A stretch of DNA of 64,000 nucleotides from Pelagerythrobacter aerophilus (GTDB taxonomy: Bacteria; Pseudomonadota; Alphaproteobacteria; Sphingomonadales; Sphingomonadaceae), in NCBI RefSeq assembly GCF_003581645.1, contig NZ_QXFK01000018.1:1-64000 (forward strand). Direction: 5' to 3'. Shown piece by piece: positions 1-64,000 of the stretch (position 1 is the stretch's first letter; each line of letters starts with the position of its first letter). The notes below the pieces were generated by a model. The model ran no database searches. It was not told the origin of the DNA and saw nothing but the letters and a program-made list of their open reading frames with translations. A program made the translations under genes and the position numbers.

Positions 1-12
1 AAACCAGATGAG

Positions 13-27
13 GTGGATGGCTCCCGC
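13..27 (+). repeat. Left subterminal inverted repeat of the IS
   Basis: GTGGATGGCTCCCGC is exactly the reverse complement of 1379-1393. It lies 7 bp inside the inferred left end of the element. Confidence 0.85.
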
Positions 28-94
28 TCACGGCATCTAGGTGCCAAGGTGTGAAGACCGTCAGGTATTCACGAGCAAAATGGGAGCCACCCAG

Positions 95-1129
95 ATGGAT
101 ATTAGCACGATCGGTCTCGATTTGGCCAAGAACGTTTTCCAGGTTCACGGCGTAGATGCACAGGGCACGGCCGTTGTTCGCAAGGCATTGCGGCGCTCGC
201 AGATGCTTCCCTTCTTCGAGAAGCTTCCGCCTTGCGTGGTTGGCATGGAGGCCTGCGGCACGTCGCATTACTGGGCTCGGGAGCTGATCAAGCTGGGCCA
301 TGAGGTTCGGCTGATGCCGCCGGCTTACGTCAAGCCCTACGTGAAGCGCGGCAAGACCGATGCTGCGGATGCGGAAGCAATCTGCGAGGCAGTGACGCGC
401 CCCACGATGCGCTTTGTGCCGGTGAAGTCAGCGGAGCAGCAGGCGGCGCTGTCGATGCACCGCACGCGGGATCTGTTCGTCAAGCAGCGCACGCAGCTAA
501 TCAACATGATGCGAGGGCTTTTGGCCGAGTTCGGCATCGACATCCCCCAAGGCATCAATCGAGCTTTGGAGAAGGCACGTGCGATCGTCGACGGGGAAGC
601 GCCTGACGTGCCGTCCGATGCTCTTCGCATCGTTGAGCGGCTGTCGCAGCAAGCCCTCGATGTCCACGCCCAGGTACGGGAGATCGAACGTGATCTGATC
701 GGGTGGCAGCGCAAGAGCGACGTTGCCACCCGCCTCATGACGATCCCGGGCATTGGCCCGATCGGAGCGACGGCACTCGCAGCGTCGGTCAGTGATCCAT
801 CTCAGTTCCGCTCTGGCCGGCAGTTCGCGGCCTGGCTGGGGCTAACCCCGCTTCAGAAGTCCAGCGGCGGCAAAGAGCGGCTCGGCCGCATCTCGAAGAT
901 GGGCGACAGGTATCTTCGTAAGCTCCTGGTGGTCGGCATGACGGCAGTGGTGCGGAACGCGAAAAGAAAACCGGAGGCGGTCGATCCCAACGTTCTCGCC
1001 TTGCTGGCGCGCAAGCCCGCACGGGTGGTCACCGTGGCTTTGGCAAACAAAACAGCGAGAATCGTCTGGGCCATCATGACCCGCGGGGAAGTCTATCGTG
1101 AGCGCCACGTGCCTGCGTTGGCGGCGTAG
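95..1129 (+). CDS. IS110-family transposase (DEDD recombinase)
   Basis: Transposase of the RNA-guided IS110 group, which inserts the element without a target duplication. From this start it is 344 aa, normal for the family. The N-terminal RuvC-like domain carries the DEDD set at D9 (GLDLAKN), E52 (GMEACG), D89 and D92 (KTDAADAE). The C-terminal Transposase_20 domain has the helix-hairpin-helix motif IPGIGPIGA and the serine-containing SSGGKERLG segment. The ATG at 95 matches the family start (M-x-I-x-x-I-G-L-D). An in-frame ATG at 80 and a GTG at 41 are possible, but they lie in the left-end region. The gene appears intact, so the element may be active. Confidence 0.92.
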   Translation: MDISTIGLDLAKNVFQVHGVDAQGTAVVRKALRRSQMLPFFEKLPPCVVGMEACGTSHYWARELIKLGHEVRLMPPAYVKPYVKRGKTDAADAEAICEAVTRPTMRFVPVKSAEQQAALSMHRTRDLFVKQRTQLINMMRGLLAEFGIDIPQGINRALEKARAIVDGEAPDVPSDALRIVERLSQQALDVHAQVREIERDLIGWQRKSDVATRLMTIPGIGPIGATALAASVSDPSQFRSGRQFAAWLGLTPLQKSSGGKERLGRISKMGDRYLRKLLVVGMTAVVRNAKRKPEAVDPNVLALLARKPARVVTVALANKTARIVWAIMTRGEVYRERHVPALAA

Positions 1130-1378
1130 AGGCAAAACGGAATAGCGGCGAAAGCCACTTCAGGAGTTGTGAGAGCAAAGCGAGATGATGGCGAACCGGT
1201 CAGACCGGGAACCGGGACAACCCAGCGAATGGCCGAGGCGATACAGCCTGTAAACCAGTTCGGGACCCAGTTCGCGGACACCATCAGGGCCAGCAGTCTA
1301 CTTCATGGCTGCATCAACAGGCCGGACAGAAGTCTGCACCCGACCCAAGCGCCAGCACATCGCATTTGCCCTTGCAAC
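1130..1378 (+). ncRNA. Candidate IS1111-type guide RNA (bridge/seekRNA) region
   Basis: About 250 bp between the transposase stop and the right inverted repeat with no convincing ORF. In IS1111-type members this is where the guide RNA that specifies the target lies. The octamer AACCGGTC at 1194-1201 equals the reconstructed uninterrupted target across the insertion point (AAACC joined to GGTCTG), as a target guide should. An 8-nt match can occur by chance, and the RNA ends and fold are not determined here, so the call is tentative. Confidence 0.45.
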
Positions 1379-1708
1379 GCGGGAGCCATCCACAGAGGTC
1401 TGTTCCATCCGCAGCCGTGTGCCGGCCGGCGTTGCATCGAGCGTCCAATGCACCACGCTCTCGAGGCCCGGGCCGTTCCAACGGTAGCTCAGCGACCGTA
1501 ACGGTTCGATCGCCAGGACTTCCCCTTCGACCTTGCCCCACTCGGCCACCATCTCGAACCGCTCACCCACCTCCGGGCGAAAGTCATTCGGCATGATCCA
1601 TTCGGCGAGCAGATCGCTCTGTGTCAACGCGCGCCAGAGCCGCTCGGGCGGATGCGCGAACTCGCGTTCGACGACGAGCGTGCGGGTTTCGTTCGGGCTA
1701 GCGGTCAA
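1298..1708 (-). pseudogene. SRPBCC (AHSA1-like) protein, interrupted by the IS
   Basis: START/Bet v1-like SRPBCC protein of the type usually paired with an ArsR regulator. The genuine part runs from the TTG at 1708, overlapping the ArsR stop as TTGA, to about 1397. It contains REFAHPPERLWRALTQ and the WIMPNDFRPEVGERF segment. At M-E-Q-T the frame enters the IS; the last 30 or so residues (from SVDGSRVARANAM to the stop at 1298) are read from IS sequence and replace the native C-terminal helix, a key part of this fold. The rest of the native gene lies left of position 6, outside the window. The product is probably non-functional, although a 136-aa chimera could still be made. Confidence 0.8.
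1379..1393 (+). repeat. Right subterminal inverted repeat of the IS
   Basis: GCGGGAGCCATCCAC is the perfect partner of 13-27. Three bases (1394-1396) separate it from the inferred right end of the element. Confidence 0.85.
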
Positions 1709-2031
1709 TTGTCCATCCTCGTCAGCAGATCGTCGAGATCGTCGAGCCGTGCTTCCCAGAACGTCCGCATCTGACCGGTCCAGTCGTCGAGCGACGCCAG
1801 CCGGGCCGGTAGCGCGCGATAGTAGGTGGAACGCCCTGCCCGCCGCCCTTCGACCAGCCCGCCCTCCTTCAGCACGCCGAGATGCTTGGAGATCGCCGGC
1901 TGCGAGATCCCCGACCCATGGGTAAGGCCGCCCACGGTCAGTTCTCCCTCGCGGCACAGCCGTTCGAAGATCGCCCGGCGGCTCGCGTCGGCGAACATTC
2001 GGAAAAGAGGATCGGGATCGGGCGCAGGCAT
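1705..2031 (-). CDS. ArsR/SmtB-family transcriptional regulator
   Basis: A 108-aa winged-helix repressor. The HTH includes ELTVGGLTHGSGISQPAISKHLGVLKEGGL, and a short wing (RRAGRSTYYRAL) follows. No metal-binding cysteine cluster is visible, so this is the non-metal type that is commonly co-transcribed with an SRPBCC gene, and that gene overlaps it downstream. The start is ATG 2031. A promoter and a 7-bp inverted repeat lie directly upstream and suggest autoregulation. No Shine-Dalgarno is seen, so a very short leader or leaderless mRNA is possible. Since the IS breaks the partner gene, the regulator may have lost its main target. Confidence 0.88.
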   Translation of the reverse strand: MPAPDPDPLFRMFADASRRAIFERLCREGELTVGGLTHGSGISQPAISKHLGVLKEGGLVEGRRAGRSTYYRALPARLASLDDWTGQMRTFWEARLDDLDDLLTRMDN

Positions 2032-2038
2032 CGCGAAC

Positions 2039-2067
2039 CCATAACCCGTCAGTTATGGATAAGTCAA
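2039..2067 (-). promoter_or_regulatory. Promoter and operator of the arsR-SRPBCC operon
   Basis: On the minus strand, TTGACT (-35, positions 2067-2062) is followed by a 17-bp spacer and TTATGG (-10, 2044-2039). The inverted repeat CCATAAC (2039-2045) / GTTATGG (2052-2058), spacer 6 bp, overlaps the -10 and spacer. That is a fitting ArsR operator for autorepression. Confidence 0.6.
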
Positions 2068-2107
2068 ATACCCTGCACCGCATCGGTTTGAGAGAAGCCC
2101 AACCAAA

Positions 2108-2139
2108 ACCTCGAGATCACTCCCGATAGCGAGTGATCT
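2108..2139 (-). terminator. Likely terminator of the oxidase-receiver-globin operon
   Basis: Perfect 9-bp stem AGATCACTC (2114-2122) / GAGTGATCT (2131-2139) with an 8-nt loop. On the minus strand it is followed by CGAGGTTTTGGTT, a moderate U-rich tract. It lies 155 nt after the globin stop. The rest of 2140-2294 holds nothing I recognise. Confidence 0.5.
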
Positions 2140-2294
2140 TCCAGCATTGCTTCGAACAGTTGCCGAACGCATCGCCTGCCACCACGACATTAGCGCCGGC
2201 GAGGAGCGAGCGATAGCTATGTGGCGCGGGAGTTGCAGAGCCGGTATTGCCAGAGGGGGGCTATCCATCGCGAATACCGCGTGCCATGCGTTCG

Positions 2295-2696
2295 CTATGG
2301 TCGCGCGGCCCTGTCGCGATAGAACTGAATGCCGAGTTGGAGGCTCTCGGCAATCCGATCGGCCTTGTCCTGGAAAGCTGCGGCAGCCGCAGGCGAGAGA
2401 AGGTCGTCGGTGGTTTCCCGCCACAGACCTAGCCAGCGCTCGAACGCTTCGCCGGTCATCGCAGTGTCGTGGCGGACGTGCGCCTGCATGGGATTCCCCT
2501 TGTAGCGGCCGCTGGTGAGCATGACCGAGGACCAGAAGGCCTTGAGCTTCTCCAGATGATGCGGCCAGTCGTCGATCGCGCCATTGAAGATGGGACCGAG
2601 CAGCGCATCCCGCCGAACACGAGCATAGAATTCCGGCACCAGCCGGTTGATGTCGTCTTCCGTGATGAGGGGATCGGTCAATTTAAGCGGCCTCAC
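2295..2696 (-). CDS. Group III truncated haemoglobin
   Basis: A 133-aa single-domain 2/2 globin of group III (Ctb/TrHb3). Family signs are the N-terminal ITEDDINRLVPEFYARVRRD, the central HLEKLKAFWSSVML, the NPMQAH segment with the likely proximal haem histidine, and FERWLGLWRET. Known members bind O2 or NO tightly and are linked to microaerobic or nitrosative stress. It starts with GTG at 2696, overlapping the end of the receiver gene by 14 bp, and is the last gene of an operon with alternative oxidase. No strong Shine-Dalgarno is visible, so translation is probably coupled. A role in O2/NO handling beside the oxidase is inferred. Confidence 0.88.
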   Translation of the reverse strand: MRPLKLTDPLITEDDINRLVPEFYARVRRDALLGPIFNGAIDDWPHHLEKLKAFWSSVMLTSGRYKGNPMQAHVRHDTAMTGEAFERWLGLWRETTDDLLSPAAAAAFQDKADRIAESLQLGIQFYRDRAARP

Positions 2697-3042
2697 AATG
2701 GTCGAGCGCTCCGCGCAAGGCGTGCGTCAGCTCTTCGCCGAAGAGCGGTTTTTCTATCACGACGGCGCCGGCGGCGCCGGCGCGGGTACGTGTGCTGGCG
2801 GTCGGGTTGGTCACCAGCAGGATTGCCGGCATCGCGTGCCCATCTTGCCGCAGTTCCGCGAGGAAGGCAGCGCCGTCCCCGCAGTAGCCCTGATCCACGA
2901 CCAGGCAACCGGCGGAGGAGACTTCGACCTCCTCCGCGGCGCCGTTTACGATGTCGAACCCTTCGAGCGCCAGCGCGAATTCGAGCGAGGACAGGACCGG
3001 ACGGTCGCCGATGAACAGCAGAATGGGCGATCGCGTGCTCAT
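2683..3042 (-). CDS. Orphan receiver-domain protein
   Basis: A 119-aa stand-alone response-regulator receiver with no output domain. The likely phospho-acceptor D50 (CLVVD), T78 and K98 (IEKPL) are present. The usual acidic pair near residue 12 is reduced to G-D (FIGD), so Mg2+ binding may be weakened. It resembles the FixJ receiver. The gene sits 28 bp after the oxidase gene and overlaps the globin gene. It could act as a phosphate sink or inhibitor for the FixL-like kinase encoded divergently, as FixT-type proteins inhibit FixL elsewhere, but it is not recognisably FixT. The function is unproven. Confidence 0.75.
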   Translation of the reverse strand: MSTRSPILLFIGDRPVLSSLEFALALEGFDIVNGAAEEVEVSSAGCLVVDQGYCGDGAAFLAELRQDGHAMPAILLVTNPTASTRTRAGAAGAVVIEKPLFGEELTHALRGALDHCEAA

Positions 3043-3070
3043 GTCCTGTCCTCGCAGTGGCCGCTTTCGA

Positions 3071-3760
3071 TCAGGCGGCCCGCTTCCAGTTCGGCTGCAG
3101 TTCGACGTGCGGCGGGCATTCGGCCACTGCGCCGACTGGCAACCCCGCGAGCTCGTTGGCAAAGCCATGGTTGACGTCGCGGTGATGCGCTTCGTCGGCG
3201 CGGACCACGAGCACCACGTCGCGGAGCGTCGCATCCTCGGGCAGGCCCCAGTAACGCTTGGCGATCTCCGGCGCCGGAATGTTCTCGCTGCGCCCCTCAT
3301 CGATTTCGGCGAGGTAGTGCGTGTAGCTGATCACCGCCTCTTCCTCGAAGTAGCCGACCACCCGGTGCGCCGTCTTCGAGCTGACGAGATAGAGCGCGAA
3401 GAAGAACAGGTAGAACACCCATTGCACGCCGATGATGACCGCCCGTTCGAACAGCGTCGGCTTGGAGACCTCGATGAAGGTCATCAGATGCATGCGCTCG
3501 TTCTCGGCCTCGTCCATGAGCGTCTTGATCCAGCCCCTGTCGTCGCACATGCGGCGCAGACAGGCGAGGTGGTTGATCGTCGCGCCGACCATGCCCGGCA
3601 CGGCGGCGACGGTCTCCAGCACGACGGCGCGATGACCGTAACGCTCGGCAAAGAACGTGTCGGCGCACCAGCGCAGCGCCTTGGTGAAGCCGAAGGCGAT
3701 CCGATCGGAGACCCCGCGGGGCTTGTGATGAATGCCGAGATCGATGAAGGGTGCGGTCAT
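3071..3760 (-). CDS. aox: Alternative oxidase (cyanide-insensitive quinol oxidase)
   Basis: A 229-aa di-iron ubiquinol:oxygen oxidoreductase of the inner-membrane surface that reduces O2 to water without pumping protons. All six expected iron ligands are present: E49 (LET), E88 and H91 (NERMH), E139 ([13 protein letters not shown]), E190 and H193 ([11 protein letters not shown]). Their spacing closely matches the trypanosome enzyme. A hydrophobic helical segment lies at about 108-128. The start is ATG 3760 with GGAG 6 nt upstream. It is the first gene of an operon with an orphan receiver and a truncated globin, and is divergent from fixL-fixJ. AOX is sporadic in bacteria but known in sphingomonads. 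Control by the adjacent FixLJ pair is inferred. Confidence 0.95.
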
Positions 3761-3837
3761 TGAACTTCTCCACTTGGCGGCGCGATCCGTGCGCCGGAAG
3801 TACGCCCCATCTACGGAGCCGAAGGGAGCCGCGAAAT
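3761..3837. promoter_or_regulatory. Shared divergent promoter region of aox and fixL
   Basis: About 77 bp separate the two start codons if fixL begins at TTG 3838. CGTA-containing half-sites occur at 3800-3804 (GTACG) and 3811-3815 (CTACG). They loosely resemble FixJ recognition elements, but this is weak. No FNR/FixK-type box (TTGAT-N4-ATCAA) was seen. Confidence 0.3.
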
Positions 3838-5385
3838 TTGGATGATCTCCCTAACCTCAGGTCCCTAAGGGCTTTACCGGAGGTGGCCCGGGCGGCCTTT
3901 ACCAGCCGCTTCCTTCCGCGCCTGTCGGTTCCGACTGCGCTGATGCTGGCCGTGCTCGCTATCGCGGCCGGAGCGGCGGTCCGTCTGCTGTTCGCCGAAG
4001 AGCTGGGGCAGCGGGCCACGTTCATCTTCTTCGTGCCGGGGGTGGTCGTGGCAAGCGCGCTTTCGGGTCTTCGCGCCGGCGGGCTGGCCGCACTCGGTGG
4101 CGCGGCAGCAGGTCTGTGGTGCGAGCGGATGACGGCCCCTCTCGAAAGCGGCAGCCTGATCGCGGCCGGTGCCTTCGTGCTCTTCGGCCTTGCCATTGCG
4201 CTTGGCGGTGAGTGGTTCCAGCGCGCGCGGGTCGAGACCGAGGCCGCCGCCGCGGGCCTCGCACGGCGCGAGGCGCACCTGCGGTCGATCCTCGAGACGG
4301 TACCCGACGCCATGGTGGTGATCGACGAACGCGGCCTGATCCGCGACTTCAGCCACGCTGCGGAACGGATGTTCGGCTGGACCGCCGGCGAAGTCGCGGG
4401 CCGCAACGTACAGCTTCTCATGCCCGAGCCCTACCGCAGCGCGCACGACGGTTATCTCGATCGCTACTACCGTACTGGCGAGAAACGGATCATCGGCAAG
4501 GGACGCGTTGTCGTGGGAGAGCGCAAGGACGGCTCGACCTTTCCGATCGAACTGGCGGTCGGCGAGATGAGCGCCGAGGGACAGCGCTTCTTCACAGGCT
4601 TTATCCGCGATCTGACCGAGCGCCAGCAGGCCGAGGCGCGGCTGCAGGAACTGCAGAACGAACTCGTTCACGTCTCGCGCCTGACCGCGCTCGGGGAGAT
4701 GGCTTCGGCGCTCGCGCACGAAATCAACCAGCCGCTCTCGGCGATCGCCAACTACCTCAAAGGCAGCCGCATGCTGCTTGCCCGGCCCGACGTGCCGCAC
4801 GAGCGGGTCGCAGACGCGGTAGACAAGGCGGCGACCGAGGCGCTCCGCGCCGGCGACATCATTCGCCGCTTGCGCGAGTTCGTCGCGCGCGGCGAGATCG
4901 AGCGCTCGGTCGAAAGCCTGCCCAAGCTGGTCGAGGAAGCGAGCGCGCTGGCACTGGTCGGCGCCAAGGAGCACGGCATTCGCGTGCGATATGCGTTCAG
5001 CCCCGACGTGGATCTCGTCCTGGCCGACAAAGTGCAAATCCAGCAAGTGGTGCTCAACCTGGTGCGCAACGCGGTCGATGCGCTGGCAGAGTCCGGCTCC
5101 GACCAGCGCGAGCTTGCCATTTCCATCGAGCCGGTGGACGACGGGATGGCACAAGTGACAGTCGCGGACAGCGGCCATGGAATCGCCCCGGAGGTTGCCG
5201 AACGGCTGTTCCAGCCCTTCATCACGACCAAGCGCGCGGGTATGGGGGTGGGCCTGTCGATCTCGCGCACGATCGTCGAAGCGCACGGTGGCCGCATCTG
5301 GGGGCAGCCGCGCGCAGGCGGCGGCGCGCTGTTCGGCTTTACCGTGCAGCGGGTCGGAAAGGAGGAGCTCTACGATGCCGAGTGA
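3838..5385 (+). CDS. fixL: FixL-like oxygen-sensing histidine kinase
   Basis: A 515-aa membrane kinase. Residues 25-130 form about four helices resembling a DUF4118/MASE-type domain. The PAS domain (about 145-255) closely follows rhizobial FixL: His203 (RSAHDGYL) matches the haem-ligating histidine, and the arginine of [10 protein letters not shown] matches the FixL arginine that senses bound O2. HisKA follows with H294 ([17 protein letters not shown]), then HATPase_c with the N box ([10 protein letters not shown]) and DSGHGI. The ORF extends to an ATG at 3751, but that overlaps the divergent oxidase start; TTG 3838 has AAGGGAG 9 nt upstream and is preferred. It overlaps fixJ by 11 bp. Haem binding is inferred from these residues. 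Confidence 0.88.
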
Positions 5386-5986
5386 GCCGATCGTCTATGT
5401 GATCGACGACGACGAGAGTGCCCGCGATTCGCTGGAGTTCCTGCTCGACGTCTCTGGGATCAGAGTGCGTTCGTTCGCTTCGGCCGATGCCTTTCTCAAG
5501 TCCTCCCCGCCGCTGGCCGGTGCGTGCATCGTCACCGATGTGCGCATGCCCGGACGTAGCGGGGTCGAACTGGTTCAGGAGTTGAAGGAGCGTGGCGCCT
5601 CGGTGCCCGTGATCGTCATGACCGGACATGCCGACGTACCGCTGGCGATCCAGGCGATGAAAGCGGGCGTGACGGACTTCATCGAAAAACCGTTCGACGA
5701 CGTGACGATGCTGGCGGCGATCCGCGGCGCTCTGGCCCAGCAAGCGGGCGAGGACCACGCGCAAGCGGAGCGGCAGCAGATACTCGATCGCATGGCCACG
5801 CTGTCCCCGCGCGAACGCGAGGTCATGGATGGGCTGGTCGCGGGCCAGGCAAACAAGGCGATCGCGTTCGATCTCGATATCAGCGCGCGCACGGTCGAAG
5901 TCTACCGCGCCAACGCGATGATGAAGATGCAGGCCAGAACCTTGTCCGATCTCGTGCGCATGGTGACAGTCGCACGGCTGGCCTGA
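5375..5986 (+). CDS. fixJ: FixJ-like response regulator
   Basis: A 203-aa two-domain regulator, partner of the upstream kinase. The receiver has D11-D13, phospho-acceptor D55 ([12 protein letters not shown]), T83 and K105 (IEKPF). The LuxR/GerE HTH (about 140-200) contains [25 protein letters not shown] and [14 protein letters not shown], typical of FixJ. The start ATG 5375 lies inside the end of fixL after GGAGGAGC, indicating translational coupling. In rhizobia FixJ activates microaerobic genes; here the nearest target is the divergent oxidase/globin operon, which is an inference. Confidence 0.92.
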
Positions 5987-6078
5987 GGCCGAATCCGGCG
6001 CGAACCGTTGGGATGATTCCGGCGTTCAGCTTGCACGCCTAGCTGGGTCTCCTGCCGCCCCAGCCCAGGCTCGTCCGA

Positions 6079-7449
6079 TCATCGAGAGGCCTTTTGCAGG
6101 TTCATGTCCTCTAGCGCGATGCCGTTGGTTTCGGGCATCTTCTTCCAGGCCCAGAGAAACTGCAGCAGCATCATCGCGCCGAAGAAGGCGAACACCCATC
6201 CGCCCAGGCGGGTGGCGAACACCGGGAAGGCCCAGGTGATCGCGGCCGCCATCACCCAGTGAACGGTGCTGCCGAGCGCCTGCCCCTTGCCCCGGACGGC
6301 GCTCGGGAAGATTTCGGAGATGAAGACCCAGATCACAGCGCCTTGGGAAAGTGCGAAAGCTGCTATGAAGCCCAGCAGGCCGATCAGCACGATAGTGCCG
6401 TCCGGCCGCGCACTCTCGAACTGCCACGCGACGACGAACAGCGCGGCCGCGGTGGCGATCGATCCGAAGAGGAGCAGAGGCCGCCGGCCAAAGTGGTCGA
6501 TCAGGAACAGCGCGGCGACCGTGAACACGAGATTCGTACCCCCGATGGCAATCGACTGCAGCAATGCGCCATCCGCTGCCGCCCCGCTCAACTCGAAGAT
6601 ATGTGGCGCGTAGTAGAGCAGTGCGTTGATGCCCGAGAGCTGGTTGAACATCGCGATCGCGATTGCGCAGGCCACGGGAAAGGAATGGGCGCGGCTGAAC
6701 AGCCGGGGCTGCGCCCGCGTCGCGTCGAGCTCGCGCGCCGCCGCCTCCCGCATGCGGCGTACATCACTGGCCGGATCAGCGAATCCGAGCCGCTCCATGA
6801 CCGTGAGCGCACGGGCATCACGACCGGCCGCGACGAGCCAGCGGGGGCTCTCGGGCAGCACCAGCGTCACCATCAGGAACAGCGCAGACGGTAGGGTGAC
6901 AATGCCGAACATCCATCGCCATGCGGTGTCCGGCGGAAATAGCCCGGCGATGACGTAGTTCGAAATGAACGCCAGCAGGATGCCGAAGACGATGTTGAGC
7001 TGGTTGAGCGCCACCAGGCGCCCGCGCACATGAGCGGGCGACACTTCGGCAATGTAGATAGGCGTGATGACCGATGCCGCGCCGATCGCCAGTCCGGCGA
7101 GGAGGCGGAAGGCGAGGAAGACCGCCCAGCTCTCGGCCAGTGCCGATCCGAGCGAGGAGACGACATAGGCGATGGCGACCGAGAGTAGCACGGCCTTGCG
7201 GCCGAAGCGGTCCGACGGCCAGCCGGCGACGAGCGAGCCCACGATCGTGCCGATCAGCGCCGAAGCCACGGTGAAGCCAAGCTGCGCGTCGCTGAGCGCA
7301 AAACGCTCCTGGAGCGCGGAGGTCGTGCCGGAAATCACCGCCGTGTCGAGCCCGAACAGCAGACCGCCGAGCGCCGCGCCGGCCGCAGTCAGGATCATGA
7401 TTGCGGTGAGGCGCCCTTGCGCCGGCGATGCGAAGTGCGTGTTGCTCAT
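6079..7449 (-). CDS. MFS sugar porter (sugar:H+ symporter)
   Basis: A 456-aa, 12-helix inner-membrane symporter of the XylE/GalP/AraE type. Sugar-porter marks are LFGLDTAVISG in helix 1, the D-R-F-G-R-K loop at about 80-85, PESPRWL after helix 6, and FGRRP in the second half. It starts 4 bp after the stop of the GH127 gene and is surely co-transcribed with it, so the likely substrate is L-arabinose or a related monosaccharide released by that enzyme (inferred). It converges with fixJ across a 92-bp gap (5987-6078) in which I see no clear terminator. Confidence 0.9.
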   Translation of the reverse strand: MSNTHFASPAQGRLTAIMILTAAGAALGGLLFGLDTAVISGTTSALQERFALSDAQLGFTVASALIGTIVGSLVAGWPSDRFGRKAVLLSVAIAYVVSSLGSALAESWAVFLAFRLLAGLAIGAASVITPIYIAEVSPAHVRGRLVALNQLNIVFGILLAFISNYVIAGLFPPDTAWRWMFGIVTLPSALFLMVTLVLPESPRWLVAAGRDARALTVMERLGFADPASDVRRMREAAARELDATRAQPRLFSRAHSFPVACAIAIAMFNQLSGINALLYYAPHIFELSGAAADGALLQSIAIGGTNLVFTVAALFLIDHFGRRPLLLFGSIATAAALFVVAWQFESARPDGTIVLIGLLGFIAAFALSQGAVIWVFISEIFPSAVRGKGQALGSTVHWVMAAAITWAFPVFATRLGGWVFAFFGAMMLLQFLWAWKKMPETNGIALEDMNLQKASR

Positions 7450-7453
7450 GGGA

Positions 7454-9442
7454 TCAGGCCTTCACGATCGGGAATTCGGACATGCGGAGTAGCGTGCATC
7501 CGTATGGAACGAGCCGCAGCGTCTCGGCCGGCGCATCGGTCGACACCGGGCTGAACGGCAAGGAGCCATGGGTCTGGTGGTATCGATCCCATCCCGGAAT
7601 CCTGCGTCCGGTGGTGCTCAGGCTGAACGGCGCGTTGGCGTCGATCCACGGACAGTCCGAAACGGCAGCGGCACGATCGAGACTGACGGCGGCTCCGGGT
7701 TCCAGCGCGTAGTTCCATGGCGTCGTCGGAAAGACCTCAGAGGTGGCGATGCCGCTCCGTTCACCGATCTTGTGCCATTCCTCGCCTATCGGAAGGGCGA
7801 ATACCAGGGGGCCGCGTTCCAGGCTGACGAGCTGCTTGTGCCACATGCTGCGCGTGATCTTCGCCGGGAAGATCAGCTCCACGGTATCGCCCGTGCGCCA
7901 GACGCGCTCGAGTCTCGCGATCCGTCCGGAGGAGACGGGCGTCTCATCCTGGCCGTTTATCTTGATCGTCGCTCCCTCGGCCCAGCCCGGAATGCGAAGG
8001 TGAAGCGGAAAGGCCATCGGCCGGGCGGTTTGGAGTACGATCCGAACGCCGTCTTCGAACGGGTAGGAGGTCTGCTGTTCTGCCTGGACCTCGACACCGC
8101 CGATAGTGACGCGCGCGTTGCTGGGGCCGTAGTTTAGCACCGCCAGTCCGCCGTCCGCGCTCGCCGCCCACATGGATTGGACGAACTTGGGCCAGCCCTG
8201 ATGCATATTGACGGTGCAGCACGGGTAACCATCCAACAGACCGATCAGTTGGGAGGTGCCGCCATGCTGCTGCGCATACTGCTCGACATCGCGGCTGATC
8301 ATCACCTGATTGGGCTGCTGGAAGTACTGCCGCGCCATGTAGTCTTCGGTCGTTTGCGCAGGCAGCGCATTGTAGGCGATACGTTCCAAGCGATCGAGAA
8401 CAGCCACGTCGCCGGTGATCTGGCCGAGCGCTTCCAGTGAGAACATGAACTCCACCACGGTGCAGAGTTCGGTGCCTTGGATCGGGTTGGTACCGTGGAG
8501 CGGCTCATCGCCCGAGAACATTCCCGTGACCTGACCGTGATCGCGCTCGAGAAACGCCAGACCGTGGCGGATCGCATCGATGTGCTCCGAGCGACCATCA
8601 AGAAGATAAGCCAGCGCGGGCTGCTTCACGCCCATGGCCACGTTGACCCCGTGCGCGGTCGGCGGCTGCTCTGCGGCGAAGCCGGCGGTCCAGTCGCTCG
8701 TCTGGCCTACGAGGGTGCGGGCCAGCTCGAGCAGCGACCGCTCGCCCGTCCGATTGTACAGCCAGAGCGCACTTGCGGTGTTTTCGCCACCGCGATGCCG
8801 CGCCCATTCGGTCCAGTGGTCGAGCGGCTGGGTCGGGAGCTGCCGCTGCTGGTACGTGAAATAGCGCGACATGAAATCCAGTACCCGGCGATCCCCCGTA
8901 GCCTCGTGGTGCTGCTGGAGCACTTTGAGCATGACCATACGGGGCCACCAGTCCGCCGAGTTGGCTCGCTGGATTCCATTCTCGTCCTTGCCGGTTCCTC
9001 GATCATCAGGCGGGCCGAAATATCCGCTCGGCTGCTGACTGCGCAGAGCGAACTCGATCCACGGCTGGGCCTTGTCCTTGAGACGCTGGTTATCGAGGAT
9101 GTGAGCAAGGGGGACCAAGCCGTCGAGCCAGTATGGCCCTCGTTCCCAAGCGTCGCCCTCGCCCCCCAGCCACGCGTTCTGCGGGCCCACCAGCGAATAG
9201 AACTCGTCGAGGCGGCCGGTCAGCCCTTCCGCCATCGTCTCGAGTTGCATCGCAAGCCAGCCTTTTGCTCGCACGGCCCCCAGCGGCAGGGGAGCGAAAG
9301 GCTGATCCGCCAGAGGTGCCCGGTTGAATATCGCGCCGTTCACAGTGGCCACAGGCGCTCGATTCGTCCTGCCAAGCCCGGCAGCCGGCATCATCGCCAG
9401 GCCCACTGCGGCTCCTCCGACGAACTCTCGACGACTGACCAT
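7454..9442 (-). CDS. GH127-family glycosidase (probable beta-L-arabinofuranosidase)
   Basis: A 662-aa exported glycosidase of the former DUF1680 family. The N-terminus SRREFVGGAAVGLAMMPAAG is a Tat signal, implying export of a folded metalloprotein. The zinc/cysteine site of characterised GH127 enzymes is matched by E325 and C327 (ELC) and by C408-C409 (YPCC), with near-identical spacing; one of the paired cysteines is the nucleophile. The (alpha/alpha)6 barrel occupies most of the length, with a beta-sandwich C-terminus. Start ATG 9442 follows AGGAGGGG. It forms an operon with a sugar porter. The exact sugar is not proved; other DUF1680 branches (GH146-like) exist. Confidence 0.85.
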   Translation of the reverse strand: MVSRREFVGGAAVGLAMMPAAGLGRTNRAPVATVNGAIFNRAPLADQPFAPLPLGAVRAKGWLAMQLETMAEGLTGRLDEFYSLVGPQNAWLGGEGDAWERGPYWLDGLVPLAHILDNQRLKDKAQPWIEFALRSQQPSGYFGPPDDRGTGKDENGIQRANSADWWPRMVMLKVLQQHHEATGDRRVLDFMSRYFTYQQRQLPTQPLDHWTEWARHRGGENTASALWLYNRTGERSLLELARTLVGQTSDWTAGFAAEQPPTAHGVNVAMGVKQPALAYLLDGRSEHIDAIRHGLAFLERDHGQVTGMFSGDEPLHGTNPIQGTELCTVVEFMFSLEALGQITGDVAVLDRLERIAYNALPAQTTEDYMARQYFQQPNQVMISRDVEQYAQQHGGTSQLIGLLDGYPCCTVNMHQGWPKFVQSMWAASADGGLAVLNYGPSNARVTIGGVEVQAEQQTSYPFEDGVRIVLQTARPMAFPLHLRIPGWAEGATIKINGQDETPVSSGRIARLERVWRTGDTVELIFPAKITRSMWHKQLVSLERGPLVFALPIGEEWHKIGERSGIATSEVFPTTPWNYALEPGAAVSLDRAAAVSDCPWIDANAPFSLSTTGRRIPGWDRYHQTHGSLPFSPVSTDAPAETLRLVPYGCTLLRMSEFPIVKA

Positions 9443-9657
9443 CCGGTCCCCTCCTCTTTTTTAAAACAATTTTCTTTTTTGCTACGCCAACTCTCCTGCC
9501 TTGGAAAGCTTTTGCTCGCTCGACCGGTCCGCGGAGGTCGTCCGTCTTCCGCACGACAACCACAAATGCGTCGGCGCCGTGGGCAAACGCCTGAGCAGGT
9601 AATGGCGCCGAGGGGCTGGACTGCTTCAATGTCGGCGCCCGCCCGGAGCGGGCAGTC
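9443..9657. other. Intergenic region upstream of the GH127 gene
   Basis: An A/T-rich patch (about 9456-9481, runs of T) precedes the GH127 gene. A short palindrome AAAGCTTT at 9505-9512 could be a regulator site but is not distinctive. No gene is seen. Confidence 0.3.
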
Positions 9658-9692
9658 TTGCCATCTGACATTAATGCCTATATAAAATGTCA
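9658..9692 (+). promoter_or_regulatory. Promoter and autoregulatory operator of the Xre-RES module
   Basis: TTGCCA (-35, 9658-9663), a 17-bp spacer, then TATAAA (-10, 9681-9686). The perfect inverted repeat TGACATT (9666-9672) / AATGTCA (9686-9692) covers the spacer and the -10 end, the usual position for antitoxin autorepression. Transcription should start near 9693, so translation must begin at ATG 9711 rather than 9687. Confidence 0.75.
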
Positions 9693-9710
9693 AATGACAG
9701 GAGCCGCACC

Positions 9711-10124
9711 ATGGCCGTTCTGACACGCATCGATACCGAAACCGGGCCTTTCGTCCCCAATCCAATCACCGACGCCGAGGCCGGCGCGATGTTCCGAGCA
9801 GCGGTGCGTCTGTTCGGCCATTGGGGTCTGACCGACGAACAAGCCGCGACGCTGCTCGACATCGGCGTCCGCAGCTACCGCCGCTGGAAGGCAGGAGACC
9901 CGGGCCGCATCGGTCGCGACGGCAAGGCGCGGTTGTCGAACCTGATGGGCATTCACAAGGCGCTCCGTATCATCTTCACCGACGCCGCGCGCGGCTATCG
10001 ATGGATCAAGGAGCCCAGCGAAGCATTCGGCGGACGCTCGGCGATCGATGTCATGCTGGGCGGAGAACTCACCGATTTGATGCGGGTGCGGCGCTATCTC
10101 GACGCCGAGCGCGGCGGCTGGTGA
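9711..10124 (+). CDS. Xre/MbcA/ParS-type antitoxin
   Basis: A 137-aa antitoxin of the RES-Xre type. The N-terminal Xre-like helical region contains FGHWGLTDEQAATLLDIGVRSYRRWK; the C-terminal toxin-binding domain (DUF2384) contains the typical AIDVMLGGELTDLMRVRRYLDAERGGW. It neutralises the RES toxin encoded directly downstream and probably represses its own promoter through the inverted repeat upstream. Start ATG 9711 has AGGAG 8 nt upstream; the ATG at 9687 lies within the promoter. The stop overlaps the toxin start (GTGA). Confidence 0.92.
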   Translation: MAVLTRIDTETGPFVPNPITDAEAGAMFRAAVRLFGHWGLTDEQAATLLDIGVRSYRRWKAGDPGRIGRDGKARLSNLMGIHKALRIIFTDAARGYRWIKEPSEAFGGRSAIDVMLGGELTDLMRVRRYLDAERGGW

Positions 10125-10846
10125 TCGATCCAGCGACCGTCCCCGTCCGCCGCATCGAATGGCGGCGCGCGCGGCGCATTATCCGCAGCGTTCATCCGCC
10201 TATCGATCTGTTCGAAGACATTGCCGATCCAGAGGATTGGCCTCTGCTCGTTTCGGCCGAGCAGAAGACCAATCCGCGCCTCATGGAGACAATTGGCAAT
10301 ATCGATCTCGTACCGCCAGCCCGCCGGGTCAGTGGGCCCGGCGCATCGTACCTGATGGCACCGTTCACGCATGTCAGCCGCGATCGTCTCAGCCGATTCA
10401 CCGATGGCAGTTACGGAGTCTTGTACGTCGCGGACCGGTTCAAGACGGCACTCGCCGAAACCATCCATCATCACGCCCGTTTCATGGCCCGCACGCGCGA
10501 GAGCGAAGGCTGGACATCGCAGTTCCGCGAGATCGTCCTCGACATCGCGCTCGACGCACACGACCTCAGGGACGGCGCCAACGCCTTCGACGAAGTGCTC
10601 GACCCCGCCAGTCATGATGCCAGCCGGAAGCTCGCCACCGCGCTGCGCGCTGCCGGCAGCGACGGCATTGCCTATCCGAGCTGCCGCGACCGTGACGGGG
10701 AATGTACCGCGCTGTTCCACCCCGATCTGGCCTCCCATCCGGTTCAGGGGCGCCACCTCGACTATCACTGGAACGGCGAACGGGTGGACTTCTATCGTGA
10801 TGCGACAGGCGGCGAAGTCTTCCGGATCGACGAAGACTCCGACTGA
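10121..10846 (+). CDS. RES-domain toxin (probable NAD+-degrading)
   Basis: A 241-aa RES toxin. Characterised members consume NAD+ and are related to ADP-ribosyl transferases. Family residues are visible: the Arg in the R-F-T-D-G-S-Y-G-V-L-Y-V-A segment, the Glu in ALAETIHHHARFM, and the Ser in YPSCRD. It starts with GTG at 10121, overlapping the antitoxin stop by 4 bp, which ensures antitoxin is made first. The frame is intact with no truncation, so the module is probably functional. It is somewhat longer than the shortest RES toxins because of an N-terminal extension of about 60 residues. Confidence 0.9.
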   Translation: MIDPATVPVRRIEWRRARRIIRSVHPPIDLFEDIADPEDWPLLVSAEQKTNPRLMETIGNIDLVPPARRVSGPGASYLMAPFTHVSRDRLSRFTDGSYGVLYVADRFKTALAETIHHHARFMARTRESEGWTSQFREIVLDIALDAHDLRDGANAFDEVLDPASHDASRKLATALRAAGSDGIAYPSCRDRDGECTALFHPDLASHPVQGRHLDYHWNGERVDFYRDATGGEVFRIDEDSD

Positions 10847-10849
10847 CCA

Positions 10850-10887
10850 ACGAGCCGTGGGACACTTGCTCCCGGAAACCGGCTCGT
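10850..10887 (+). terminator. Possible hairpin terminator after the RES toxin
   Basis: ACGAGCC (10850-10856) pairs with GGCTCGT (10881-10887), with an inner GGGA (10859-10862) / TCCC (10870-10873) stem. No U tract follows. The remainder of 10888-11142 is leader sequence for the TonB receptor, with no gene seen. Confidence 0.3.
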
Positions 10888-11142
10888 GCGCGCCCGCCGA
10901 CCGACCCGCACAAAAAACGACGCCCGTCACGCCTTCGCAATGAATCCGCAAAGGAGGCGTAACAACTCTTCCCCACCAGCGCCCTCGTTCACATCGGAAC
11001 AGCCACGAAGGGGCAAGGCGGTGCATTCGTCCAAGGCGATGCCTCCGCTGATTGCGGCTGCCTGAGCTCCCATCCCGGAGCCCGGCGCGCCGCGCGTATG
11101 CCGCCGCCCGACTGGCGTGAATTCCAGGGGGAATGAGCGAAA

Positions 11143-13908
11143 ATGAAGAGTACCGTAAACGTCCGCGCCTCGAGTCTTCTTGCCGGGGTCGCATTCGCCG
11201 CACTGTCCGCTGCGCCGGTCTTCGCGCAGACTGCGCCGGTCGCGGAAGCGGACGCATCGACCGCAGCCGAAGCCGAAGCAAACGCCATCGTGGTCACCGG
11301 CTACCGCCAGAGCCTCCGGGAAGCGATCGACATCAAGCGCGAGACGATCGGCTTTTCGGATTCGATCGTCGCCACCGACATCGCAGATTTCCCCGAGCAG
11401 AACCTGTCGGAGGCGCTGCAGCGCATTCCGGGCGTCACGATCGAGCGCGAGAAAGGCCTCGGCACGCGCGTCAACGTCCGCGGCCTGCCGACCGAGTTCA
11501 CGCTGGTGACGATCAACGATCTCGCCACCGCATCCGGCTCGGGTGGCCGCGACGTCGAGTTCGACATCTTCGCTTCCGAGCTGATCCAGTCGGTCACCGT
11601 CCAGAAGTCGCCGACCGCGGCGGACGAGGAAGGCGGCATCGCGGGTTCGGTGAAGATCCGCACCGCGCGCCCGTTCGATAATCCGGGGCTGCGCGTGGTG
11701 GGCTCCGTGGAAGGTGCGTACAACTCGATTTCGGAAGAGATCGATCCGCAGTTCTCCTTCCTTGCGAGCCACACGTTCGGGGACTTCGGCGTGCTCCTCT
11801 CGGTGTCGAAGGGCCAGAGGACCAATCGCACCGATTCCAACTCCGGCATCAACTTCCGACCGATCTCACGCTGGACCGACCGGGGGAATGCGCAGACGGA
11901 TCAGGCGCTCGCCGTGCTGGAGCGCGACGCCGGTATCGTGTTCGACGATGTCGGCGATCCCGACGAGGTCAACCGCGTGGTGTTCCTCGACAAGGTCGGC
12001 GACCGGATCTACCTCAACGATCAGGACAAGCTGGGCTTCTCGGGTTCGCTGCAATACCGCCCGAGCGACCAGTTCAGCGTGACGTTCGACGCCTTCCTGG
12101 GCTCGTTCGACACCGTCGAGGACGAGTACGACGCGGCCGCCTATTCCGCTTCGAGCCGATCGACCCTCGACGTCATTCACGAATATGACGACACAACGCT
12201 GGCGGACAGCGGGATCGTCGTCCTGCGCGACGTGTCGTACACGGCAACCCAGCACGAGTTTCTGAGCAAGGAACGGATCACCGAAACCGACTATCGCCAA
12301 TTCGGCGGTGAAATGAACTGGGCGCCCGGCAACTGGGAAATCGATTTGCTGGCCGGCTATTCGAGCGCCAGCAAATCGCGCGACAATGCGAACCTGAAGC
12401 ATGTCGCCTACGCCCCGTCGCGCACCCGCTATACCGAAACCGGCGGCGAGACGATCCCGAGCGACGATCCGAACACGATCGACATGTACAACTCGCCCCA
12501 ATCCTATCTCTTCGAGGCCTACGAGACGACCTACGAAGAGATCGAGGACGACAAGTACACGGCCCAGCTCAACGTCACCTATAACTTCGACGGCGTGCTG
12601 AAGCGCGTCAACTTCGGTTCGCGCTACACCAACAAGACGACCGAGCGTCAGTACGGCGAGGAGAAGATCCAGGGGCCAACCCGCGGCGATACCTCGTACG
12701 TGAACGAGCGGACGCTGGCGGACAGCGAGCTCGGCTACGTAACCGAGATCGTCGGCGGCAAGGACTATCAGGCTGGCGATCTCGACTGGCAGCAGATCTC
12801 CAACGACTACGCGCGCGATTTCTTCCGCCCCGAGGGCTTCCTCTCGCCGTTCGATGACGGCCAGTTCTACCGCGTGAAGGAAGAGACGATCGCCGCCTAC
12901 GGCATGGCCGACTTCGAGTTCGACATCGCCTCCATGCCCGTCTTCGTGAATGCGGGCGCACGCTACATCAAGACGACCGTGCGCTCGTCGGGCTTCCACC
13001 AGGTGCAGAACCCCGACGGCTCGACCGGCTATACCGACGAGCCGGTCTCGAGCGAGGGCAGCTACGAAAAGGTCCTGCCGTCCTTCAACGCGCATATCGA
13101 GCTGGCGAGCGACCTTCTGATCCGCGCGGCCGCCTCGCAGACGCTGATCCGCCCGGCACTGACCGACCTCGCCTACAAGCGCACGGCGAGCTGGAACGAG
13201 TTCCGCTTCACCGACGGCAACCCCAGCCTCAAGCCGACTTACGCCGACCAGTGGGAAGTCGGCATCGAGAAATATCTCGGCAGCGACGGTCTGCTCGCAG
13301 CGTCGTACTTCTGGAAGAACATCAAGGGCGTGGTGCAGAACGAGCTCACCGGCGTGGTCGAGGATGTCACCAAGTACAATGCCAACGGCACGATCGACGG
13401 GGTCTACGATTTCGACGTCTACCAGCCGGTGAACGCCGATGGTTCGTACAAGGTGAGCGGCGTCGAACTGGTCGCGGTCGTGCCGTTCCGGTGGTTCCAC
13501 GAAGCGCTGGAAGGCTTCGGCGTGAACGCCAACTACACCTTCCTCGACAGTTCGCTGACAGGCGAGTCCGATCTCGACATTCCGACATCGCCGATCGGGC
13601 TTTCCGACAACACCTATAACGCGACGCTCTTCTACGAACGCGGCCCGTTCGCGGCGCGCGTATCCTACAACCACAAGAGCGCCTATGTGGAGCGGATCGA
13701 GCGGAACATGTATCCGGTCTATCGCGACGCCTACGGCCAGGTCGACCTCGCCGTCAGTTATCAGGTGACCGACAACTTCCGGGTCGAACTCCAGGGCATC
13801 AACATCACCGACGAGGCGACGACTGGGTACACGATGGATCCCGCCTTCCCGACCACCTACGAATTCTCGGGAAGTCGCATCAGCCTCGGCGTGCGCGCGC
13901 AGTTCTGA
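11143..13908 (+). CDS. TonB-dependent outer-membrane receptor
   Basis: A 921-aa receptor of the Caulobacter/Xanthomonas/sphingomonad class (TIGR01782 type). It has a signal peptide (ASSLLAGVAFAALSAAPVFAQ, cleavage near residue 28 or 29). An IVVTGYRQSL TonB-box-like stretch leads into the plug domain (about 60-175: IADFPEQNLSEALQRIPGV, VNVRGLPTEF). A 22-strand barrel follows, ending with the terminal aromatic signature ...SLGVRAQF. Transport is energised by TonB-ExbBD, which are not in the window. The ligand is not evident. The next gene is a secreted alkaline phosphatase, so phosphate esters or their organic moiety are possible substrates. Start ATG 11143 is preceded by AGGGGGAA. Confidence 0.93.
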   Translation: MKSTVNVRASSLLAGVAFAALSAAPVFAQTAPVAEADASTAAEAEANAIVVTGYRQSLREAIDIKRETIGFSDSIVATDIADFPEQNLSEALQRIPGVTIEREKGLGTRVNVRGLPTEFTLVTINDLATASGSGGRDVEFDIFASELIQSVTVQKSPTAADEEGGIAGSVKIRTARPFDNPGLRVVGSVEGAYNSISEEIDPQFSFLASHTFGDFGVLLSVSKGQRTNRTDSNSGINFRPISRWTDRGNAQTDQALAVLERDAGIVFDDVGDPDEVNRVVFLDKVGDRIYLNDQDKLGFSGSLQYRPSDQFSVTFDAFLGSFDTVEDEYDAAAYSASSRSTLDVIHEYDDTTLADSGIVVLRDVSYTATQHEFLSKERITETDYRQFGGEMNWAPGNWEIDLLAGYSSASKSRDNANLKHVAYAPSRTRYTETGGETIPSDDPNTIDMYNSPQSYLFEAYETTYEEIEDDKYTAQLNVTYNFDGVLKRVNFGSRYTNKTTERQYGEEKIQGPTRGDTSYVNERTLADSELGYVTEIVGGKDYQAGDLDWQQISNDYARDFFRPEGFLSPFDDGQFYRVKEETIAAYGMADFEFDIASMPVFVNAGARYIKTTVRSSGFHQVQNPDGSTGYTDEPVSSEGSYEKVLPSFNAHIELASDLLIRAAASQTLIRPALTDLAYKRTASWNEFRFTDGNPSLKPTYADQWEVGIEKYLGSDGLLAASYFWKNIKGVVQNELTGVVEDVTKYNANGTIDGVYDFDVYQPVNADGSYKVSGVELVAVVPFRWFHEALEGFGVNANYTFLDSSLTGESDLDIPTSPIGLSDNTYNATLFYERGPFAARVSYNHKSAYVERIERNMYPVYRDAYGQVDLAVSYQVTDNFRVELQGINITDEATTGYTMDPAFPTTYEFSGSRISLGVRAQF

Positions 13909-14001
13909 TCGTCCGACTGGATCGACCCCGACGTCTATACGATCCGCACGGCAGTCATTTTGCCGGCACGTCGGACGACCCCGCGCTGCGGCGCCCCGGA
14001 T

Positions 14002-14028
14002 TCGAGGCCCGCACATTCCGGGCCTCGA
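14002..14028 (+). terminator. Hairpin between TonB receptor and phosphatase genes
   Basis: Perfect 10-bp stem TCGAGGCCCG (14002-14011) / CGGGCCTCGA (14019-14028) with a 7-nt loop. No U tract follows, so it may be a weak terminator, an RNA-stabilising hairpin or a protein site. Otherwise 13909-14097 shows nothing recognisable. Confidence 0.4.
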
Positions 14029-14097
14029 TGACGCCGAACCGCTCGAAGGGCGGACGCGCTGACCGCTCTCCTCAAGTTCATACGTCAGGATAAACCA

Positions 14098-15612
14098 ATG
14101 CCGCTTCCACTTCGCCGCCCGTCGATCTTGCTGCTTTGTGCGCTGGCCGCAGTGCCCGCGTCCGGTCAGGATCGGGCCGCAACGCCCGCGGCCGATCCGA
14201 CGCGCGCGGCGCAAGGCGACCTGAGCGTGCCAGCGGGTGCGCGCCGCATCGGCGACGACATGACCGAGCGCTACCGCGACATGCTGGCGGAGCGCGACGT
14301 GCGCAACGTCATCCTGCTGATCGGCGACGGCATGGGCGATTCGGAGATCACGATCGCGCGCAACTATGCCGAGGGCGCTGGCGGCGCGTTCAAGGGCATC
14401 GATGCGCTGCCGGTCTCGGGCCAGTACACGCACTACGCGCTCGATCGCGAGACCGGGAAGCCCAACTACGTGACCGATTCCGCCGCGTCCGCGACCGCCT
14501 GGGCCTCGGGCGTGAAAACCTACAACGGCGCGATCGGCGTCGACATCCACGCCAGGCCGCATCCGACGCTGCTCGAGATGGCGAAGGCGGCGGGCCTCGC
14601 CACCGGCAACGTCACCAGCGGCGAGATCGAGGATGCGACGCCGGCGGCGCAGATCGCGCACGTGACGCAGCGCAAGTGCTACGGCCCGGTCGCGACGAGC
14701 GAGGTGTGCCCGGCCAATGCGCTCGAAAACGGCGGCGCCGGATCGATCGCGGAACAGGCGCTGGCGCTGCGGCCAGACGTGCTGCTGGGCGGCGGCGAGG
14801 CCACGTTCGCGGAGGTCGCCAAGGCCGGACCGTTCGAAGGGCGCACGCTGCTGCAGCAGGCCGAAGCGCGCGGTTACGCGATCGTTCACGACGCAGAGGA
14901 GCTGCAGGCGGTGGGGGAAGCGGACCAGCGCCGGCCGCTGCTCGGCCTGTTCGCGCCCGGCGTCATGCCGGTGCGCTGGACCGGCCCGAAGGCCTCGTAT
15001 CACGGCAATCTCGACCAGCCGCCGGTTCACTGCGCCGACAATCCCGAACGGACCGAAGCCCTCCCGACGCTCGCTGCCATGGCCGAAAAAGCGATCGAAC
15101 TGCTGAAGGACGACGCGGACGGCTTCTTCCTGCAGGTCGAAGGCGCCTCGATCGACAAGCAGAACCATGCCGCCAATCCCTGCGGCCAGATCGGCGAGAC
15201 CGTCGATTTGGACGAGGCCGTGCAGGTCGCGCTCGCCTTTGCGCGCGCCGATGGCCACACGCTGGTGATCGTGACCGCCGACCATGCGCACAGCAGCCAG
15301 ATCGTCGGCAACGGCACCCGCGCGCCAGGCCTGACAGCGGCGCTCAGAACGCACGACGAGGCCGTGATGACAATCAGCTACGGCACCGCCGAAGAGGGGT
15401 CGCAGGGCCATACCGGCGCGCAGCTTCGCGTCGCGGCCTATGGTCCGCGTGCGATCAACTTCACCGGCCTGACCGACCAGACGGACATGTTCTACATTAT
15501 CCGCGACGCGCTGGTCTGGGCGGCTCGGCCTCGGGCGAACAGGAACGGTCTGGGGAGGACCAAAGCAGCGGAGCCGTCCGCCGGTAAAAATTCCGCTATC
15601 GGTGGGGGATGA
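14098..15612 (+). CDS. phoA: Secreted alkaline phosphatase (PhoA family)
   Basis: A 504-aa periplasmic or secreted phosphomonoesterase. A signal peptide spans about residues 1-23 ([19 protein letters not shown]). Catalytic features are D77 in LLIGDGMGD (metal ligand), the nucleophile S128 in [14 protein letters not shown], the ligand region [15 protein letters not shown], and [10 protein letters not shown] with metal-binding D and H. Four cysteines (RKCYG, SEVCPAN, VHCADN, NPCGQ) could form disulfides. Start ATG 14098 follows an AGGA. It lies 189 bp after the TonB receptor in the same direction. No clear Pho box was found, so phosphate control is not shown. Confidence 0.9.
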
Positions 15613-15643
15613 CGGCGCGCCGCAGGGCGAGTATCGCTCCGAC

Positions 15644-16129
15644 ATGCGCAAGTTCCCCAAGCTCACCGCCTTGCTCGCAATCGCCGCATTGGCGGGTTGC
15701 GCGACGCATGAACCGATCACGGCCTCGCGGGGGACCCTGCCGCAGGGAGGGACTTACCGGATCCTCTCGCAGGACGCACCGTCCTACGTGAAGGATCTGA
15801 TCTCCGAGCAGCTGACCGAGCTCGGGTTCGAACAATCGGACAAGCCTGCTTATGTGATTCAGATCGGCACCTCGGAACGTCCCGCGACGGTCGGAGCGCT
15901 CGTGCCCGATCCCGAAGAGCAGCAATGGCTCCGACGGCCGTGGCTCGGTAGCCGGCAGATCGTGCGCGGGGTGACCGTCAGTATGAGCGAGAGCGGGAGC
16001 GGACAGGAGATCTATCGTTCGACTGCCGCGGTCAGGAGCGGGACGGACGACGTGCAGGAACATCTGGAGCCGCTCATCGCGACGATGCTGGCGCCTCGCC
16101 CTCGTCAGGATATTCCTCCGGCTCGCTGA
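15644..16129 (+). CDS. Small lipoprotein of unknown function
   Basis: A 161-aa predicted lipoprotein. KFPKLTALLAIAALAGC ends in a lipobox (LAGC, Cys near residue 19). The mature part has no motif I can name; it resembles DUF4136-like sphingomonad proteins in length and in the YVIQIGTS and VRGVTVSMSESGSG strands. The start ATG 15644 is preferred to the upstream GTG at 15602 because the signal peptide begins there. Its 3' end overlaps the convergent kinase gene by 56 bp. No function is assigned. Confidence 0.7.
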   Translation: MRKFPKLTALLAIAALAGCATHEPITASRGTLPQGGTYRILSQDAPSYVKDLISEQLTELGFEQSDKPAYVIQIGTSERPATVGALVPDPEEQQWLRRPWLGSRQIVRGVTVSMSESGSGQEIYRSTAAVRSGTDDVQEHLEPLIATMLAPRPRQDIPPAR

Positions 16130-18395
16130 GCAGCGGAAGACCGAGCACGAAGGTAGAGCCCGCGCCCACGCGGCTTTCGCAGCGAACCCAGCCGCCATGC
16201 CGGGCGGCGACGGTATGAACCTGGGCGAGGCCCAGTCCGACGCCATTGCCCTGCCCCTTCCCCGGCGCCTGCCGAAACCGCTCGAACAGGACGGCGAGGT
16301 GATCCGGCGCAATGCCCGGTCCTTCGTCGGCGATGGTGCAGGTCACCATCGGATCGCCCTGCTCTTCGATCACGTCGATCGAGCAGCGCAGGCGCGCTCC
16401 GGGCGGACTGTGATAGACGGCGTTCTCGATCAGATTGACGACCGCCCGCGTCAGCAGCGAGCGTTCGCCCGCCACGAACAAAGTGGCATCTTCGCCGGTC
16501 AGTTCGACATTCAGGTCCTTGGCAGTGATGCGCGGCCATAGCTGGTCGAGCGCATCGACGAGCATGTCGGCCACGTTGACCGGCTCCGGCTGGTAAGGGA
16601 GCGATTCGGCCCGTGCGAGCTGCACGAAGCCTTCGGCCAGCGCGATCGTGCGCCGGGCATGACTCTCGATCCGTCCTACGATCTGCGGGTCGACCTGCTG
16701 CCCACCGATATCGGCGAGCAGGGCCAGGATCGAGGTCTGCGGCGAGCGCATGTCGTGCGAGAGGAATTCCAGCATATCTTCTCGCTGGCGCAGCGCTTCT
16801 GACAAGGTGGTGATGTCTGTCGTCCGCACCACCCAGCCGAGCAACTCACCGCTGGCGGACCAGCGCGGCGCCACGCGAATTTCGAAGGAGCGACCGCTGG
16901 CGGAGCGCGCACGATAGCGCCCCGGTTCTTCCGGCGCCGGCCAGGGCGGCAGGTCGCTTCCTTCGGGCTCGAGCCGCCCTTCGGCCGCAGGAACGGGCTG
17001 GAAGCGCGCATAAAGCGCAGGCAGATCGCGCTCGTCCGGTGCGAGCCCCAGTTCCTCCGCAAGTGCTTCGGCTTCGGCATTGGCGAGAACGATCGCACCG
17101 CTGCGATCGGCGATGAACACACCGTCGGGTAACTGGCGCAGGCTCTCGGTCACGAAGCGGCGCAGATTGCGGCTCTGCCCGATCGCATCATTGAGCAGCG
17201 CCATCTGCCGCGACACCGGATCGGGAGCGGACGGCAGCGGACCCGCAGGAGCGAGCACGTCCGGCTCCGCTCGGAAGCGCTCGAGCTCCTCGATCATGTA
17301 GCTGTTCGCGGCGGCCAGGCGCCGCCAACCCCACAAGGGATAGACCACCGCGAGAGCAGCCAGTCCGGGCACGGGTGTCAGCCACAGGCGGAACCCCAGC
17401 AGCGCCGCTGCCGCAGCCGCGAGCAGGAGGACTGCCAGCCCGGCGATCAGCGCGACGAGCGCCCAGGGCTGCAGCACGCGCAAGGCGGCCAGCAGCACCC
17501 AGAGCGGCACAAGCGCGAGAAGGACCCGGGACCAGAGGCTCGCCTCCGCAATCATCCTGTCCGACAGGAGGCCGTCGAGCAGGTGGGCCTGAACTTCGAT
17601 CCCCGGCAGAATGCCGCCGGGGTTACCCCCGCCTGTGGCATAGCGATCGCCGAGCCCCTCCGCCGTGGCGCCGACCAGCACGAGCCGATCGCGCAGCAGC
17701 TCGGCCGGCACTTCACCGCGCAGGACCGACGATGCGCCGATCGTCGGGAAGTGCCCGGCCGAGCCTGCGAACGGAATCAGGAGCGGTCGCTGGCCTTCTT
17801 CGGGCAGGTCGGCGGAAGGATCGGCCGCGCGCTGCATCAGCACCATCAGATGCGGCCAGCGGCCGCGCTCGTCCCCAGCGATCAGCTGCGTCCGCCTGAC
17901 CTTTCCGTCGCTGTCGGGGAGCAGATTGACATGTCCCATCCCGGCCGCCGCCTCGCGCACGGCGGGAACGGGCGGAATGATGTCGAACGGCGCGCCATTG
18001 GTGCCCGGCGCCCGCATCAGCAACGGAACGAAGACCGGCGCCGGACCGGCCATGGCACGCCCGAGGGCCATGTCTCCGGCCTTGGGATCGACGAGCAGAA
18101 CGTCGTAGGCGACGGCAACCGGATCGGCTTCGCCTAGCTTCCCCAGGAGCTCCGCCTGCACCTGTCGCGACCAGGGCCAGGCGCCCGTCTCACGCGTGCT
18201 GTGATCGTCGATCGCCACGATCAGGATACGCGGATCGGGATCGTGGCGATCGAACTGCAGGAGGACATCGTAGAGCAGCGCGTCGAGCCCCTGCGTTGTG
18301 CGGTCGTGAACCAGAAGCAGCGCCAGCGCCGAGGACAGCAGCGCGACCAGCCACCACTCGGCAGCCAGGCGCCGCTGCCCGGTTCGCCGGATCAT
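16074..18395 (-). CDS. CHASE2-PAS sensor histidine kinase
   Basis: A 773-aa inner-membrane kinase. A helix near residues 14-30 is followed by an extracytoplasmic CHASE2 domain (about 35-275; DALLYDVLLQFDRHDPDPRI, WPWSR, AYDVLL), then three helices (about 285-355). A PAS domain (about 415-540) follows, then HisKA with H547 (FLSHDMRSPQTSILALL) and HATPase_c (NLIENAVYHS, DEGPGI, GVGLGLAQVH). The start ATG 18395 overlaps the stop of the LysM/FecR gene by 4 bp, so the operon is regulator, LysM/FecR protein, kinase. It probably senses a cell-envelope signal with the LysM/FecR partner and phosphorylates the OmpR-type regulator (inferred). Confidence 0.9.
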   Translation of the reverse strand: MIRRTGQRRLAAEWWLVALLSSALALLLVHDRTTQGLDALLYDVLLQFDRHDPDPRILIVAIDDHSTRETGAWPWSRQVQAELLGKLGEADPVAVAYDVLLVDPKAGDMALGRAMAGPAPVFVPLLMRAPGTNGAPFDIIPPVPAVREAAAGMGHVNLLPDSDGKVRRTQLIAGDERGRWPHLMVLMQRAADPSADLPEEGQRPLLIPFAGSAGHFPTIGASSVLRGEVPAELLRDRLVLVGATAEGLGDRYATGGGNPGGILPGIEVQAHLLDGLLSDRMIAEASLWSRVLLALVPLWVLLAALRVLQPWALVALIAGLAVLLLAAAAAALLGFRLWLTPVPGLAALAVVYPLWGWRRLAAANSYMIEELERFRAEPDVLAPAGPLPSAPDPVSRQMALLNDAIGQSRNLRRFVTESLRQLPDGVFIADRSGAIVLANAEAEALAEELGLAPDERDLPALYARFQPVPAAEGRLEPEGSDLPPWPAPEEPGRYRARSASGRSFEIRVAPRWSASGELLGWVVRTTDITTLSEALRQREDMLEFLSHDMRSPQTSILALLADIGGQQVDPQIVGRIESHARRTIALAEGFVQLARAESLPYQPEPVNVADMLVDALDQLWPRITAKDLNVELTGEDATLFVAGERSLLTRAVVNLIENAVYHSPPGARLRCSIDVIEEQGDPMVTCTIADEGPGIAPDHLAVLFERFRQAPGKGQGNGVGLGLAQVHTVAARHGGWVRCESRVGAGSTFVLGLPLLSEPEEYPDEGEAPASSR

Positions 18396-19714
18396 TGGTC
18401 GGGGCTGATGGTCAGTCGCTCGGTCGGCGACCAGTTCTCATGCACTTCGCCGTCCACGAACTGCAGCGCCATGACCCGCCAGTAGTAGGTGCCCGGTGGA
18501 AGATCGGTCACCGCGAAGCTCTGCTCGGTCAGGCCAACTTCGTCCACGACCGGGTCGCTCCCATCTTCCTGACGCGAGAGTTGGAACCGGAACTGCCGCT
18601 CGCCGTCGCCCATCACCCTCCATCGAAAGAGATACTGGCGGTAGTCGCCCGTCCGAGTCTCCGTGGCGGTGCCCGAAATATCGTTCAGTCGCCGCTGAAA
18701 CCCGTAAGTCTCGTACATCCCTTCGAGGCCATGGCCGTCTATAGCGGCCACGCGCACGAACCAGGTTCCGTCCTCGATCGGCGGCAGGCGAACTTCGGTC
18801 GTTTGTACCGTGGTTTCGGTCGCGACGTCGAGGAAGCCCGCGTCCTGCGCGATCTGCACGTGGTAGGCCTTCGCCCCTGGGAGCGGCTCCAGTTCGAACG
18901 CGAGCTCACGTTGGTCCTGAGTCTCGCCTGGATTTGTGAGGCGCGGCGGTGGAAGCAGCGCGACCGGCGCGCTCAGCTCCGTGCCCGCTGCAACCGCGCC
19001 GAATCCGGCGGGAAGATCGCGGCTCACCTCTCCCGAGCTCGCCATCGTCACTTCACCCGAGAGCGTCTCGGTCGCTGCCTGCTTGCCGGCCGCATCATAG
19101 CGGATCCGAAATTCGGTCCCGCGCACGGCCGAGACGCTGATCGGCGTTGAAATACGAAACTCGTCGGCCTCGTTAAGTGGCGAGACGATCGCCTTCGCCC
19201 GTCCTTGTTCCACCGCAAAAAGACGCTCCACGGCTCCCGTCAGCGACAGCTTGCGCAAGCGCCGGACCGTGACCCTGCTCTGCGACGGCAGCGCCACCGC
19301 GGATTGGTCCGGAAGACCCATGGAGACGAAGGAATTCGCCGCGGTCGCCAGTTCGTCGCCCTCGTGCACCGCCATCCCTGGCGACACGGTGAGCAGGCGG
19401 CCGTCGCGGCGAAGCTGCACGGCTCCACGGAACGAGATGATGTGGGCCGTGACCGGCTCGTACCGCAACAGGTGCTTGGGAATGCGTATGGACCGCCCGA
19501 TCGCGATGCGCCGCGGATTGCCGATGCGGTTGAGCCGCTGGACGATGGCATAGTCCTCGATCCGCCGGAAGTGCTGCTGCGCGAGCTCGTAGAGGCTGTC
19601 GCCTTCGCGCATGGGGTACAGCACCACCTCCGCCCCCTCCGACTGCTGGGCGCCTGCCGAAACAGGCTGCAGCGTAGCCGCGAGCAGTGGCAGAAGAAGA
19701 AGTCGCCAGCGCAT
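18392..19714 (-). CDS. Exported LysM-FecR domain protein
   Basis: A 440-aa periplasmic protein. Residues 1-23 form a signal peptide (LLLLPLLAATLQPVSAGAQ). A LysM-like domain (about 32-82: VLYPMREGDSLYELAQQHF ... RRIAIGRSIRIP) probably binds peptidoglycan. A FecR domain (about 92-215: GAVQLRRDGRLLTVSPG, VRGTEFRIR) follows, and then two fibronectin/Ig-like repeats, each with a W-F/Y-W-R-V strand (DGTWFVRVAAIDGHG; PGTYYWRVMALQF). It lies 12 bp after the response-regulator gene and overlaps the CHASE2 kinase gene. Position and domains suggest it senses the cell wall and feeds the kinase. Unlike classical FecR it has no sigma-factor partner here. Confidence 0.85.
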   Translation of the reverse strand: MRWRLLLLPLLAATLQPVSAGAQQSEGAEVVLYPMREGDSLYELAQQHFRRIEDYAIVQRLNRIGNPRRIAIGRSIRIPKHLLRYEPVTAHIISFRGAVQLRRDGRLLTVSPGMAVHEGDELATAANSFVSMGLPDQSAVALPSQSRVTVRRLRKLSLTGAVERLFAVEQGRAKAIVSPLNEADEFRISTPISVSAVRGTEFRIRYDAAGKQAATETLSGEVTMASSGEVSRDLPAGFGAVAAGTELSAPVALLPPPRLTNPGETQDQRELAFELEPLPGAKAYHVQIAQDAGFLDVATETTVQTTEVRLPPIEDGTWFVRVAAIDGHGLEGMYETYGFQRRLNDISGTATETRTGDYRQYLFRWRVMGDGERQFRFQLSRQEDGSDPVVDEVGLTEQSFAVTDLPPGTYYWRVMALQFVDGEVHENWSPTERLTISPDQ

Positions 19715-19726
19715 GGTACCCCCAAG

Positions 19727-20413
19727 CTAACCCGTCGGTTCGAGCCGGTACCCATAGCCGTATAGTGGAACAATCCGAAAGCCGTGATCGGCCCGAAGCT
19801 TCAGTTTCGCCCGCACTTTCGAAACGTGCGTATCGACCGTGCGCGTCTGCACATCGGGATTTCCGCCCCAGACGGATTCGAAGATGTACGACCGCGACAG
19901 GCTGCGGTTGAGATTGCGGAAAAGCAGGAGTGCAAGCGAGAACTCCTTCATCGTGACCGGTATGACCTCGCCGGCAACGCTGACCTCCGCCGCCTGGACA
20001 TCGAAGCGATACAGGCCGAACTGCTCGAACCTGTCCTTCGGCGGCTCCGGATAGGCGCGGCGCACGACTGCATCGATCCGTGCGAGCAGAACGGCCGGTT
20101 GCACCGGCTTGGTCACGTAGTCGTCGACACCGGCGCGGAAAGCGGCGAGGACGTCTTCCTCCACGGAGCGGACTGTGATCATCACGATCGGCGGCGACGC
20201 CTCGATCGTATCGGTCACCCAGCGTGCGATCTCGAGCCCCGACATGTCCGGAACGTTCCAGTCGAGCAGCAGCATGTCGATTGTTTCGCTGCGGAGGAAC
20301 TTCATCAACTGCTTCCCGGTCTCAAAGGTGAAGCAGTGATGCCCGGCTGCGGACAGGGTCGTGTTCAACTGGTCCGCAACGGTGGGGTCGTCTTCGAGAA
20401 TCGCTATGCGCAT
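19727..20413 (-). CDS. OmpR/PhoB-family response regulator
   Basis: A 228-aa regulator. The receiver has E7-D9, phospho-acceptor D51 (LLLDWNVPDMSG), T80 and K102 (YVTKP). The C-terminal winged helix (about 130-226) contains VTMKEFSLALLLFRNLNRSLSR and RTVDTHVSKVRAKL. The start is taken at ATG 20413 (MRIAILEDD), the universal receiver start, rather than 36 nt upstream. It is the first gene of the operon with the LysM/FecR protein and CHASE2 kinase. A direct repeat upstream (20548-20562) could be its own binding site. Confidence 0.92.
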   Translation of the reverse strand: MRIAILEDDPTVADQLNTTLSAAGHHCFTFETGKQLMKFLRSETIDMLLLDWNVPDMSGLEIARWVTDTIEASPPIVMITVRSVEEDVLAAFRAGVDDYVTKPVQPAVLLARIDAVVRRAYPEPPKDRFEQFGLYRFDVQAAEVSVAGEVIPVTMKEFSLALLLFRNLNRSLSRSYIFESVWGGNPDVQTRTVDTHVSKVRAKLKLRADHGFRIVPLYGYGYRLEPTG

Positions 20414-20547
20414 CGATACATTCTGCCCCTGGAGGAAACGCTGAAACACGCGTCGGGTCGTCGCACGGAAGGTTCCGCATTCCCTTGCGTCAGTCCGCGC
20501 CCTCAGGACATCGTGACGGCCCGTATTCCAAGCGCCAAAGCGTCGAT

Positions 20548-20562
20548 TTTACATTCCTTTAC
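20548..20562 (-). promoter_or_regulatory. Direct-repeat operator-like site (GTAAA-N5-GTAAA)
   Basis: On the minus strand GTAAA occurs twice with a 5-bp gap (10-bp period), 135 bp upstream of the OmpR-type regulator. Tandem half-sites one helical turn apart are typical of this family, and this spacing equals the E. coli CpxR box. It also lies upstream of the divergent gene at 20698. Confidence 0.5.
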
Positions 20563-20697
20563 AGTTTGAAGACGGTCGCCCGACGCTTGTATCCTTTGCA
20601 GATTCGGTACTGCCGATCCACCGTCTTGCCCGAATTTCTTTGGGCTTGCGCGATCCCCGGGCCGCTGCTCTGAACTTGCGGTGGAGAGGGAGATCGT

Positions 20698-21369
20698 ATG
20701 GCAACGTGCAACCGCTGGCGCTTGGCCGCCGTGCTGGCATTGGCCGTCTTCACAGCGTCGAGGGCGCAGGCGCAGGAGCCCCCGTGCGGCTCTGGCGCGC
20801 AGTCTGCCGTATGCTTCGGGACGATCGAGGTGCCGGACGATCAGCGGGCGGCCTTCTCACTGGCGGCGAGGCAGGCCGTCGATGCGCTCCACTCCGGGGA
20901 GTTCGCCGAGGACCTAGAGGTTTTCATCGCGCGCCATGGAACGGACGGCGAGCATGCCGCGGCATGGGCGGCAGTGGACCCGGCCGCCACCATCGCAGCT
21001 TTGAAGGCCGGTATCCCCGGGCAAAGGGTCGCCACTTACGGGGGCTTGCGCGGCTGGTTTCTCAAAACCTTCTTCGGCAACGTGGCCTACGACGGATCGG
21101 CCGACGGTCCGATCCTGTTGAACAGGGCGGCATTGCCGCGTTCGGTGCCGTCGATCGCCAACACTTTCGCTCATGAAATCGCGCACCGCGCCGGCTTGCG
21201 TCACCCGCACAGCAGCGGCGATCTCGCGACCGCGCGATGCGAGCCGCCCTATGTTATCGGCACGCTTGTCGAGAAACACGCGGCTGGCCCGGACTGGCGG
21301 CCGGACAGCGATGACTGCCATCTGTTTCGCAGCCGACCGGCAGTGGCCATGACGGCGCAGGGACTGTAG
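20698..21369 (+). CDS. Secreted metzincin-motif protein
   Basis: A 223-aa exported protein of no family I can name. The signal peptide spans about residues 1-25 (RLAAVLALAVFTASRAQAQ). Residues 159-169 read HEIAHRAGLRH, the complete HExxHxxGxxH zinc-binding motif of metzincins, with E160 as the likely general base. Cysteines at 30 and 39 and two more in the C-terminal part could form disulfides. No clear Met-turn is visible after the motif. Start ATG 20698 follows GAGGGAG. It is divergent from the OmpR-type regulator and may be in its regulon (inferred). It could be a peptidase or a degenerate relative. Confidence 0.7.
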   Translation: MATCNRWRLAAVLALAVFTASRAQAQEPPCGSGAQSAVCFGTIEVPDDQRAAFSLAARQAVDALHSGEFAEDLEVFIARHGTDGEHAAAWAAVDPAATIAALKAGIPGQRVATYGGLRGWFLKTFFGNVAYDGSADGPILLNRAALPRSVPSIANTFAHEIAHRAGLRHPHSSGDLATARCEPPYVIGTLVEKHAAGPDWRPDSDDCHLFRSRPAVAMTAQGL

Positions 21370-21449
21370 AGCCACACGCACGAAGACGCGAGCCGAGGGA
21401 CCGGCGCGAGCCTCGTAGTGAGGCGGATTTGCGAGCGGGGGAGCGACAG

Positions 21450-22730
21450 TTGCAGCCAGAGGATCGTGCGCCGAGCGAACCGGACAGCGACCGCACGTCC
21501 CCTCCGCGCACGAACCGCTGGAAGCTGATCGGCCCCGGCCTCGTCGCTGCGGCCACCGGCGTCGGCGCGGGCGATCTGGTAGCAACGCTCGTCGCAGGTT
21601 CGCGGTTCGGCTACGCGCTGCTCTGGGCGGCCGTGCTCGGCTGCATCGTGAAGATCGCCCTGTCGGAAGGCGCGGCGCGCTATCATCTCTCAACCGAATC
21701 GACGATCTTCGAAGGCTGGCGCTCGCTGGGTGCATGGACGAGTTGGTACTTCGGCATCTACATTCTCGTCTGGGGCTTCATCTACGGCGCAACCGCGATG
21801 AGCGCGACAGCTCTGCCGCTCGCGGTCCTGTTCCCGGTCCTGCCCCTGCCCGCCTGGGCGATCGTCGCCGGCGTCGCCAGCTTCCTGTTCGTCGCGCTCA
21901 ATCGGTACGAGACCTTCGAACGGGTGATGAAGGTGCTCGTCGCCGTCATGTTCGTGGTCATCACCGGCCTCGCCGTCCTCGTTGCCCCGGGTCTGGGCGG
22001 CGTCCTTGGCGGCCTCGTTCCTTCGCTGCCGGAAGGATCGGTGTTCTACACGCTCGGCCTGATCGGGGGCGTCGGCGGGACGATCACCACCGCGGCCTAC
22101 GGGTACTGGGTGAACACCAAGGGATGGCGGGGGCCAGCGTGGATTCCGATGATGCGGCTCGACAACGGCGTCGCCTATGCGGTCACCGGGACATTCGTCG
22201 TCGCAATGCTGATCGTGGGCGCCGAGCTGCTGCACAGTGCGCAGATCGCCCTTGCGGCGGGTGACAGGGGCCTCCTCAACCTCAGCGACGTGCTCGAGGA
22301 GCGGTTTGGCCAGCCGGTGGCGATCGCTTTCCTCGTCGGGTTCGCCGCGACGGCGATGTCGTCGCTGTTCGGCGTCTGGCACGGTGTGAGCCTGCTGTTC
22401 TCCGACTTCGTCGAGCATATGCGCGGGCAGACCGAGCGGAGCGAACGACCCGAGCGCCAATGGCCATTCCGCGCCTATCTCGCCTGGCTCACCTTCCCGC
22501 CGATGCTGCTGCTGTTCTTCGACGAGCCGTTCCTGCTCGTCATCATCTACGGCGTGGTCGGGGCTTTCTTCATGCCGTTCCTGGCGGTCACGCTTCTGCT
22601 GCTGCTCAATTCGAAGCGTGTTCCGGCCGAAGATCGCAATGGCTGGCTGTCGAACGGCGTGCTCGCGGCGGCGGCGTTGCTGTTCCTCGTCCTGTGCGTG
22701 CAGCAGATCTGGTCGTTCCTCGCGGCGTAA
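21450..22730 (+). CDS. Nramp-family metal-ion transporter
   Basis: A 426-aa inner-membrane transporter with about 11 helices. The first helix, IGPGLVAAATGVGAGDLVATL, is in the position of the Nramp DPGN metal-binding motif, but that motif itself is not present; GVGAGD stands in its place. Helix 6 reads GGTITTAAYGYWVNTKGW instead of the MPH-containing motif of canonical Mn/Fe Nramps. Substrate specificity is therefore uncertain and may be unlike MntH. No ATG is available near the N-terminus; TTG 21450 is chosen because GGGGGAG lies 6 nt upstream. TTG 21429 is the alternative. Confidence 0.82.
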   Translation: MQPEDRAPSEPDSDRTSPPRTNRWKLIGPGLVAAATGVGAGDLVATLVAGSRFGYALLWAAVLGCIVKIALSEGAARYHLSTESTIFEGWRSLGAWTSWYFGIYILVWGFIYGATAMSATALPLAVLFPVLPLPAWAIVAGVASFLFVALNRYETFERVMKVLVAVMFVVITGLAVLVAPGLGGVLGGLVPSLPEGSVFYTLGLIGGVGGTITTAAYGYWVNTKGWRGPAWIPMMRLDNGVAYAVTGTFVVAMLIVGAELLHSAQIALAAGDRGLLNLSDVLEERFGQPVAIAFLVGFAATAMSSLFGVWHGVSLLFSDFVEHMRGQTERSERPERQWPFRAYLAWLTFPPMLLLFFDEPFLLVIIYGVVGAFFMPFLAVTLLLLLNSKRVPAEDRNGWLSNGVLAAAALLFLVLCVQQIWSFLAA

Positions 22731-22746
22731 GGGCGCGCGGGATGAC

Positions 22747-23376
22747 ATGGATAGTTTCGCGGGGCCGTTCGTTCGCTATCGTGTGACACCTCCTGTGACC
22801 GACTTCGACGAACTTGCCGCCTCCGCCCGGGCATGCCGCGCATGCGCCACCGTGCTGCCGGTGGAGCCGCGGCCAGTGTTCCAGATCTCGCCGACGGCGC
22901 GGTTGCTGATCGCGGGCCAGGCACCGGGAAGCAAAGTGCACGCATCGGGCGTCCCCTTCGCCGATGCTTCCGGCGACCGGCTTCGCGAATGGATGGGCGT
23001 CGCCGACGCCGAGTTCTACGACGCGCGCCGCATCGCGATCCTCCCGATCGGCTTCTGCTATCCGGGCCGCGCGAAGAGCGGCGACGCGCCGCCGCGTCCG
23101 GAATGCGCGCAGCTCTGGCGCGAGGACTTGCTGGCGCTGATGCCGCAGATCCGCCTGACTCTGCTGGTCGGCACTTACGCTCAGCGGGACGCACTGGGCC
23201 CGGGCAAGATGCGCGAGCGCGTGGGCCGGTTTCGTGATTTCCTGCCCGACTACTTCCCCCTTCCCCACCCGTCATGGCGCTCGCACATCTGGATGCGCGA
23301 CAATCCCTGGTTCGAAGCCGAAGTCCTGCCTGAGCTCCGCGCGCACGTGCGAGGCGCGCTGGAGGCCGAAACGTGA
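22747..23376 (+). CDS. Uracil-DNA glycosylase family protein
   Basis: A 209-aa protein of the UDG superfamily (COG1573-like). Four N-terminal cysteines or CxxC-like positions (ARACRACATVLP) recall family 4/5 Fe-S members. The conserved GQAPGSKVHASGVPFADASG loop is the active-site motif 1 region, and LPHPSWR is the HPS motif 2 involved in DNA binding. Start ATG 22747, 16 bp after the Nramp stop. It is coupled to the DUF488 gene by a GTGA overlap. Glycosylase activity and substrate are inferred. Confidence 0.8.
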   Translation: MDSFAGPFVRYRVTPPVTDFDELAASARACRACATVLPVEPRPVFQISPTARLLIAGQAPGSKVHASGVPFADASGDRLREWMGVADAEFYDARRIAILPIGFCYPGRAKSGDAPPRPECAQLWREDLLALMPQIRLTLLVGTYAQRDALGPGKMRERVGRFRDFLPDYFPLPHPSWRSHIWMRDNPWFEAEVLPELRAHVRGALEAET

Positions 23377-23918
23377 GTTCGCAAACCGACGCAAAGCCGG
23401 TCCATACGATCGGCCATTCGACGCGCACGTTGGAGGAATTCGTCGAGATCCTGCGCGCCGCCGACGTCCGCTGCGTGGTCGATGTGCGGAGCATCCCGCG
23501 GTCGCGGACCAATCCGCAATACAACCTCGACACCTTGCCCGAGGCGCTCGGCGAGTGGCAGATCCGGCATCGCTACATCGCGGAACTGGGCGGTCGGCGG
23601 TCGCGGCAGCGCGAGGTGGATCCGGAGGTCAACGCCTTCTGGCAGAACCAGAGCTTCCACAACTACGCCGACTATGCCCTGTCCGAGAGCTTTCACACCG
23701 GCCTGAGCGAACTCGAGGCACTTGCCGACGAGACACCGTGTGCCATCATGTGCTCCGAAGCCGTCTGGTGGCGCTGCCATCGCCGCATCATCTCGGACTA
23801 CCTGCTGTCGCGCGGGCGGACGGTGCTCCACCTGATGGGACAGGGGCGTATTGAACCGGCGCGAATGACCGATGGCGCGCGGGTCGTCGAGGAAGGCGTC
23901 GTTTATCCTGGCGAATGA
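23373..23918 (+). CDS. DUF488 family protein
   Basis: A 181-aa cytoplasmic protein of the DUF488 family. Typical motifs are HTIGHSTRTLEEFVEIL, the VVDVRSIPRSRTNPQYN segment, and a C-terminal CSEAVWWRCHRRIISDYL with paired cysteines and WWRCHR. Biochemical function is unknown. It starts at GTG 23373 overlapping the UDG stop, which suggests a shared nucleic-acid role. Its stop directly abuts that of bioA on the other strand (no gap). Confidence 0.85.
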   Translation: MSSQTDAKPVHTIGHSTRTLEEFVEILRAADVRCVVDVRSIPRSRTNPQYNLDTLPEALGEWQIRHRYIAELGGRRSRQREVDPEVNAFWQNQSFHNYADYALSESFHTGLSELEALADETPCAIMCSEAVWWRCHRRIISDYLLSRGRTVLHLMGQGRIEPARMTDGARVVEEGVVYPGE

Positions 23919-25178
23919 TCAGCCAGCGAGTTCGTGCAGCGCGCCGGCTATTCCCGCGTAGAGCGCCGCGAGGTCCGTCTCCTCGATGCAATAGGGCGGC
24001 ATGACATAGACGGTGTTGCCGAGCGGGCGAAGCAGCAGCCCGCCGTCACGGAAGCGGGCGAGCATCCGCGGTCCGACCGCCGAGAGATAGCCGGTGTCCC
24101 GCACCTCGACATCGAGTGCGGCGATCGTGCCGATGCGGCGCGCCCGCGCAACGCCGGGCAGCGATGCTGCTTCATCCAGATGTCGCGCCTGCCGGGCCGC
24201 AAGATCGTCGATGCGGCCACGAACGGGTTCCTCCCGCCAGATCGCGAGGTTGGCATTGGCCGCCGCACAGGCGATCGGGTTCGCGGTGTAACTCGACGAA
24301 TGGTAGAGCGCGCGCGAGCGGTCGGTGGAGTAATGGGCGTCGAAGATCGGCGGCGTCGCCATCGTCACGGCGAGCGGGATGGCGCCGCCCGTAAGGCCTT
24401 TCGACAGGCACAGGATATCCGGCACGACATCGGCCTGCTCGCACGCCAGCAGCGAACCGGTCCGGCCCCAGCCGGTCATGACTTCGTCCGCGATGAAGAG
24501 CACGCCGTGGCGGGCGCAGATCGCCCGCATCTCGGCGAGGACCCGCGGAGTATAGATCAGCATGCCCCCCGCGCCGAGGATCAGAGGCTCCACGATCAGC
24601 GCCGCGGGCGCTTCCTCGCGGCAAATGGCCTCGAGCCGGTCGAGCGTCGCCTGCTCGGCCCCATCGTGCGGGAACGGGATCTCGATCACGTCGAACAGCA
24701 GCGGCGCATAGGCGCGGTTGAACACGCCGCGCGCGCCGATCGACATCGCGCCGATCGTGTCGCCGTGGTAGCTGTGCTCCATCACCACGATCCGGTGGCG
24801 CGGCTCGCCTCGGTGAAGCCAGTAGCCCAGCGCCATCTTGAGCGCGACCTCGACGCTGGTCGAGCCGCTGTCCGAGAAGAACACGTGCGCCAGCGGATCC
24901 GGCATCAGATCGACGAGGCCGCGGGCCAGCGTCTCGGCCGGCTCATGCGTCCAGCCTGCGAAGATGACCTGGTCGAGCTTTGCGGCCTGCTCGGCAATCG
25001 CCTGCACGATCCGCGGATGGCCGTGGCCGTGTGTGGTGACCCACCACGAGGAAATACCGTCGATGATCCTCCGCCCGTCTTCGGTCCAGAGGATGGCGCC
25101 CTCGCCGCGTGTCACCAGCGGGACCGGCTCTTCCAGCCCATGCTGGGTGAACGGGTGCCAGACGGGGCTACGCGTCAT
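23919..25178 (-). CDS. bioA: Adenosylmethionine-8-amino-7-oxononanoate aminotransferase
   Basis: A 419-aa PLP enzyme of biotin synthesis. It converts 8-amino-7-oxononanoate to 7,8-diaminopelargonate using S-adenosylmethionine. Seen: WHPFTQH at the N-terminus, [15 protein letters not shown], the GWTHEPA substrate segment, [32 protein letters not shown] (PLP aspartate), and LSKGLTGG with the Schiff-base lysine. Full length. The start ATG 25178 overlaps the bioD end by 4 bp. Third gene of bioF-bioD-bioA. Confidence 0.96.
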
Positions 25179-25801
25179 CGGAAGTCCTCGAGATCGAAAT
25201 TGGCATTGAAGGCGGCACGCAGCGCCGCGCCATCGAGCTCGGGCAGATGCGGCAGCCGGCCGAGACGCTTCACGCCGCCGATCCGGCAGATGACCGCCTC
25301 GCTGTCCTGATGGGGCTCGCCGACGAACGCAATGCCGTGGATGGCGATCCCGCGCGATCGCAGCGCCTCGATCGTCAGCAGGCTGTGATTGATCGTGCCC
25401 AGCGCCGTGCGCGCCACGACGATGACCGGCGCGCGCCAGTCAGCGAAGAGGTCGAGATAGAGGTAATCGGCGCGGAGTGGGACCGCTGCTCCGCCCGCGC
25501 CCTCTACGACAAGCGGGCCAGCCACTTCGGGCATTCGCAGGCGAGCGGGATCGATCTCGACCCCGTCGATCTCGGCGGCGCGATGTGGCGAGCAAGGCGT
25601 GGTGAGCCGATAGGCTTCCGGCAGAATGCGATCCGCCGGCAAGCCGGACAAGTCGGCCACCGTGCCCCTATCGGTGCCCTCGTCCAGCCCTGCCTGGACC
25701 GGCTTCCAGTAGAACGCGCCGAGACTGCCCGCCAGCGCAGCGGAAAACACGGTCTTGCCGACGCCGGTGTCGGTGCCGGTCACCACAAACGTGCGGCTCA
25801 T
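25175..25801 (-). CDS. bioD: Dethiobiotin synthetase
   Basis: A 208-aa ATP-dependent carboxylase that closes the ureido ring of dethiobiotin. Its P-loop is [15 protein letters not shown] (about 8-22), followed by [26 protein letters not shown] and [15 protein letters not shown]. Normal length. It overlaps bioF upstream and bioA downstream by 4 bp each, so the three genes are translationally coupled. Confidence 0.95.
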
Positions 25802-26937
25802 GTCAGCACCTCCTCGAGCGTGGCCGCGAGGCCGGCGATATCGTCGAGGCTTGCGTTCAGCGTGACCGAGATACGCAGCCGCGCAGTCCCCGCCGGCACC
25901 GTCGGCGGCCGGATGCCGCGCACGTCATAGCCGGCCGCCTGGATCGCCGACGCAGCTGCCATCGCCCGTGCATCGTCACCTATGATGACTGGCAGGATCT
26001 GCGTGCCCCGGCAGACCGCACCGAGGGGGCTAAGAAGGCGCGCCGCCTCGTCGATCCGCGCAACGAGCGCCTGGCGGTGTTCGGGCTCGCCGGCGAGAAT
26101 GCGCAGCGCCTCGCGCACGGCGCTGGCCATCAGTGGCGACGGGGCCGTCGAGAAGATGAACCCCCGCCCCCTGTTGATGAGGAAATCGCGCATGAAAGCG
26201 GGACCGGTCAGCAGCGCGCCCTCGCAGCCGAGCGCCTTGCCGCAGGTACGCAGGACGATGACGTTCTCCAATCCCTCCAGATGCGCCGCAAGCCCGCGGC
26301 CTTCCGGGCCGAACACGCCGGTCGCATGCGCCTCGTCGATGAGCAGGAAGGCCTCGCGCTCGTCCGCGAGAGCGCGGAAGGCATCGAGCGGTGCCCGGTC
26401 GCCGTCCATGCTGTAGAGGCTCTCCAGCGCGATCCAGACGCGGCCCTTCCCGCCGCCGTGGCGCCAGGCACGGATTACGTTCTCGAACGCGGTCGGGTCG
26501 TTATGCGTGGCGGCGACGCACTCGGCGCGGCCAAGGCGCATGCCCTCGTGCGCACTGGCATGGACGAGGGCATCGTGGACCACGAGATCGCCGCGTTGTG
26601 GCAGCGTCGCGAACAGGGCCGCATTCGCCGCAAAACCGCTGGAAAAGAACAAGACCGCCTCGCTTCCGAGGAAGCGCGCGGCTTCCTCCTCCAGCAGTTC
26701 ATGCTCCGGGTGATTCCCCCGGAGGAGCCGCGACCCGCCCGATCCCGTGGGCACGCCGCGGTCGAGCGCCTGGCGAATGGCCCGGGCGATCCGCGGCGAC
26801 CTGGCAAGCCCGAGATAGTCGTTGGACGAGAAGTCCACACCCTGCGGGGGTATCAGCCGGCGCAGCCGCTGCCGGTCGGCAAGGTCAGCGAGCATGCGCC
26901 GGTGGTCGGCCGCCAAATCCGTTGCTTCCGAAATCAT
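25798..26937 (-). CDS. bioF: 8-amino-7-oxononanoate synthase
   Basis: A 379-aa PLP enzyme that condenses L-alanine with pimeloyl-ACP/CoA. Conserved segments: [53 protein letters not shown] (PLP-binding D and H), and [13 protein letters not shown] with the catalytic lysine. First gene of bioF-bioD-bioA. No bioC, bioB or bioH is in the window, so pimeloyl synthesis and the final step must be encoded elsewhere. It is divergent from the Rrf2-type regulator (100-bp gap). Confidence 0.95.
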
Positions 26938-27037
26938 GCGAGCGCCGTAGCGTCACGCTCCTCGATGACCCAGCTAATTTCTCTTCTCGCAAGCGGAGGA
27001 ATTGACAAACGGCGACTCACGTATCATTTGAAGTTAC

Positions 27038-27502
27038 ATGAAACGCGACAGCCGCCTCTCCGGAGTCCTTCACATCCTGCTGCACATGGCGCGGCAGCCG
27101 GGGCCTCGGACGTCCGAGATTCTCGCCCGCGCGATGGAAACCAACCCGGCGGTGGTCCGGCGCCTGATGGCCGGGCTGCGTGAAGCGGGCCTCGTCCGCT
27201 CCGAGAAGGGGCATGGCGGCGGCTGGATCATCGCCCGCGATCTCGAACGGATCACGCTGCGCGACATCTACGAGGCGCTGGGCGAACCGGAGATCCTCGC
27301 CATGGGCAATCGCACCGAGGCGCCGGGCTGTCTCGTCGAGAAGGCCGTCAACGCCGCGCTCGGCAGCGCTTTCGACGAGGCTGAGGCTCTGCTGCTCCGC
27401 CGCTTCGGCGAAGTCACCCTGTCGCAGTTGAATACCGACGTGGTCGCGATGATGCCGGATGCGGCGGACACCATTACCCTGGAGAATGCACATGAAGCAT
27501 GA
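27038..27502 (+). CDS. Rrf2-family transcriptional regulator
   Basis: A 154-aa winged-helix regulator. The HTH spans about 5-65 ([38 protein letters not shown]) and the wing [26 protein letters not shown]. Only one cysteine is seen in the ligand region ([10 protein letters not shown]), so it is not an IscR-type Fe-S protein and is closer to the YwnA-like group. It overlaps the following flavin oxidoreductase by 11 bp and probably controls it. TTGACA at 27002-27007 may be a -35, but the -10 is unclear. Confidence 0.88.
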
Positions 27503-28385
27503 CGCCGTCATCGTCGGCGGGAGCTTTGCCGGGCTCGCCGCAGCGACTTATCTGGCACGCGCCCGGCGCAGCGTCCGCGTGATCGACACGGGCAAGCCGC
27601 GCAACCGCTTCACCGAGGCGTCGCACGGTTTTCTGGGGCAGGACGGCAGCGATCCGCGCCAGATCCTCGACACGGCGAGCACGCAGCTTTCCGCTTACCC
27701 GAGCGTGGAGATTCTCGACGGTGAGGCCGTTCAGGCCCGTGCGGATGGCGACGCTTTCCGCATCACACTTGCCGGTGGCGCCGAGCTTACCGCAAGCAAG
27801 CTGATCCTGGCCTTCGGACTCCGCGATGTCCTGCCCGATATCCCGGGCCTTCAGGAGCGATGGGGCAAGACGGTGCTGCACTGCCCCTATTGCCACGGGT
27901 TCGAGTTCAGCGACCGCGCGCTCGGGGTTCTCTACCGCACCCCGATGTCGGTCCATCATGCGCTTCTGATCGCCGAGTGGGGGCCGACGACGCTGTATCT
28001 CAACGGCGCCGATCTCGATCCCGCGGATGCCGAAACGCTCGCCCAGCGCGGTGTCGCGGTCGAGCCGGGTGTCGCGATGCGGCTGGAGGGTGACGGCACC
28101 TCGCTTTCGTCGATCGCGCTCGAGGACGGTCGCCACCGGCAGGTCGAAGCGCTCTACATTGCCCCGCAATCCTGTCTCTCCAGCCCCCTCGCGGAACAAC
28201 TGGGTGTTGCAATCGAGGACAGCCCGTTCGGGCCGCTGATCGGCACCGACGAGAACAAGATGACCTCGGTGCCCGGCGTCTATGCCGCCGGCGATATCGC
28301 CCGCGCGCCGCACAGCGTGAGCTGGGCCGTCGCAGATGGGGTGACCGCGGGCACCTCGGCGCACCGGGCGCTGGTGTTCGGCTGA
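27492..28385 (+). CDS. Thioredoxin-reductase-like FAD oxidoreductase
   Basis: A 297-aa flavoprotein of the class II pyridine nucleotide-disulfide oxidoreductase family. The N-terminal FAD Rossmann motif is [17 protein letters not shown], the redox-active pair C131-C134 is in CPYCHGFEF, and [12 protein letters not shown] near the C-terminus contacts FAD. The usual NADPH-domain GxGxxA signature is poorly conserved ([18 protein letters not shown]), as in ferredoxin- or NADPH-independent TrxR-like proteins, so the electron donor is uncertain. The start ATG 27492 is inside the Rrf2 gene. A methyltransferase gene follows after 3 bp. Confidence 0.86.
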
Positions 28386-28388
28386 TAG

Positions 28389-29066
28389 ATGGATCTGCTG
28401 TCTCCCTTCACCGACCCTGCGATGGTCGCGCACTATGCGGAGAGCACGCCGCAGAAGGTGCCCGGCTTCGCGGACCTCCAGCGCATGGCGATGCTGCTGC
28501 TTGCCGAGCACGCGCCCGGGCCGGCGGACATTCTCGTGCTCGGCGCAGGCGGCGGACTGGAACTGAAGGCCTTCGCCGATGCGCAGCCGCGCTGGCGGCT
28601 GGTGGGCGTCGATCCCTCGGCAGCGATGCTCGATCTCGCCCGCGACGTTCTCGATGGGCGCATGACGCAGATTCGGCTTGTGCACGGCGTGATCGACGAC
28701 GCACCGGCCGGCCCGTTTGACGGTGCGGCCTGCTTGCTGACGCTCCATTTCCTGCCGCAGGCGGAGCGGCTGCGCACACTGCGGGAGCTTCGGCGGCGCA
28801 TGGCACCGGGCGCGCCGCTCGTGGTCGCGCATCATAGCGCCCCGAAGGGCAGCGACATTCGGCGCTGGTTGACCCGGTCGATCGCCTTCGCAAACCGCGA
28901 CGGGGGCGACTTCGCGCAGGCCTCCGCGACCGCCGCAACCATGGCACAGCACCTGCCGGTCCTTCCGGCCGAAGAGGACGAAACGCTGCTGGCCGAAGCG
29001 GGTTTTTCCGACATCGCCCTGTTTTATGCCGGCTTTTCCTTCCGCGGCTGGGTTGCCACGGCATGA
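28389..29066 (+). CDS. Class I SAM-dependent methyltransferase
   Basis: A 225-aa methyltransferase. Motif I (ILVLGAGGGLELKAFA, about 49-64), the acidic loop RLVGVDPSAAMLDLARD and the LLTLHFLPQAERLRTLREL region define the SAM-binding fold. Substrate unknown. It starts 3 bp after the oxidoreductase stop, so it is the third gene of the Rrf2 operon. A link to detoxification of small thiols or metalloids is possible from context but not shown. Confidence 0.85.
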   Translation: MDLLSPFTDPAMVAHYAESTPQKVPGFADLQRMAMLLLAEHAPGPADILVLGAGGGLELKAFADAQPRWRLVGVDPSAAMLDLARDVLDGRMTQIRLVHGVIDDAPAGPFDGAACLLTLHFLPQAERLRTLRELRRRMAPGAPLVVAHHSAPKGSDIRRWLTRSIAFANRDGGDFAQASATAATMAQHLPVLPAEEDETLLAEAGFSDIALFYAGFSFRGWVATA

Positions 29067-29077
29067 CGGGCGTTAGC

Positions 29078-29122
29078 TGGACTCTTGTTTGCAGCAACAT
29101 TACATACCGTTCGATATGGAAC
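29078..29122 (+). promoter_or_regulatory. tetR promoter with overlapping operator-like site
   Basis: TGGACT (29078-29083), a 17-bp spacer, TACATA (29101-29106). Transcription would start at about 29113-29116, at the ATG, so the mRNA may be leaderless; no Shine-Dalgarno precedes 29116. The 22-bp site 29101-29122 begins TACATAC and ends GAAC, and resembles the two sites before the RND operon. Confidence 0.5.
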
Positions 29123-29712
29123 AGGTTGCTCAGAGAGGGCGCCCGCGGGAATTCGATACCGACGAGGCACTTGCCAGCGCGCTACGCGTGTTCTGGACGA
29201 AGGGGTACGACGGTGCCTCGCTTACCGACCTGACCGAGGCGATGGGGATTACCCGACCAAGCCTCTATGCCGCGTTCGGCAACAAGGAAGCGCTCTTCAA
29301 GCGCGCGCTCGATCTCTATCAGGCGGAGAAGCTCGCCTATGTCGAAAGCGCGCTCGAAGCTCCGACCGCGCGCGGCGTGGCCGAGCGCATGCTCTCCGGC
29401 ACGATCGAGAACATCACCAGCGAATGCCCAGGCTGTCTCGGCGTGATCGCCTCGGTCAGTTGCAGCAACGAGGCGTCGCCGATCCGCGACGATGTTCAGG
29501 CCCGCGCGCAGACCGCGCGCTGTGCGATCGTGGAGCGAATGCAGCGCGCGATCGACGAAGGCGATTTCACCATCCCGGTCGAGGCGGAAGCGATGACCCG
29601 TTACCTGCTCGCCCTGCTTCAGGGCATCTCCGTTCAGGCAGGTTCGGGCGCGAGTCGGGACGAATTGGAGCGCGTTGCGGAAGCCGCTTTGGCGATCTGG
29701 CCGGGGCGCTAA
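29116..29712 (+). CDS. TetR/AcrR-family regulator of the RND pump
   Basis: A 198-aa repressor. The N-terminal HTH (about 10-58) reads RPREFDTDEALASALRVF, then the helix TDLTEAMGITRPSLYAAFGNKEALFKRAL. The C-terminal ligand domain contains CPGCLGVIASVSCSNEA. It is upstream of, and in the same direction as, an RND efflux operon, as AcrR-type repressors often are. Three similar operator-like sites lie at its own start and ahead of the pump, supporting autorepression and pump repression. Start ATG 29116 gives the normal N-terminus but lacks a Shine-Dalgarno. Confidence 0.88.
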   Translation: MEQVAQRGRPREFDTDEALASALRVFWTKGYDGASLTDLTEAMGITRPSLYAAFGNKEALFKRALDLYQAEKLAYVESALEAPTARGVAERMLSGTIENITSECPGCLGVIASVSCSNEASPIRDDVQARAQTARCAIVERMQRAIDEGDFTIPVEAEAMTRYLLALLQGISVQAGSGASRDELERVAEAALAIWPGR

Positions 29713-29739
29713 GCGCCTGAAAATGCTGCGCTGCAGAAA

Positions 29740-29761
29740 AAAGTATCGGTCGGTACAGAAC
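29740..29761 (+). promoter_or_regulatory. Operator-like site 2 upstream of the RND operon
   Basis: Aligns with 29101-29122 and 29786-29807 over 22 positions. Shared are TA at positions 5-6, TC at 11-12, TA at 15-16 and GAAC at 19-22. It contains the imperfect dyad GTATCGGTCGGTAC. Confidence 0.45.
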
Positions 29762-29767
29762 TAGCCC

Positions 29768-29807
29768 TTGACCTGAACGCCAGATTACATACTTATCAGT
29801 ATAGAAC
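29768..29807 (+). promoter_or_regulatory. RND operon promoter with operator-like site 3
   Basis: TTGACC (-35, 29768-29773), a 17-bp spacer, ACTTAT (-10, 29791-29796). The dyad ATACT-TATC-AGTAT (29789-29802) within the 29786-29807 site covers the -10. TACATAC is also the half-site of the E. coli AcrR operator. The untranslated leader to 30006 is about 200 nt and shows no known riboswitch. Confidence 0.55.
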
Positions 29808-30005
29808 GTTGCGGGGTGGTTCTGCGCGGGACTCATAGCGTCTCCGTGCGGCTGTCCCTCAGCATCTCTTGCCCGACATCCACGCCCGGAATTCCGGGCC
29901 TCTGATTGCTCGAACAGTTTTACTCCTCCGGGTGCCTCGCTCCCCGGAACGGCTGCTTGCGCCCATCGAACGGGCCGGCAGTCGTGCAGAATTGAGGATC
30001 GCCAG

Positions 30006-31271
30006 ATGAATGACCTGACGCCCATCGAGATGACGCAACTGGAGGACGCCGAGGATGCGGATCTCCCTGCGCAATCGCGCTCGCGGCGGCGGCTGATGTG
30101 GATCGTTCCGCTCATCGTCGCCGTAGCGCTCGCGTGGTATCTGCTGCGCGGCGACAGCGCGCCCGCCGCAGTTCCGCCGCCGCCAGTGGTGACGGTTGCC
30201 GCTCCGCTGCAACAGGAAGTGACCGAGTGGGACGACTACATCGGCCGCTTCGAGGCGAGCCGCAGCGTCGAGCTGCGCCCGCGCGTGTCCGGCGAGATCA
30301 CCGCCGTGCATTTCCGCGATGGCGAGATCGTCCGCAAGGGGCAGCCGTTGTTCACGATCGACCCCCGCCCCTACCGTGCCGCCCTCGCCGAAGCGCAGGC
30401 CGGCGTGGCCACCGCACGTAGCGACCTGGCACTCGCCCGCACCGAGCTGGAGCGCGCGCGGCGCCTGATCGACGACAATGCCGTGGCGCAGAGCGAGATC
30501 GACGCGCTGGAAGCGCGAGTGACGGCCTCCCAGGCTGCACTGGCGGCAGCGCAGGCACGAGTCCGTTCCCGCAGCCTCGATGTCGAATTCACGACGGTCC
30601 GCGCCCCGATCACCGGGCGTATTTCCGACCGCCGTGTCGATCCCGGCAACCTCGTTGCCGCGGGCGATGGCCCCTCCGCCACGCTGCTGACCACGATCAA
30701 CGCGACCGACCCGCTCTACTTCACCTTCAACGGGTCCGAAGGTCTGTTCCTCGAAGCACGCCGCGAAGGGCGCGAGCGCGGGGCGCAGATCGATATCCGC
30801 CTGCAGGACGAAACCGACTACGCCTGGCACGGCACGCTCGATTTCACGGACAATGGCCTCGATCCCAACTCCGGCACGATCCGCGCGCGCGCCGTGGTGC
30901 GCAATCCCGACAACTTCCTCTCCCCCGGGATGTTCGGCAACATGCGCATGGCGAGCGGCGGTACCGAGCAAGCCCTGCTCGTGCCCGACACCGCGATCCA
31001 GACCGACCAGACGCGCAAGCTGGTGCTGGTCGTCGCCAAGGACGGTACGGTCGCGGCCAAGGAGGTCGAGCTCGGCCCGGTGATCGGCGGCCTGCGCGTG
31101 ATCCGCAGCGGTCTTTCGCCAAACGACCGCGTCGTCATCAAGGGCACGCAGATGGCCATGCCGGGCGCAAAGGTGACCCCGAAGGCCGGCAAGATCGCCC
31201 CGCCCACCTCCGACAAGCCGGAAACTGCCGTTGCCGGGGCACCTCCCGGCGAGGCGACGATCGCCGGCTGA
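30006..31271 (+). CDS. RND efflux periplasmic adaptor subunit
   Basis: A 421-aa membrane-fusion protein that links the inner-membrane pump to the outer-membrane channel. A single N-terminal helix (about 29-47, LMWIVPLIVAVALAWYLL) is used instead of a lipobox. Next come the lipoyl half-motif VELRPRVSGEITAVHFRDGEIVRKGQPLF, a coiled-coil hairpin (about 125-180), the beta-barrel (PITGRISDRRVDPGNLV), and the membrane-proximal domain. A Pro/Ala-rich tail ends the protein. The start ATG 30006 is preceded by GAGG. First gene of the operon. Confidence 0.93.
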   Translation: MNDLTPIEMTQLEDAEDADLPAQSRSRRRLMWIVPLIVAVALAWYLLRGDSAPAAVPPPPVVTVAAPLQQEVTEWDDYIGRFEASRSVELRPRVSGEITAVHFRDGEIVRKGQPLFTIDPRPYRAALAEAQAGVATARSDLALARTELERARRLIDDNAVAQSEIDALEARVTASQAALAAAQARVRSRSLDVEFTTVRAPITGRISDRRVDPGNLVAAGDGPSATLLTTINATDPLYFTFNGSEGLFLEARREGRERGAQIDIRLQDETDYAWHGTLDFTDNGLDPNSGTIRARAVVRNPDNFLSPGMFGNMRMASGGTEQALLVPDTAIQTDQTRKLVLVVAKDGTVAAKEVELGPVIGGLRVIRSGLSPNDRVVIKGTQMAMPGAKVTPKAGKIAPPTSDKPETAVAGAPPGEATIAG

Positions 31272-31319
31272 CGGCTCCCCTCCTCTTCCTGACCTGATCG
31301 ATTCCACCAGGAGGCCGCA

Positions 31320-34300
31320 ATGCGCCTGTCCCGTTTCTTCATCGACCGGCCGATCTTCGCCGGGGTGATCGCCGTCATCATCACGCTGATCGGTGCGATC
31401 TCGTACTTCTTCCTGCCGGTCTCCCAATATCCGGAGGTCGTGCCACCCACCGTCACGGTGACGGCAACCTACCCGGGCGCCTCGGCCGAAACGGTGGCGG
31501 AGACCGTCGCCAACCCGATCGAGCAGGAAATCAACGGCGTCGACGGCATGCTCTACCTCTCGAGCCAGTCGACCGGCGACGGGCGAGTGACGATCACCGT
31601 CACCTTCGAGCAGGGCACCGACCTCGACGAGGCGCAGGTGCTCGTGCAGAACCGCGTCGCCATCGCGGAGCCGCGCCTGCCCGAGGAAGTGCAGCGGCTC
31701 GGCATCGTCACCCGCAAGACGACGCCGGACTTCCTGCTGATCGTCAACCTGATCTCGCCCGACGGATCGCTCAGCCGCGAATACATGTCGAACTACGCGC
31801 AGACCCGGATCAAGGACCGGCTCGCGCGGATCGAGGGCGTGGGCGACGTCCAGCTCTTCGGCAGCCGCGAGCTCGCCATGCGGATCTGGATCGATCCCGG
31901 CCGCGCCGCGGCGCTCAACCTCACGGCGGGCGACATCGTTTCCGCCCTGCGCGCGCAGAACGTGCAGGTCGCCGCCGGCATCCTCGGTCAGCAGCCTAGC
32001 CCCGAGAGCGCGTTCCAGCTCAACGTCGAGACGCAGGGACGCTTCACCGACCCGGCGCAGTTCGGGAACGTGGTGATCCGCACCGATGCCGACGGGCGCC
32101 AGGTGCGCGTCAGCGACGTCGCCCGGGTAGAGATCGGCGCGCAGGACTACAGCACCTCCGCCTATCTGAACGACAACGAGTCCGTCATCATTCCGGTCCT
32201 GCAGGAGCCCGGTTCCAACGCCCTCGCCTCGGCCGAGGTGGTCAAGGAAACGATGGACGAACTCGCCGCCGATTTCCCGGCCGGCCTCGAATACCGCATC
32301 GTCTACAACCCGACCGAGTTCATCCAGCAGTCGGTCGACGCAGTGGTCGACACACTGCTCGAAGCGGTCGTGCTGGTCGTACTGGTGATCGTCGTCTTCC
32401 TGCAGAAGTGGCGCGCCTCGCTGATTCCGGTGCTGGCCATTCCGGTCTCGCTGATCGGCACTTTCGCGGTGTTGGCGGCGCTCGGCTACTCGCTCAATAA
32501 TCTTTCGCTCTTCGGGCTGGTGTTGGCGATCGGCATCGTGGTCGACGACGCGATCGTGGTGGTCGAGAACGTCGAGCGCAATCTGGAAGCGGGCATGTCT
32601 CCCTTGCAGGCTGCCCGCACGTCGATGGACGAGGTCGGAGCGGCCCTGGTCGCGATCGTGTTGGTGCTCTGCGCCGTATTCGTGCCGACGCTGTTCATCG
32701 GCGGCCTGTCGGGCGCCTTCTACCAGCAGTTCGCGGTGACGATCTCGGCGGCGACGGTGATCTCGCTGATCGTCTCGCTGACCCTCTCGCCCGCTCTATC
32801 CGCCCTGCTGCTTCGCCCGCACCAGCACGCTCCCGAAGGTGCCCGCTGGCGCCGGACGATCGAGCGCGCCGGCGACGCCTTCAACCGCATGTTCGACCGC
32901 TTCAGCGAAAGCTACGGCCGATGGACTGCGCGGATGGTCGCCATGCCCCGGCGCATGATGGCCGCCTATGCCGGTCTGATCGCGCTGACCGGCGCCGCGC
33001 TGTGGATGACGCCGACCGGCTTCGTTCCGCAGCAGGATCAGGCGTACTTCCTGACCGTGGTGCAGCTCCCGGCAGGGTCCGCCACCTCGCGCACCGATGC
33101 AGTGATGAAGCAGGTGGCCGACCGCGTCCTGCCGATCGACGGAATCGACGGTGTCGTCATGCTCTCGGGCTTCGACGGCACGTCCGAGACGCAGTCCGCC
33201 AGCTCCGCCGCCGCCTACTGGGTGCTCGACGACTTCGACGAGCGCGCGGACAAGGGACAGACCGTCGACGCACTGATCGCCGAGGCGCAGAAGGCGACCG
33301 CCGACATCAGCGAGGCGCGCCTGATGATCGTCAAGCCCCCCGTCATCCGCGGCATCGGCTCGGCCGGCGGTTTCCGCATGATGGTGCAGGACAAGAACGG
33401 CCAGGGCTATCGCGAGCTCGAGAAGATCGCCCAGGCGGTCATCGCGAAGGCCAACGAGCAGGAAGGACTCGCCGGCGTCTATACCTTCTTCGAGACCGGT
33501 ACGCCGCGCGTGCGCGCCGATATCGACCGGGACAAGGCGCAGATCCTCGGCGTTTCCCCGTCCGACATCTTCAACACGCTGCAGGTCTATCTCGGCTCGG
33601 CCTTCATCAACGACTTCAACCTGCTCGGCCGCACATACCGCGTGACCGCGCAGGCCGACGCCCAGTTCCGCGACAACCCGGCGGACATCGCCAACCTGCA
33701 CATGCGCTCCGCCAACGGGGCGATGGTGCCGATAGGATCGGTCGCAACGCTGAGCGACACGACCGGACCCTACCGGGTCACCCGCTACAATCTCGCACCG
33801 GCGGTCGCGGTCGACGGCGATACGGCACCCGGCTTCTCCTCGGGCCAGTCGCTGGACACGATGGAGGCGGTCGCCGGCGAGGCGCTGTCGCGCGGGTACG
33901 ACTTCGAATGGACGGGCATCGCCTACCAGCAGAAGTTCGCCGGCAACACCGCCGCGCTGGTCTTCGCGCTCGCCGTGCTGCTCGTCTTCCTCGTCCTCGC
34001 GGCGCAGTACGAGAGCCTGGTCATGCCGCTCTCGATCATCCTGATCGTGCCGATGTGCCTGCTCGCGGCGATGATCGGGGTGAACTTGCGCGGGATGGAC
34101 AACAACGTGCTGACGCAGATCGGCCTGGTCGTGCTGATCGCACTGGCGGCGAAGAACGCGATCCTGATCGTGGAATTCGCCCGTCAGGGCGAGGAGCAGC
34201 ACGGGCTCTCGCCGGCTCAGGCGGCGGTCGAGGCGGCGAAGACCCGCCTGCGCCCGATCCTGATGACCAGCTTCGCATTCATCCTCGGCTCGGTGCCGCT

Positions 34301-34499
34301 GGTGATCGCAACCGGGGCCGGCGCCGAGCTGCGGCAGGCGCTGGGAACGGCGGTGTGCTTCGGCATGCTGGGCGTGACCGGTTTCGGCCTGATCTTCACC
34401 CCGACCTTCTACGTCGTCTGCCGTGCCCTGGGCGATCGCATCGCCCGCCTGCGCGGCGGCCGCAGCAGCGGCGATTACGCCCTACAGCCTGCCGAATAG
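31320..34499 (+). CDS. RND multidrug efflux permease (HAE1 family)
   Basis: A 1059-aa, 12-helix proton-driven exporter of the AcrB/MexB type. It begins MRLSRFFIDRPIFAGVIAVI. Helix 4 contains LAIGIVVDDAIVVVENVERN with the two adjacent aspartates of proton relay, and helix 10 has the lysine in LIALAAKNAILIVEFARQ. Two large periplasmic loops (about 40-330 and 560-870) form the porter domain. Start ATG 31320 follows AGGAGG. Drug specificity cannot be read from sequence. Confidence 0.96.
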   Translation: MRLSRFFIDRPIFAGVIAVIITLIGAISYFFLPVSQYPEVVPPTVTVTATYPGASAETVAETVANPIEQEINGVDGMLYLSSQSTGDGRVTITVTFEQGTDLDEAQVLVQNRVAIAEPRLPEEVQRLGIVTRKTTPDFLLIVNLISPDGSLSREYMSNYAQTRIKDRLARIEGVGDVQLFGSRELAMRIWIDPGRAAALNLTAGDIVSALRAQNVQVAAGILGQQPSPESAFQLNVETQGRFTDPAQFGNVVIRTDADGRQVRVSDVARVEIGAQDYSTSAYLNDNESVIIPVLQEPGSNALASAEVVKETMDELAADFPAGLEYRIVYNPTEFIQQSVDAVVDTLLEAVVLVVLVIVVFLQKWRASLIPVLAIPVSLIGTFAVLAALGYSLNNLSLFGLVLAIGIVVDDAIVVVENVERNLEAGMSPLQAARTSMDEVGAALVAIVLVLCAVFVPTLFIGGLSGAFYQQFAVTISAATVISLIVSLTLSPALSALLLRPHQHAPEGARWRRTIERAGDAFNRMFDRFSESYGRWTARMVAMPRRMMAAYAGLIALTGAALWMTPTGFVPQQDQAYFLTVVQLPAGSATSRTDAVMKQVADRVLPIDGIDGVVMLSGFDGTSETQSASSAAAYWVLDDFDERADKGQTVDALIAEAQKATADISEARLMIVKPPVIRGIGSAGGFRMMVQDKNGQGYRELEKIAQAVIAKANEQEGLAGVYTFFETGTPRVRADIDRDKAQILGVSPSDIFNTLQVYLGSAFINDFNLLGRTYRVTAQADAQFRDNPADIANLHMRSANGAMVPIGSVATLSDTTGPYRVTRYNLAPAVAVDGDTAPGFSSGQSLDTMEAVAGEALSRGYDFEWTGIAYQQKFAGNTAALVFALAVLLVFLVLAAQYESLVMPLSIILIVPMCLLAAMIGVNLRGMDNNVLTQIGLVVLIALAAKNAILIVEFARQGEEQHGLSPAQAAVEAAKTRLRPILMTSFAFILGSVPLVIATGAGAELRQALGTAVCFGMLGVTGFGLIFTPTFYVVCRALGDRIARLRGGRSSGDYALQPAE

Positions 34500-34507
34500 G
34501 TGCCATA

Positions 34508-35917
34508 ATGAAGTTCCGTTCCCTTGCTCTCTCGACCCTTTCCGCGCTCGCCCTTTCGGGGTGCGCGGTGGGGCCGGACTACGCCCCTACTCCCCCCCGC
34601 CCCGCGTCGTCCGGCCCTTTCCTTTCTGCGAGCGATCCGGTGTTCACGCCTGCACCGCTGCCCGCCGACTGGTGGCGTCTCTACGACGACCCCGTGCTCG
34701 ACTCGCTGGTGCAGGACGCGCTGAGGGCGAACACCGACGTGCGCCAAGCGGTGGCCCGCATCGAGCGCGCCCGGGCCGGTCTGCGCGGTGCGCGCGGCGA
34801 CCGCCTGCCGCAGAGCTCGATCGGCGCCGGCGGCACTTACGGCCGGGCGCCGGAAGGCCAGGTGCCCCCCGGTGCGGACCGGGAGGACTGGTCCTACGAT
34901 GCCGGGATCGACGTCTCCTACGAAGTCGATCTGTTCGGACGGGTGAGCCGCGGCATCGAGGCGGCGCAGGCCGATCTCGCCGCGAGCGAGGCCGACGCGG
35001 ATGCGGTGCGAGTCATGGTCGTCGCCGACACCACGCGCGCCTATGCGGATGCCGCCTCGGGCGCCGAACGGCTCCGCGTGGCGCGCGAGATCGTCGCACT
35101 GCTGGACCAATCGCTCACGCTCACCCGCAAGCGGTACGAGGCCGGGCTCGAAAGCGGCCTCGCGGTCGCCCGCATCGCTACCCTGCGCGACCAGCGCGCG
35201 GCGGACATCCCCTTGCTCGAGGCCGCGCGTGCCTCCGCCCTGTTCCGCCTCGCCACGCTGACCGGGCGCGCGCCGGCGGAACTGCCGCCGATCGCCGGGG
35301 AACGCAGCATCGTGCTCGAGATCGAGCAGCCGTTGCCGGTCGGCGACGGGGCACAGCTCCTCGCGCGCCGGCCCGACGTGCGCGCGGCCGAACGGCGCCT
35401 CGCCGCGTCGACGGCGCGGATCGGGGTGGCGACCGCCGATCTCTATCCGCGCATCACCTTCGGCGCCTCGGCCGGGTCGACCGGGCCCGACATCGGCGAC
35501 ATCTTCACCGGCGGCCCGCTGCGCTGGCTGCTCGGGCCGCTGCTGAGCTGGACGTTCCCCAACCAGGAACCGGTGCGCGCCCGGATCGATGCGGCCGAGG
35601 CCGATACCAAGGGCGCGCTGGCGGCCTTCGACGGCGCCGTCCTGACCGCGCTGGAGGAAACCGAGACCGCGCTGTCCAACTACGCCCGTGCGATCGAGCG
35701 CCGCCGCGCGCTGCAATCGGCGAGCGAGGAAGCGGAACGGGCTTTTCGCATCGTCGGCGCACAGCAGCGCGAGGGGCAGATCAACTCACTCGACCGGCTG
35801 GACGCCGAACGCACTCTCGCGGAAACGCGGGCGCAGCTCGCGGCTCAGGACGCCGAAGTGTCGCGCGCGCAGATCGACGTGTTCCGCACGCTGGGCGGCG
35901 GATGGGCTGGCGATTGA
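34508..35917 (+). CDS. Outer-membrane efflux lipoprotein (NodT/OprM type)
   Basis: A 469-aa TolC-like trimeric channel. The signal peptide LALSTLSALALSGCAVGPDY carries a lipobox (LSGC). Two OEP repeats follow, each rich in heptad coiled coil (residues about 70-260 and 270-460), with DWWRLYDDPVLDSLVQDAL and the LLARRPDVRAAERRLAA motif typical of NodT family members. It starts 8 bp after the pump stop, completing the tripartite operon. Confidence 0.94.
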   Translation: MKFRSLALSTLSALALSGCAVGPDYAPTPPRPASSGPFLSASDPVFTPAPLPADWWRLYDDPVLDSLVQDALRANTDVRQAVARIERARAGLRGARGDRLPQSSIGAGGTYGRAPEGQVPPGADREDWSYDAGIDVSYEVDLFGRVSRGIEAAQADLAASEADADAVRVMVVADTTRAYADAASGAERLRVAREIVALLDQSLTLTRKRYEAGLESGLAVARIATLRDQRAADIPLLEAARASALFRLATLTGRAPAELPPIAGERSIVLEIEQPLPVGDGAQLLARRPDVRAAERRLAASTARIGVATADLYPRITFGASAGSTGPDIGDIFTGGPLRWLLGPLLSWTFPNQEPVRARIDAAEADTKGALAAFDGAVLTALEETETALSNYARAIERRRALQSASEEAERAFRIVGAQQREGQINSLDRLDAERTLAETRAQLAAQDAEVSRAQIDVFRTLGGGWAGD

Positions 35918-36012
35918 GGGGATAATCCCTCGCAATGCCTTGAGCGGAGCGCGTCCGACAGGTCGCCCACCCCGCTGCGACTAGCCTCGCCCGCGGCTCG
36001 GCAAGTCTCGCT

Positions 36013-36034
36013 CCCCTCCCGCTTGCGGGAGGGG
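36013..36034. repeat. REP-like intergenic palindrome
   Basis: CCCCTCCCGC (36013-36022), two bases (TT), GCGGGAGGGG (36025-36034): a perfect 10-bp hairpin, followed by TTGGGAGTGGG. Repeats of this form are scattered through many proteobacterial genomes. No U tract is present, so a terminator role is unlikely. Confidence 0.6.
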
Positions 36035-36093
36035 TTGGGAGTGGGTGATGCGCCTTTTGCAAAGCGATAGCCGCCAAACTTTTTTCAGCCCGA

Positions 36094-36121
36094 TGTCACA
36101 TTCGGCGGGGGCCATCTCGTC
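36094..36121 (+). promoter_or_regulatory. Candidate ECF41-dependent promoter
   Basis: TGTCACA (36094-36100), a 17-bp spacer, CGTC (36118-36121), 31 bp before the AhpD/CMD start. From memory, ECF41 sigma factors recognise promoters of this type, usually upstream of the CMD/oxidoreductase gene linked to them. Confidence 0.65.
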
Positions 36122-36151
36122 TTGGTTGCGGAACCCACAAGGAGACCGACC

Positions 36152-36607
36152 ATGACTGCCAAGATTGACCCTTTCTCTGCCGCTCCCGCTCTGATGAAGG
36201 ACTGGCTCGATACTTCGACCCGTGTTGCGGGCAGCCTCGAGCCATCGCTGATCGAGCTGGTGAAGATCCGCTCGTCGCAGATCAACGGTTGCGCCAACTG
36301 CATCAACATGCACACCGCCGAGGCACGGGCCAAGGGCGAGACCGAGCAGCGGATCTATCTTCTCTCGGCCTGGCAGGAGGCGCCGTGCTATTCCGAGCGC
36401 GAACGCGCCGCCCTCGCCTGGACAGAGGCATTGACGCGGTTGTCCGAAGGGCACACGCATCACCAAGCCTACGAAGCCCTGCAGGCGCAGTTCACCGAGG
36501 AGGAGCAGGTGAAGCTCACCCTGATGATCAACGTGATCAACGGCTGGAACCGCCTCGCGGTCGGCTTCGGTCTGTGGCACGAGCCTGCCGTCCGGGCGGC
36601 GGCGTGA
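36152..36607 (+). CDS. AhpD-like carboxymuconolactone decarboxylase family protein
   Basis: A 151-aa alkylhydroperoxidase-like protein. The CxxC...H active site is C47-C50 and H54 (NGCANCINMHTAEA). SLIELVKIRSSQINGC, the preceding LVKIR helix and the EERAAL-type helix (RERAALAWTEALT) are classic. Members reduce peroxides or act in thiol redox. Such genes are the standard partner of ECF41 sigma factors, and here the sigma gene overlaps its stop. Start ATG 36152 has GGAG upstream. Confidence 0.9.
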   Translation: MTAKIDPFSAAPALMKDWLDTSTRVAGSLEPSLIELVKIRSSQINGCANCINMHTAEARAKGETEQRIYLLSAWQEAPCYSERERAALAWTEALTRLSEGHTHHQAYEALQAQFTEEEQVKLTLMINVINGWNRLAVGFGLWHEPAVRAAA

Positions 36608-37464
36608 CCGGCACGGCGCAAGCCGACGAGGCCGCAGCGGGTTTCGACCCGCTGCGGCCGATGCTGCTGCGCCTCGGCTATCGCATGCTCGGCTCGGTTG
36701 CCGATGCCGAGGACGTGGTGCAGGAGGCTTTCATCCGCTGGATGCGCTCCGACCGTTCCGAAGTACGCGAGCCCGAGGCTTTCCTGCGCCGTACGGTGAC
36801 CCGGCTGTGCCTCGACCAGCTCAAGTCCGCCCGGCAACGCAGGGAAACCTATGTCGGCCCGTGGCTCCCCGAACCGATCGTGGAGGAAGAGGACGAGGAG
36901 GACGTCACCCTGCCGCTGATGCTGGCGCTCGAACGGCTCTCGCCGCTGGAGCGCGCGGCGTTCCTGCTGCACGACGTGTTCGGCCTGTCCTTCGATGAAG
37001 TGGCGGCGACGGTGGGGCGCGATACGGCCGCATGCCGGCAGCTTGCTTCACGGGCCCGCGCACACGTCCGCGACGCGCGGCCGCGCTACAAACTGGAGAA
37101 GACGCGCGGCCTCGAACTGGCCGAAGCATTTTACGCCGCTTCGAGAAGCGGCGACATGAGTGCGCTCGGTGCGCTGCTGGCGGCGGATGTCAGCATGCAC
37201 GCGGACGGCGGAGGCAAGCGTCCGGCGGCGCCGCAGCCGATCATCGGGTTCGACCACGTGATGAAGGTACACAAGGCGCTGGCTGCCCTGTTCGTCAAGC
37301 GCCACTCCACGCTCGTGCGGACCGGCTTCATCAGCGGCCTGCCCGGCTTCGTGACGCGGGAATCGGACGGGGAACTGCAGACCACTGCGTTCGAGATCGA
37401 GGACGACCGGATTGTCGCGATCTACGTCATGCGCAACCCCGACAAGCTGAAGCACCTTCACTAG
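36604..37464 (+). CDS. ECF41-family RNA polymerase sigma factor
   Basis: A 286-aa sigma-70-like factor. Region 2 is at about 15-85 (LRLGYRMLGSVADAEDVVQEAFIRWM) and region 4 at about 108-160 (LSPLERAAFLLHDVFGLSFDEVAATVGRD). A C-terminal SnoaL-like domain (about 175-286) regulates activity in place of an anti-sigma factor. The ECF41 signature motifs are all present: WLPEP in the linker, DGGGK in the extension, and NPDKL near the C-terminus. It starts at GTG 36604, overlapping the CMD gene. The promoter-like site at 36094-36121 would be its autoregulatory target. Confidence 0.93.
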   Translation: MTGTAQADEAAAGFDPLRPMLLRLGYRMLGSVADAEDVVQEAFIRWMRSDRSEVREPEAFLRRTVTRLCLDQLKSARQRRETYVGPWLPEPIVEEEDEEDVTLPLMLALERLSPLERAAFLLHDVFGLSFDEVAATVGRDTAACRQLASRARAHVRDARPRYKLEKTRGLELAEAFYAASRSGDMSALGALLAADVSMHADGGGKRPAAPQPIIGFDHVMKVHKALAALFVKRHSTLVRTGFISGLPGFVTRESDGELQTTAFEIEDDRIVAIYVMRNPDKLKHLH

Positions 37465-37503
37465 ACTGATTTCTGTGAGCGGAATTTCCGTTTATCGCTG
37501 TGC

Positions 37504-37534
37504 TTGACCTAAACCTTACTTGAAGTTTCATAAG
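37504..37534 (+). promoter_or_regulatory. MerR-type promoter with 19-bp spacer
   Basis: TTGACC (37504-37509), then exactly 19 bp, then CATAAG (37529-37534). The spacer holds a rough dyad (AAACCTT...AAGTTT, 37511-37528). An over-long spacer with a central dyad is the hallmark of promoters activated by MerR-family regulators. No merR gene is in the window. Confidence 0.55.
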
Positions 37535-37566
37535 CACGTCCTCTACTCGCTTTAAGGAGGAACACG

Positions 37567-38106
37567 ATGCATCATCCGCTACGGCTTGGCCTGATCTATG
37601 GAAGCGCGCGACCCGGCCGATTCTGCGATACGATTGCCGCGTGGATCACCGAGCGCCTGAATGCCGATGGCGGCTTCGAGCTCGACCCGATCGACCCCCA
37701 GGCCGTCAATGCTCCGGCGCTGGTGGAGAAGATCGAACGGGCCGATGCCTTCATCGTCGCCACGCCCGAATACAACCACAGCTTCCCTGCCCCGCTGAAG
37801 GAACTGATCGATGCGGCCCGCGCCGAATGGGAGGCGAAGCCGGTGGCGTTCGTCTCCTACGGCGGCGTTTCGGGCGGTCTGCGTGCGGTCGAGCATCTGC
37901 GCGGCGTCTTCGCCGAGCTGCACGCGGTCGGCATCAGGGACACGGTGAGCTTCGTCAACGCGTGGGAGCAGTTCGACGGCGAAGGGCGGCTGCAGTATCC
38001 GGAGCGAGCCGAAGCGTCGATGCGACTGATGCTCCGCCGGCTGGTATGGTGGAGTCTCGCGCTGCAAGAAGCCCGCGCGGCGCGGCCCTATGGAGAGGCG
38101 GCATGA
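37567..38106 (+). CDS. NADPH-dependent FMN reductase family protein
   Basis: A 179-aa flavodoxin-like oxidoreductase. The phosphate-binding loop GLIYGSARPGRFCDTIA and the PEYNHSFPAPLKELIDA flavin-contact motif are conserved, with SYGGVSGGLRAVEHL after. Such enzymes reduce quinones, azo dyes or nitro compounds. It has a strong Shine-Dalgarno (AAGGAGG). It overlaps the arylamine acetyltransferase by 4 bp (ATGA); azo or nitro reduction followed by arylamine acetylation would be a sensible two-step route (inferred). Confidence 0.92.
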   Translation: MHHPLRLGLIYGSARPGRFCDTIAAWITERLNADGGFELDPIDPQAVNAPALVEKIERADAFIVATPEYNHSFPAPLKELIDAARAEWEAKPVAFVSYGGVSGGLRAVEHLRGVFAELHAVGIRDTVSFVNAWEQFDGEGRLQYPERAEASMRLMLRRLVWWSLALQEARAARPYGEAA

Positions 38107-38948
38107 GCGCGGTCGTGCTCCCCCAACGCGAATCGCCAGCCGTTGACCTCCGCGCCTATTGCGCCAGGATCGGCTATTCGGGGCCGCTCACGCCCACGCT
38201 GGAAGCGCTTGCTGCCTTGCAGGAGCTTCACCCGGCATCCATTCCGTTCGAAGCGATCGACGTGCTGCTGGACCGCGGCATCGATCTCGCCCCGGCCGCA
38301 GTCGACGCCAAGCTGGTCGGCGCACGGCGTGGCGGGTACTGCTACGAGCACAACGGGCTGTTCAAGCGCGTGCTGGAGGCCATCGGGTTCGAGGTCGAGG
38401 GCCTGATCGCACGGGTCAACTGGATGTCGCCGCCCGATGCGCCGCTGCGTCCGCCGTCGCACATGGCGCTCCGCGTTACGATCGACGGCGAGCCATGGAT
38501 GGCGGACGTCGGTTTCGGAAGCTGCGTGCCGACGGCGCCTCTGCGCCTCGACAGCGCGGAGCCGCAGCAGACCGGGCACGAGGCCTTTCGTTTCGTGCCC
38601 GTTGCTGGTGAATTGCAGCTCGAGGCGCTTATCGAGGACGAATGGGGGCCTACCTACCGGATCACGGGCGCGCCGCAGATGGACGTCGATTACGAGCTGG
38701 CCAACTGGTACACCGCGACCCATCCGAGTTCGCATTTCCGCCATCGGCTGATCGTCACCCGCACCACTCCGGAGGCGCGCCACGTTCTTGCCGGGCGGCG
38801 CCTGACAGTACGCGCGGCCGACGGCACGGCCGAACGCCGCATTCTCACCGCCGACGAGATCGAGTGGGAACTGGCGGAGCGCTTCACCCTTCCCGTCGCG
38901 CCCGAATGGAGACCGGTGATCGAGCGCGCGGCAGCGACGGAGGACTAG
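38103..38948 (+). CDS. nat: Arylamine N-acetyltransferase
   Basis: A 281-aa acetyl-CoA:arylamine acetyltransferase. The Cys-His-Asp triad is visible: C80 in RRGGYCYEHN, H120 in PPSHMALRV, D135 in MADVGFGS. N-terminal three-helix bundle, beta barrel and lid domain of normal length. Translationally coupled to the FMN reductase gene. It detoxifies aromatic amines or hydrazines; the natural substrate is not known. Confidence 0.94.
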   Translation: MSAVVLPQRESPAVDLRAYCARIGYSGPLTPTLEALAALQELHPASIPFEAIDVLLDRGIDLAPAAVDAKLVGARRGGYCYEHNGLFKRVLEAIGFEVEGLIARVNWMSPPDAPLRPPSHMALRVTIDGEPWMADVGFGSCVPTAPLRLDSAEPQQTGHEAFRFVPVAGELQLEALIEDEWGPTYRITGAPQMDVDYELANWYTATHPSSHFRHRLIVTRTTPEARHVLAGRRLTVRAADGTAERRILTADEIEWELAERFTLPVAPEWRPVIERAAATED

Positions 38949-38957
38949 CTGCGGCCG

Positions 38958-41900
38958 TCACTCGGCAGCGTGAACACGAACCCAGTCGACCTCCATTGTG
39001 ATCTCGCCCGCCTTGATCCGCTCGACCGTCTCGGCCGGCAGACCGTTGTACGGCTCCTCGATCCCATTCGTCTTGAACGGGTAGGCGCCGCCGAGCGCGA
39101 AGTTGAGGATCACGAACTTGGGCGTGTCGAAGACCCATTGGCCGTAATGCTCCACCATCGGCCGGGTGGCGCGGTAGATGGTGCGGTCGTCGACGGTGAA
39201 CACGATCTCGCTGTCGGACCACTCGACGGCGTAAACGTGCCACTGGGTGACGTCCGTGCCATCTTCGAAGAAGTGCTTGTTCACCAGCGGAGTTTCGCCC
39301 GAGTAGCCGGGACCGTGCAGCGCGACGCCGACCCAGTCCTTCTCGCCGACGTATTCGAGGATGTCGATTTCGCCCGTATCGGGCCAGTTGCCATTGCCGA
39401 GCAGCCAGAAGGCCGGCCACACCCCTTCCGCATCGGGCATGCGGATGCGGGCGGCGGCGCGGCCATGGGTGAAGTCGAACTTGCCGCGCGTATTGATGCG
39501 GCCCGAGACGAAGTCCGCCACGCGGCCGGTCGGCGTCTCGAAGCCTTCGCTGAACCGAGGTTGCAGCACCAGCACGCCGTCTTCCGCTCCGGGCACCGCA
39601 CCTGCGGGCAGAAAACGGATGGTCTCCGGTGAATCGACATAGGCCTGCTGCTCGTTGTTGACCCAGAATTCCGGGCCGACGACGCTCCACTTGTCGCGGT
39701 CGAGCGAACCGGCGTTGAAGTCGTCTGAAAAAATCAGTGCCCCCCGATTTTGTGCGTCCGCGCCCGACCAGCGGGTGCAGTCGGGATCCTCCTGCCCCTC
39801 CTCCAGCCGCGCTTCGAGCAGCGTCAGCGCAAGACCGCGGTCACCGTCGATCCGGACGACGTTGCCAACCGTTTTCAGCACCTCTCCCTCCGCGAACAGA
39901 CAGCGCAGCGGCACACGCAGCGTGGCAACTTCGCCGCGCGGCGCCGCAGCGAGCCAGGAGGTCAGCGGGACCGATTGGCCGTGCATCGCCAGCTGTGCCT
40001 CGCCGCTCCCCGGATCGTCCACACGCATGTCGATCCGCAGCACATCGCCGGCTTCATGCTGTGCCGAGAGATTGGCCGGCGGGCCTTCGATCAGGACTTG
40101 CCCGGCTCCGGACCAGGTAAAGGCCTTGCCGTCTTCCTGTGCGGTCACGTCGACCGAGCGAACCGCGACGGCCCCACCCGGGCTGGCTGCCGCGCCCGGC
40201 CCGACCGGACGCTTGCCGCCCGCGTCGGCCACTGCCAGCACCCAGGGATCCTGCGCTCGCCCGTCGGCGAAGAAGGTCTCCAGATTGAGCGCCTCTGCCA
40301 GATCGATGCCGAGATCTTCCGACAACTGCGGAATGGTTTGCGATGCGGCATAAGTCAGGCCGTAGCCGCGGTCGAACAGCGGCTCCGTGACCGGAGAGCG
40401 CGCGTCGGCCGGCCAGTCGAACGGCAGCGTGCCGCTGAAGTCCCGCGCCGGCTCGCCCGAGCGGCGCGCCACGAGGACGTCGGCAATGCCGTTCGCCTGC
40501 GTGCCCGGCAGCCAGGCGGCGACGAAGGCATCCGACGCGTTGATCTCCGGGCTGGTGAACATCGGGCGGCCCGAAAGGAATATCGAGACGACCGGAATGC
40601 CCTGCCCCTTCAAGCGCCGGAGCAGCGCGAGATCTTCGGCTCCGATCGGCTGGTAATCGAGTGTGGGAACGTCGCCCTGCATCTCGGCATAAGGGGTCTC
40701 GCCAAGCACGACCACGGCAACGTCCGGACGGCTGTCGAACGATCCGTCGGCGGACAGCGTGGCCGTTCCCCCGGCATCATCTATCGCGCTCGAGAGCGCT
40801 TGCCAGATCGTCTGGCCGTTGGGGAAGTCGGCCTTGGCCACGTCCGTGCCCTGCCAACTGATAGTCCAGCCCCCGTTCTGCATCGCCATGTTGTCGGCGC
40901 CTGGCCCAGCAACGAGCACCTTCGCGCCGGGGCGGATCGGCAGGACGGACCCGTTGTTCTTCAGCAGGACGAGCGACTTGGCGACCGCTTCGCGCGCGAG
41001 GGCCAGATGGTCGGCCGAGCCGATCGCCGAATAGTCCGCGCGCTCGCGCAGCGGATCGTCGAGCAGGCCCAGCTTCGCCTTGACCCGCAGGATGCGGCGC
41101 ACCGCGTCGTCGATGCGCGCCATCGGGATCGTGCCGTCGCGCGCCTGGGCGAGCGTACTTGTATAGAGCGCCTTCCAGCTATCGGGCGCCATGAACATGT
41201 CGAGTCCTGCGTTGATCGCGGCGGCGCACGAAGTGACGGTACAGCCGGCGACCTGGCCGTGACCGTTCCAGTCGCCGACCACGAAGCCGTCGAAGCCCAT
41301 CCGGTCCTTCAGCACGTCGGTCAGCAAGCTATGGTTGCCGTGATGCTTGACGCCGTTCCAGCTCGAGAAGCTGGCCATCACCGTTAGCGCGCCCGCCTCG
41401 ATCGCGACCGGATAGCCCGCGGCGTGAATGCGGACGAGGTCCTCTTCGGAAATCGTCGCGTCGCCCTGGTCGACGCCGTTGTCGGTGCCCCCATCGGCGA
41501 GGTAGTGCTTCGCGGTAGCCGCGACCTTGCCTTCGGCAAGCGGGACGCCTGCCTTCAATTCCCCCTGCAGCCCCTGCACCATCGCTTCTGCATAGGCTGC
41601 TACGAGCTTCGGATCGGAGGAGTAACCCTCGTAAGTCCGCCCCCAGCGCGGGTCCTGCGGAACCGCCAGCGTTGGGGCGAAGGTCCACTCGATCCCGCTC
41701 GCCGCGATCTCGCGCGCGGTCGCCGCGCCGATGCGGCGGATCAGGTCGACGTCGTGCGCAGCGCCGAGCCCGATGTTGTGCGGGAAGACGGTCGCGCCCG
41801 GAATATTATTGTGGCCGTGGACCGCATCGACACCGAAGATGATCGGAATCGCCAAGCCGTCGCCCGCGTTGGCCAGCGACGCGGTGCGGAACTCACGCAC

Positions 41901-42251
41901 GAGGCGGTTCCAGTCCGCGGCGCTCGCGCGTTCGTTGCCATAGGGCCCGCTGTTGCCACCCGCGAGGATCGAGCCGACCGGATAGGCGGCGAGGTCCGCA
42001 GGTTCGATCGCGCTGATGTCGGCCTGAATGAGCTGCCCGACTTTCTGCTCCAGCGTCATCTTTGCGAGTAAGCCCTCGATCCGCGTCTCGGTCGCAGGAT
42101 CGGTCAGCGCGTCGGGCGAGGAAGCGGCCGGCCATAGTTGCGGGTCGGCTTCAGCCTGCGGTGTGGAGACCGACGTTGCGTCCTGCGCCATGGCGCCTCC
42201 GCAGGCCGTGACCAGCAGACCCAAGGCCGCCATTTCGATGCGCCAATTCAT
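38958..42251 (-). CDS. GH3-GH16 two-catalytic-domain glycosidase
   Basis: A 1097-aa exported enzyme. The N-terminus ends in a lipobox-like VTAC (Cys17), or may be cleaved after AMA. The GH3 N domain (about 45-370) holds the nucleophile D327 in GFVVGDWNGHG and the KHYLADGGT motif. The GH3 C domain spans about 390-635, and a beta-rich ExoP-C-like linker about 650-835. GH16 (about 842-1097) has the EIDILE catalytic signature (E961, D963, E966). GH3 exo-beta-glucosidase plus GH16 endo-beta-1,3-glucanase or similar suggests laminarin or mixed-glucan breakdown to glucose in one polypeptide. ATG 42251 follows GGGGGAGG. The frame is open throughout; this is a true fusion, not a frameshift. Confidence 0.92.
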   Translation of the reverse strand: MNWRIEMAALGLLVTACGGAMAQDATSVSTPQAEADPQLWPAASSPDALTDPATETRIEGLLAKMTLEQKVGQLIQADISAIEPADLAAYPVGSILAGGNSGPYGNERASAADWNRLVREFRTASLANAGDGLAIPIIFGVDAVHGHNNIPGATVFPHNIGLGAAHDVDLIRRIGAATAREIAASGIEWTFAPTLAVPQDPRWGRTYEGYSSDPKLVAAYAEAMVQGLQGELKAGVPLAEGKVAATAKHYLADGGTDNGVDQGDATISEEDLVRIHAAGYPVAIEAGALTVMASFSSWNGVKHHGNHSLLTDVLKDRMGFDGFVVGDWNGHGQVAGCTVTSCAAAINAGLDMFMAPDSWKALYTSTLAQARDGTIPMARIDDAVRRILRVKAKLGLLDDPLRERADYSAIGSADHLALAREAVAKSLVLLKNNGSVLPIRPGAKVLVAGPGADNMAMQNGGWTISWQGTDVAKADFPNGQTIWQALSSAIDDAGGTATLSADGSFDSRPDVAVVVLGETPYAEMQGDVPTLDYQPIGAEDLALLRRLKGQGIPVVSIFLSGRPMFTSPEINASDAFVAAWLPGTQANGIADVLVARRSGEPARDFSGTLPFDWPADARSPVTEPLFDRGYGLTYAASQTIPQLSEDLGIDLAEALNLETFFADGRAQDPWVLAVADAGGKRPVGPGAAASPGGAVAVRSVDVTAQEDGKAFTWSGAGQVLIEGPPANLSAQHEAGDVLRIDMRVDDPGSGEAQLAMHGQSVPLTSWLAAAPRGEVATLRVPLRCLFAEGEVLKTVGNVVRIDGDRGLALTLLEARLEEGQEDPDCTRWSGADAQNRGALIFSDDFNAGSLDRDKWSVVGPEFWVNNEQQAYVDSPETIRFLPAGAVPGAEDGVLVLQPRFSEGFETPTGRVADFVSGRINTRGKFDFTHGRAAARIRMPDAEGVWPAFWLLGNGNWPDTGEIDILEYVGEKDWVGVALHGPGYSGETPLVNKHFFEDGTDVTQWHVYAVEWSDSEIVFTVDDRTIYRATRPMVEHYGQWVFDTPKFVILNFALGGAYPFKTNGIEEPYNGLPAETVERIKAGEITMEVDWVRVHAAE

Positions 42252-42887
42252 TATGATCCTCCCCCGGTGCGAATGTTCTTTTCGAGTAGAGCGCACGCCA
42301 GGCTGACGGTGGGCCGGCGCTCCGATATCTTCGGCCGCGTCGGCGTCGAAGAACGTGTCCGCCTTGTGCCTGTGGCGCGAAAGCCGGGGACCGTTCCAGC
42401 GACCGATCCGCGGACGTCGACAGGGGCTCACGGAACGCGGGCTGAAGCCGGACAAAATAACCCTCTCGAAACATATCGGCGGGGTGTCCCCGCTCATTCC
42501 CAAATCATTGCCTACACACCGTTGTGATCGTTCTCAAGAAAAAGATGAACATTCACAATTTGCCGGTCGGAGCCGAGCTGAACCCGAGCAAGAGAACACG
42601 AGCTGGACCGCGGCCGGCCCATCGGGATGGGCGGGCGCAATGCGATGGCCAACACGCTGCCGATGGACAAACTCGGGGGAGAGATCGACGGGATCAACGC
42701 TTCCTCCCCACAGCGGCGTTGACCGCGAAGGGAAAAGGGTTTCGAACGAGAACTGCGACATCGAAAACGGAACCCGAATCGCGGGTCCGCGATCTCGCAT
42801 CAGGGAGAGCGCCACCATGATCCGAAACACTCGCCGTTCGTCGACCGCCGTGGACCAGGCCTGAAACGCCGCGCCGATCATTCGTCG
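42252..42887. other. Long divergent intergenic region
   Basis: About 640 bp between the GH3-GH16 and MFS genes with no convincing gene. The octamer GAACATTC occurs inside TGAACATTCA (about 42546-42555) on the plus strand and again on the minus strand near 42272, next to each gene side. A short ORF at 42524-42820 has arginine-rich, low-complexity content and is rejected. Both promoters must lie here. Confidence 0.5.
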
Positions 42888-44147
42888 ATGACTTCCGGAC
42901 GCACGACCAGCATGCCGCTGACGGCACCCACCGTTCCAGTGGACCACGGGAAGGACGCCGCTCCCCCCACGCGGCAATCCACCCGCTTCCTCTACCTCTA
43001 CGCGCTTGCCGCCGCGGGCGGCGCGGTTGCCTATGTTCCTTTTCTGACGATCCTTCTCCCGGTCAGAGTGTCGTCGCTCACCGGGGAGGACGCGGTTTCC
43101 GTACTCGCCTACACCGCCTTCGCCGGAGCGACCGCGGCAAGCCTGGCGAACATCGCGTTCGGCTGGCTCAGCGACCTGACCGGCGATCGCCGCCCATGGA
43201 TTGTGGCGGGACTCGTCCTGTCGTGCCTGCTGCTGTTGTCGGTGAGCACGGCGACCAGTGTGCCGGTGCTGATCGGGGTCATCGTGCTCTGGCAGATCTG
43301 CCTCAACATGATGCTGGCGCCGTTGGCGGCCTGGGCGGGAGACCTGGTGCCGGACAGCCAGAAGGGGCTGCTGGGCGGCCTCCTGTCCTTCGCACCGGCG
43401 CTCGGCGCGCTATCGGGTGCGCTCGTCACTTTGCCGGCGATGGCCTCACCTGACGAGAGGCTCGGCCTCGTCGCGGCCATGGTCATCGGCCTCGTCTTGC
43501 CCGCCCTCCTGTTCGGCGCGCCCCGCCCCATGCCGCAGCTCATGGCGCGGCGGGAGCCTGCGGAAGCCGACGAGAGCAAGGCCGCCACAGGCGGAACGGC
43601 GGTTGCACGCATGTGGCTGGCGCGCCTGCTGGTCCAGATCGCCGAGGCCATGCTGTTCGCCTACTTGCTGCTCTGGTTCCGCAGCATCGAGCCCGGCTAC
43701 AGCGACAACGACACCGCCACGCTGCTTTTCATCGTCCTCGGCGTCGGCGTGCCCCTGGCGCTGCTGACCGGCCGCTGGTCCGACAAGGCCGACCGGCCGA
43801 TCGCCCCGCTGGCCGCGGGCGCCGGTATCGCGGCGGTCGGACTGCTGGTCATGGCGCTCGCCCCTTCATTGACGCTGGCGATCGCCGGCTACGTGGTCTT
43901 CGGCCTCGCCAGCACCGTGTTCCTCGCGCTCCATTCCAGCCAGACCCTGCGCGTCCTGACCAAGCCTCAGACGCGGGGACGAGATCTCGGGTTGTTCAAC
44001 CTGACCAATACCGTCCCGTCACTCATCATGCCGTGGTTCGCGCTGGCACTGGTGCCTGCGTTCGGCTTTGCCGCGCTCTTCCTGCTACTCTCCGGATTGG
44101 CGCTGCTGGCGTGCATTCTGCTGCTGAGCATAGCGCGCCGGACCTAG
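42888..44147 (+). CDS. MFS transporter
   Basis: A 419-aa, 12-helix inner-membrane permease. Motif A-like loop GWLSDLTGDRRPW lies after helix 2 (about residues 98-110), and a second-half counterpart is GRWSDKADRPI. The short N-terminal tail is hydrophilic. It resembles glycoside- or sugar-type MFS carriers but no family signature is decisive. It is divergent from the GH3-GH16 glycosidase, so uptake of the released glucose or oligosaccharides is the obvious guess. Start ATG 42888 lacks a clear Shine-Dalgarno; ATG 42912 is an alternative. Confidence 0.82.
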   Translation: MTSGRTTSMPLTAPTVPVDHGKDAAPPTRQSTRFLYLYALAAAGGAVAYVPFLTILLPVRVSSLTGEDAVSVLAYTAFAGATAASLANIAFGWLSDLTGDRRPWIVAGLVLSCLLLLSVSTATSVPVLIGVIVLWQICLNMMLAPLAAWAGDLVPDSQKGLLGGLLSFAPALGALSGALVTLPAMASPDERLGLVAAMVIGLVLPALLFGAPRPMPQLMARREPAEADESKAATGGTAVARMWLARLLVQIAEAMLFAYLLLWFRSIEPGYSDNDTATLLFIVLGVGVPLALLTGRWSDKADRPIAPLAAGAGIAAVGLLVMALAPSLTLAIAGYVVFGLASTVFLALHSSQTLRVLTKPQTRGRDLGLFNLTNTVPSLIMPWFALALVPAFGFAALFLLLSGLALLACILLLSIARRT

Positions 44148-44163
44148 CGCACCGCCGAGTGCT

Positions 44164-45744
44164 CTAGGCCTCCAGATCGCGCAGGCTGCGCCCGCGCGTC
44201 TCGCGCCCGGCCCAGGCGACGAGCCCGCCCGAGGCGGCCATCGGGACGAGCAACCCCAGTGCCGCTCCGCCCAACGTCGGGATCAGACCGACCAGCGCGA
44301 AGACCTGAACGGCGACGCCGCCGAACTTGCTGCTCGCCGCCACCAGCCCGGTTGCCCGCCCCCGCGTGCCGAGCGGATAGTTCTCGGCGGTATAGGGCAG
44401 GAGCACCGCGATCATCCCATTCGTGCCCATGATCAGCATGGCGATCACCACCAGCAGCAGCGGCTCCCAGGAAAGCAGCTCCGGAGGGAGCAGTGCGCCG
44501 ACCAGGCCGACCAGCGTGAGCGTGATCGTCCCCACCAGCGTCCACTTGCTGCTCCAGCGGCTGTAGAGCCAGGCGGCCAGCATCACCGTCGGCAGGGCGA
44601 CCAGCGCCGAGCTCGCGATCGTCCCGCTCGCCAGTTCGGCCGAGTAGCCGCGCGCCTGCAGGTCGCTGGGCAGCCACAGCAGCAGGCCGAAGTTGACGAA
44701 GCTCCACGACAGCGCCGCGATCGCGAGCGCGAGCGTCAGGCGCCCATGTCGTTGGTGTGCGACCGGCGCATCCGCGGGCGGTGAAGCTCGGCCCCGCGGC
44801 ACGATCCCGAATTTCCGTTGCATACTCGCAAGCTCGGCATGGCGCCCCCGCTCCGCCAGAAACCGCGGCGATTCCGGGATGAGCCGGGCCAGGGCGAGCA
44901 GGAGAATCCCGGTCGGAAATCCCTGCAGCCACAGTGCGCGCCAGCCGAACACGGGCTCGAAGAGGTGGGCCGAAGCGCTGGCGGCGAGATAGCCCCCGAC
45001 GAGGCCGGTCCCGCCCACCAGGACCAGTACCCAGCTCCGGTGCCGGGGTGGCATGACTTCAGCGAGCAGCGCATAGACCACCGGCAGCATGCCCCCAGCG
45101 GAAACGCCCATCAGGAAGCACATGACGAGGTTCCACTCGAAGGCGGGCATGGCGCCGCAGATCGATGTCGAGACGAACAGGATCGTGGAGAGCAGGATCG
45201 AGACTCGCCGGCCGTAGACGTCGGCAAGCCAGCCCCAGATGAAGGAGCCGACCGTCGTACCGATCAAGGCAATGAGGGGTAGCAGCGCTGCGGTCGAAGC
45301 GGTGATCCCATACTCGCCGGTCATGCCCGGCAACACGAAACCGAGCGTTGCCGGCTTCATGACATCGATCACCAGCCCGAGGGTGAGGACGATCAATACA
45401 CCGGCGTGCCAGCGATTGAGCGGCGTCGAATCGGGCGCTTCATAGCTGGTCCCGGCATCGTCGGCGTGCCTCGGCCTCCGCTTCGGCAGTGCGCCGTAAC
45501 AGGCGAGGGGCGCGCCGATCACGATCAGCGCCATGCCGAGGTACATCCATGGGTCCATCGCCATTCCCACCAGATGGTTGTCCATGGCATGCGCATGCGC
45601 CAGCATCGGCAGGTGGAGCAGCACGCCCAGGCTGATCGCCGCGCATCCGGCCCAGAACCAGGCGCCACGCTCACCGATGACCGAACCCGGCCGTCCCCCC
45701 ATCTCGTCCATAACCGCGCGAGTAAGCCGCTTTGAGCCGGGCAT
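44164..45744 (-). CDS. MFS transporter with N-terminal two-helix extension
   Basis: A 526-aa permease. The core 12 helices (residues about 110-520) carry the MFS loop GWLADVYGRRVS and LIPESPRFLAERG, placing it near the sugar-porter/metabolite:H+ symporter group. Unusually, about 95 residues precede the core and include two further helices (about 26-44 and 61-78), joined by a His/Met-rich loop (HLPMLAHAHAMDNHLVGMAM). The start ATG 45744 is chosen because the ORF upstream of it overlaps the retropepsin gene ending at 45774. It converges with the plus-strand MFS gene (17-bp gap). Substrate unknown. Confidence 0.8.
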   Translation of the reverse strand: MPGSKRLTRAVMDEMGGRPGSVIGERGAWFWAGCAAISLGVLLHLPMLAHAHAMDNHLVGMAMDPWMYLGMALIVIGAPLACYGALPKRRPRHADDAGTSYEAPDSTPLNRWHAGVLIVLTLGLVIDVMKPATLGFVLPGMTGEYGITASTAALLPLIALIGTTVGSFIWGWLADVYGRRVSILLSTILFVSTSICGAMPAFEWNLVMCFLMGVSAGGMLPVVYALLAEVMPPRHRSWVLVLVGGTGLVGGYLAASASAHLFEPVFGWRALWLQGFPTGILLLALARLIPESPRFLAERGRHAELASMQRKFGIVPRGRASPPADAPVAHQRHGRLTLALAIAALSWSFVNFGLLLWLPSDLQARGYSAELASGTIASSALVALPTVMLAAWLYSRWSSKWTLVGTITLTLVGLVGALLPPELLSWEPLLLVVIAMLIMGTNGMIAVLLPYTAENYPLGTRGRATGLVAASSKFGGVAVQVFALVGLIPTLGGAALGLLVPMAASGGLVAWAGRETRGRSLRDLEA

Positions 45745-45773
45745 CAATGACTGGGGGAGCGAGACCGCTCCTG

Positions 45774-46475
45774 TCAGCCCGCCGGCGCCTGTGGGTGATG
45801 GGGAACGAGGATCAGGGTGTTGTCCTCCACGCGCCACGACTGGAGGCGCGAGAGGAGGTTCATCCCGATCACGCTGGTTTCGCCCAGGTTCGGGGCGATC
45901 ACCGCGTCGAGCCCGCGAGCGGCGACGTTGCCGAAGCGTAACTCACCGATCGTCGTGATGTCGGCCGAGATCGTGCCATTGGCGGTATTGAGCCGCACGG
46001 GAATACCACCGGTGCGCGGCTCGAGCCCGACGCGGTCCGCGACTTGCGTGGATACCGCCGTCAATGTTGCGCCGGTATCCACCATGAAGGCGACCGGCTC
46101 CCCATTCACCTCGGCGCGAAGCCAGAAATGGCCGTCGGGCGCGAGGGGAATGCGGGTCTCACCGCCTTCCACGACCTGCTCGGGCAGGCCGATCTGCGGC
46201 ACCGCAAGTTCGATCCGCGGATCGAAGCGCGAGAGCTGGAGCACGAGAACGACGAGGATGCCGGCCAGCACCAGCGTGCTCACGCGCCGGATGAACAGGC
46301 CGAACGGCACGTCGCGCCGTGCTAGGATCGAACCGGCCCAGCCGGCAAGGAGCGCCGCGACGGTCGCCAGCAGGAGGCCGGAACGCGGGATTTCCGCGAT
46401 CACTCCGGCGACGGCGTTGTAGAGGGCATCGAGATCCACGTTGCGGATATAGGCGTTCGCGGCGTCGGGTTCCAT
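45774..46475 (-). CDS. Membrane-anchored retropepsin-like aspartic protease
   Basis: A 233-aa protein of the TIGR02281/clan AA family. Two helices (about 34-52 and 66-82) anchor it. A single retropepsin fold (about 110-225) follows, with active-site D133 in FMVDTGATLTAVS and the GMNLLSRLQSWRVEDNTL flap/C-terminal strand typical of these proteins. Retropepsins act as dimers. The target is unknown. It precedes the MFS gene by 29 bp on the same strand and may share a transcript. Confidence 0.88.
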   Translation of the reverse strand: MEPDAANAYIRNVDLDALYNAVAGVIAEIPRSGLLLATVAALLAGWAGSILARRDVPFGLFIRRVSTLVLAGILVVLVLQLSRFDPRIELAVPQIGLPEQVVEGGETRIPLAPDGHFWLRAEVNGEPVAFMVDTGATLTAVSTQVADRVGLEPRTGGIPVRLNTANGTISADITTIGELRFGNVAARGLDAVIAPNLGETSVIGMNLLSRLQSWRVEDNTLILVPHHPQAPAG

Positions 46476-46515
46476 GCCGAACGTCGGGCGCGATGCCGAA
46501 GCAGATCTCCCCGGC

Positions 46516-47502
46516 TTAGGGTGCGCTGCGCGGGATGGTCGCTTCTGCGAGGATCAGCGAGAAACGCTCGCTACTGTCGGTCCAGCGGGATACCGGCGTC
46601 CATTCCCCCGCCAGCAGCAAGGTGTTGGCGCTGCGGCGGGAGAACTTGTGACTATTTTCCGTATGGATCGTCTCCCCTTTCTTAAGCGAGAACCTCTCGC
46701 CCGCGACCTCGAACGCCAGGTCGCGCCGTGCCTTCAGGTGCATCTCGATCCGGGCGAAGCCGTCGTTCCAGTGTGCCACATGGCGCAGGTCGTCGACCGG
46801 GATCGTGCCGCCCAGTTCGCGGTTGATCCGCCGTGCGAGATTGAGGTTGAACTCCGCCGTCACGCCGGCGGCATCGTCGTAAGCAGCTTCGAGCACCGCC
46901 GGATCCTTGATCAGGTCCATTCCGATCAGCAGCTTCGCGCCGGTCCCCAGCGTGGCCCGCATGGTGCGCAGGAGATCGACCGCGGTGCGCGGAACCATGT
47001 TGCCGATCGTCGAGCCGGGAAAGAAACCGAGTTTGGGCATCCCCTCCACCGCTTCGGGCAGGGCGACCTTGCGCATGAAGTCGGCTTCCACCGGGTACAC
47101 TGGCAGGCCGGGGAACTTGGCCGCCAGTTCGTCCGCGGCCATGCGCAGGAAGTCGCCCGCGATGTCGAGCGGCACATATGCGGCAGGCTCGATCGCACGC
47201 AGCAGCAGCGGCGTCTTGACCGAACTGCCACTGCCGAATTCGACGACCGCGCGGCCAGGGCCGACCATATTCGCGAACTCCCCGCCCCGTTCGGTCAGGA
47301 TCTCCGTCTCGGCGCGGGTCGGATAGTATTCCTCGAGCTGCGTGATGTCCTCGAACAACTGCGAGCCCGCATCGTCATAGAGCCAGCGCGCGGGCACCGC
47401 CTTCTGCGGCTGCCGCAACCCTGCGAGGACGTCGGCGCGGAACGCCCGGTCGACCCCGTCCCCGTCGAACTCGACGAGTGTCATCCCCTCGTTTGCGGCC
47501 AT
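46516..47502 (-). CDS. egtD: L-histidine N-alpha-methyltransferase (ergothioneine synthesis)
   Basis: A 328-aa SAM-dependent enzyme that trimethylates histidine to hercynine. Seen: WLYDDAGSQLFEDITQLEEYYPTRAE, VVEFGSGSSVKTPLLL (SAM motif), FFPGSTIGN, and the IGMDLIKD segment. ATG 47502 gives MAANEGMTL; a TTG one codon upstream is possible. The start overlaps the egtB stop. Only egtB and egtD are present; egtA, egtC and egtE are not nearby. Confidence 0.95.
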   Translation of the reverse strand: MAANEGMTLVEFDGDGVDRAFRADVLAGLRQPQKAVPARWLYDDAGSQLFEDITQLEEYYPTRAETEILTERGGEFANMVGPGRAVVEFGSGSSVKTPLLLRAIEPAAYVPLDIAGDFLRMAADELAAKFPGLPVYPVEADFMRKVALPEAVEGMPKLGFFPGSTIGNMVPRTAVDLLRTMRATLGTGAKLLIGMDLIKDPAVLEAAYDDAAGVTAEFNLNLARRINRELGGTIPVDDLRHVAHWNDGFARIEMHLKARRDLAFEVAGERFSLKKGETIHTENSHKFSRRSANTLLLAGEWTPVSRWTDSSERFSLILAEATIPRSAP

Positions 47503-48773
47503 CAAATATCCCTTGCGAGCCGCAGGCCGGTGAACTGCCAGCGCTGATGCGGGTAGAAGAAGTTGCGGTAGCTGGCGCGGGAATGGCCGCGCACGGTGGC
47601 ACAGCTCGCGCCTTTCAGCACGAATTGGCCGCTCATGAACTTGCCGTTGTATTCGCCGACCGCGCCTGCCGCCGGCGCGAACCGGGGATAGGGCAAATAG
47701 GCCGAGCGGGTGAACTGCCAGCAGTCGCCGAACAGCCCAGCGCCGCCCGTGGGCAGCGGCGGGCTGGCGCCATCGAGCTGGTTGCCGCCGGCGGGATTAT
47801 GCGCTGGTGCATCACCCTCGTGCTGTCCGCGCGCGATCGCTTCCCACTCGAATTCGGTCGGCAGCCGCGCGCCGGCCCAGGTCGCGAAGGCGTCTGCCTC
47901 GTAGTAGGAGATGTGGGTGACCGGCGCCTCCGGATCGCGCGGCTGCCAGCCGGCGTGGGTGAATTGCTCCCCCTCCCGCCAGTAGAGCGGCGCCTCCACG
48001 CCATGCCGAGTGACCCAGGCCCACCCGTCGGACAGCCACAAGCGCGCCTCGCGGTAGCCGCCGTCGGCAATGAACTCGTCCCATTCGCGGTTGGTGACGA
48101 GGCGACGCGAGAGCGCAAAGGGCTCGAGCAGCACGCGGTGTCGCGGCCCCTCATTGTCGAATGCGAAGGCCTCGCCATCCTGGCCGATCATCGCGATCCC
48201 TCCGGGGTGGCTATGCCAGCCCTGCTGCCCGAGGTCCCCGCCTTCGCCGGGATTCACGCTATCATTGCCCTCCCACATCGCCGGGCCGAGGGGATTCTGG
48301 AACAGCGCGTGCTTGATGTCGGTCAGCAGCAGCTCCTGATGCTGCTGCTCATGCGCGATGCCGAGCGCGATCAGGGGGGCACATTCGGGATCGCCGAGCA
48401 GGCCTTCCATCGCCGCATCGACATGCGCGCGCCAGTCCAGCACTTCGGCCAGGGTGGGCCGCGAAAGCATTCCGCGGCGGCCGCGAGCCACCCGCTCGCC
48501 CTCAGCCTCGTAGTAGGAGTTGAACAGGTACGGCCAGTCCTCGCGATAGAGCCGGTAATCCGAGCCCCGGTCCCGCAGCAGAAAGGTCTCCCAGAACCAG
48601 GTCGTGTGCGCGAGGTGCCACTTGGCCGGCGAGGCGTCTTCCATCGACTGAATCGTCGCATCGGCATCCGACAGCGGCGCAGCGAGCCCTTCGCTCAGCG
48701 CACGCGTGCGGCGGAACGCGTCGACCAGGCTCGGTACATCCTCCGCTCGACCGGCTGCTTCGGGCTGGGGCAC
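47502..48773 (-). CDS. egtB: Hercynine oxygenase EgtB (sulfoxide synthase)
   Basis: A 423-aa iron enzyme that forms the C-S bond of ergothioneine from hercynine, O2 and a thiol. The DinB-like N domain holds the iron ligands H53 (KWHLAHTTWFWE) and H141/H145 (HEQQHQEL). The C-terminal formylglycine-generating-enzyme fold reads ISYYEADAFATWAGARLPTEFEWE and ends RGHSRASYRNFFYPHQRWQFTGLRLARD. Start GTG 48773 has AGGAGAG 5 nt upstream. Because no egtA or egtC is nearby, cysteine or another thiol could be the sulphur donor (inferred). Confidence 0.95.
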   Translation of the reverse strand: MPQPEAAGRAEDVPSLVDAFRRTRALSEGLAAPLSDADATIQSMEDASPAKWHLAHTTWFWETFLLRDRGSDYRLYREDWPYLFNSYYEAEGERVARGRRGMLSRPTLAEVLDWRAHVDAAMEGLLGDPECAPLIALGIAHEQQHQELLLTDIKHALFQNPLGPAMWEGNDSVNPGEGGDLGQQGWHSHPGGIAMIGQDGEAFAFDNEGPRHRVLLEPFALSRRLVTNREWDEFIADGGYREARLWLSDGWAWVTRHGVEAPLYWREGEQFTHAGWQPRDPEAPVTHISYYEADAFATWAGARLPTEFEWEAIARGQHEGDAPAHNPAGGNQLDGASPPLPTGGAGLFGDCWQFTRSAYLPYPRFAPAAGAVGEYNGKFMSGQFVLKGASCATVRGHSRASYRNFFYPHQRWQFTGLRLARDI

Positions 48774-49067
48774 GGAACTCTCCTGTCGCTACCAGTCCGT
48801 AGCAATGATGGCGCATATGGCTGGCGAAGGAAAGGGCCGGCATGGCAGCGATCGCAGCGGATGCGGGAAACCTGGCATGAACCCGGATATGCACTCCACC
48901 GAGGTTCAAAGGAGGGGAGCGTTACAACCTAATTGGTTCCCGGTGACCAATCTGAGCACCAACGCAGCCTCCGCCCACTCGCGAAAATCTCGGCCTCCAT
49001 GGACCATGGGTATTCACCCGCGCGTGCTTTGCCACTATTGTTCCCACGGGGAAAAATGGGGGGATCA
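48774..49067. other. Divergent intergenic region egtB / TPR-peptidase gene
   Basis: About 290 bp carrying both leaders. I see no gene, repeat or recognisable operator in it. Confidence 0.4.
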
Positions 49068-50636
49068 ATGAGATACCTGGTCGCATTTCTGTTTGCGGTG
49101 AGCGCAAGCTCTCCGGTCTTTGCGCATTGGCACGAGGCACAATCGGAACACTTCGTCGTCTATGCCGACGACAGTGCCGACGACGTGAAGAAATTCGCCG
49201 AGATGCTCGAGCGATACCATTCGGCCCTGGGTTTCCTGACGCGGCGCGATATTCCTTCACCTAGCCCGTCGAACCGGGTGACGATCTTTGCCGTCGGCAA
49301 CGAGCGTGACGTGCGCAAGCTCGTCGGAGAGAATGCAAGCAACGTGGCCGGATTCTATATCCCCCGCGCCGGCGGGTCGCGGGCCTTCGTACCGGACGTC
49401 CGCGTTTCGCATGGCGACCCGCATTTCTCGTTTATCGTGCTCCTCCACGAATACGCGCACCACTTTCTCATCGGCAGCTCGCGCTACGCAATGCCGAACT
49501 GGCTGAGCGAGGGTGCGGCAGAATTCTTCGCGTCGAGCCGATTCCCGCGTGACGGGTCGGTCCAGATCGGGCGCCCGGCGTATCACCGTGCGGCGGAGCT
49601 GTATTACGCGGCTGACGTGAGGGTCGAGGAGCTTCTCGATCACGAGCTTTACGAACAGAACCGCGGCAAAGGCTATGACGCATTCTACGGTCGCGCCTGG
49701 GCGCTGTACCATTATCTGACCTTCTCGGAGGAACGGGGCGGTCAGTTGGCGGAATACTGGCGCGTGATCGCCGAAGGGACGCCTGCGAGAGCGGCGGCGG
49801 AACAGGTCTTCGGGGATCTCGACAAGCTGGAACGCGAACTCGACTCCTACTTGCGGCAGCGACGGATTCACACGTTCAACCTGAAGCCGGAACTGGTCCC
49901 GATCGGAACCGTCACCGTACGCCGACTGAGCGAGGGCATGGATGAAGCCATGCCGCTGCGCATCCGCTCGCAGCGCGGGGTATCGCGTGAACAGGCGCTC
50001 GAACTGCTGCCGGACGCGCGCAAGGTGGCCGCGCGCTACCCGAACGATGCAGACGTTCTCGCCGTGCTGGCGGAGGCAGAGCACGACGCCGGCAACGATG
50101 CAGAAGCGATCGCGGCGGCCGACCGCGCGATCGCTATCGATCCGACCGTGGAGAACGCCTACGTGCAGAAGGGGCTGTCGCTGTTTCGCATTGCCAGCGA
50201 GGCCGACGACCCCGACGCTGCCTATGCGGCCGCGATGGTGCCGTTCAGCAAGCTCAACAAGCTCGAGAACGATCATCCGCTACCGCTGATCTATTACTAC
50301 CGCAGCTTCCTCGAGCGCGGCGAAATGCCGACCGAGACCGCGAAGCACGCGCTCGAACGGGCGGCGGAGCTGGCGCCGTTCGATCGCGACCTGGCCCTGA
50401 ATGCCGCGATCATGCAGATCAGCGAAGGCAAGATCGGACTCGCCCGCTACAATCTCAAGCCGGTCGCCGCAGATCCGCACGGCGGCGGCATGGCAGACCA
50501 GGCCCGCGCTCTGCTGGCGAAGCTCGAGGGCGTCGACGAGGGGACCGCGCTGCTTGGCGGCGAACTATGGAGCGAACCGGAGATTGCCGCGAGCGATACG
50601 CCCGCGGAACCCACCGAAGAGACGCTGCGCAACTAG
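49068..50636 (+). CDS. Secreted DUF1570-like gluzincin with TPR repeats
   Basis: A 522-aa exported protein. Signal peptide about 1-19 (LVAFLFAVSASSPVFAH). The peptidase-like domain has the zinc motif H127-E128-x-x-H131 (LHEYAHH) and a downstream third-ligand candidate E148 in NWLSEGAAEFF, the gluzincin layout. Two or more TPR-like helical repeats (about 320-480; PNDADVLAVLAEAEHDAGNDAEAIAAADRAI) follow. Start ATG 49068 follows GGGGGGAT. It may be a lipo- or cell-wall-associated peptidase; substrate unknown. It is divergent from egtB. Confidence 0.82.
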   Translation: MRYLVAFLFAVSASSPVFAHWHEAQSEHFVVYADDSADDVKKFAEMLERYHSALGFLTRRDIPSPSPSNRVTIFAVGNERDVRKLVGENASNVAGFYIPRAGGSRAFVPDVRVSHGDPHFSFIVLLHEYAHHFLIGSSRYAMPNWLSEGAAEFFASSRFPRDGSVQIGRPAYHRAAELYYAADVRVEELLDHELYEQNRGKGYDAFYGRAWALYHYLTFSEERGGQLAEYWRVIAEGTPARAAAEQVFGDLDKLERELDSYLRQRRIHTFNLKPELVPIGTVTVRRLSEGMDEAMPLRIRSQRGVSREQALELLPDARKVAARYPNDADVLAVLAEAEHDAGNDAEAIAAADRAIAIDPTVENAYVQKGLSLFRIASEADDPDAAYAAAMVPFSKLNKLENDHPLPLIYYYRSFLERGEMPTETAKHALERAAELAPFDRDLALNAAIMQISEGKIGLARYNLKPVAADPHGGGMADQARALLAKLEGVDEGTALLGGELWSEPEIAASDTPAEPTEETLRN

Positions 50637-50679
50637 CGCGCCGTGCCTCGCGCGACGGTCATTCCGGCGCGCGCGAGAT

Positions 50680-52053
50680 CTAGGCGGCGTCCGCCTGGCG
50701 ACCGCCCGCTTCCAGCCGGATCATGTCGGCGAGGAGGAAAGCGAGCTCCAGCGACTGCGCGGCGTTGAGGCGCGGGTCGCAGTGCGTGTGATAGCGGTCG
50801 CCCAGCGCCTCGTCGGTGATCGCGATCGCGCCACCGGTGCATTCGGTCACATCCTGCCCGGTCATCTCGATATGGATGCCGCCGGCGTGAGTGCCTTCCG
50901 CACGATGGACCGCGAAGAAGCCCTTCACTTCGCTCAGGATGCGGTCGAATGGCCGCGTCTTGAAGCCGCTATCCGACTTCACCACGTTGCCGTGCATCGG
51001 ATCGCAGCTCCACACCACCGGATGCCCTTCCCGGGTGATCGCGCGGACGAGGCGCGGCAGGCCGGCTTCGACTTTGTCGTGCCCGAAGCGGCTGATCAGC
51101 GTGATCCGCCCTGGCTCCCGCGCGGGGTTGAGCGTGTCGAGCAGCGTCAACAGGTCGTCCGGCTCCAGGCTCGGGCCGCACTTGAGGCCGAGCGGGTTGC
51201 CGATACCGCGCGCGAATTCGATGTGAGCGCTGCCGGGGAAGCGCGTGCGGTCGCCGATCCAGACCATGTGTGCACTGGTGTCGTACCAGTCGCCGGTCAG
51301 CGAATCCTGCCGCGTCATCGCCTGCTCGTACGGCAGCAGCAGCGCCTCGTGGCTGGTGTAGAAGCTTGTCCCCTGGAGCTGCGGCACGGTCGCCGGATCG
51401 ATCCCGCAGGCTTCCATGAAATCGAGCGCTTCGCCAATGCGATCGGCGGTCTCGGCGAATTTCTGCGCCCACGGGCTGCGGCCCATGAAATCGAGCGTCC
51501 ACTGGTGCACCTGGCGCAGATTGGCATAACCGCCGCCGGCGAAGGCGCGCAGCAGGTTCAGCGTCGCGGCCGCCTGCGAATAAGCGCGCACCATACGTTG
51601 CGGATCGTTGCGGCGGCTTTCCGGGTTGAATTCGATGCCGTTGACGTTGTCGCCGAGGTAGCTCGGCAGCGTGACGCCATCCTTGGTCTCGGTCGGTGCG
51701 CTGCGGGGCTTGGCGAACTGACCCGCCATCCGGCCGACCTTCACCACCGGCAGCTTGCCAGCGAACGTCAGCACGACCGCCATTTGCAGCAGCACGCGGA
51801 AGGTGTCGCGGATGTTGTTCGGGTGGAACTCGGCGAAGCTTTCGGCGCAGTCGCCGCCCTGGATCAGAAAACCCTCGCCCTGCGCGACGCCGGCGAGCTC
51901 AGCCTTGAGCGCGCGCGCCTCCCCCGCGAACACGAGCGGTGGATAGGTGCCAAGCGTGGCCTCCGCATCGGCGAGCGCCTGAGCGTCGTCGTACTGCGGC
52001 AGATGCCGCGCTTCCTGCGCCTTCCAGCTATCGGGAGTCCAGTTACGAGCCAC
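50680..52053 (-). CDS. aroG: 3-deoxy-7-phosphoheptulonate synthase, class II
   Basis: A 457-aa enzyme for the first step of the shikimate pathway (PEP + erythrose 4-phosphate to DAHP). The class II (plant/mycobacterial) type is evident from [31 protein letters not shown] (metal-binding cysteine), [25 protein letters not shown] and [18 protein letters not shown] 52053 is preferred, since GGAAAG lies 9 nt upstream, over the TTG at 52077. It converges with the TPR peptidase gene. Confidence 0.95.
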
Positions 52054-52156
52054 GTGCCGATCTTTCCGTATTTGCAAGGCCGTGCATTGAAAGCCAATGC
52101 ACGGGGCGCCGCAAGGGCAATTAACTTACAGCCGCTATGGTTGCGCTATGCGCCGA

Positions 52157-55102
52157 TCAGCGGCCGGCGGCCGCCGTTTCGGCGGGAGGCGCAGCGCGGA
52201 CCAGTTCCTGCCCCTGCGGAATGACCGCGAGGCGGAAGCCCGGCCGGGCGGCGAGGTACCGCTGGGCAAGCTGCTGCATCGCCTGCGGAGTGGTCACCGT
52301 ATAGTCGTTGAGCAGCGAGCGCACCAGTTGCACCCGGCGCGGGTCGCGGCTCGATCCTTCCAGCTGGTACATCCAAAACGTGTTGCCGGTCGAAGCGCGG
52401 TTGATCAGTTGGCGCAGCGGCTCGGTCACTCGCGCGAGCTCGTCCTCGCTTGGCGGGTTGGCGACCAGGTCGGCGGCGATCTCGTCCGCCGCGGCGAAAA
52501 ATGCCGGGACATCCTCCGGCCGGAGCTGTGCGATCGCGGTAAGCCGTCCGCCCTCCTGCAAGTCCACCGGCCAGGTGTTCATCACCTGCGGCGCATAGCT
52601 CGCGCCCGCCCGCTCGCGCATGGCGTCGATCAGGCGGTTGCTGAACAAGTTGGCGAGGATCTCGAGCTGGCGCGATTCCGGCAGGCGTTCGACGCCGCCG
52701 CCCGTCGGCCAGGCGATGACGGCCGCAGCCTGGTTGGCGTCGCCTCGGTGATGCAGCACCACCGTGTCGGCCGAAGGCGCCGGGAAGTCGGGCGTGCGCG
52801 CGGCAACCTCGGCCGGAATCGGCGTGCGCTCTGGAAGGGCGCCGAAAGTCTTGCGCAGCGCCTCCAGCGCGGCGGCACGGTCGAATTCACCGAAGATCGC
52901 CACCTCGATCGGGCCTTGCTTGAGCAGCGGTTCCCAGACCTTGCGGAACCCTTCCGGCGTTGCACCCTCGAGCATGGTGAGATCAGGGGTGGCGTAGCGC
53001 GGATCCCGATCCCGCAGATAGTATTCGAGGTCGCGGTTGAGCACCGAGCTCGGACTGGTGGAGTAGCTCTCATAGGCGAGCCGCGCGGCAGCCTTGGCAC
53101 GCAGCACGGGGTTCTCGTCCCAGCGCGGCAGCGCAAGCTTGGCGGCGAACAGATAGAGCTGGTCGGCGAGGTCCGCGTTGCGGGTCTGCGCCGAGAACGT
53201 GAAAGTCGAATCCTCCACTCCGAAATCGAAGCCGAGCTTGCGGCCCGTCGAAATCCGGTCGAGCTCTTCCTGACCCAGATCGCCGAGCCCGGATTGAACC
53301 AGTGCCGCCTCGCCCAGCGCGCGATAGACCGCATCGGCTTCGTCGAACGCCCGGTGACCGGCGCCGAAGCGCACCCGAACGGCCACGCGGCCGGGTTCGG
53401 CGTCGTTGGCCCAGAGAATGGCGGTGACGCCGTTGTCGAGTTCGATCCGCTCGATTCCGAGCAGGCCCAGCGGTCCCTCGCTGACGATCTGACCGGGCTC
53501 CCCGATCGCCGGAAGATCCGCGAACGAGATCGGCTCGCCCTCCAGCCGCGCACTCGCATCGGGCGCGACTTCCTTCACCAGCGCTGCCTTGAGCGCCGCC
53601 GCATCGGCTTCTCCGGTCGCGGGCGTAACGTAGACCGAGCGCACGACATCGCCCGAGAACAGCGTTCGGGTGTGCTCGAGAACGGCCGCGGGCGTGAACT
53701 TGTCCTTCATCCCGCGGAACACGGACAATACCGTTTCGGGTGCGGCCACGGTCTCCCGAATGTCGACCGCGTTGACGATATCGTCGGCCAGCTTCGAGCC
53801 CGCCATGACGGCGCGCTGTTCGACCATGCTGGCAAAGGCAACGTCGAACTCGGCCATCTCGCGCGCGATCTCCTCCTGCGTCGGGGGAGACGCGAGCGCG
53901 TCGGCGATCACCGCCCGCACGTCGGTCAGCGCGGCTTCCCAGTCTTCGCCGAGGGGCGCCACCGTAACGAATGTCGCATCGGTCGAGCGGCTGACATCGT
54001 CCTGCTGAACCTGAGCGTAGAGATACGAACCACCTGCCCGCGCGCGCGCCTCCAGCCGGCGATTGATCAGCGCCTGCGACAGCGAGTCGAGCAGCAACCC
54101 CTCGTTGTACACGATCGTATCGTCGACCTTCCGCCACGGACGCATGACTGCATAGGTCAGCGAGCGCGGCATGTCCGGCTCGACCAGGACGGCGGTCTTG
54201 CCGACCGGATTCTTGCCGGTCGCGCCGGGCGGCGGCACGGGGTCGCCGAAGTCGGGCGCCTCCACATGGGGGCCCTTGCCCTGCCAGTCGCCGAACCACT
54301 GTTCGACGAGTTGCGCCAGCCTCACCGGATCGATGTCGCCCGCGGCGACGATCACGGTGTTCTCCGGCCGGTACCAGCGGTCGTGGAATGCCTGCACGGC
54401 CTGCGCGGTGGCGCCCCTCAGCGTCTCCTCGGTGCCGATAGGCATGCGCTCGGCCAGCGGCTGGCCGGCGAACAAGGTCGTGCGTGTCCCTTCGACAACG
54501 CGTTCGGCCGCACCGCCACGCTCGCGCTTCTCGGCCAGCACGATCGGCACCTCGGCAGCCAGGTTCTTCTTGTTCAGCACAGGCTCGCGGATCATGCCCG
54601 AAAGCAGCTTGAAGCTCTCCTCCAGCGCCTGCGGCGTCGCGTTGGGAAGATCGAGCTTGTAGACCGTGTGCGTCGGCGTGGTTTCGGCATTGGTATCGCT
54701 GCCGAACGTCGCTCCGAGCCGCTGCCACGTCGGGATTGCCATGGCCGGGCCGAGGTACTTGCTCTCGCGGAAGCTCAGGTGCTCCATGAGGTGGGCAAAG
54801 CCGCGCTCGTCGTCCTGCTCGTGCAGCGATCCCGCGTCGATGCGGATGCGGATCGAGACTTGGCGCGGCGGGACGCCGTTCTTGCGCACGGCGTAGCGCA
54901 GGCCATTGTCCATCTCTCCGAACAGCCATTCCTTGTCACGCGGAACGTCGCTCCCGCGATAGATCCACGGCACCTCGTCGCCGGTCTGGAGCGACTCGGG
55001 TGCACCTGCGGGCAGAGCCTGCTGCGCCGTTGCGGAAGGCGACAGAAGGGCGAGGGGAAGGAGGAGCGCGAGGCGCCGGACGGCGCGCGGGAGAAGAGTC
55101 AT
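52157..55102 (-). CDS. M16-family zinc metalloprotease (pitrilysin-like)
   Basis: A 981-aa exported protease with two M16 halves. Signal peptide about 1-27 (LALLLPLALLSPSATAQ). The inverted zinc motif is H104-x-x-E107-H108 (FAHLMEH) with a distal Glu in the helix VLAEKRERGGAAERVVEG. The second half (about 500-970) is the inactive M16_C type with R/Y substrate residues. Secreted sphingomonad members degrade small peptides in the periplasm. ATG 55102. No partner protease lies nearby; it is a single-chain form. Confidence 0.93.
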   Translation of the reverse strand: MTLLPRAVRRLALLLPLALLSPSATAQQALPAGAPESLQTGDEVPWIYRGSDVPRDKEWLFGEMDNGLRYAVRKNGVPPRQVSIRIRIDAGSLHEQDDERGFAHLMEHLSFRESKYLGPAMAIPTWQRLGATFGSDTNAETTPTHTVYKLDLPNATPQALEESFKLLSGMIREPVLNKKNLAAEVPIVLAEKRERGGAAERVVEGTRTTLFAGQPLAERMPIGTEETLRGATAQAVQAFHDRWYRPENTVIVAAGDIDPVRLAQLVEQWFGDWQGKGPHVEAPDFGDPVPPPGATGKNPVGKTAVLVEPDMPRSLTYAVMRPWRKVDDTIVYNEGLLLDSLSQALINRRLEARARAGGSYLYAQVQQDDVSRSTDATFVTVAPLGEDWEAALTDVRAVIADALASPPTQEEIAREMAEFDVAFASMVEQRAVMAGSKLADDIVNAVDIRETVAAPETVLSVFRGMKDKFTPAAVLEHTRTLFSGDVVRSVYVTPATGEADAAALKAALVKEVAPDASARLEGEPISFADLPAIGEPGQIVSEGPLGLLGIERIELDNGVTAILWANDAEPGRVAVRVRFGAGHRAFDEADAVYRALGEAALVQSGLGDLGQEELDRISTGRKLGFDFGVEDSTFTFSAQTRNADLADQLYLFAAKLALPRWDENPVLRAKAAARLAYESYSTSPSSVLNRDLEYYLRDRDPRYATPDLTMLEGATPEGFRKVWEPLLKQGPIEVAIFGEFDRAAALEALRKTFGALPERTPIPAEVAARTPDFPAPSADTVVLHHRGDANQAAAVIAWPTGGGVERLPESRQLEILANLFSNRLIDAMRERAGASYAPQVMNTWPVDLQEGGRLTAIAQLRPEDVPAFFAAADEIAADLVANPPSEDELARVTEPLRQLINRASTGNTFWMYQLEGSSRDPRRVQLVRSLLNDYTVTTPQAMQQLAQRYLAARPGFRLAVIPQGQELVRAAPPAETAAAGR

Positions 55103-55190
55103 GCGCGCGGTTATAGGGAGCCGGGCGATGAAGGGATAGTGAATGCGTGCAGCCCTTGCCCGGCGGGTTCCTCGACCCTACATCGCGGGC

Positions 55191-55769
55191 ATGTTCATCG
55201 AGACCGAAACCACGCCGAACCCCGCGAGCCTGAAGTTCCTGCCCGGGCGGCAGGTCATGCCCTCCGGCACGCGCGAGTTCGCCAGCCCAGAAACGGCCGA
55301 AGCGAGCCCGCTGGCGCAGGCGATCTTCGACACCGGCGAGGTCACCAACGTGTTCTTCGGCGGCGATTTCGTGTCGGTTACTGCGGCGCCGGGCGTGGAG
55401 TGGTCCTCGCTCAAACCGCAGGTCGTCTCGATCCTGCTCGATCACTTCATCTCCGAAGCACCACTGTTTGCGGGCGGCGACGCCAGCGGCATCGCAGTGC
55501 CGGGCGAAAGCGAAATGCTGGTGGAGGAAGACCCGGAAGACGCGGACATCGTGGCGCAGATCAACGACCTGCTCGAAACGCGAGTGCGCCCTGCGGTCGC
55601 CGGCGACGGCGGTGATATCCAGTACCGCGGCTTCCGCGACGGTGTCGTCTATCTCCAGCTCCAGGGTGCCTGTTCCGGCTGCCCGAGTTCGACCGCGACG
55701 CTCAAGCACGGGATCGAGGGCCTTCTGAAGCACTACGTGCCCGAGGTCGTCGAGGTCCGCGCGGCCTGA
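55191..55769 (+). CDS. nfuA: NfuA/NifU-type Fe-S scaffold
   Basis: A 192-aa Fe-S carrier. An N-terminal Nfu_N domain (about 1-87, ETTPNPASLKFLPG) is followed by the NifU C-terminal domain with the cluster-binding pair in GACSGCPSS. Acts in Fe-S delivery to client enzymes; here close to miaB, a radical-SAM client. Start ATG 55191 (MFIETE) matches the family; the upstream ATG at 55143 adds 16 residues unlike it. Confidence 0.93.
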   Translation: MFIETETTPNPASLKFLPGRQVMPSGTREFASPETAEASPLAQAIFDTGEVTNVFFGGDFVSVTAAPGVEWSSLKPQVVSILLDHFISEAPLFAGGDASGIAVPGESEMLVEEDPEDADIVAQINDLLETRVRPAVAGDGGDIQYRGFRDGVVYLQLQGACSGCPSSTATLKHGIEGLLKHYVPEVVEVRAA

Positions 55770-55793
55770 TTTTCCAACTTCGGTGGAGTTTCG

Positions 55794-56402
55794 ATGACCA
55801 AGCAGTTTCACGACAACGTCCTGTCGGCCGACGCGCTCGACCAGCTCTTCCACGAGGCGCGCAGCTATAACGGCTGGCTCGACGAGCCGGTGTCGGACGA
55901 CCAGATTCGCGCGATCTACGAACTCATGAAGATGGGGCCAACCTCGGCCAACATGCAGCCGGCGCGGATCGTCTGGGCGAAGTCCGCCGAAGCGAAGCAG
56001 AAGCTTTCCGATCTCGCTTCGGAAGGAAACAAGAAGAAGATCGAAACCGCGCCGGTCGTCGCCATCATCGGTTACGACATCGATTTCCACGAGCATCTGC
56101 CGTGGCTCTTCCCCCACACCGACGCGAAGAGCTGGTTCGACGGGGACGAGGCCGGGCGCGAAACGGGCGCCTTCCGCAATTCCTCGCTGCAGGGGGCCTA
56201 TCTGATGCTCGCAGCGCGCGCGCTCGGGCTCGACTGCGGGCCGATGTCGGGGTTCGACAACGCGGCGGTTGACAAGGCATTCTTCGCCGACCAGCCGCGC
56301 GTGCGCAGCAACTTCATCTGCGGCATCGGCTATGGTGACGCCTCGACGATCTTCGATCGCAGTCCGCGGCCCGACTTCGACAAGTTCAACGTCATCGCCT
56401 GA
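55794..56402 (+). CDS. Nitroreductase family protein (malonic semialdehyde reductase-like)
   Basis: A 202-aa FMN-dependent NAD(P)H oxidoreductase. The RutE-type signature includes [56 protein letters not shown] and [17 protein letters not shown]. Such enzymes reduce malonic semialdehyde or other carbonyl/nitro compounds. No other rut gene is nearby, so the name RutE is not used. 24 bp after nfuA; probably co-transcribed. Confidence 0.88.
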
Positions 56403-56519
56403 TTTCCGGCCGTCAGGCGTCCTCCGCGCTTGACGGCTCCTCCCGTCATTGCAAACCCGCAGCCTGAAGCCGTGCGGACAGGTCGCGCCCGCGGTTAAGG
56501 GAAGGGTTGAGCGCGAAAC

Positions 56520-57131
56520 ATGCGAACGCTGGCGATCGAATGCGCGACCGAGGCCTGCTCGGTCGCGCTGTTCGAGAACGAGGAACCGGTCGCGCACGAT
56601 CATCGCGTGCTCGGCCGCGGCCATGCCGAGCGGCTGGTGCCGATGATCGCCGCTCTGCCCGAACGTGGGCGCGCCGACCGCATCCTCGTCTCGCTCGGTC
56701 CCGGTAGCTTCACCGGCGTGCGCATCGGCCTCGCAACCGCACGCGCGCTCGGCTACGCTTGGCGCGCGCAGGTCGCCGGCTATCCGACGCTCGCGCTGAT
56801 CGCGGCCATGATGCAGGCCGAGCATGCCGGGGAGCCGGTCGGCGTCTGCACTACAGGCGGGCACGGCGAATGGTTCGTGCAGCCGTTCGGCCGCGAAGGA
56901 CTGCCCGAAGCCGATGTCCGCTCGCTACCGCCCGAAGAAGCCGTGCGCGCGATCGGCGCGCCGCTGGTCGGCGGAACCCAGGCCGAAGCGCTCGTGGCCC
57001 GGCGCGGAGACGGCCGCGCCCTCCCCCTCCATCCCGACGCGCGCTTCGCTCTGCAGGTCCCCGGCTCCCTCCTGTCCGCCGATCCGCGGCCGATCTACGG
57101 CCGGCCACCCGACGCGAGGCCTTCCGCATGA
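56520..57131 (+). CDS. tsaB: tRNA t6A synthesis protein TsaB
   Basis: A 203-aa ASKHA-fold partner of TsaD/TsaE for threonylcarbamoyl-A37 in tRNAs. Typical features are LAIECATEACSVAL at the N-terminus, LVSLGPGSFTGVRIGLATARAL and the hydrophobic GYPTLALIA helix. Length normal. The stop overlaps the rimI start (ATGA). Confidence 0.93.
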   Translation: MRTLAIECATEACSVALFENEEPVAHDHRVLGRGHAERLVPMIAALPERGRADRILVSLGPGSFTGVRIGLATARALGYAWRAQVAGYPTLALIAAMMQAEHAGEPVGVCTTGGHGEWFVQPFGREGLPEADVRSLPPEEAVRAIGAPLVGGTQAEALVARRGDGRALPLHPDARFALQVPGSLLSADPRPIYGRPPDARPSA

Positions 57132-57583
57132 AGGACGATCTCGACCGGATCATGGACGTCATGGACGCCGCGTTCGATCCGGCCTGGGCCGAAGCGTGGA
57201 ACCGCCGCCAGGTGTCGGATTCGCTGGCCCTGCCGCACACGCACTACCTTCTGGCCGGCCCGGACGGCGAGCCGCTCGCGGAGGAAGGTGACGCAGCCGG
57301 TTTCGCGCTGACCCGCTTCGCCCCCGGCGAAGAGGAGCTGTTGCTGATCGGCGTGCGCCCCCACTTGCGCGGCAAAGGCATCGGCCGGGCTCTGCTAGCC
57401 CGCGCCTTCACGGAAGCGCGCGGCCGCGGGGCCGAGCGCATGTTCCTGGAAATGCGCGACAATAACCCGGCCGCCTCGCTCTACCGGTCGATGGGCTTCG
57501 AGCCGATTGGCCGCCGCAAGGCGTATTATCGGTTGCCGTCGGGGCAGTTTCTCGACGCGATTACGTTCGGGCGCGATTTATAA
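57128..57583 (+). CDS. rimI: GNAT N-acetyltransferase (RimI-like)
   Basis: A 151-aa acetyltransferase. The acetyl-CoA loop is VRPHLRGKGIGRALL (about 74-90), and the C-terminal part is NPAASLYRSMGFEPIGRRKAYY, the RimI type. RimI acetylates the N-terminal alanine of ribosomal protein S18. It is coupled to tsaB as in most proteobacteria. Confidence 0.9.
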   Translation: MKDDLDRIMDVMDAAFDPAWAEAWNRRQVSDSLALPHTHYLLAGPDGEPLAEEGDAAGFALTRFAPGEEELLLIGVRPHLRGKGIGRALLARAFTEARGRGAERMFLEMRDNNPAASLYRSMGFEPIGRRKAYYRLPSGQFLDAITFGRDL

Positions 57584-57735
57584 CACGAAGGTCTAAAGCG
57601 CCCACGTTTTGATATAGGTTCGCAATTCACGAGTATTGAAATATTTATATTCCTCGTCCATGAAGTGGGCGGTGAGCAATGGCTTGCGATTCATCGAATT
57701 TACAACAATGACAAAATGTCGCCTCCGAGGTAATA
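57584..57735 (+). promoter_or_regulatory. A/T-rich mucR upstream region
   Basis: Much richer in A/T than its surroundings (for example 57634-57655). MucR/Ros proteins bind A/T-rich DNA and repress their own genes, so this is a likely autoregulatory region. Exact promoter elements are not clear. Confidence 0.45.
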
Positions 57736-58176
57736 ATGGAACAGCAAGAATTTGACATGACCGAAACGTTAATCACGTTGACGTCGGACATCGTCGCGGC
57801 CCACGTAAGCAACAACAACGTGGCTGTCGACGAAGTCCCGATGCTGATCAGTAACGTTTACGGTGCGCTTGCAGGGCTCGGTACCGATACTGCGCAAGAA
57901 GAACCAACCCCGGAACCTGCGGTTTCGCTTCGCGCGTCGGTCAAGAAAGACCACATCGTCTGCCTCGACTGCGGCAAGAAGATGAAGATGCTCAAGCGTC
58001 ACCTGATGACCGAGCACGGCATGACGGTGGACGAGTACCGCCAGCGCTGGAACCTCGGCGCCGACTATCCGATGGTCGCGCCCGATTACGCGGAAACCCG
58101 CCGTGATCTCGCCAAGAAGATCGGCCTCGGCCGCAAGCCCGGCCAGAAGCGCGGGCGCCGCAAGAAGGCCGACTGA
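57736..58176 (+). CDS. mucR: MucR/Ros-family zinc-finger regulator
   Basis: A 146-aa prokaryotic C2H2 zinc-finger protein. An N-terminal oligomerisation region (about 1-60, LTLTSDIVAAHVSNNNVAVDEVP-like) precedes the finger C76-x2-C79-x9-H89-x4-H94 (CLDCGKKMKMLKRHLMTEH). It is followed by the basic DEYRQRWNLGADYPMVAPDYAE motif and a Lys/Arg-rich tail. MucR proteins are H-NS-like silencers. ATG 57736 has GAGG upstream. A strong terminator follows. Confidence 0.95.
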   Translation: MEQQEFDMTETLITLTSDIVAAHVSNNNVAVDEVPMLISNVYGALAGLGTDTAQEEPTPEPAVSLRASVKKDHIVCLDCGKKMKMLKRHLMTEHGMTVDEYRQRWNLGADYPMVAPDYAETRRDLAKKIGLGRKPGQKRGRRKKAD

Positions 58177-58202
58177 GCGCGGCACCTCGCGCTTGAGCAG
58201 AA

Positions 58203-58240
58203 CGCCCTGCCCCGTTAAGGGTGCGGGGCGTTTCTACTTT
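58203..58240 (+). terminator. Intrinsic terminator after mucR
   Basis: Stem CGCCCTGC (58203-58210) / GCGGGGCG (58223-58230) with an internal CCC/GGG extension and a GTTAA loop, followed by TTTCTACTTTT. One stem pair is a U-G wobble. A clear Rho-independent terminator 27 nt after the mucR stop. Confidence 0.85.
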
Positions 58241-58252
58241 TAAGGTGCCCTC

Positions 58253-58684
58253 TTGTCCCAGCGGATCGATCTCGAGCAACTTTGCGCCGACCGCGGCCTG
58301 CGCATCACCGAGCAGCGGCGGGTGATCGCCCGTGTCCTGTCGGAAAGCGAAGATCATCCGGACGTCGAACAGCTTCATCATCGCGCCTCCGCGATCGATC
58401 CGAAGATTTCGATTGCCACGGTCTACCGCACCGTGCGCCTGTTCGAGGAAGCGGGCATTCTCGACCGCCACGACTTCGGCGACGGCCGCGCGCGTTACGA
58501 AGCCGCACCCGAGGCGCATCACGACCATCTGATCGACGTCGAGAGCGGCAACGTGGTCGAATTCGTCGACCCGGAGCTCGAGGCGCTGCAGAAAGTGATC
58601 GCAGAACGGCTCGGCTACCGTCTGGTCGACCACAGGATGGAACTCTACGGCGTCAGGCTCGATCGCGGCGACAAGCCCGACTGA
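58253..58684 (+). CDS. fur: Fur-family metalloregulator
   Basis: A 143-aa ferric-uptake-type repressor. DNA-binding part: LRITEQRRVIARVLSESEDHPDVEQLHHRASAIDP-KISIATVYRTVRLFEEAG. The regulatory HHDHLIDVESGNVVEFVD segment has histidines, but the C-x2-C pair found in many Fur proteins is absent, as in alphaproteobacterial Fur/Mur. It could respond to Fe2+ or Mn2+. The start is TTG 58253, with AAGGTG upstream. It overlaps the plsC start by 1 bp. Confidence 0.93.
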   Translation: MSQRIDLEQLCADRGLRITEQRRVIARVLSESEDHPDVEQLHHRASAIDPKISIATVYRTVRLFEEAGILDRHDFGDGRARYEAAPEAHHDHLIDVESGNVVEFVDPELEALQKVIAERLGYRLVDHRMELYGVRLDRGDKPD

Positions 58685-59547
58685 TGGACCCCGCGCTGCG
58701 TGAGGCCGTGGCGCGCGGGGAAAGTGCGCCGCTGTCCATCGCAGGTCATCTTCGGTTGGCCTTTCGTACTCTTGCGATCGTCCTGCTGCTCGCAGCCTTC
58801 CTGCCGCTGCACTTCCTCTATCGCCTCTTCGCCTACGGTTCGCCTTTCCCGATGTGGTTTCTCGGCCTGACCGCGCGGATTGCCGGCGCGCGTGTCGAGA
58901 AGATCGGCGTGCCGCTGCGGCGCGACGTATTCTTCATCGCCAACCACGTCTCGTGGCTCGACATCCTCTCGCTCGCGGGGGCGAGCGGCACCGCGTTCGT
59001 CGCCAAGCACGAGCTCAGCGAAGTGCCGGCGGTCGGCTGGCTGTGCCGGCTCAATCGCACGGTATTCGTCAAGCGCGAGAACCGGCTTGGCGTGGCAGAG
59101 CAGATCAACGCGCTGCGCGAGGCGCTGCAGGACAACTGGTCGGTCACGGTCTTCCCTGAAGGAACCACGACCGACGGCCAGTCGCTCCTTCCGTTCAAGA
59201 CCAGCATGCTGAGCGTGCTCGAACCGCCGCCGCCGAGCGTGCTCGTCCAGCCGGTGCTGGTCGATTACGGCCCGGTAGCCGAGGAGATCGGCTGGATCGG
59301 TGACGAAAGCGGCGTGCACAACGCGCGCCGTATCCTCGCGCGCAAGGGCAGCTTCCGCGTGCGTCTGCATTTCCTCGAGCCGTTCAGCCCCGAGGAGTTC
59401 CGCGGCCGCAAGGCGATCGGTGCACGTGCCCGCGCCGCGATCGAGGCGGCGCTGCTGACCACGCTCGGCAAGCCGCTGCGCGAATTCCGGCACGACGTCG
59501 TGCCGGTGCGCTACAACGCACCGGCCGATAGCAGACCGGACTCATGA
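58684..59547 (+). CDS. plsC: 1-acyl-sn-glycerol-3-phosphate acyltransferase
   Basis: A 287-aa inner-membrane acyltransferase for phosphatidic acid. An N-terminal helix (about 24-45, LAFRTLAIVLLLAAFLPLHF) anchors it. The catalytic NHVSWLD (H-x4-D), the FVKRENR motif and FPEGTT motif III are conserved. Start ATG overlaps the fur stop. Downstream miaB after 38 bp. Confidence 0.93.
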   Translation: MDPALREAVARGESAPLSIAGHLRLAFRTLAIVLLLAAFLPLHFLYRLFAYGSPFPMWFLGLTARIAGARVEKIGVPLRRDVFFIANHVSWLDILSLAGASGTAFVAKHELSEVPAVGWLCRLNRTVFVKRENRLGVAEQINALREALQDNWSVTVFPEGTTTDGQSLLPFKTSMLSVLEPPPPSVLVQPVLVDYGPVAEEIGWIGDESGVHNARRILARKGSFRVRLHFLEPFSPEEFRGRKAIGARARAAIEAALLTTLGKPLREFRHDVVPVRYNAPADSRPDS

Positions 59548-59585
59548 GTTTCAAACCGCGCCCGCGTCCGCTATAGGCGCGCGCC

Positions 59586-60929
59586 ATGCGACAGAGTGCC
59601 CCTCCGAAGACCTACCGGGTCAAGAGCTTCGGCTGCCAGATGAACGTCTACGACGGCGAGCGTATGGCCGAGCTACTGGCCGACAAGGGCATCGCGCCTG
59701 CCCCCGAGGGGGAGGACGCCGATCTCGTCGTGCTCAACACCTGCCATATCCGCGAGAAGGCGGCGGAGAAGGTCTATTCGGACATCGGCCGGCTGGTGAA
59801 GTCGGGCGAACAGGCTGGCAAGAAGCCGCTGATCGCCGTCGCCGGCTGCGTCGCGCAGGCCGAAGGCGAAGAGATCATGGCCCGCGCCCCCGCAGTCTCG
59901 ATGGTCGTCGGCCCGCAGGCCTATCACCGCCTGCCCGAAATGCTCGACAAGGCCGTGCGCGGCGAGCGAGCGACCGATACGGACATGCCGCCGATCGCCA
60001 AGTTCGACGCCCTGCCTCAGCGCCGCAAGAGCCCGCCGGCGGCCTTCCTCACGGTGCAGGAAGGATGCGACAAGTTCTGCACTTACTGCGTCGTGCCTTA
60101 CACCCGCGGCGCGGAAATCTCGCGTCCTTACAGCGATCTGGTGACCGAGGCGCGCAAACTGGTCGAGGCCGGCGCGCGCGAGATCACGCTGCTCGGCCAG
60201 AACGTTTCGGCCTGGTCGGGCGAGGACGATCGTGGCCGCGCGATCGGGCTGGCCGGCCTGATCCGGGACCTCGCCGATATCGATGGGCTGGCCCGCATCC
60301 GCTATACCACCAGCCACCCGGCCGACATGGATGACGCGCTGATCGCGGCCCATGGCGAGATCGACAAGCTGATGCCGTTCCTGCACCTGCCGGTGCAGTC
60401 GGGCAGCGACCGCGTCCTCAAGGCGATGAACCGCAGCCACACGGCGGAAAGCTACCTCCGCCTGCTCGAGCGTTTCCGGCAGGCACGACCGGACATCGCG
60501 CTCTCGGGCGATTTCATCGTCGGCTTCCCGGGCGAGACCGAGGCAGAGTTCGAGGATACCCTCGCGCTCGTCGACGCGGTCGGTTACGCGCAGGCGTTCA
60601 GCTTCAAGTATTCCCCCCGCCCCGGTACGCCGGCCGCAACGATGGACGGCCAGATCCCGCGCGAGGTCATGGACGAACGCCTCCAGCGCCTCCAGGCCGC
60701 GCTCAACCGCCACCAGCTCGCATTCAATCAGGCCTCGGTGGGCCGGGCCTGCGAAGTGCTGGTGGAACGGAAGGGCAAGCACGCCGGTCAGTGGCTCGGC
60801 AAGTCCCCCTGGTTGCAATCGGTCTGGTTCGAAGGTGAGACGGCGATCGGAGACCTGGTCCAGGCCGAGCTCGTCGAAGCCGGCCCCAACTCGCTTGCGG
60901 GCAAGCTGCGCGAACCGGCACTTGCCTGA
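59586..60929 (+). CDS. miaB: tRNA-2-methylthio-N6-dimethylallyladenosine synthase
   Basis: A 447-aa radical-SAM methylthiotransferase that adds the 2-methylthio group to i6A37. The N-terminal MTTase domain has three cluster cysteines (SFGCQMN, NTCHIRE, AGCVAQ). The radical-SAM centre is [16 protein letters not shown] (C-x3-C-x2-C). A TRAM domain lies near the C-terminus. Full length. A P-loop phoH follows. Confidence 0.97.
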
Positions 60930-61046
60930 TGCGCGCGGCGCCTCGCGCCGTTGCAGTTCGATAACAATCCACCGCCGTGTTCAGGCACCAAGCTTGCCTC
61001 CCGCGCGTTGCGTTCTAGATTCGGGCCCGCACCACGAAAGGATTGC

Positions 61047-62075
61047 ATGGGACGCAGACCGAACAGCGCCGATCCGGCCATCTCGCCGCCGCCCAGCCCG
61101 CAGCGCGAGATCAGGCGCGCCAGGGCCGAGCTGAGCTTCGACGACCAATCGCTGCTCGTCCCGCTGTTCGGCCAGTTCGACGCGAACCTCGTGCAGGTGG
61201 AGAACCGTCTCGGCGTGTTCATCTCGGCGCGCGGTGACAAGGTGTTGATCGAAGGGCCGGAAGACTCGGTCGCCCGTGCGCGCGACGTGCTCCAGGCGAT
61301 GTACGGCCGGCTCGCGCGCGGGGAAGAGCTCGATTCGGGCGCGATCGAATCGCTGATCGCGATGTCGAACGAGCCGACGCTGGAAGGGATCATCTCGGGA
61401 GAGAGCGACGGCCCGCCGGTCATGATCCGCACCCGGCGCAAGACGATCGTGCCGCGTAGTGCCGGGCAGATCCCCTATATGCGCCAGCTCGCCCGCGACG
61501 AGCTCATCTTCGCACTCGGCCCGGCGGGTACCGGCAAGACCTACCTCGCCGTCGCGCAGGCGGTGAGCCAGCTCATCACCGGCAGCGTCCAGCGCCTGAT
61601 CCTCAGCCGCCCTGCGGTCGAGGCAGGGGAGAAGATCGGCTTTCTCCCGGGAGATATGAAAGAGAAGGTCGATCCCTACCTGCGCCCGCTCTACGACGCG
61701 CTCTACGACTGCATGCCGCCCGAGCAGGTCGAGCGGCACCTGATCTCCGGCGTGATCGAGGTTGCGCCGATCGCCTTCATGCGCGGCCGGACTCTGGCCG
61801 ACGCCTTCGTAATCCTCGACGAAGCACAGAACACCACGCGCGAGCAGATGAAGATGTTCCTCACCCGCTTCGGCCAGAACAGCCGGATGGTCGTGTGCGG
61901 CGACCCGAAGCAAGTCGACATCCCCGGCGGCGATACGATGAGCGGCCTTGCCGATGCCGTAGGCCGGCTGGAAGGGCTGGAAGGCATCGCCGTCAGCCGC
62001 TTCACCTCCGCCGACGTCGTCCGTCACCCCATCGTCGGGCGGATCGTCGAGGCTTACGAGGGCAAACCTGAGTGA
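61047..62075 (+). CDS. PhoH-like ATPase
   Basis: A 342-aa PhoH-family P-loop protein. An N-terminal KH-like part (about 35-100) precedes the ATPase with Walker A GPAGTGKT and Walker B ADAFVILDEAQNTT. Of the PhoH-YbeY-CorC set conserved across bacteria, linked to RNA processing. ATG 61047 has AAAGGA upstream; the ORF extension to 60951 is rejected. The stop overlaps ybeY. Confidence 0.93.
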   Translation: MGRRPNSADPAISPPPSPQREIRRARAELSFDDQSLLVPLFGQFDANLVQVENRLGVFISARGDKVLIEGPEDSVARARDVLQAMYGRLARGEELDSGAIESLIAMSNEPTLEGIISGESDGPPVMIRTRRKTIVPRSAGQIPYMRQLARDELIFALGPAGTGKTYLAVAQAVSQLITGSVQRLILSRPAVEAGEKIGFLPGDMKEKVDPYLRPLYDALYDCMPPEQVERHLISGVIEVAPIAFMRGRTLADAFVILDEAQNTTREQMKMFLTRFGQNSRMVVCGDPKQVDIPGGDTMSGLADAVGRLEGLEGIAVSRFTSADVVRHPIVGRIVEAYEGKPE

Positions 62076-62638
62076 GCGCCATCGCCAACCCTTTGCCCAT
62101 CGCTACTCGGCATCGCCTCAACCAATCGGACCTGACCCATATGGACCTCGACATCGAAATCGACGGCTGGCCGAGTTCCTACGACTGGGCAGACCTCGCC
62201 TACCGTGCGACCGAGGCGGCGGAGAAAGTCGCGCCCGAGCTTGCCAACGGGCGGCTGACGGCAAGCGTGCTGTTCACCGTCGACGAGGATGTCCGCACGC
62301 TCAACCGCGAGTGGCGCACGAAGGACAAGCCGACCAACGTGCTCTCGTTCCCCATGCTGACGCGCGAGGAACTGCTCGGGCTTACCCCGGAGGGTGGGCC
62401 GGAGATGCTCGGCGATCTCGCGCTCGCATGGGAAACGTGCATGCGGGAAGCGGCAGAGAAGGGAATACCGCTGGAGAACCATGCGCTCCATCTGCTGGTC
62501 CATGGCCTGCTCCATCTGGCCGGATACGATCACGAGATTTCGGAGCAGGATGCCGAGGCAATGGAGGGCATGGAGATAAAGGCGCTTGCGCTTCTCGGCC
62601 TGCCGGACCCATATGGCGATCGAGACAACCAGGAGTGA
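62072..62638 (+). CDS. ybeY: Endoribonuclease YbeY
   Basis: A 188-aa zinc endoribonuclease in rRNA maturation. The metal motif is HGLLHLAGYDH (H-x3-H-x5-H). LNREWRTKDKPTNVLSFP is the other conserved stretch. GTG 62072 overlaps the phoH stop; the internal ATG at 62141 (MDLDIEIDGW) would match the family start equally well. CorC follows after 11 bp. Confidence 0.93.
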   Translation: MSAIANPLPIATRHRLNQSDLTHMDLDIEIDGWPSSYDWADLAYRATEAAEKVAPELANGRLTASVLFTVDEDVRTLNREWRTKDKPTNVLSFPMLTREELLGLTPEGGPEMLGDLALAWETCMREAAEKGIPLENHALHLLVHGLLHLAGYDHEISEQDAEAMEGMEIKALALLGLPDPYGDRDNQE

Positions 62639-62649
62639 CATCCAGGGCC

Positions 62650-63564
62650 ATGCCCGATTCCGATAACTCTGCCGGAGACGCGGACAGTAGACGCGGGCTT
62701 TGGCTCGCCATTCGCAGATTCTTCGACGGCGAAAGTGACCGGTCGCTGCGCGAGCAGCTCGAGGAAGCGATCGACGAGCACGAGGACGAACAGTCCGCCA
62801 ATGGCGAGGAGTCCGGGCCCGGCGACGACCTTTCGCCGGTCGAACGGCAGATGCTCCGCAACATTCTCCACTTCCGCGAGCATGACGCGGACGACATTGC
62901 GGTTCCCCGCGGCGAAATCATCGCGATCGATGCAGCGCGGAGCTGGGACGAACTCGTCTCCAGCTTCTCGGAGAACGGCCACTCGCGCATGCCGGTCTAT
63001 CGCGACACGCTCGACGACGTGATCGGGATGATCCACATCAAGGACGTGTTTCCTTACCTGGCGCAGGGCAAGCCCCCGCCGGAGGACTGGACCGTGCTGA
63101 TGCGCCAGCCGCTCTACGTGCCGCAGGCGCGCGGCGCTCTCGACGTGCTCGCGGACATGCGCGCACAGCGCACGCACCTTGCCGTCGTGCTGGACGAGTT
63201 CTCGGGCACCGACGGGATCATCACGATCGAGGATCTGGTGGAAGAGATCGTCGGCGATATCGAGGACGAGCACGACGAGATGCCCGAGCAATGGATCGTG
63301 CCGATCGGCGAAGGCATGTGGGACTGCGATGCCCGCGCCGAGCTCGAGGACGTGGCCGAGCAGGTCGACCCGCGCCTCGCCGAAGTCGCGGAATCGGTCG
63401 ACACGCTGGGCGGTCTCGCATTCGTTCTGGCCGAGCGGGTACCGCCGGTGGGCGCGGTCCTGCGGCATCCGAGCGGCTGGTGCATCGAGGTGACCGCAGG
63501 CGACGCGACGCACGTCACACGGCTGCGGCTGCATCCGCCCGAGGAAGCACCGGCAGTCGACTGA
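62650..63564 (+). CDS. corC: CorC/HlyC-type CBS-domain protein
   Basis: A 304-aa cytoplasmic protein with two CBS domains (about 75-190: VPRGEIIAIDAARSWDEL, HSRMPVYRDTLDDVIGMIHIKD; LAVVLDEFSGTDGIITIEDLVEEIVGDIEDEHD) and a C-terminal CorC_HlyC domain (about 220-300). It is linked to Mg/Co efflux or membrane upkeep. In many alphaproteobacteria lnt follows; here a LysR gene does. Confidence 0.92.
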   Translation: MPDSDNSAGDADSRRGLWLAIRRFFDGESDRSLREQLEEAIDEHEDEQSANGEESGPGDDLSPVERQMLRNILHFREHDADDIAVPRGEIIAIDAARSWDELVSSFSENGHSRMPVYRDTLDDVIGMIHIKDVFPYLAQGKPPPEDWTVLMRQPLYVPQARGALDVLADMRAQRTHLAVVLDEFSGTDGIITIEDLVEEIVGDIEDEHDEMPEQWIVPIGEGMWDCDARAELEDVAEQVDPRLAEVAESVDTLGGLAFVLAERVPPVGAVLRHPSGWCIEVTAGDATHVTRLRLHPPEEAPAVD

Positions 63565-64000
63565 TGGCAAAACCGACCCGTCGCCTGCCGCCCCTGCGTG
63601 CGCTTGAGGCATTCATGCGTACCGTTCGTCTCGGCTCTGCCCGCGCGGCGGCCGACGAGATCGGCCTCAGCCCCTCCGCGCTCTCGCGCCGGATCGGCAA
63701 TCTCGAGGAATTCGTCGGCAAGAAGCTGTTCACCCGCGCGCGGCAAGCGATGCAGCTTACCGACGAGGGACACCATTTTTACGAGGCGGTGAGCCCGCAC
63801 TTCGAAGCGCTTGCGCGTGCAGTGGAGGGGCAGTCGGAAAACCTCTCGTTGCTGCGCCTCCACCTTGGGGTGCTGCCGCTGTTCGGCAGTCAGCGCCTGT
63901 TCCCACGCCTGGCGGAGCTGCGCGAATTGCACCCGCGGTTGCACATCGACATCGACACCGGGCCGCATCTGGAAACGCGCGTCGGCGATACGCTGGATGC
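63564..64000 (+). CDS. LysR-family transcriptional regulator, 3' end outside window
   Basis: An N-terminal fragment (145 codons) of a LysR regulator, cut by the window end. The start ATG overlaps the corC stop. The HTH reads LPPLRALEAFMRTVRLGSARAAADEIGLSPSALSRRIGNLEEFVGKKLFTRA, with the 'LP.L.AL..F' start of the GcvA-like group. The ligand domain begins at about residue 90. Target unknown. Confidence 0.88.
   Translation, partial: MAKPTRRLPPLRALEAFMRTVRLGSARAAADEIGLSPSALSRRIGNLEEFVGKKLFTRARQAMQLTDEGHHFYEAVSPHFEALARAVEGQSENLSLLRLHLGVLPLFGSQRLFPRLAELRELHPRLHIDIDTGPHLETRVGDTLD

What the first reader, a model, noticed from the sequence alone, without database searches (positions are those of the whole stretch)
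2295..5986. FixLJ-type haem sensor pair divergent from an alternative oxidase - receiver - truncated globin operon
All six AOX iron ligands, the FixL haem histidine and O2-sensing arginine, and a group III globin are present in one 3.7-kb locus. This suggests an O2 (or NO)-responsive switch that controls a non-pumping oxidase. Use of FixLJ for AOX rather than nitrogen fixation or cbb3 oxidase would be a less usual wiring; I do not know it described as a unit.
Basis: partly seen in the sequence, partly recalled or inferred. Interest (0 to 1): 0.8.

Follow-up and report, generated by a model that had tools for sequence, protein, structure and literature searches.

The report
FixLJ oxygen switch driving alternative oxidase
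A bacterial haem-based oxygen-sensing switch, best known from nitrogen-fixing bacteria, is set back-to-back with genes for an alternative respiratory oxidase, a likely brake on the switch and a small globin, and this arrangement with its own control site recurs in many related bacteria.

Summary
In detail: aox, a receiver and a group III globin run on the minus strand; fixL-fixJ diverge from them. It is a recurrent unit: 14 of 39 aox loci in the sampled family, and 60 of the best 80 of 543 named aox relatives, in Sphingomonadales and Caulobacterales. The receiver resembles FixT, the FixL inhibitor, far below the curated cut-off. A conserved box 53-94 bases upstream of aox is in 60/60 linked loci (48 trained the matrix), 10/15 loci without adjacent fixLJ of this type, and 0/29 other aox clades. 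The same box lies between fixK and fixL in a related genome and upstream of 6/20 fixK genes; 35/60 linked loci carry CSNAATWT, published for fixK promoters. Most likely FixJ directly activates aox at low O2 with FixT-like feedback; aox stands where fixK stands elsewhere. A nitric oxide input is plausible, unproven. Against: the S. meliloti FixJ 16-mer does not match, and in Sphingopyxis granuli TFA aox lost anaerobic induction in an fnrN-fixK double mutant. Seven literature searches found no description of this wiring.

The parts
2295..2696 (-). Group III truncated globin gene, last of the operon; GTG start overlaps the end of the receiver gene by 14 bases
   Evidence: Pfam Bac_globin E 0.00099, just under cut-off; no NCBIfam match; best PDB match 2ig3 group III trHb E 8e-15; Y24, H47 and W88 in 43/43 and H73 in 42/43 relatives
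2683..3042 (-). Single-domain receiver, FixT-like; probable feedback inhibitor of FixL (inferred)
   Evidence: NCBIfam FixT E 4.8e-9, 36 bits, cut-off 150, ahead of FixJ E 3.9e-6; related receivers beside fixJ or fixK in other loci
3071..3760 (-). Alternative oxidase (aox), first gene of the operon
   Evidence: PF01786 284 bits; six ligand residues invariant in 74/74
3808..3813 (-). TAGATG, possible -10 element of the aox promoter
   Evidence: inspection: 20 bases between it and CCAAATTT on the aox strand; not tested
3834..3883 (-). Candidate FixJ box: CCAAATTT at 3834-3841 (aox strand), CCTA repeats 14 bases apart, CGGAGG at 3878-3883 (plus strand); exact 18-mer pattern at 3836-3853
   Evidence: alignment; only exact match of the pattern in the whole genome; near edge 74 bases upstream of the aox start; PWM test on relatives; CSNAATWT
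3838..5385 (+). fixL: hydrophobic N-terminal region (by inspection), haem PAS, HisKA, HATPase; start TTG 3838 or GTG 3883, uncertain
5375..5986 (+). fixJ response regulator, receiver plus LuxR-type DNA-binding domain
   Evidence: NF006900 287 bits, above the 255 cut-off; Response_reg and GerE

Best explanation
This is a FixLJ regulatory unit whose output is an alternative oxidase. FixL, a haem-PAS kinase with a probable membrane anchor, is on when O2 is off the haem and phosphorylates FixJ. FixJ~P binds the conserved box (in the window 74-123 bases upstream of the aox start) and activates aox, fixT-like and globin together. AOX then passes quinol electrons to O2 without pumping, and the FixT-like receiver damps FixL. 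Here aox occupies the promoter position that fixK holds in a related locus. Shown by sequence: gene order, residues, the box and its distribution, phylogeny. Inferred: FixJ binding, direction of control, FixT function, physiological signal.
For: Divergent fixLJ-aox in 14/39 family loci and 60/80 named loci. In the AOX tree the 14 linked sequences plus L113, from another family, form one starred clade, 99/96. Linked FixLs (29 in the tree, 14 of them chosen from the 60 named) form a clade with L096 (fixK-divergent), L097 and a second FixL of G473, separate from the classic sphingomonad FixLs, SH-aLRT 100 (quick method). Box in 60/60 linked loci (48 exact matches, from which the matrix was built, and 12 others at p<=0.01), in 10/15 loci without adjacent fixLJ of this type, in 3/5 cut loci, and in 0/29 other AOX clades at p<0.05; near edge 53-94 bases from the aox start. 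The loci without adjacent fixL show that the box belongs to aox and is not fixL coding. Exact box pattern: 17 hits in 15 of 16 whole genomes, all in these loci, reversed-pattern control 0. Box between fixK and fixL in L096 (p 0.003) and upstream of 6/20 fixK genes at p<0.05, all in the same orientation; in G473 both aox and a fixK carry it. CSNAATWT, published for fixK promoters, upstream of aox in 35/60 linked and 0/29 control loci. FixJ over the curated cut-off in only 21/199 family genomes, including all 14 linked. 8 of the 14 linked genomes lack a ccoN over cut-off.
Against: No binding or expression data for this locus. The S. meliloti 16-bp FixJ site quoted in PMC4999443 does not match the box beyond chance (8/16 identical; reached by 2639 of 5000 shuffles). 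14 of 20 fixK upstream regions gave no significant box, L097 (fixLJ beside another Crp gene) has none, and CSNAATWT is in only 4/20 fixK regions. In S. granuli TFA aox is listed among genes whose anaerobic induction was lost in an fnrN-fixK double mutant as well as in a narG mutant; the authors explain it by lower NO, but it leaves room for Fnr (PMC7713065 section 11). 5 of 15 named loci without adjacent fixLJ of this type have no significant box. The receiver was not found in 17 of 60 and the globin in 26 of 60 named linked loci, so those parts are optional. With one mismatch the pattern gives 31 hits in five genomes against 12 for the control, so further sites cannot be excluded.
Confidence: 0.75

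Rival explanations
1. The unit is primarily a nitric oxide defence switch. NO displaces O2 from the FixL haem and leaves the kinase largely on, so an NO-insensitive oxidase and an NO-handling globin are made even when O2 is present.
For: In a sister AOX clade an Rrf2-family regulator gene lies beside a globin-aox pair in 5 of the 12 non-linked AOX loci in which I scanned one to four neighbouring genes (L033, L038, L041, L062, L125); another related aox has a cytochrome c' gene next to it (L066). A box copy precedes an NO-inducible flavohaemoglobin gene in G013. aox in S. granuli TFA: 450-fold in anaerobiosis with nitrate, 17-fold without, 70-fold with NO in anoxia, also induced by NO in air (PMC6472365 section 5); the NBRC 100800 strain of that species has the fixLJ-aox unit and box (L166). 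NO inhibits FixL less than O2 does (PMC10765370 passage).
Against: The TFA regulator of aox was not identified in what I read, and TFA's own aox locus (SGRAN_1792) was not available here. Of the Rrf2 genes only L038 and L041 were scanned with NCBIfam: L038 is best NsrR, L041 best RirA (an iron regulator) and then NsrR, all under cut-off. FixL is established as an O2 sensor, and NO still inhibits it somewhat.
Confidence: 0.38
2. Gene adjacency is incidental and another regulator (FnrN/FixK type, RegBA or an NO sensor) controls aox through the box.
For: No FixJ binding data; the box does not match the S. meliloti FixJ 16-mer. In S. granuli TFA anaerobic induction of aox was lost in an fnrN-fixK double mutant, and RegBA is suggested as a further anaerobic regulator there.
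Against: Exact box pattern only at fixLJ-associated loci in 16 whole genomes and the box at some fixK promoters; absent from the Rrf2-associated AOX clade; CSNAATWT. The Fnr consensus quoted in PMC4999443 is no better matched than in shuffles: in the window 7 of the specified bases, reached by 486 of 500 shuffles, and better than 95 of 100 shuffles in only 4 of 60 linked loci.
Confidence: 0.18
3. The receiver is a phosphate sink or a phosphorylated output of FixL, not a FixT-type kinase inhibitor.
For: Phospho-Asp position is D in 49/56 and the conserved Lys is in 56/56; the match to FixT is weak.
Against: E replaces D in 7/56, and the second acidic residue is missing in 32/56; FixT is the best or only NCBIfam match for the window, L043, L046 and L061; FixT itself was not seen phosphorylated (PMC7078487 passages).
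Confidence: 0.25

Closest known systems
FixL-FixJ-FixK-FixT of Caulobacter crescentus and Sinorhizobium meliloti
   Same: haem-PAS kinase, FixJ, FixT-like receiver; in L096 fixK lies beside fixL with the same box; hemN follows aox in L113
   Different: the divergent gene is aox, not fixK; the FixT-like gene is inside the aox operon; the Caulobacter 4-Cys motif is not seen; the window's genome has no ccoN over cut-off. Nitrogenase genes were not searched for
NsrR-controlled aox of Vibrio fischeri
   Same: bacterial aox under a gas-responsive regulator; NO-insensitive oxidase
   Different: a single NO-sensing regulator, where here a two-component FixLJ pair is adjacent. Known only from the text and reference list of PMC6472365, not read
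Globin-aox pairs with an Rrf2-family regulator in a sister AOX clade (L033, L038, L041, L062, L125)
   Same: aox with a related globin
   Different: Rrf2-family regulator instead of adjacent fixLJ; no box

Membership tests
FixL | PAS haem ligand His and the two conserved Arg | tested here: met
   His 73/73, Arg206 equivalent 72/73, Arg220 equivalent 73/73; the PDB PAS domains matched are FixL
FixL | curated equivalog score (NF041777, 850 bits) | tested here: not met
   557.9 bits; best of the models but the match starts at the PAS domain
FixL | binds haem and is switched by O2 | not testable with these tools
   needs purified protein
FixJ | curated equivalog score NF006900 | tested here: met
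   287.1 bits, cut-off 255; phospho-Asp 74/74 in relatives
FixJ regulon (direct FixJ target) | FixJ site at the promoter | tested here: inconclusive
   box shared with some fixK promoters, and CSNAATWT, but the S. meliloti 16-mer does not match; no binding assay
FixT | curated equivalog score NF051882, 150 bits | tested here: not met
   36.2 bits, E 4.8e-9
FixT | single receiver domain encoded with fixLJ | tested here: met
   119 aa; receiver in 14/14 linked family loci and 43/60 named linked loci
FixT | inhibits FixL autophosphorylation | not testable with these tools
   needs kinase assay
FixT (Caulobacter type) | 4-Cys Fe-S motif | tested here: not met
   56 receivers: 41 have 1-2 Cys, 8 have 3, 4 have 4, 3 have none; CxxC in 3; the paper says the motif is absent outside Caulobacter
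Alternative oxidase | PF01786 score and six iron ligands | tested here: met
   284 bits, cut-off 22.7; ligands 74/74
Group III truncated haemoglobin | closest solved structure and distal/proximal residues | tested here: met
   2ig3 E 8e-15, next best 0.007; Tyr, His and Trp 43/43, a second His 42/43 (residue roles recalled)

The most novel reading that the evidence does not exclude
A FixLJ-FixT module has been rewired from fixK to aox and acts as a combined hypoxia and nitric oxide switch, standing where a sister AOX lineage has an Rrf2-family (NsrR/RirA-like) regulator; FixL's weaker inhibition by NO than by O2 would be used as the signal to deploy an NO-insensitive oxidase and, in one lineage, flavohaemoglobin.
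Probability: 0.33. Interest if true: 0.8.

Novelty: new variant of a known kind. Interest (0 to 1): 0.62.

Why it matters
It would give bacterial AOX an O2-sensing two-component regulator of known biochemistry, show FixLJ acting directly on a terminal oxidase without FixK, and offer a named candidate for the regulator behind the strong anoxic and NO induction of aox reported in Sphingopyxis granuli TFA, which I did not find identified in the two papers seen. The predicted box makes this testable with one deletion and one gel shift.

Tried and rejected
Comparison of the box with the published S. meliloti FixJ 16-mer: no better than shuffles. Fnr consensus upstream of aox: no better than shuffles in the window, above 95 of 100 shuffles in 4 of 60 linked loci. 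Reading the intergenic conservation as fixL coding: rejected, because the box persists upstream of aox without fixL nearby and upstream of other genes. fixLJ near aox in L064 and L052: these AOXs belong to another clade, L064's FixL groups with the classic ones (L052's FixL was cut and is not in the tree), and neither aox upstream region has the box; not counted. L195, a named locus with an aox of the window's kind, has a fixL-fixJ pair about 1 kb away, divergent, but with classic-level scores (541 and 222 bits) and no box; counted as not linked. Classic sphingomonad fixLJ loci (L283-L299, 17 stretches): no high box score upstream of fixL; L297 scores 11.3 at the fixL-fixJ junction and L294 12.1 several kb away, no p-values taken. 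One-mismatch pattern scan of five genomes: 31 hits against 12 for the control; 6 are exact, one in G184 corresponds to the second G126 site, and the other 24 were not followed. A Cys test for an Fe-S FixT was negative. Receiver residue counts were contaminated by FixJ sequences; one search replaces them. One search counted 59 linked loci; L237 was missed through a fused ORF, so 60 is used. No structure prediction was run.
Full report
Observation. On the minus strand are aox (3071-3760), a 119-aa receiver (2683-3042) and a globin (2295-2696), with a 28-base gap and then a 14-base overlap, so one operon is likely. On the plus strand fixL (start TTG 3838 or GTG 3883, unresolved) and fixJ (5375-5986) overlap. 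Assignments: AOX PF01786 284 bits; FixJ NF006900 287 bits, over its cut-off; FixL best model FixL at 558 bits but under its 850 cut-off; receiver best model FixT at E 4.8e-9 but only 36 of 150 bits. The globin's best solved match is group III. The six AOX iron-ligand residues (roles recalled) are invariant in 74/74 linked sequences; the FixL haem His is in 73/73, the two key Arg in 72/73 and 73/73.

Recurrence. AOX occurs in 38 of 199 sampled genomes of the window's family, 39 genes. With the window itself I had the neighbourhoods of all 39: 14, in 12 genera, have fixL-fixJ divergent from aox and a receiver, and 10 of these also a globin. In the class sample 41 of 385 genomes have AOX, 42 matches. 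I fetched 33 new ones; three were already in hand, and G289 and five fragments were not fetched. Only L113 of the 33 has the arrangement, there without a receiver and followed by hemN. Of the 71 fetched survey loci, 6 had under 2.6 kb on the divergent side, so fixLJ could be missed there. A scan of named genomes gave 543 relatives, of which the best 80 were kept. Of these 60 have divergent fixLJ of this type, 15 do not in the fetched 5-kb flank (one of them, L195, has a classic-type fixLJ about 1 kb away), and 5 are cut by contig ends. The 60 include Sphingomonas 16, Sphingopyxis 11, Brevundimonas 5 and Phenylobacterium 5. The receiver was found in 43 of 60 and the globin in 34 of 60; two of the 60 have under 1.5 kb downstream of aox.

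Phylogeny. In a 72-row AOX tree the 14 linked sequences and L113 form one starred clade, 99/96. In a 54-row FixL tree (quick method, no bootstrap; 14 of the 60 named linked loci included) the 29 linked FixLs form a clade with L096, L097 and a second FixL of G473, apart from the classic sphingomonad FixLs. L096 has a FixK-type gene (232 bits, cut-off 300) divergent from fixL-fixJ-receiver, and its genome gave no AOX match; L097 has another Crp-type gene there. So aox stands where fixK stands in a related locus.

Cis element. Aligning 14 intergenic regions showed a conserved element. A pattern from it hit 17 times in 15 of 16 whole genomes, with no hit of the reversed control pattern; G128 had none. 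The hits are at aox-fixL or fixK-fixL intergenic regions, except two beside fixJ in the same loci: in G013 upstream of a flavohaemoglobin (NF009805, 557 bits over its 432 cut-off) and in G126 upstream of a 143-aa unknown protein. A weight matrix from 27 distinct sites gave: 60/60 linked loci (48 exact, 12 others at p at most 0.01), 10/15 not-linked and 3/5 cut loci at p at most 0.01, and 0/29 AOX genes of other clades at p<0.05, always in one orientation in the positives shown. The near edge lies 53-94 bases upstream of the aox start in the 60 (median 78), 74 in the window. The 48 exact sites trained the matrix, so the 12 others, the not-linked loci and the controls are the independent part. 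Persistence without fixL nearby shows that the element serves aox and is not fixL coding.

Link to FixJ. The element is in the fixK-fixL gap of L096 (p 0.003) and upstream of 6 of 20 fixK-type genes (16 genomes of the class) at p<0.05, in the same orientation; in G473 both aox and a fixK carry it. CSNAATWT, reported for fixK promoters at -33 (PMC4999443, passages), lies in the box in the window (CCAAATTT) and was found upstream of aox in 35/60 linked, 5/15 not-linked, 1/5 cut and 0/29 control loci, and in 4/20 fixK regions; 20 bases further on is a TAGATG that could be -10 (inspection). Against: the S. meliloti FixJ 16-mer quoted in the same paper does not match beyond chance, 14 of 20 fixK genes gave no significant hit, L097 has none, and with one mismatch the pattern gives 31 hits in five genomes against 12 for the control.

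The receiver. With a profile built from nine linked receivers, the best 15 matches in 199 genomes are those of the 14 linked genomes and of G056 (L096); the next tier lies next to fixJ. Of 17 such classic loci that I fetched because of these hits, 16 have a single receiver downstream of fixJ, several of them scoring better with the FixJ profile. Related receivers lie beside fixK in L239, L241 and L253. FixT is the best or sole NCBIfam model for the window, L043, L046 and L061, always under cut-off, while the classic-locus receivers scanned (L096, L239, L241, L246, L253, L283) score best with FixJ. The phospho-site is D in 49/56 and E in 7/56. Caulobacter FixT inhibits FixL autophosphorylation and was not seen phosphorylated (PMC7078487: abstract, section 8, section 11 part 1, passages). 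Its 4-Cys motif is not general here. I infer a FixT-like brake.

Respiratory context. The window's genome has one FixJ at E up to 1e-60, one AOX, one bd oxidase subunit I over cut-off, three haem-copper oxidase subunit I genes, and no ccoN over cut-off; the third haem-copper gene scores 263 of 583 bits. Of the 14 linked genomes 6 have ccoN over cut-off and 8 do not. So FixLJ is kept in those 8 without a recognised cbb3. Nitrogenase genes were not searched for.

Signal. FixL chemistry predicts activation at low O2. NO is the open question. In 12 non-linked AOX loci I scanned one to four neighbouring genes; 5 have an Rrf2-family gene beside a globin-aox pair (L033, L038, L041, L062, L125, all in the sister clade), and L066 has cytochrome c'. 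Of the two scanned with NCBIfam, L038 is best NsrR and L041 best RirA, then NsrR, all under cut-off. S. granuli TFA aox rose 450-fold in anaerobiosis with nitrate, 17-fold without, 70-fold with NO in anoxia (PMC6472365, section 5 and passages). In PMC7713065 (passages and section 11) aox is among genes whose anaerobic induction was lost in both an fnrN-fixK double mutant and a narG mutant, lower in narG; the authors propose NO as inducer. That is compatible with FixLJ acting on NO but also with an Fnr role. The NBRC 100800 strain of that species carries the unit and box, without receiver or globin found (L166); TFA itself was not examined. FixL is inhibited by NO less than by O2 (PMC10765370, passage).

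Novelty. Seven literature searches on AOX with FixL/FixJ, globins, NsrR, sphingomonads or regulation found no description of this wiring (one library, open licences only; the single hits and PMC3820574 were seen as listings only, and one search listed mainly plant, fungal and yeast papers). PMC4999443 reports FixLJ in the Caulobacterales and Rhizobiales among its 50 genomes, only fixK as conserved FixJ target in Caulobacterales, and only FnrN in Sphingomonadales (passages). I rate it a new variant of a known kind.

Noticed in passing
window 41-1129 (+): IS110-family transposase, 364 bits, near the unit's downstream side; an ArsR-type regulator and an AHSA1-type gene lie between.
   Followed up: partly
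L046 9039-10247 (+), G013: A second copy of the box precedes an NO-inducible flavohaemoglobin gene just after fixJ.
   Followed up: yes
L048 8853-9281 (-) and L045 3284-3712 (+): 143-aa protein, membrane-like by inspection, behind a second box copy next to fixJ in two genomes of one genus (one copy has one mismatch); no Pfam hit for either, no NCBIfam hit for the L048 one.
   Followed up: partly
L113 5884-8053: aox followed by hemN (350.7 bits, cut-off 325) in a genome of another family.
   Followed up: no
L044 and L038, genome G067: One genome holds two AOX types: one with fixLJ and box, one beside a globin and an NsrR-like gene.
   Followed up: no
L203/L207, L204/L210, L201/L213: Brevundimonas alba, Sphingomonas turrisvirgatae and Sphingomonas tagetis each carry two fixLJ-aox loci.
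   Followed up: no
L195 1861-5687: An aox of the window's kind has a fixL-fixJ pair about 1 kb away that scores like the classic ones, and no box.
   Followed up: no
window 3834-3883: In the long form of the box CCTA recurs at a 14-base step before CGGAGG; the short form has one unit fewer (inspection).
   Followed up: partly
L066: An AOX of another clade is followed by a cytochrome c' gene, a known NO-binding protein type (role recalled).
   Followed up: no
L302, G000 contig 15: Third haem-copper oxidase-like protein of 540 aa, distant from cbb3 (263 of 583 bits), kind unclear.
   Followed up: partly
window 6079-9442 (-): Sugar-porter MFS gene and GH127-type beta-L-arabinofuranosidase gene beside the unit; probably unrelated.
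   Followed up: no
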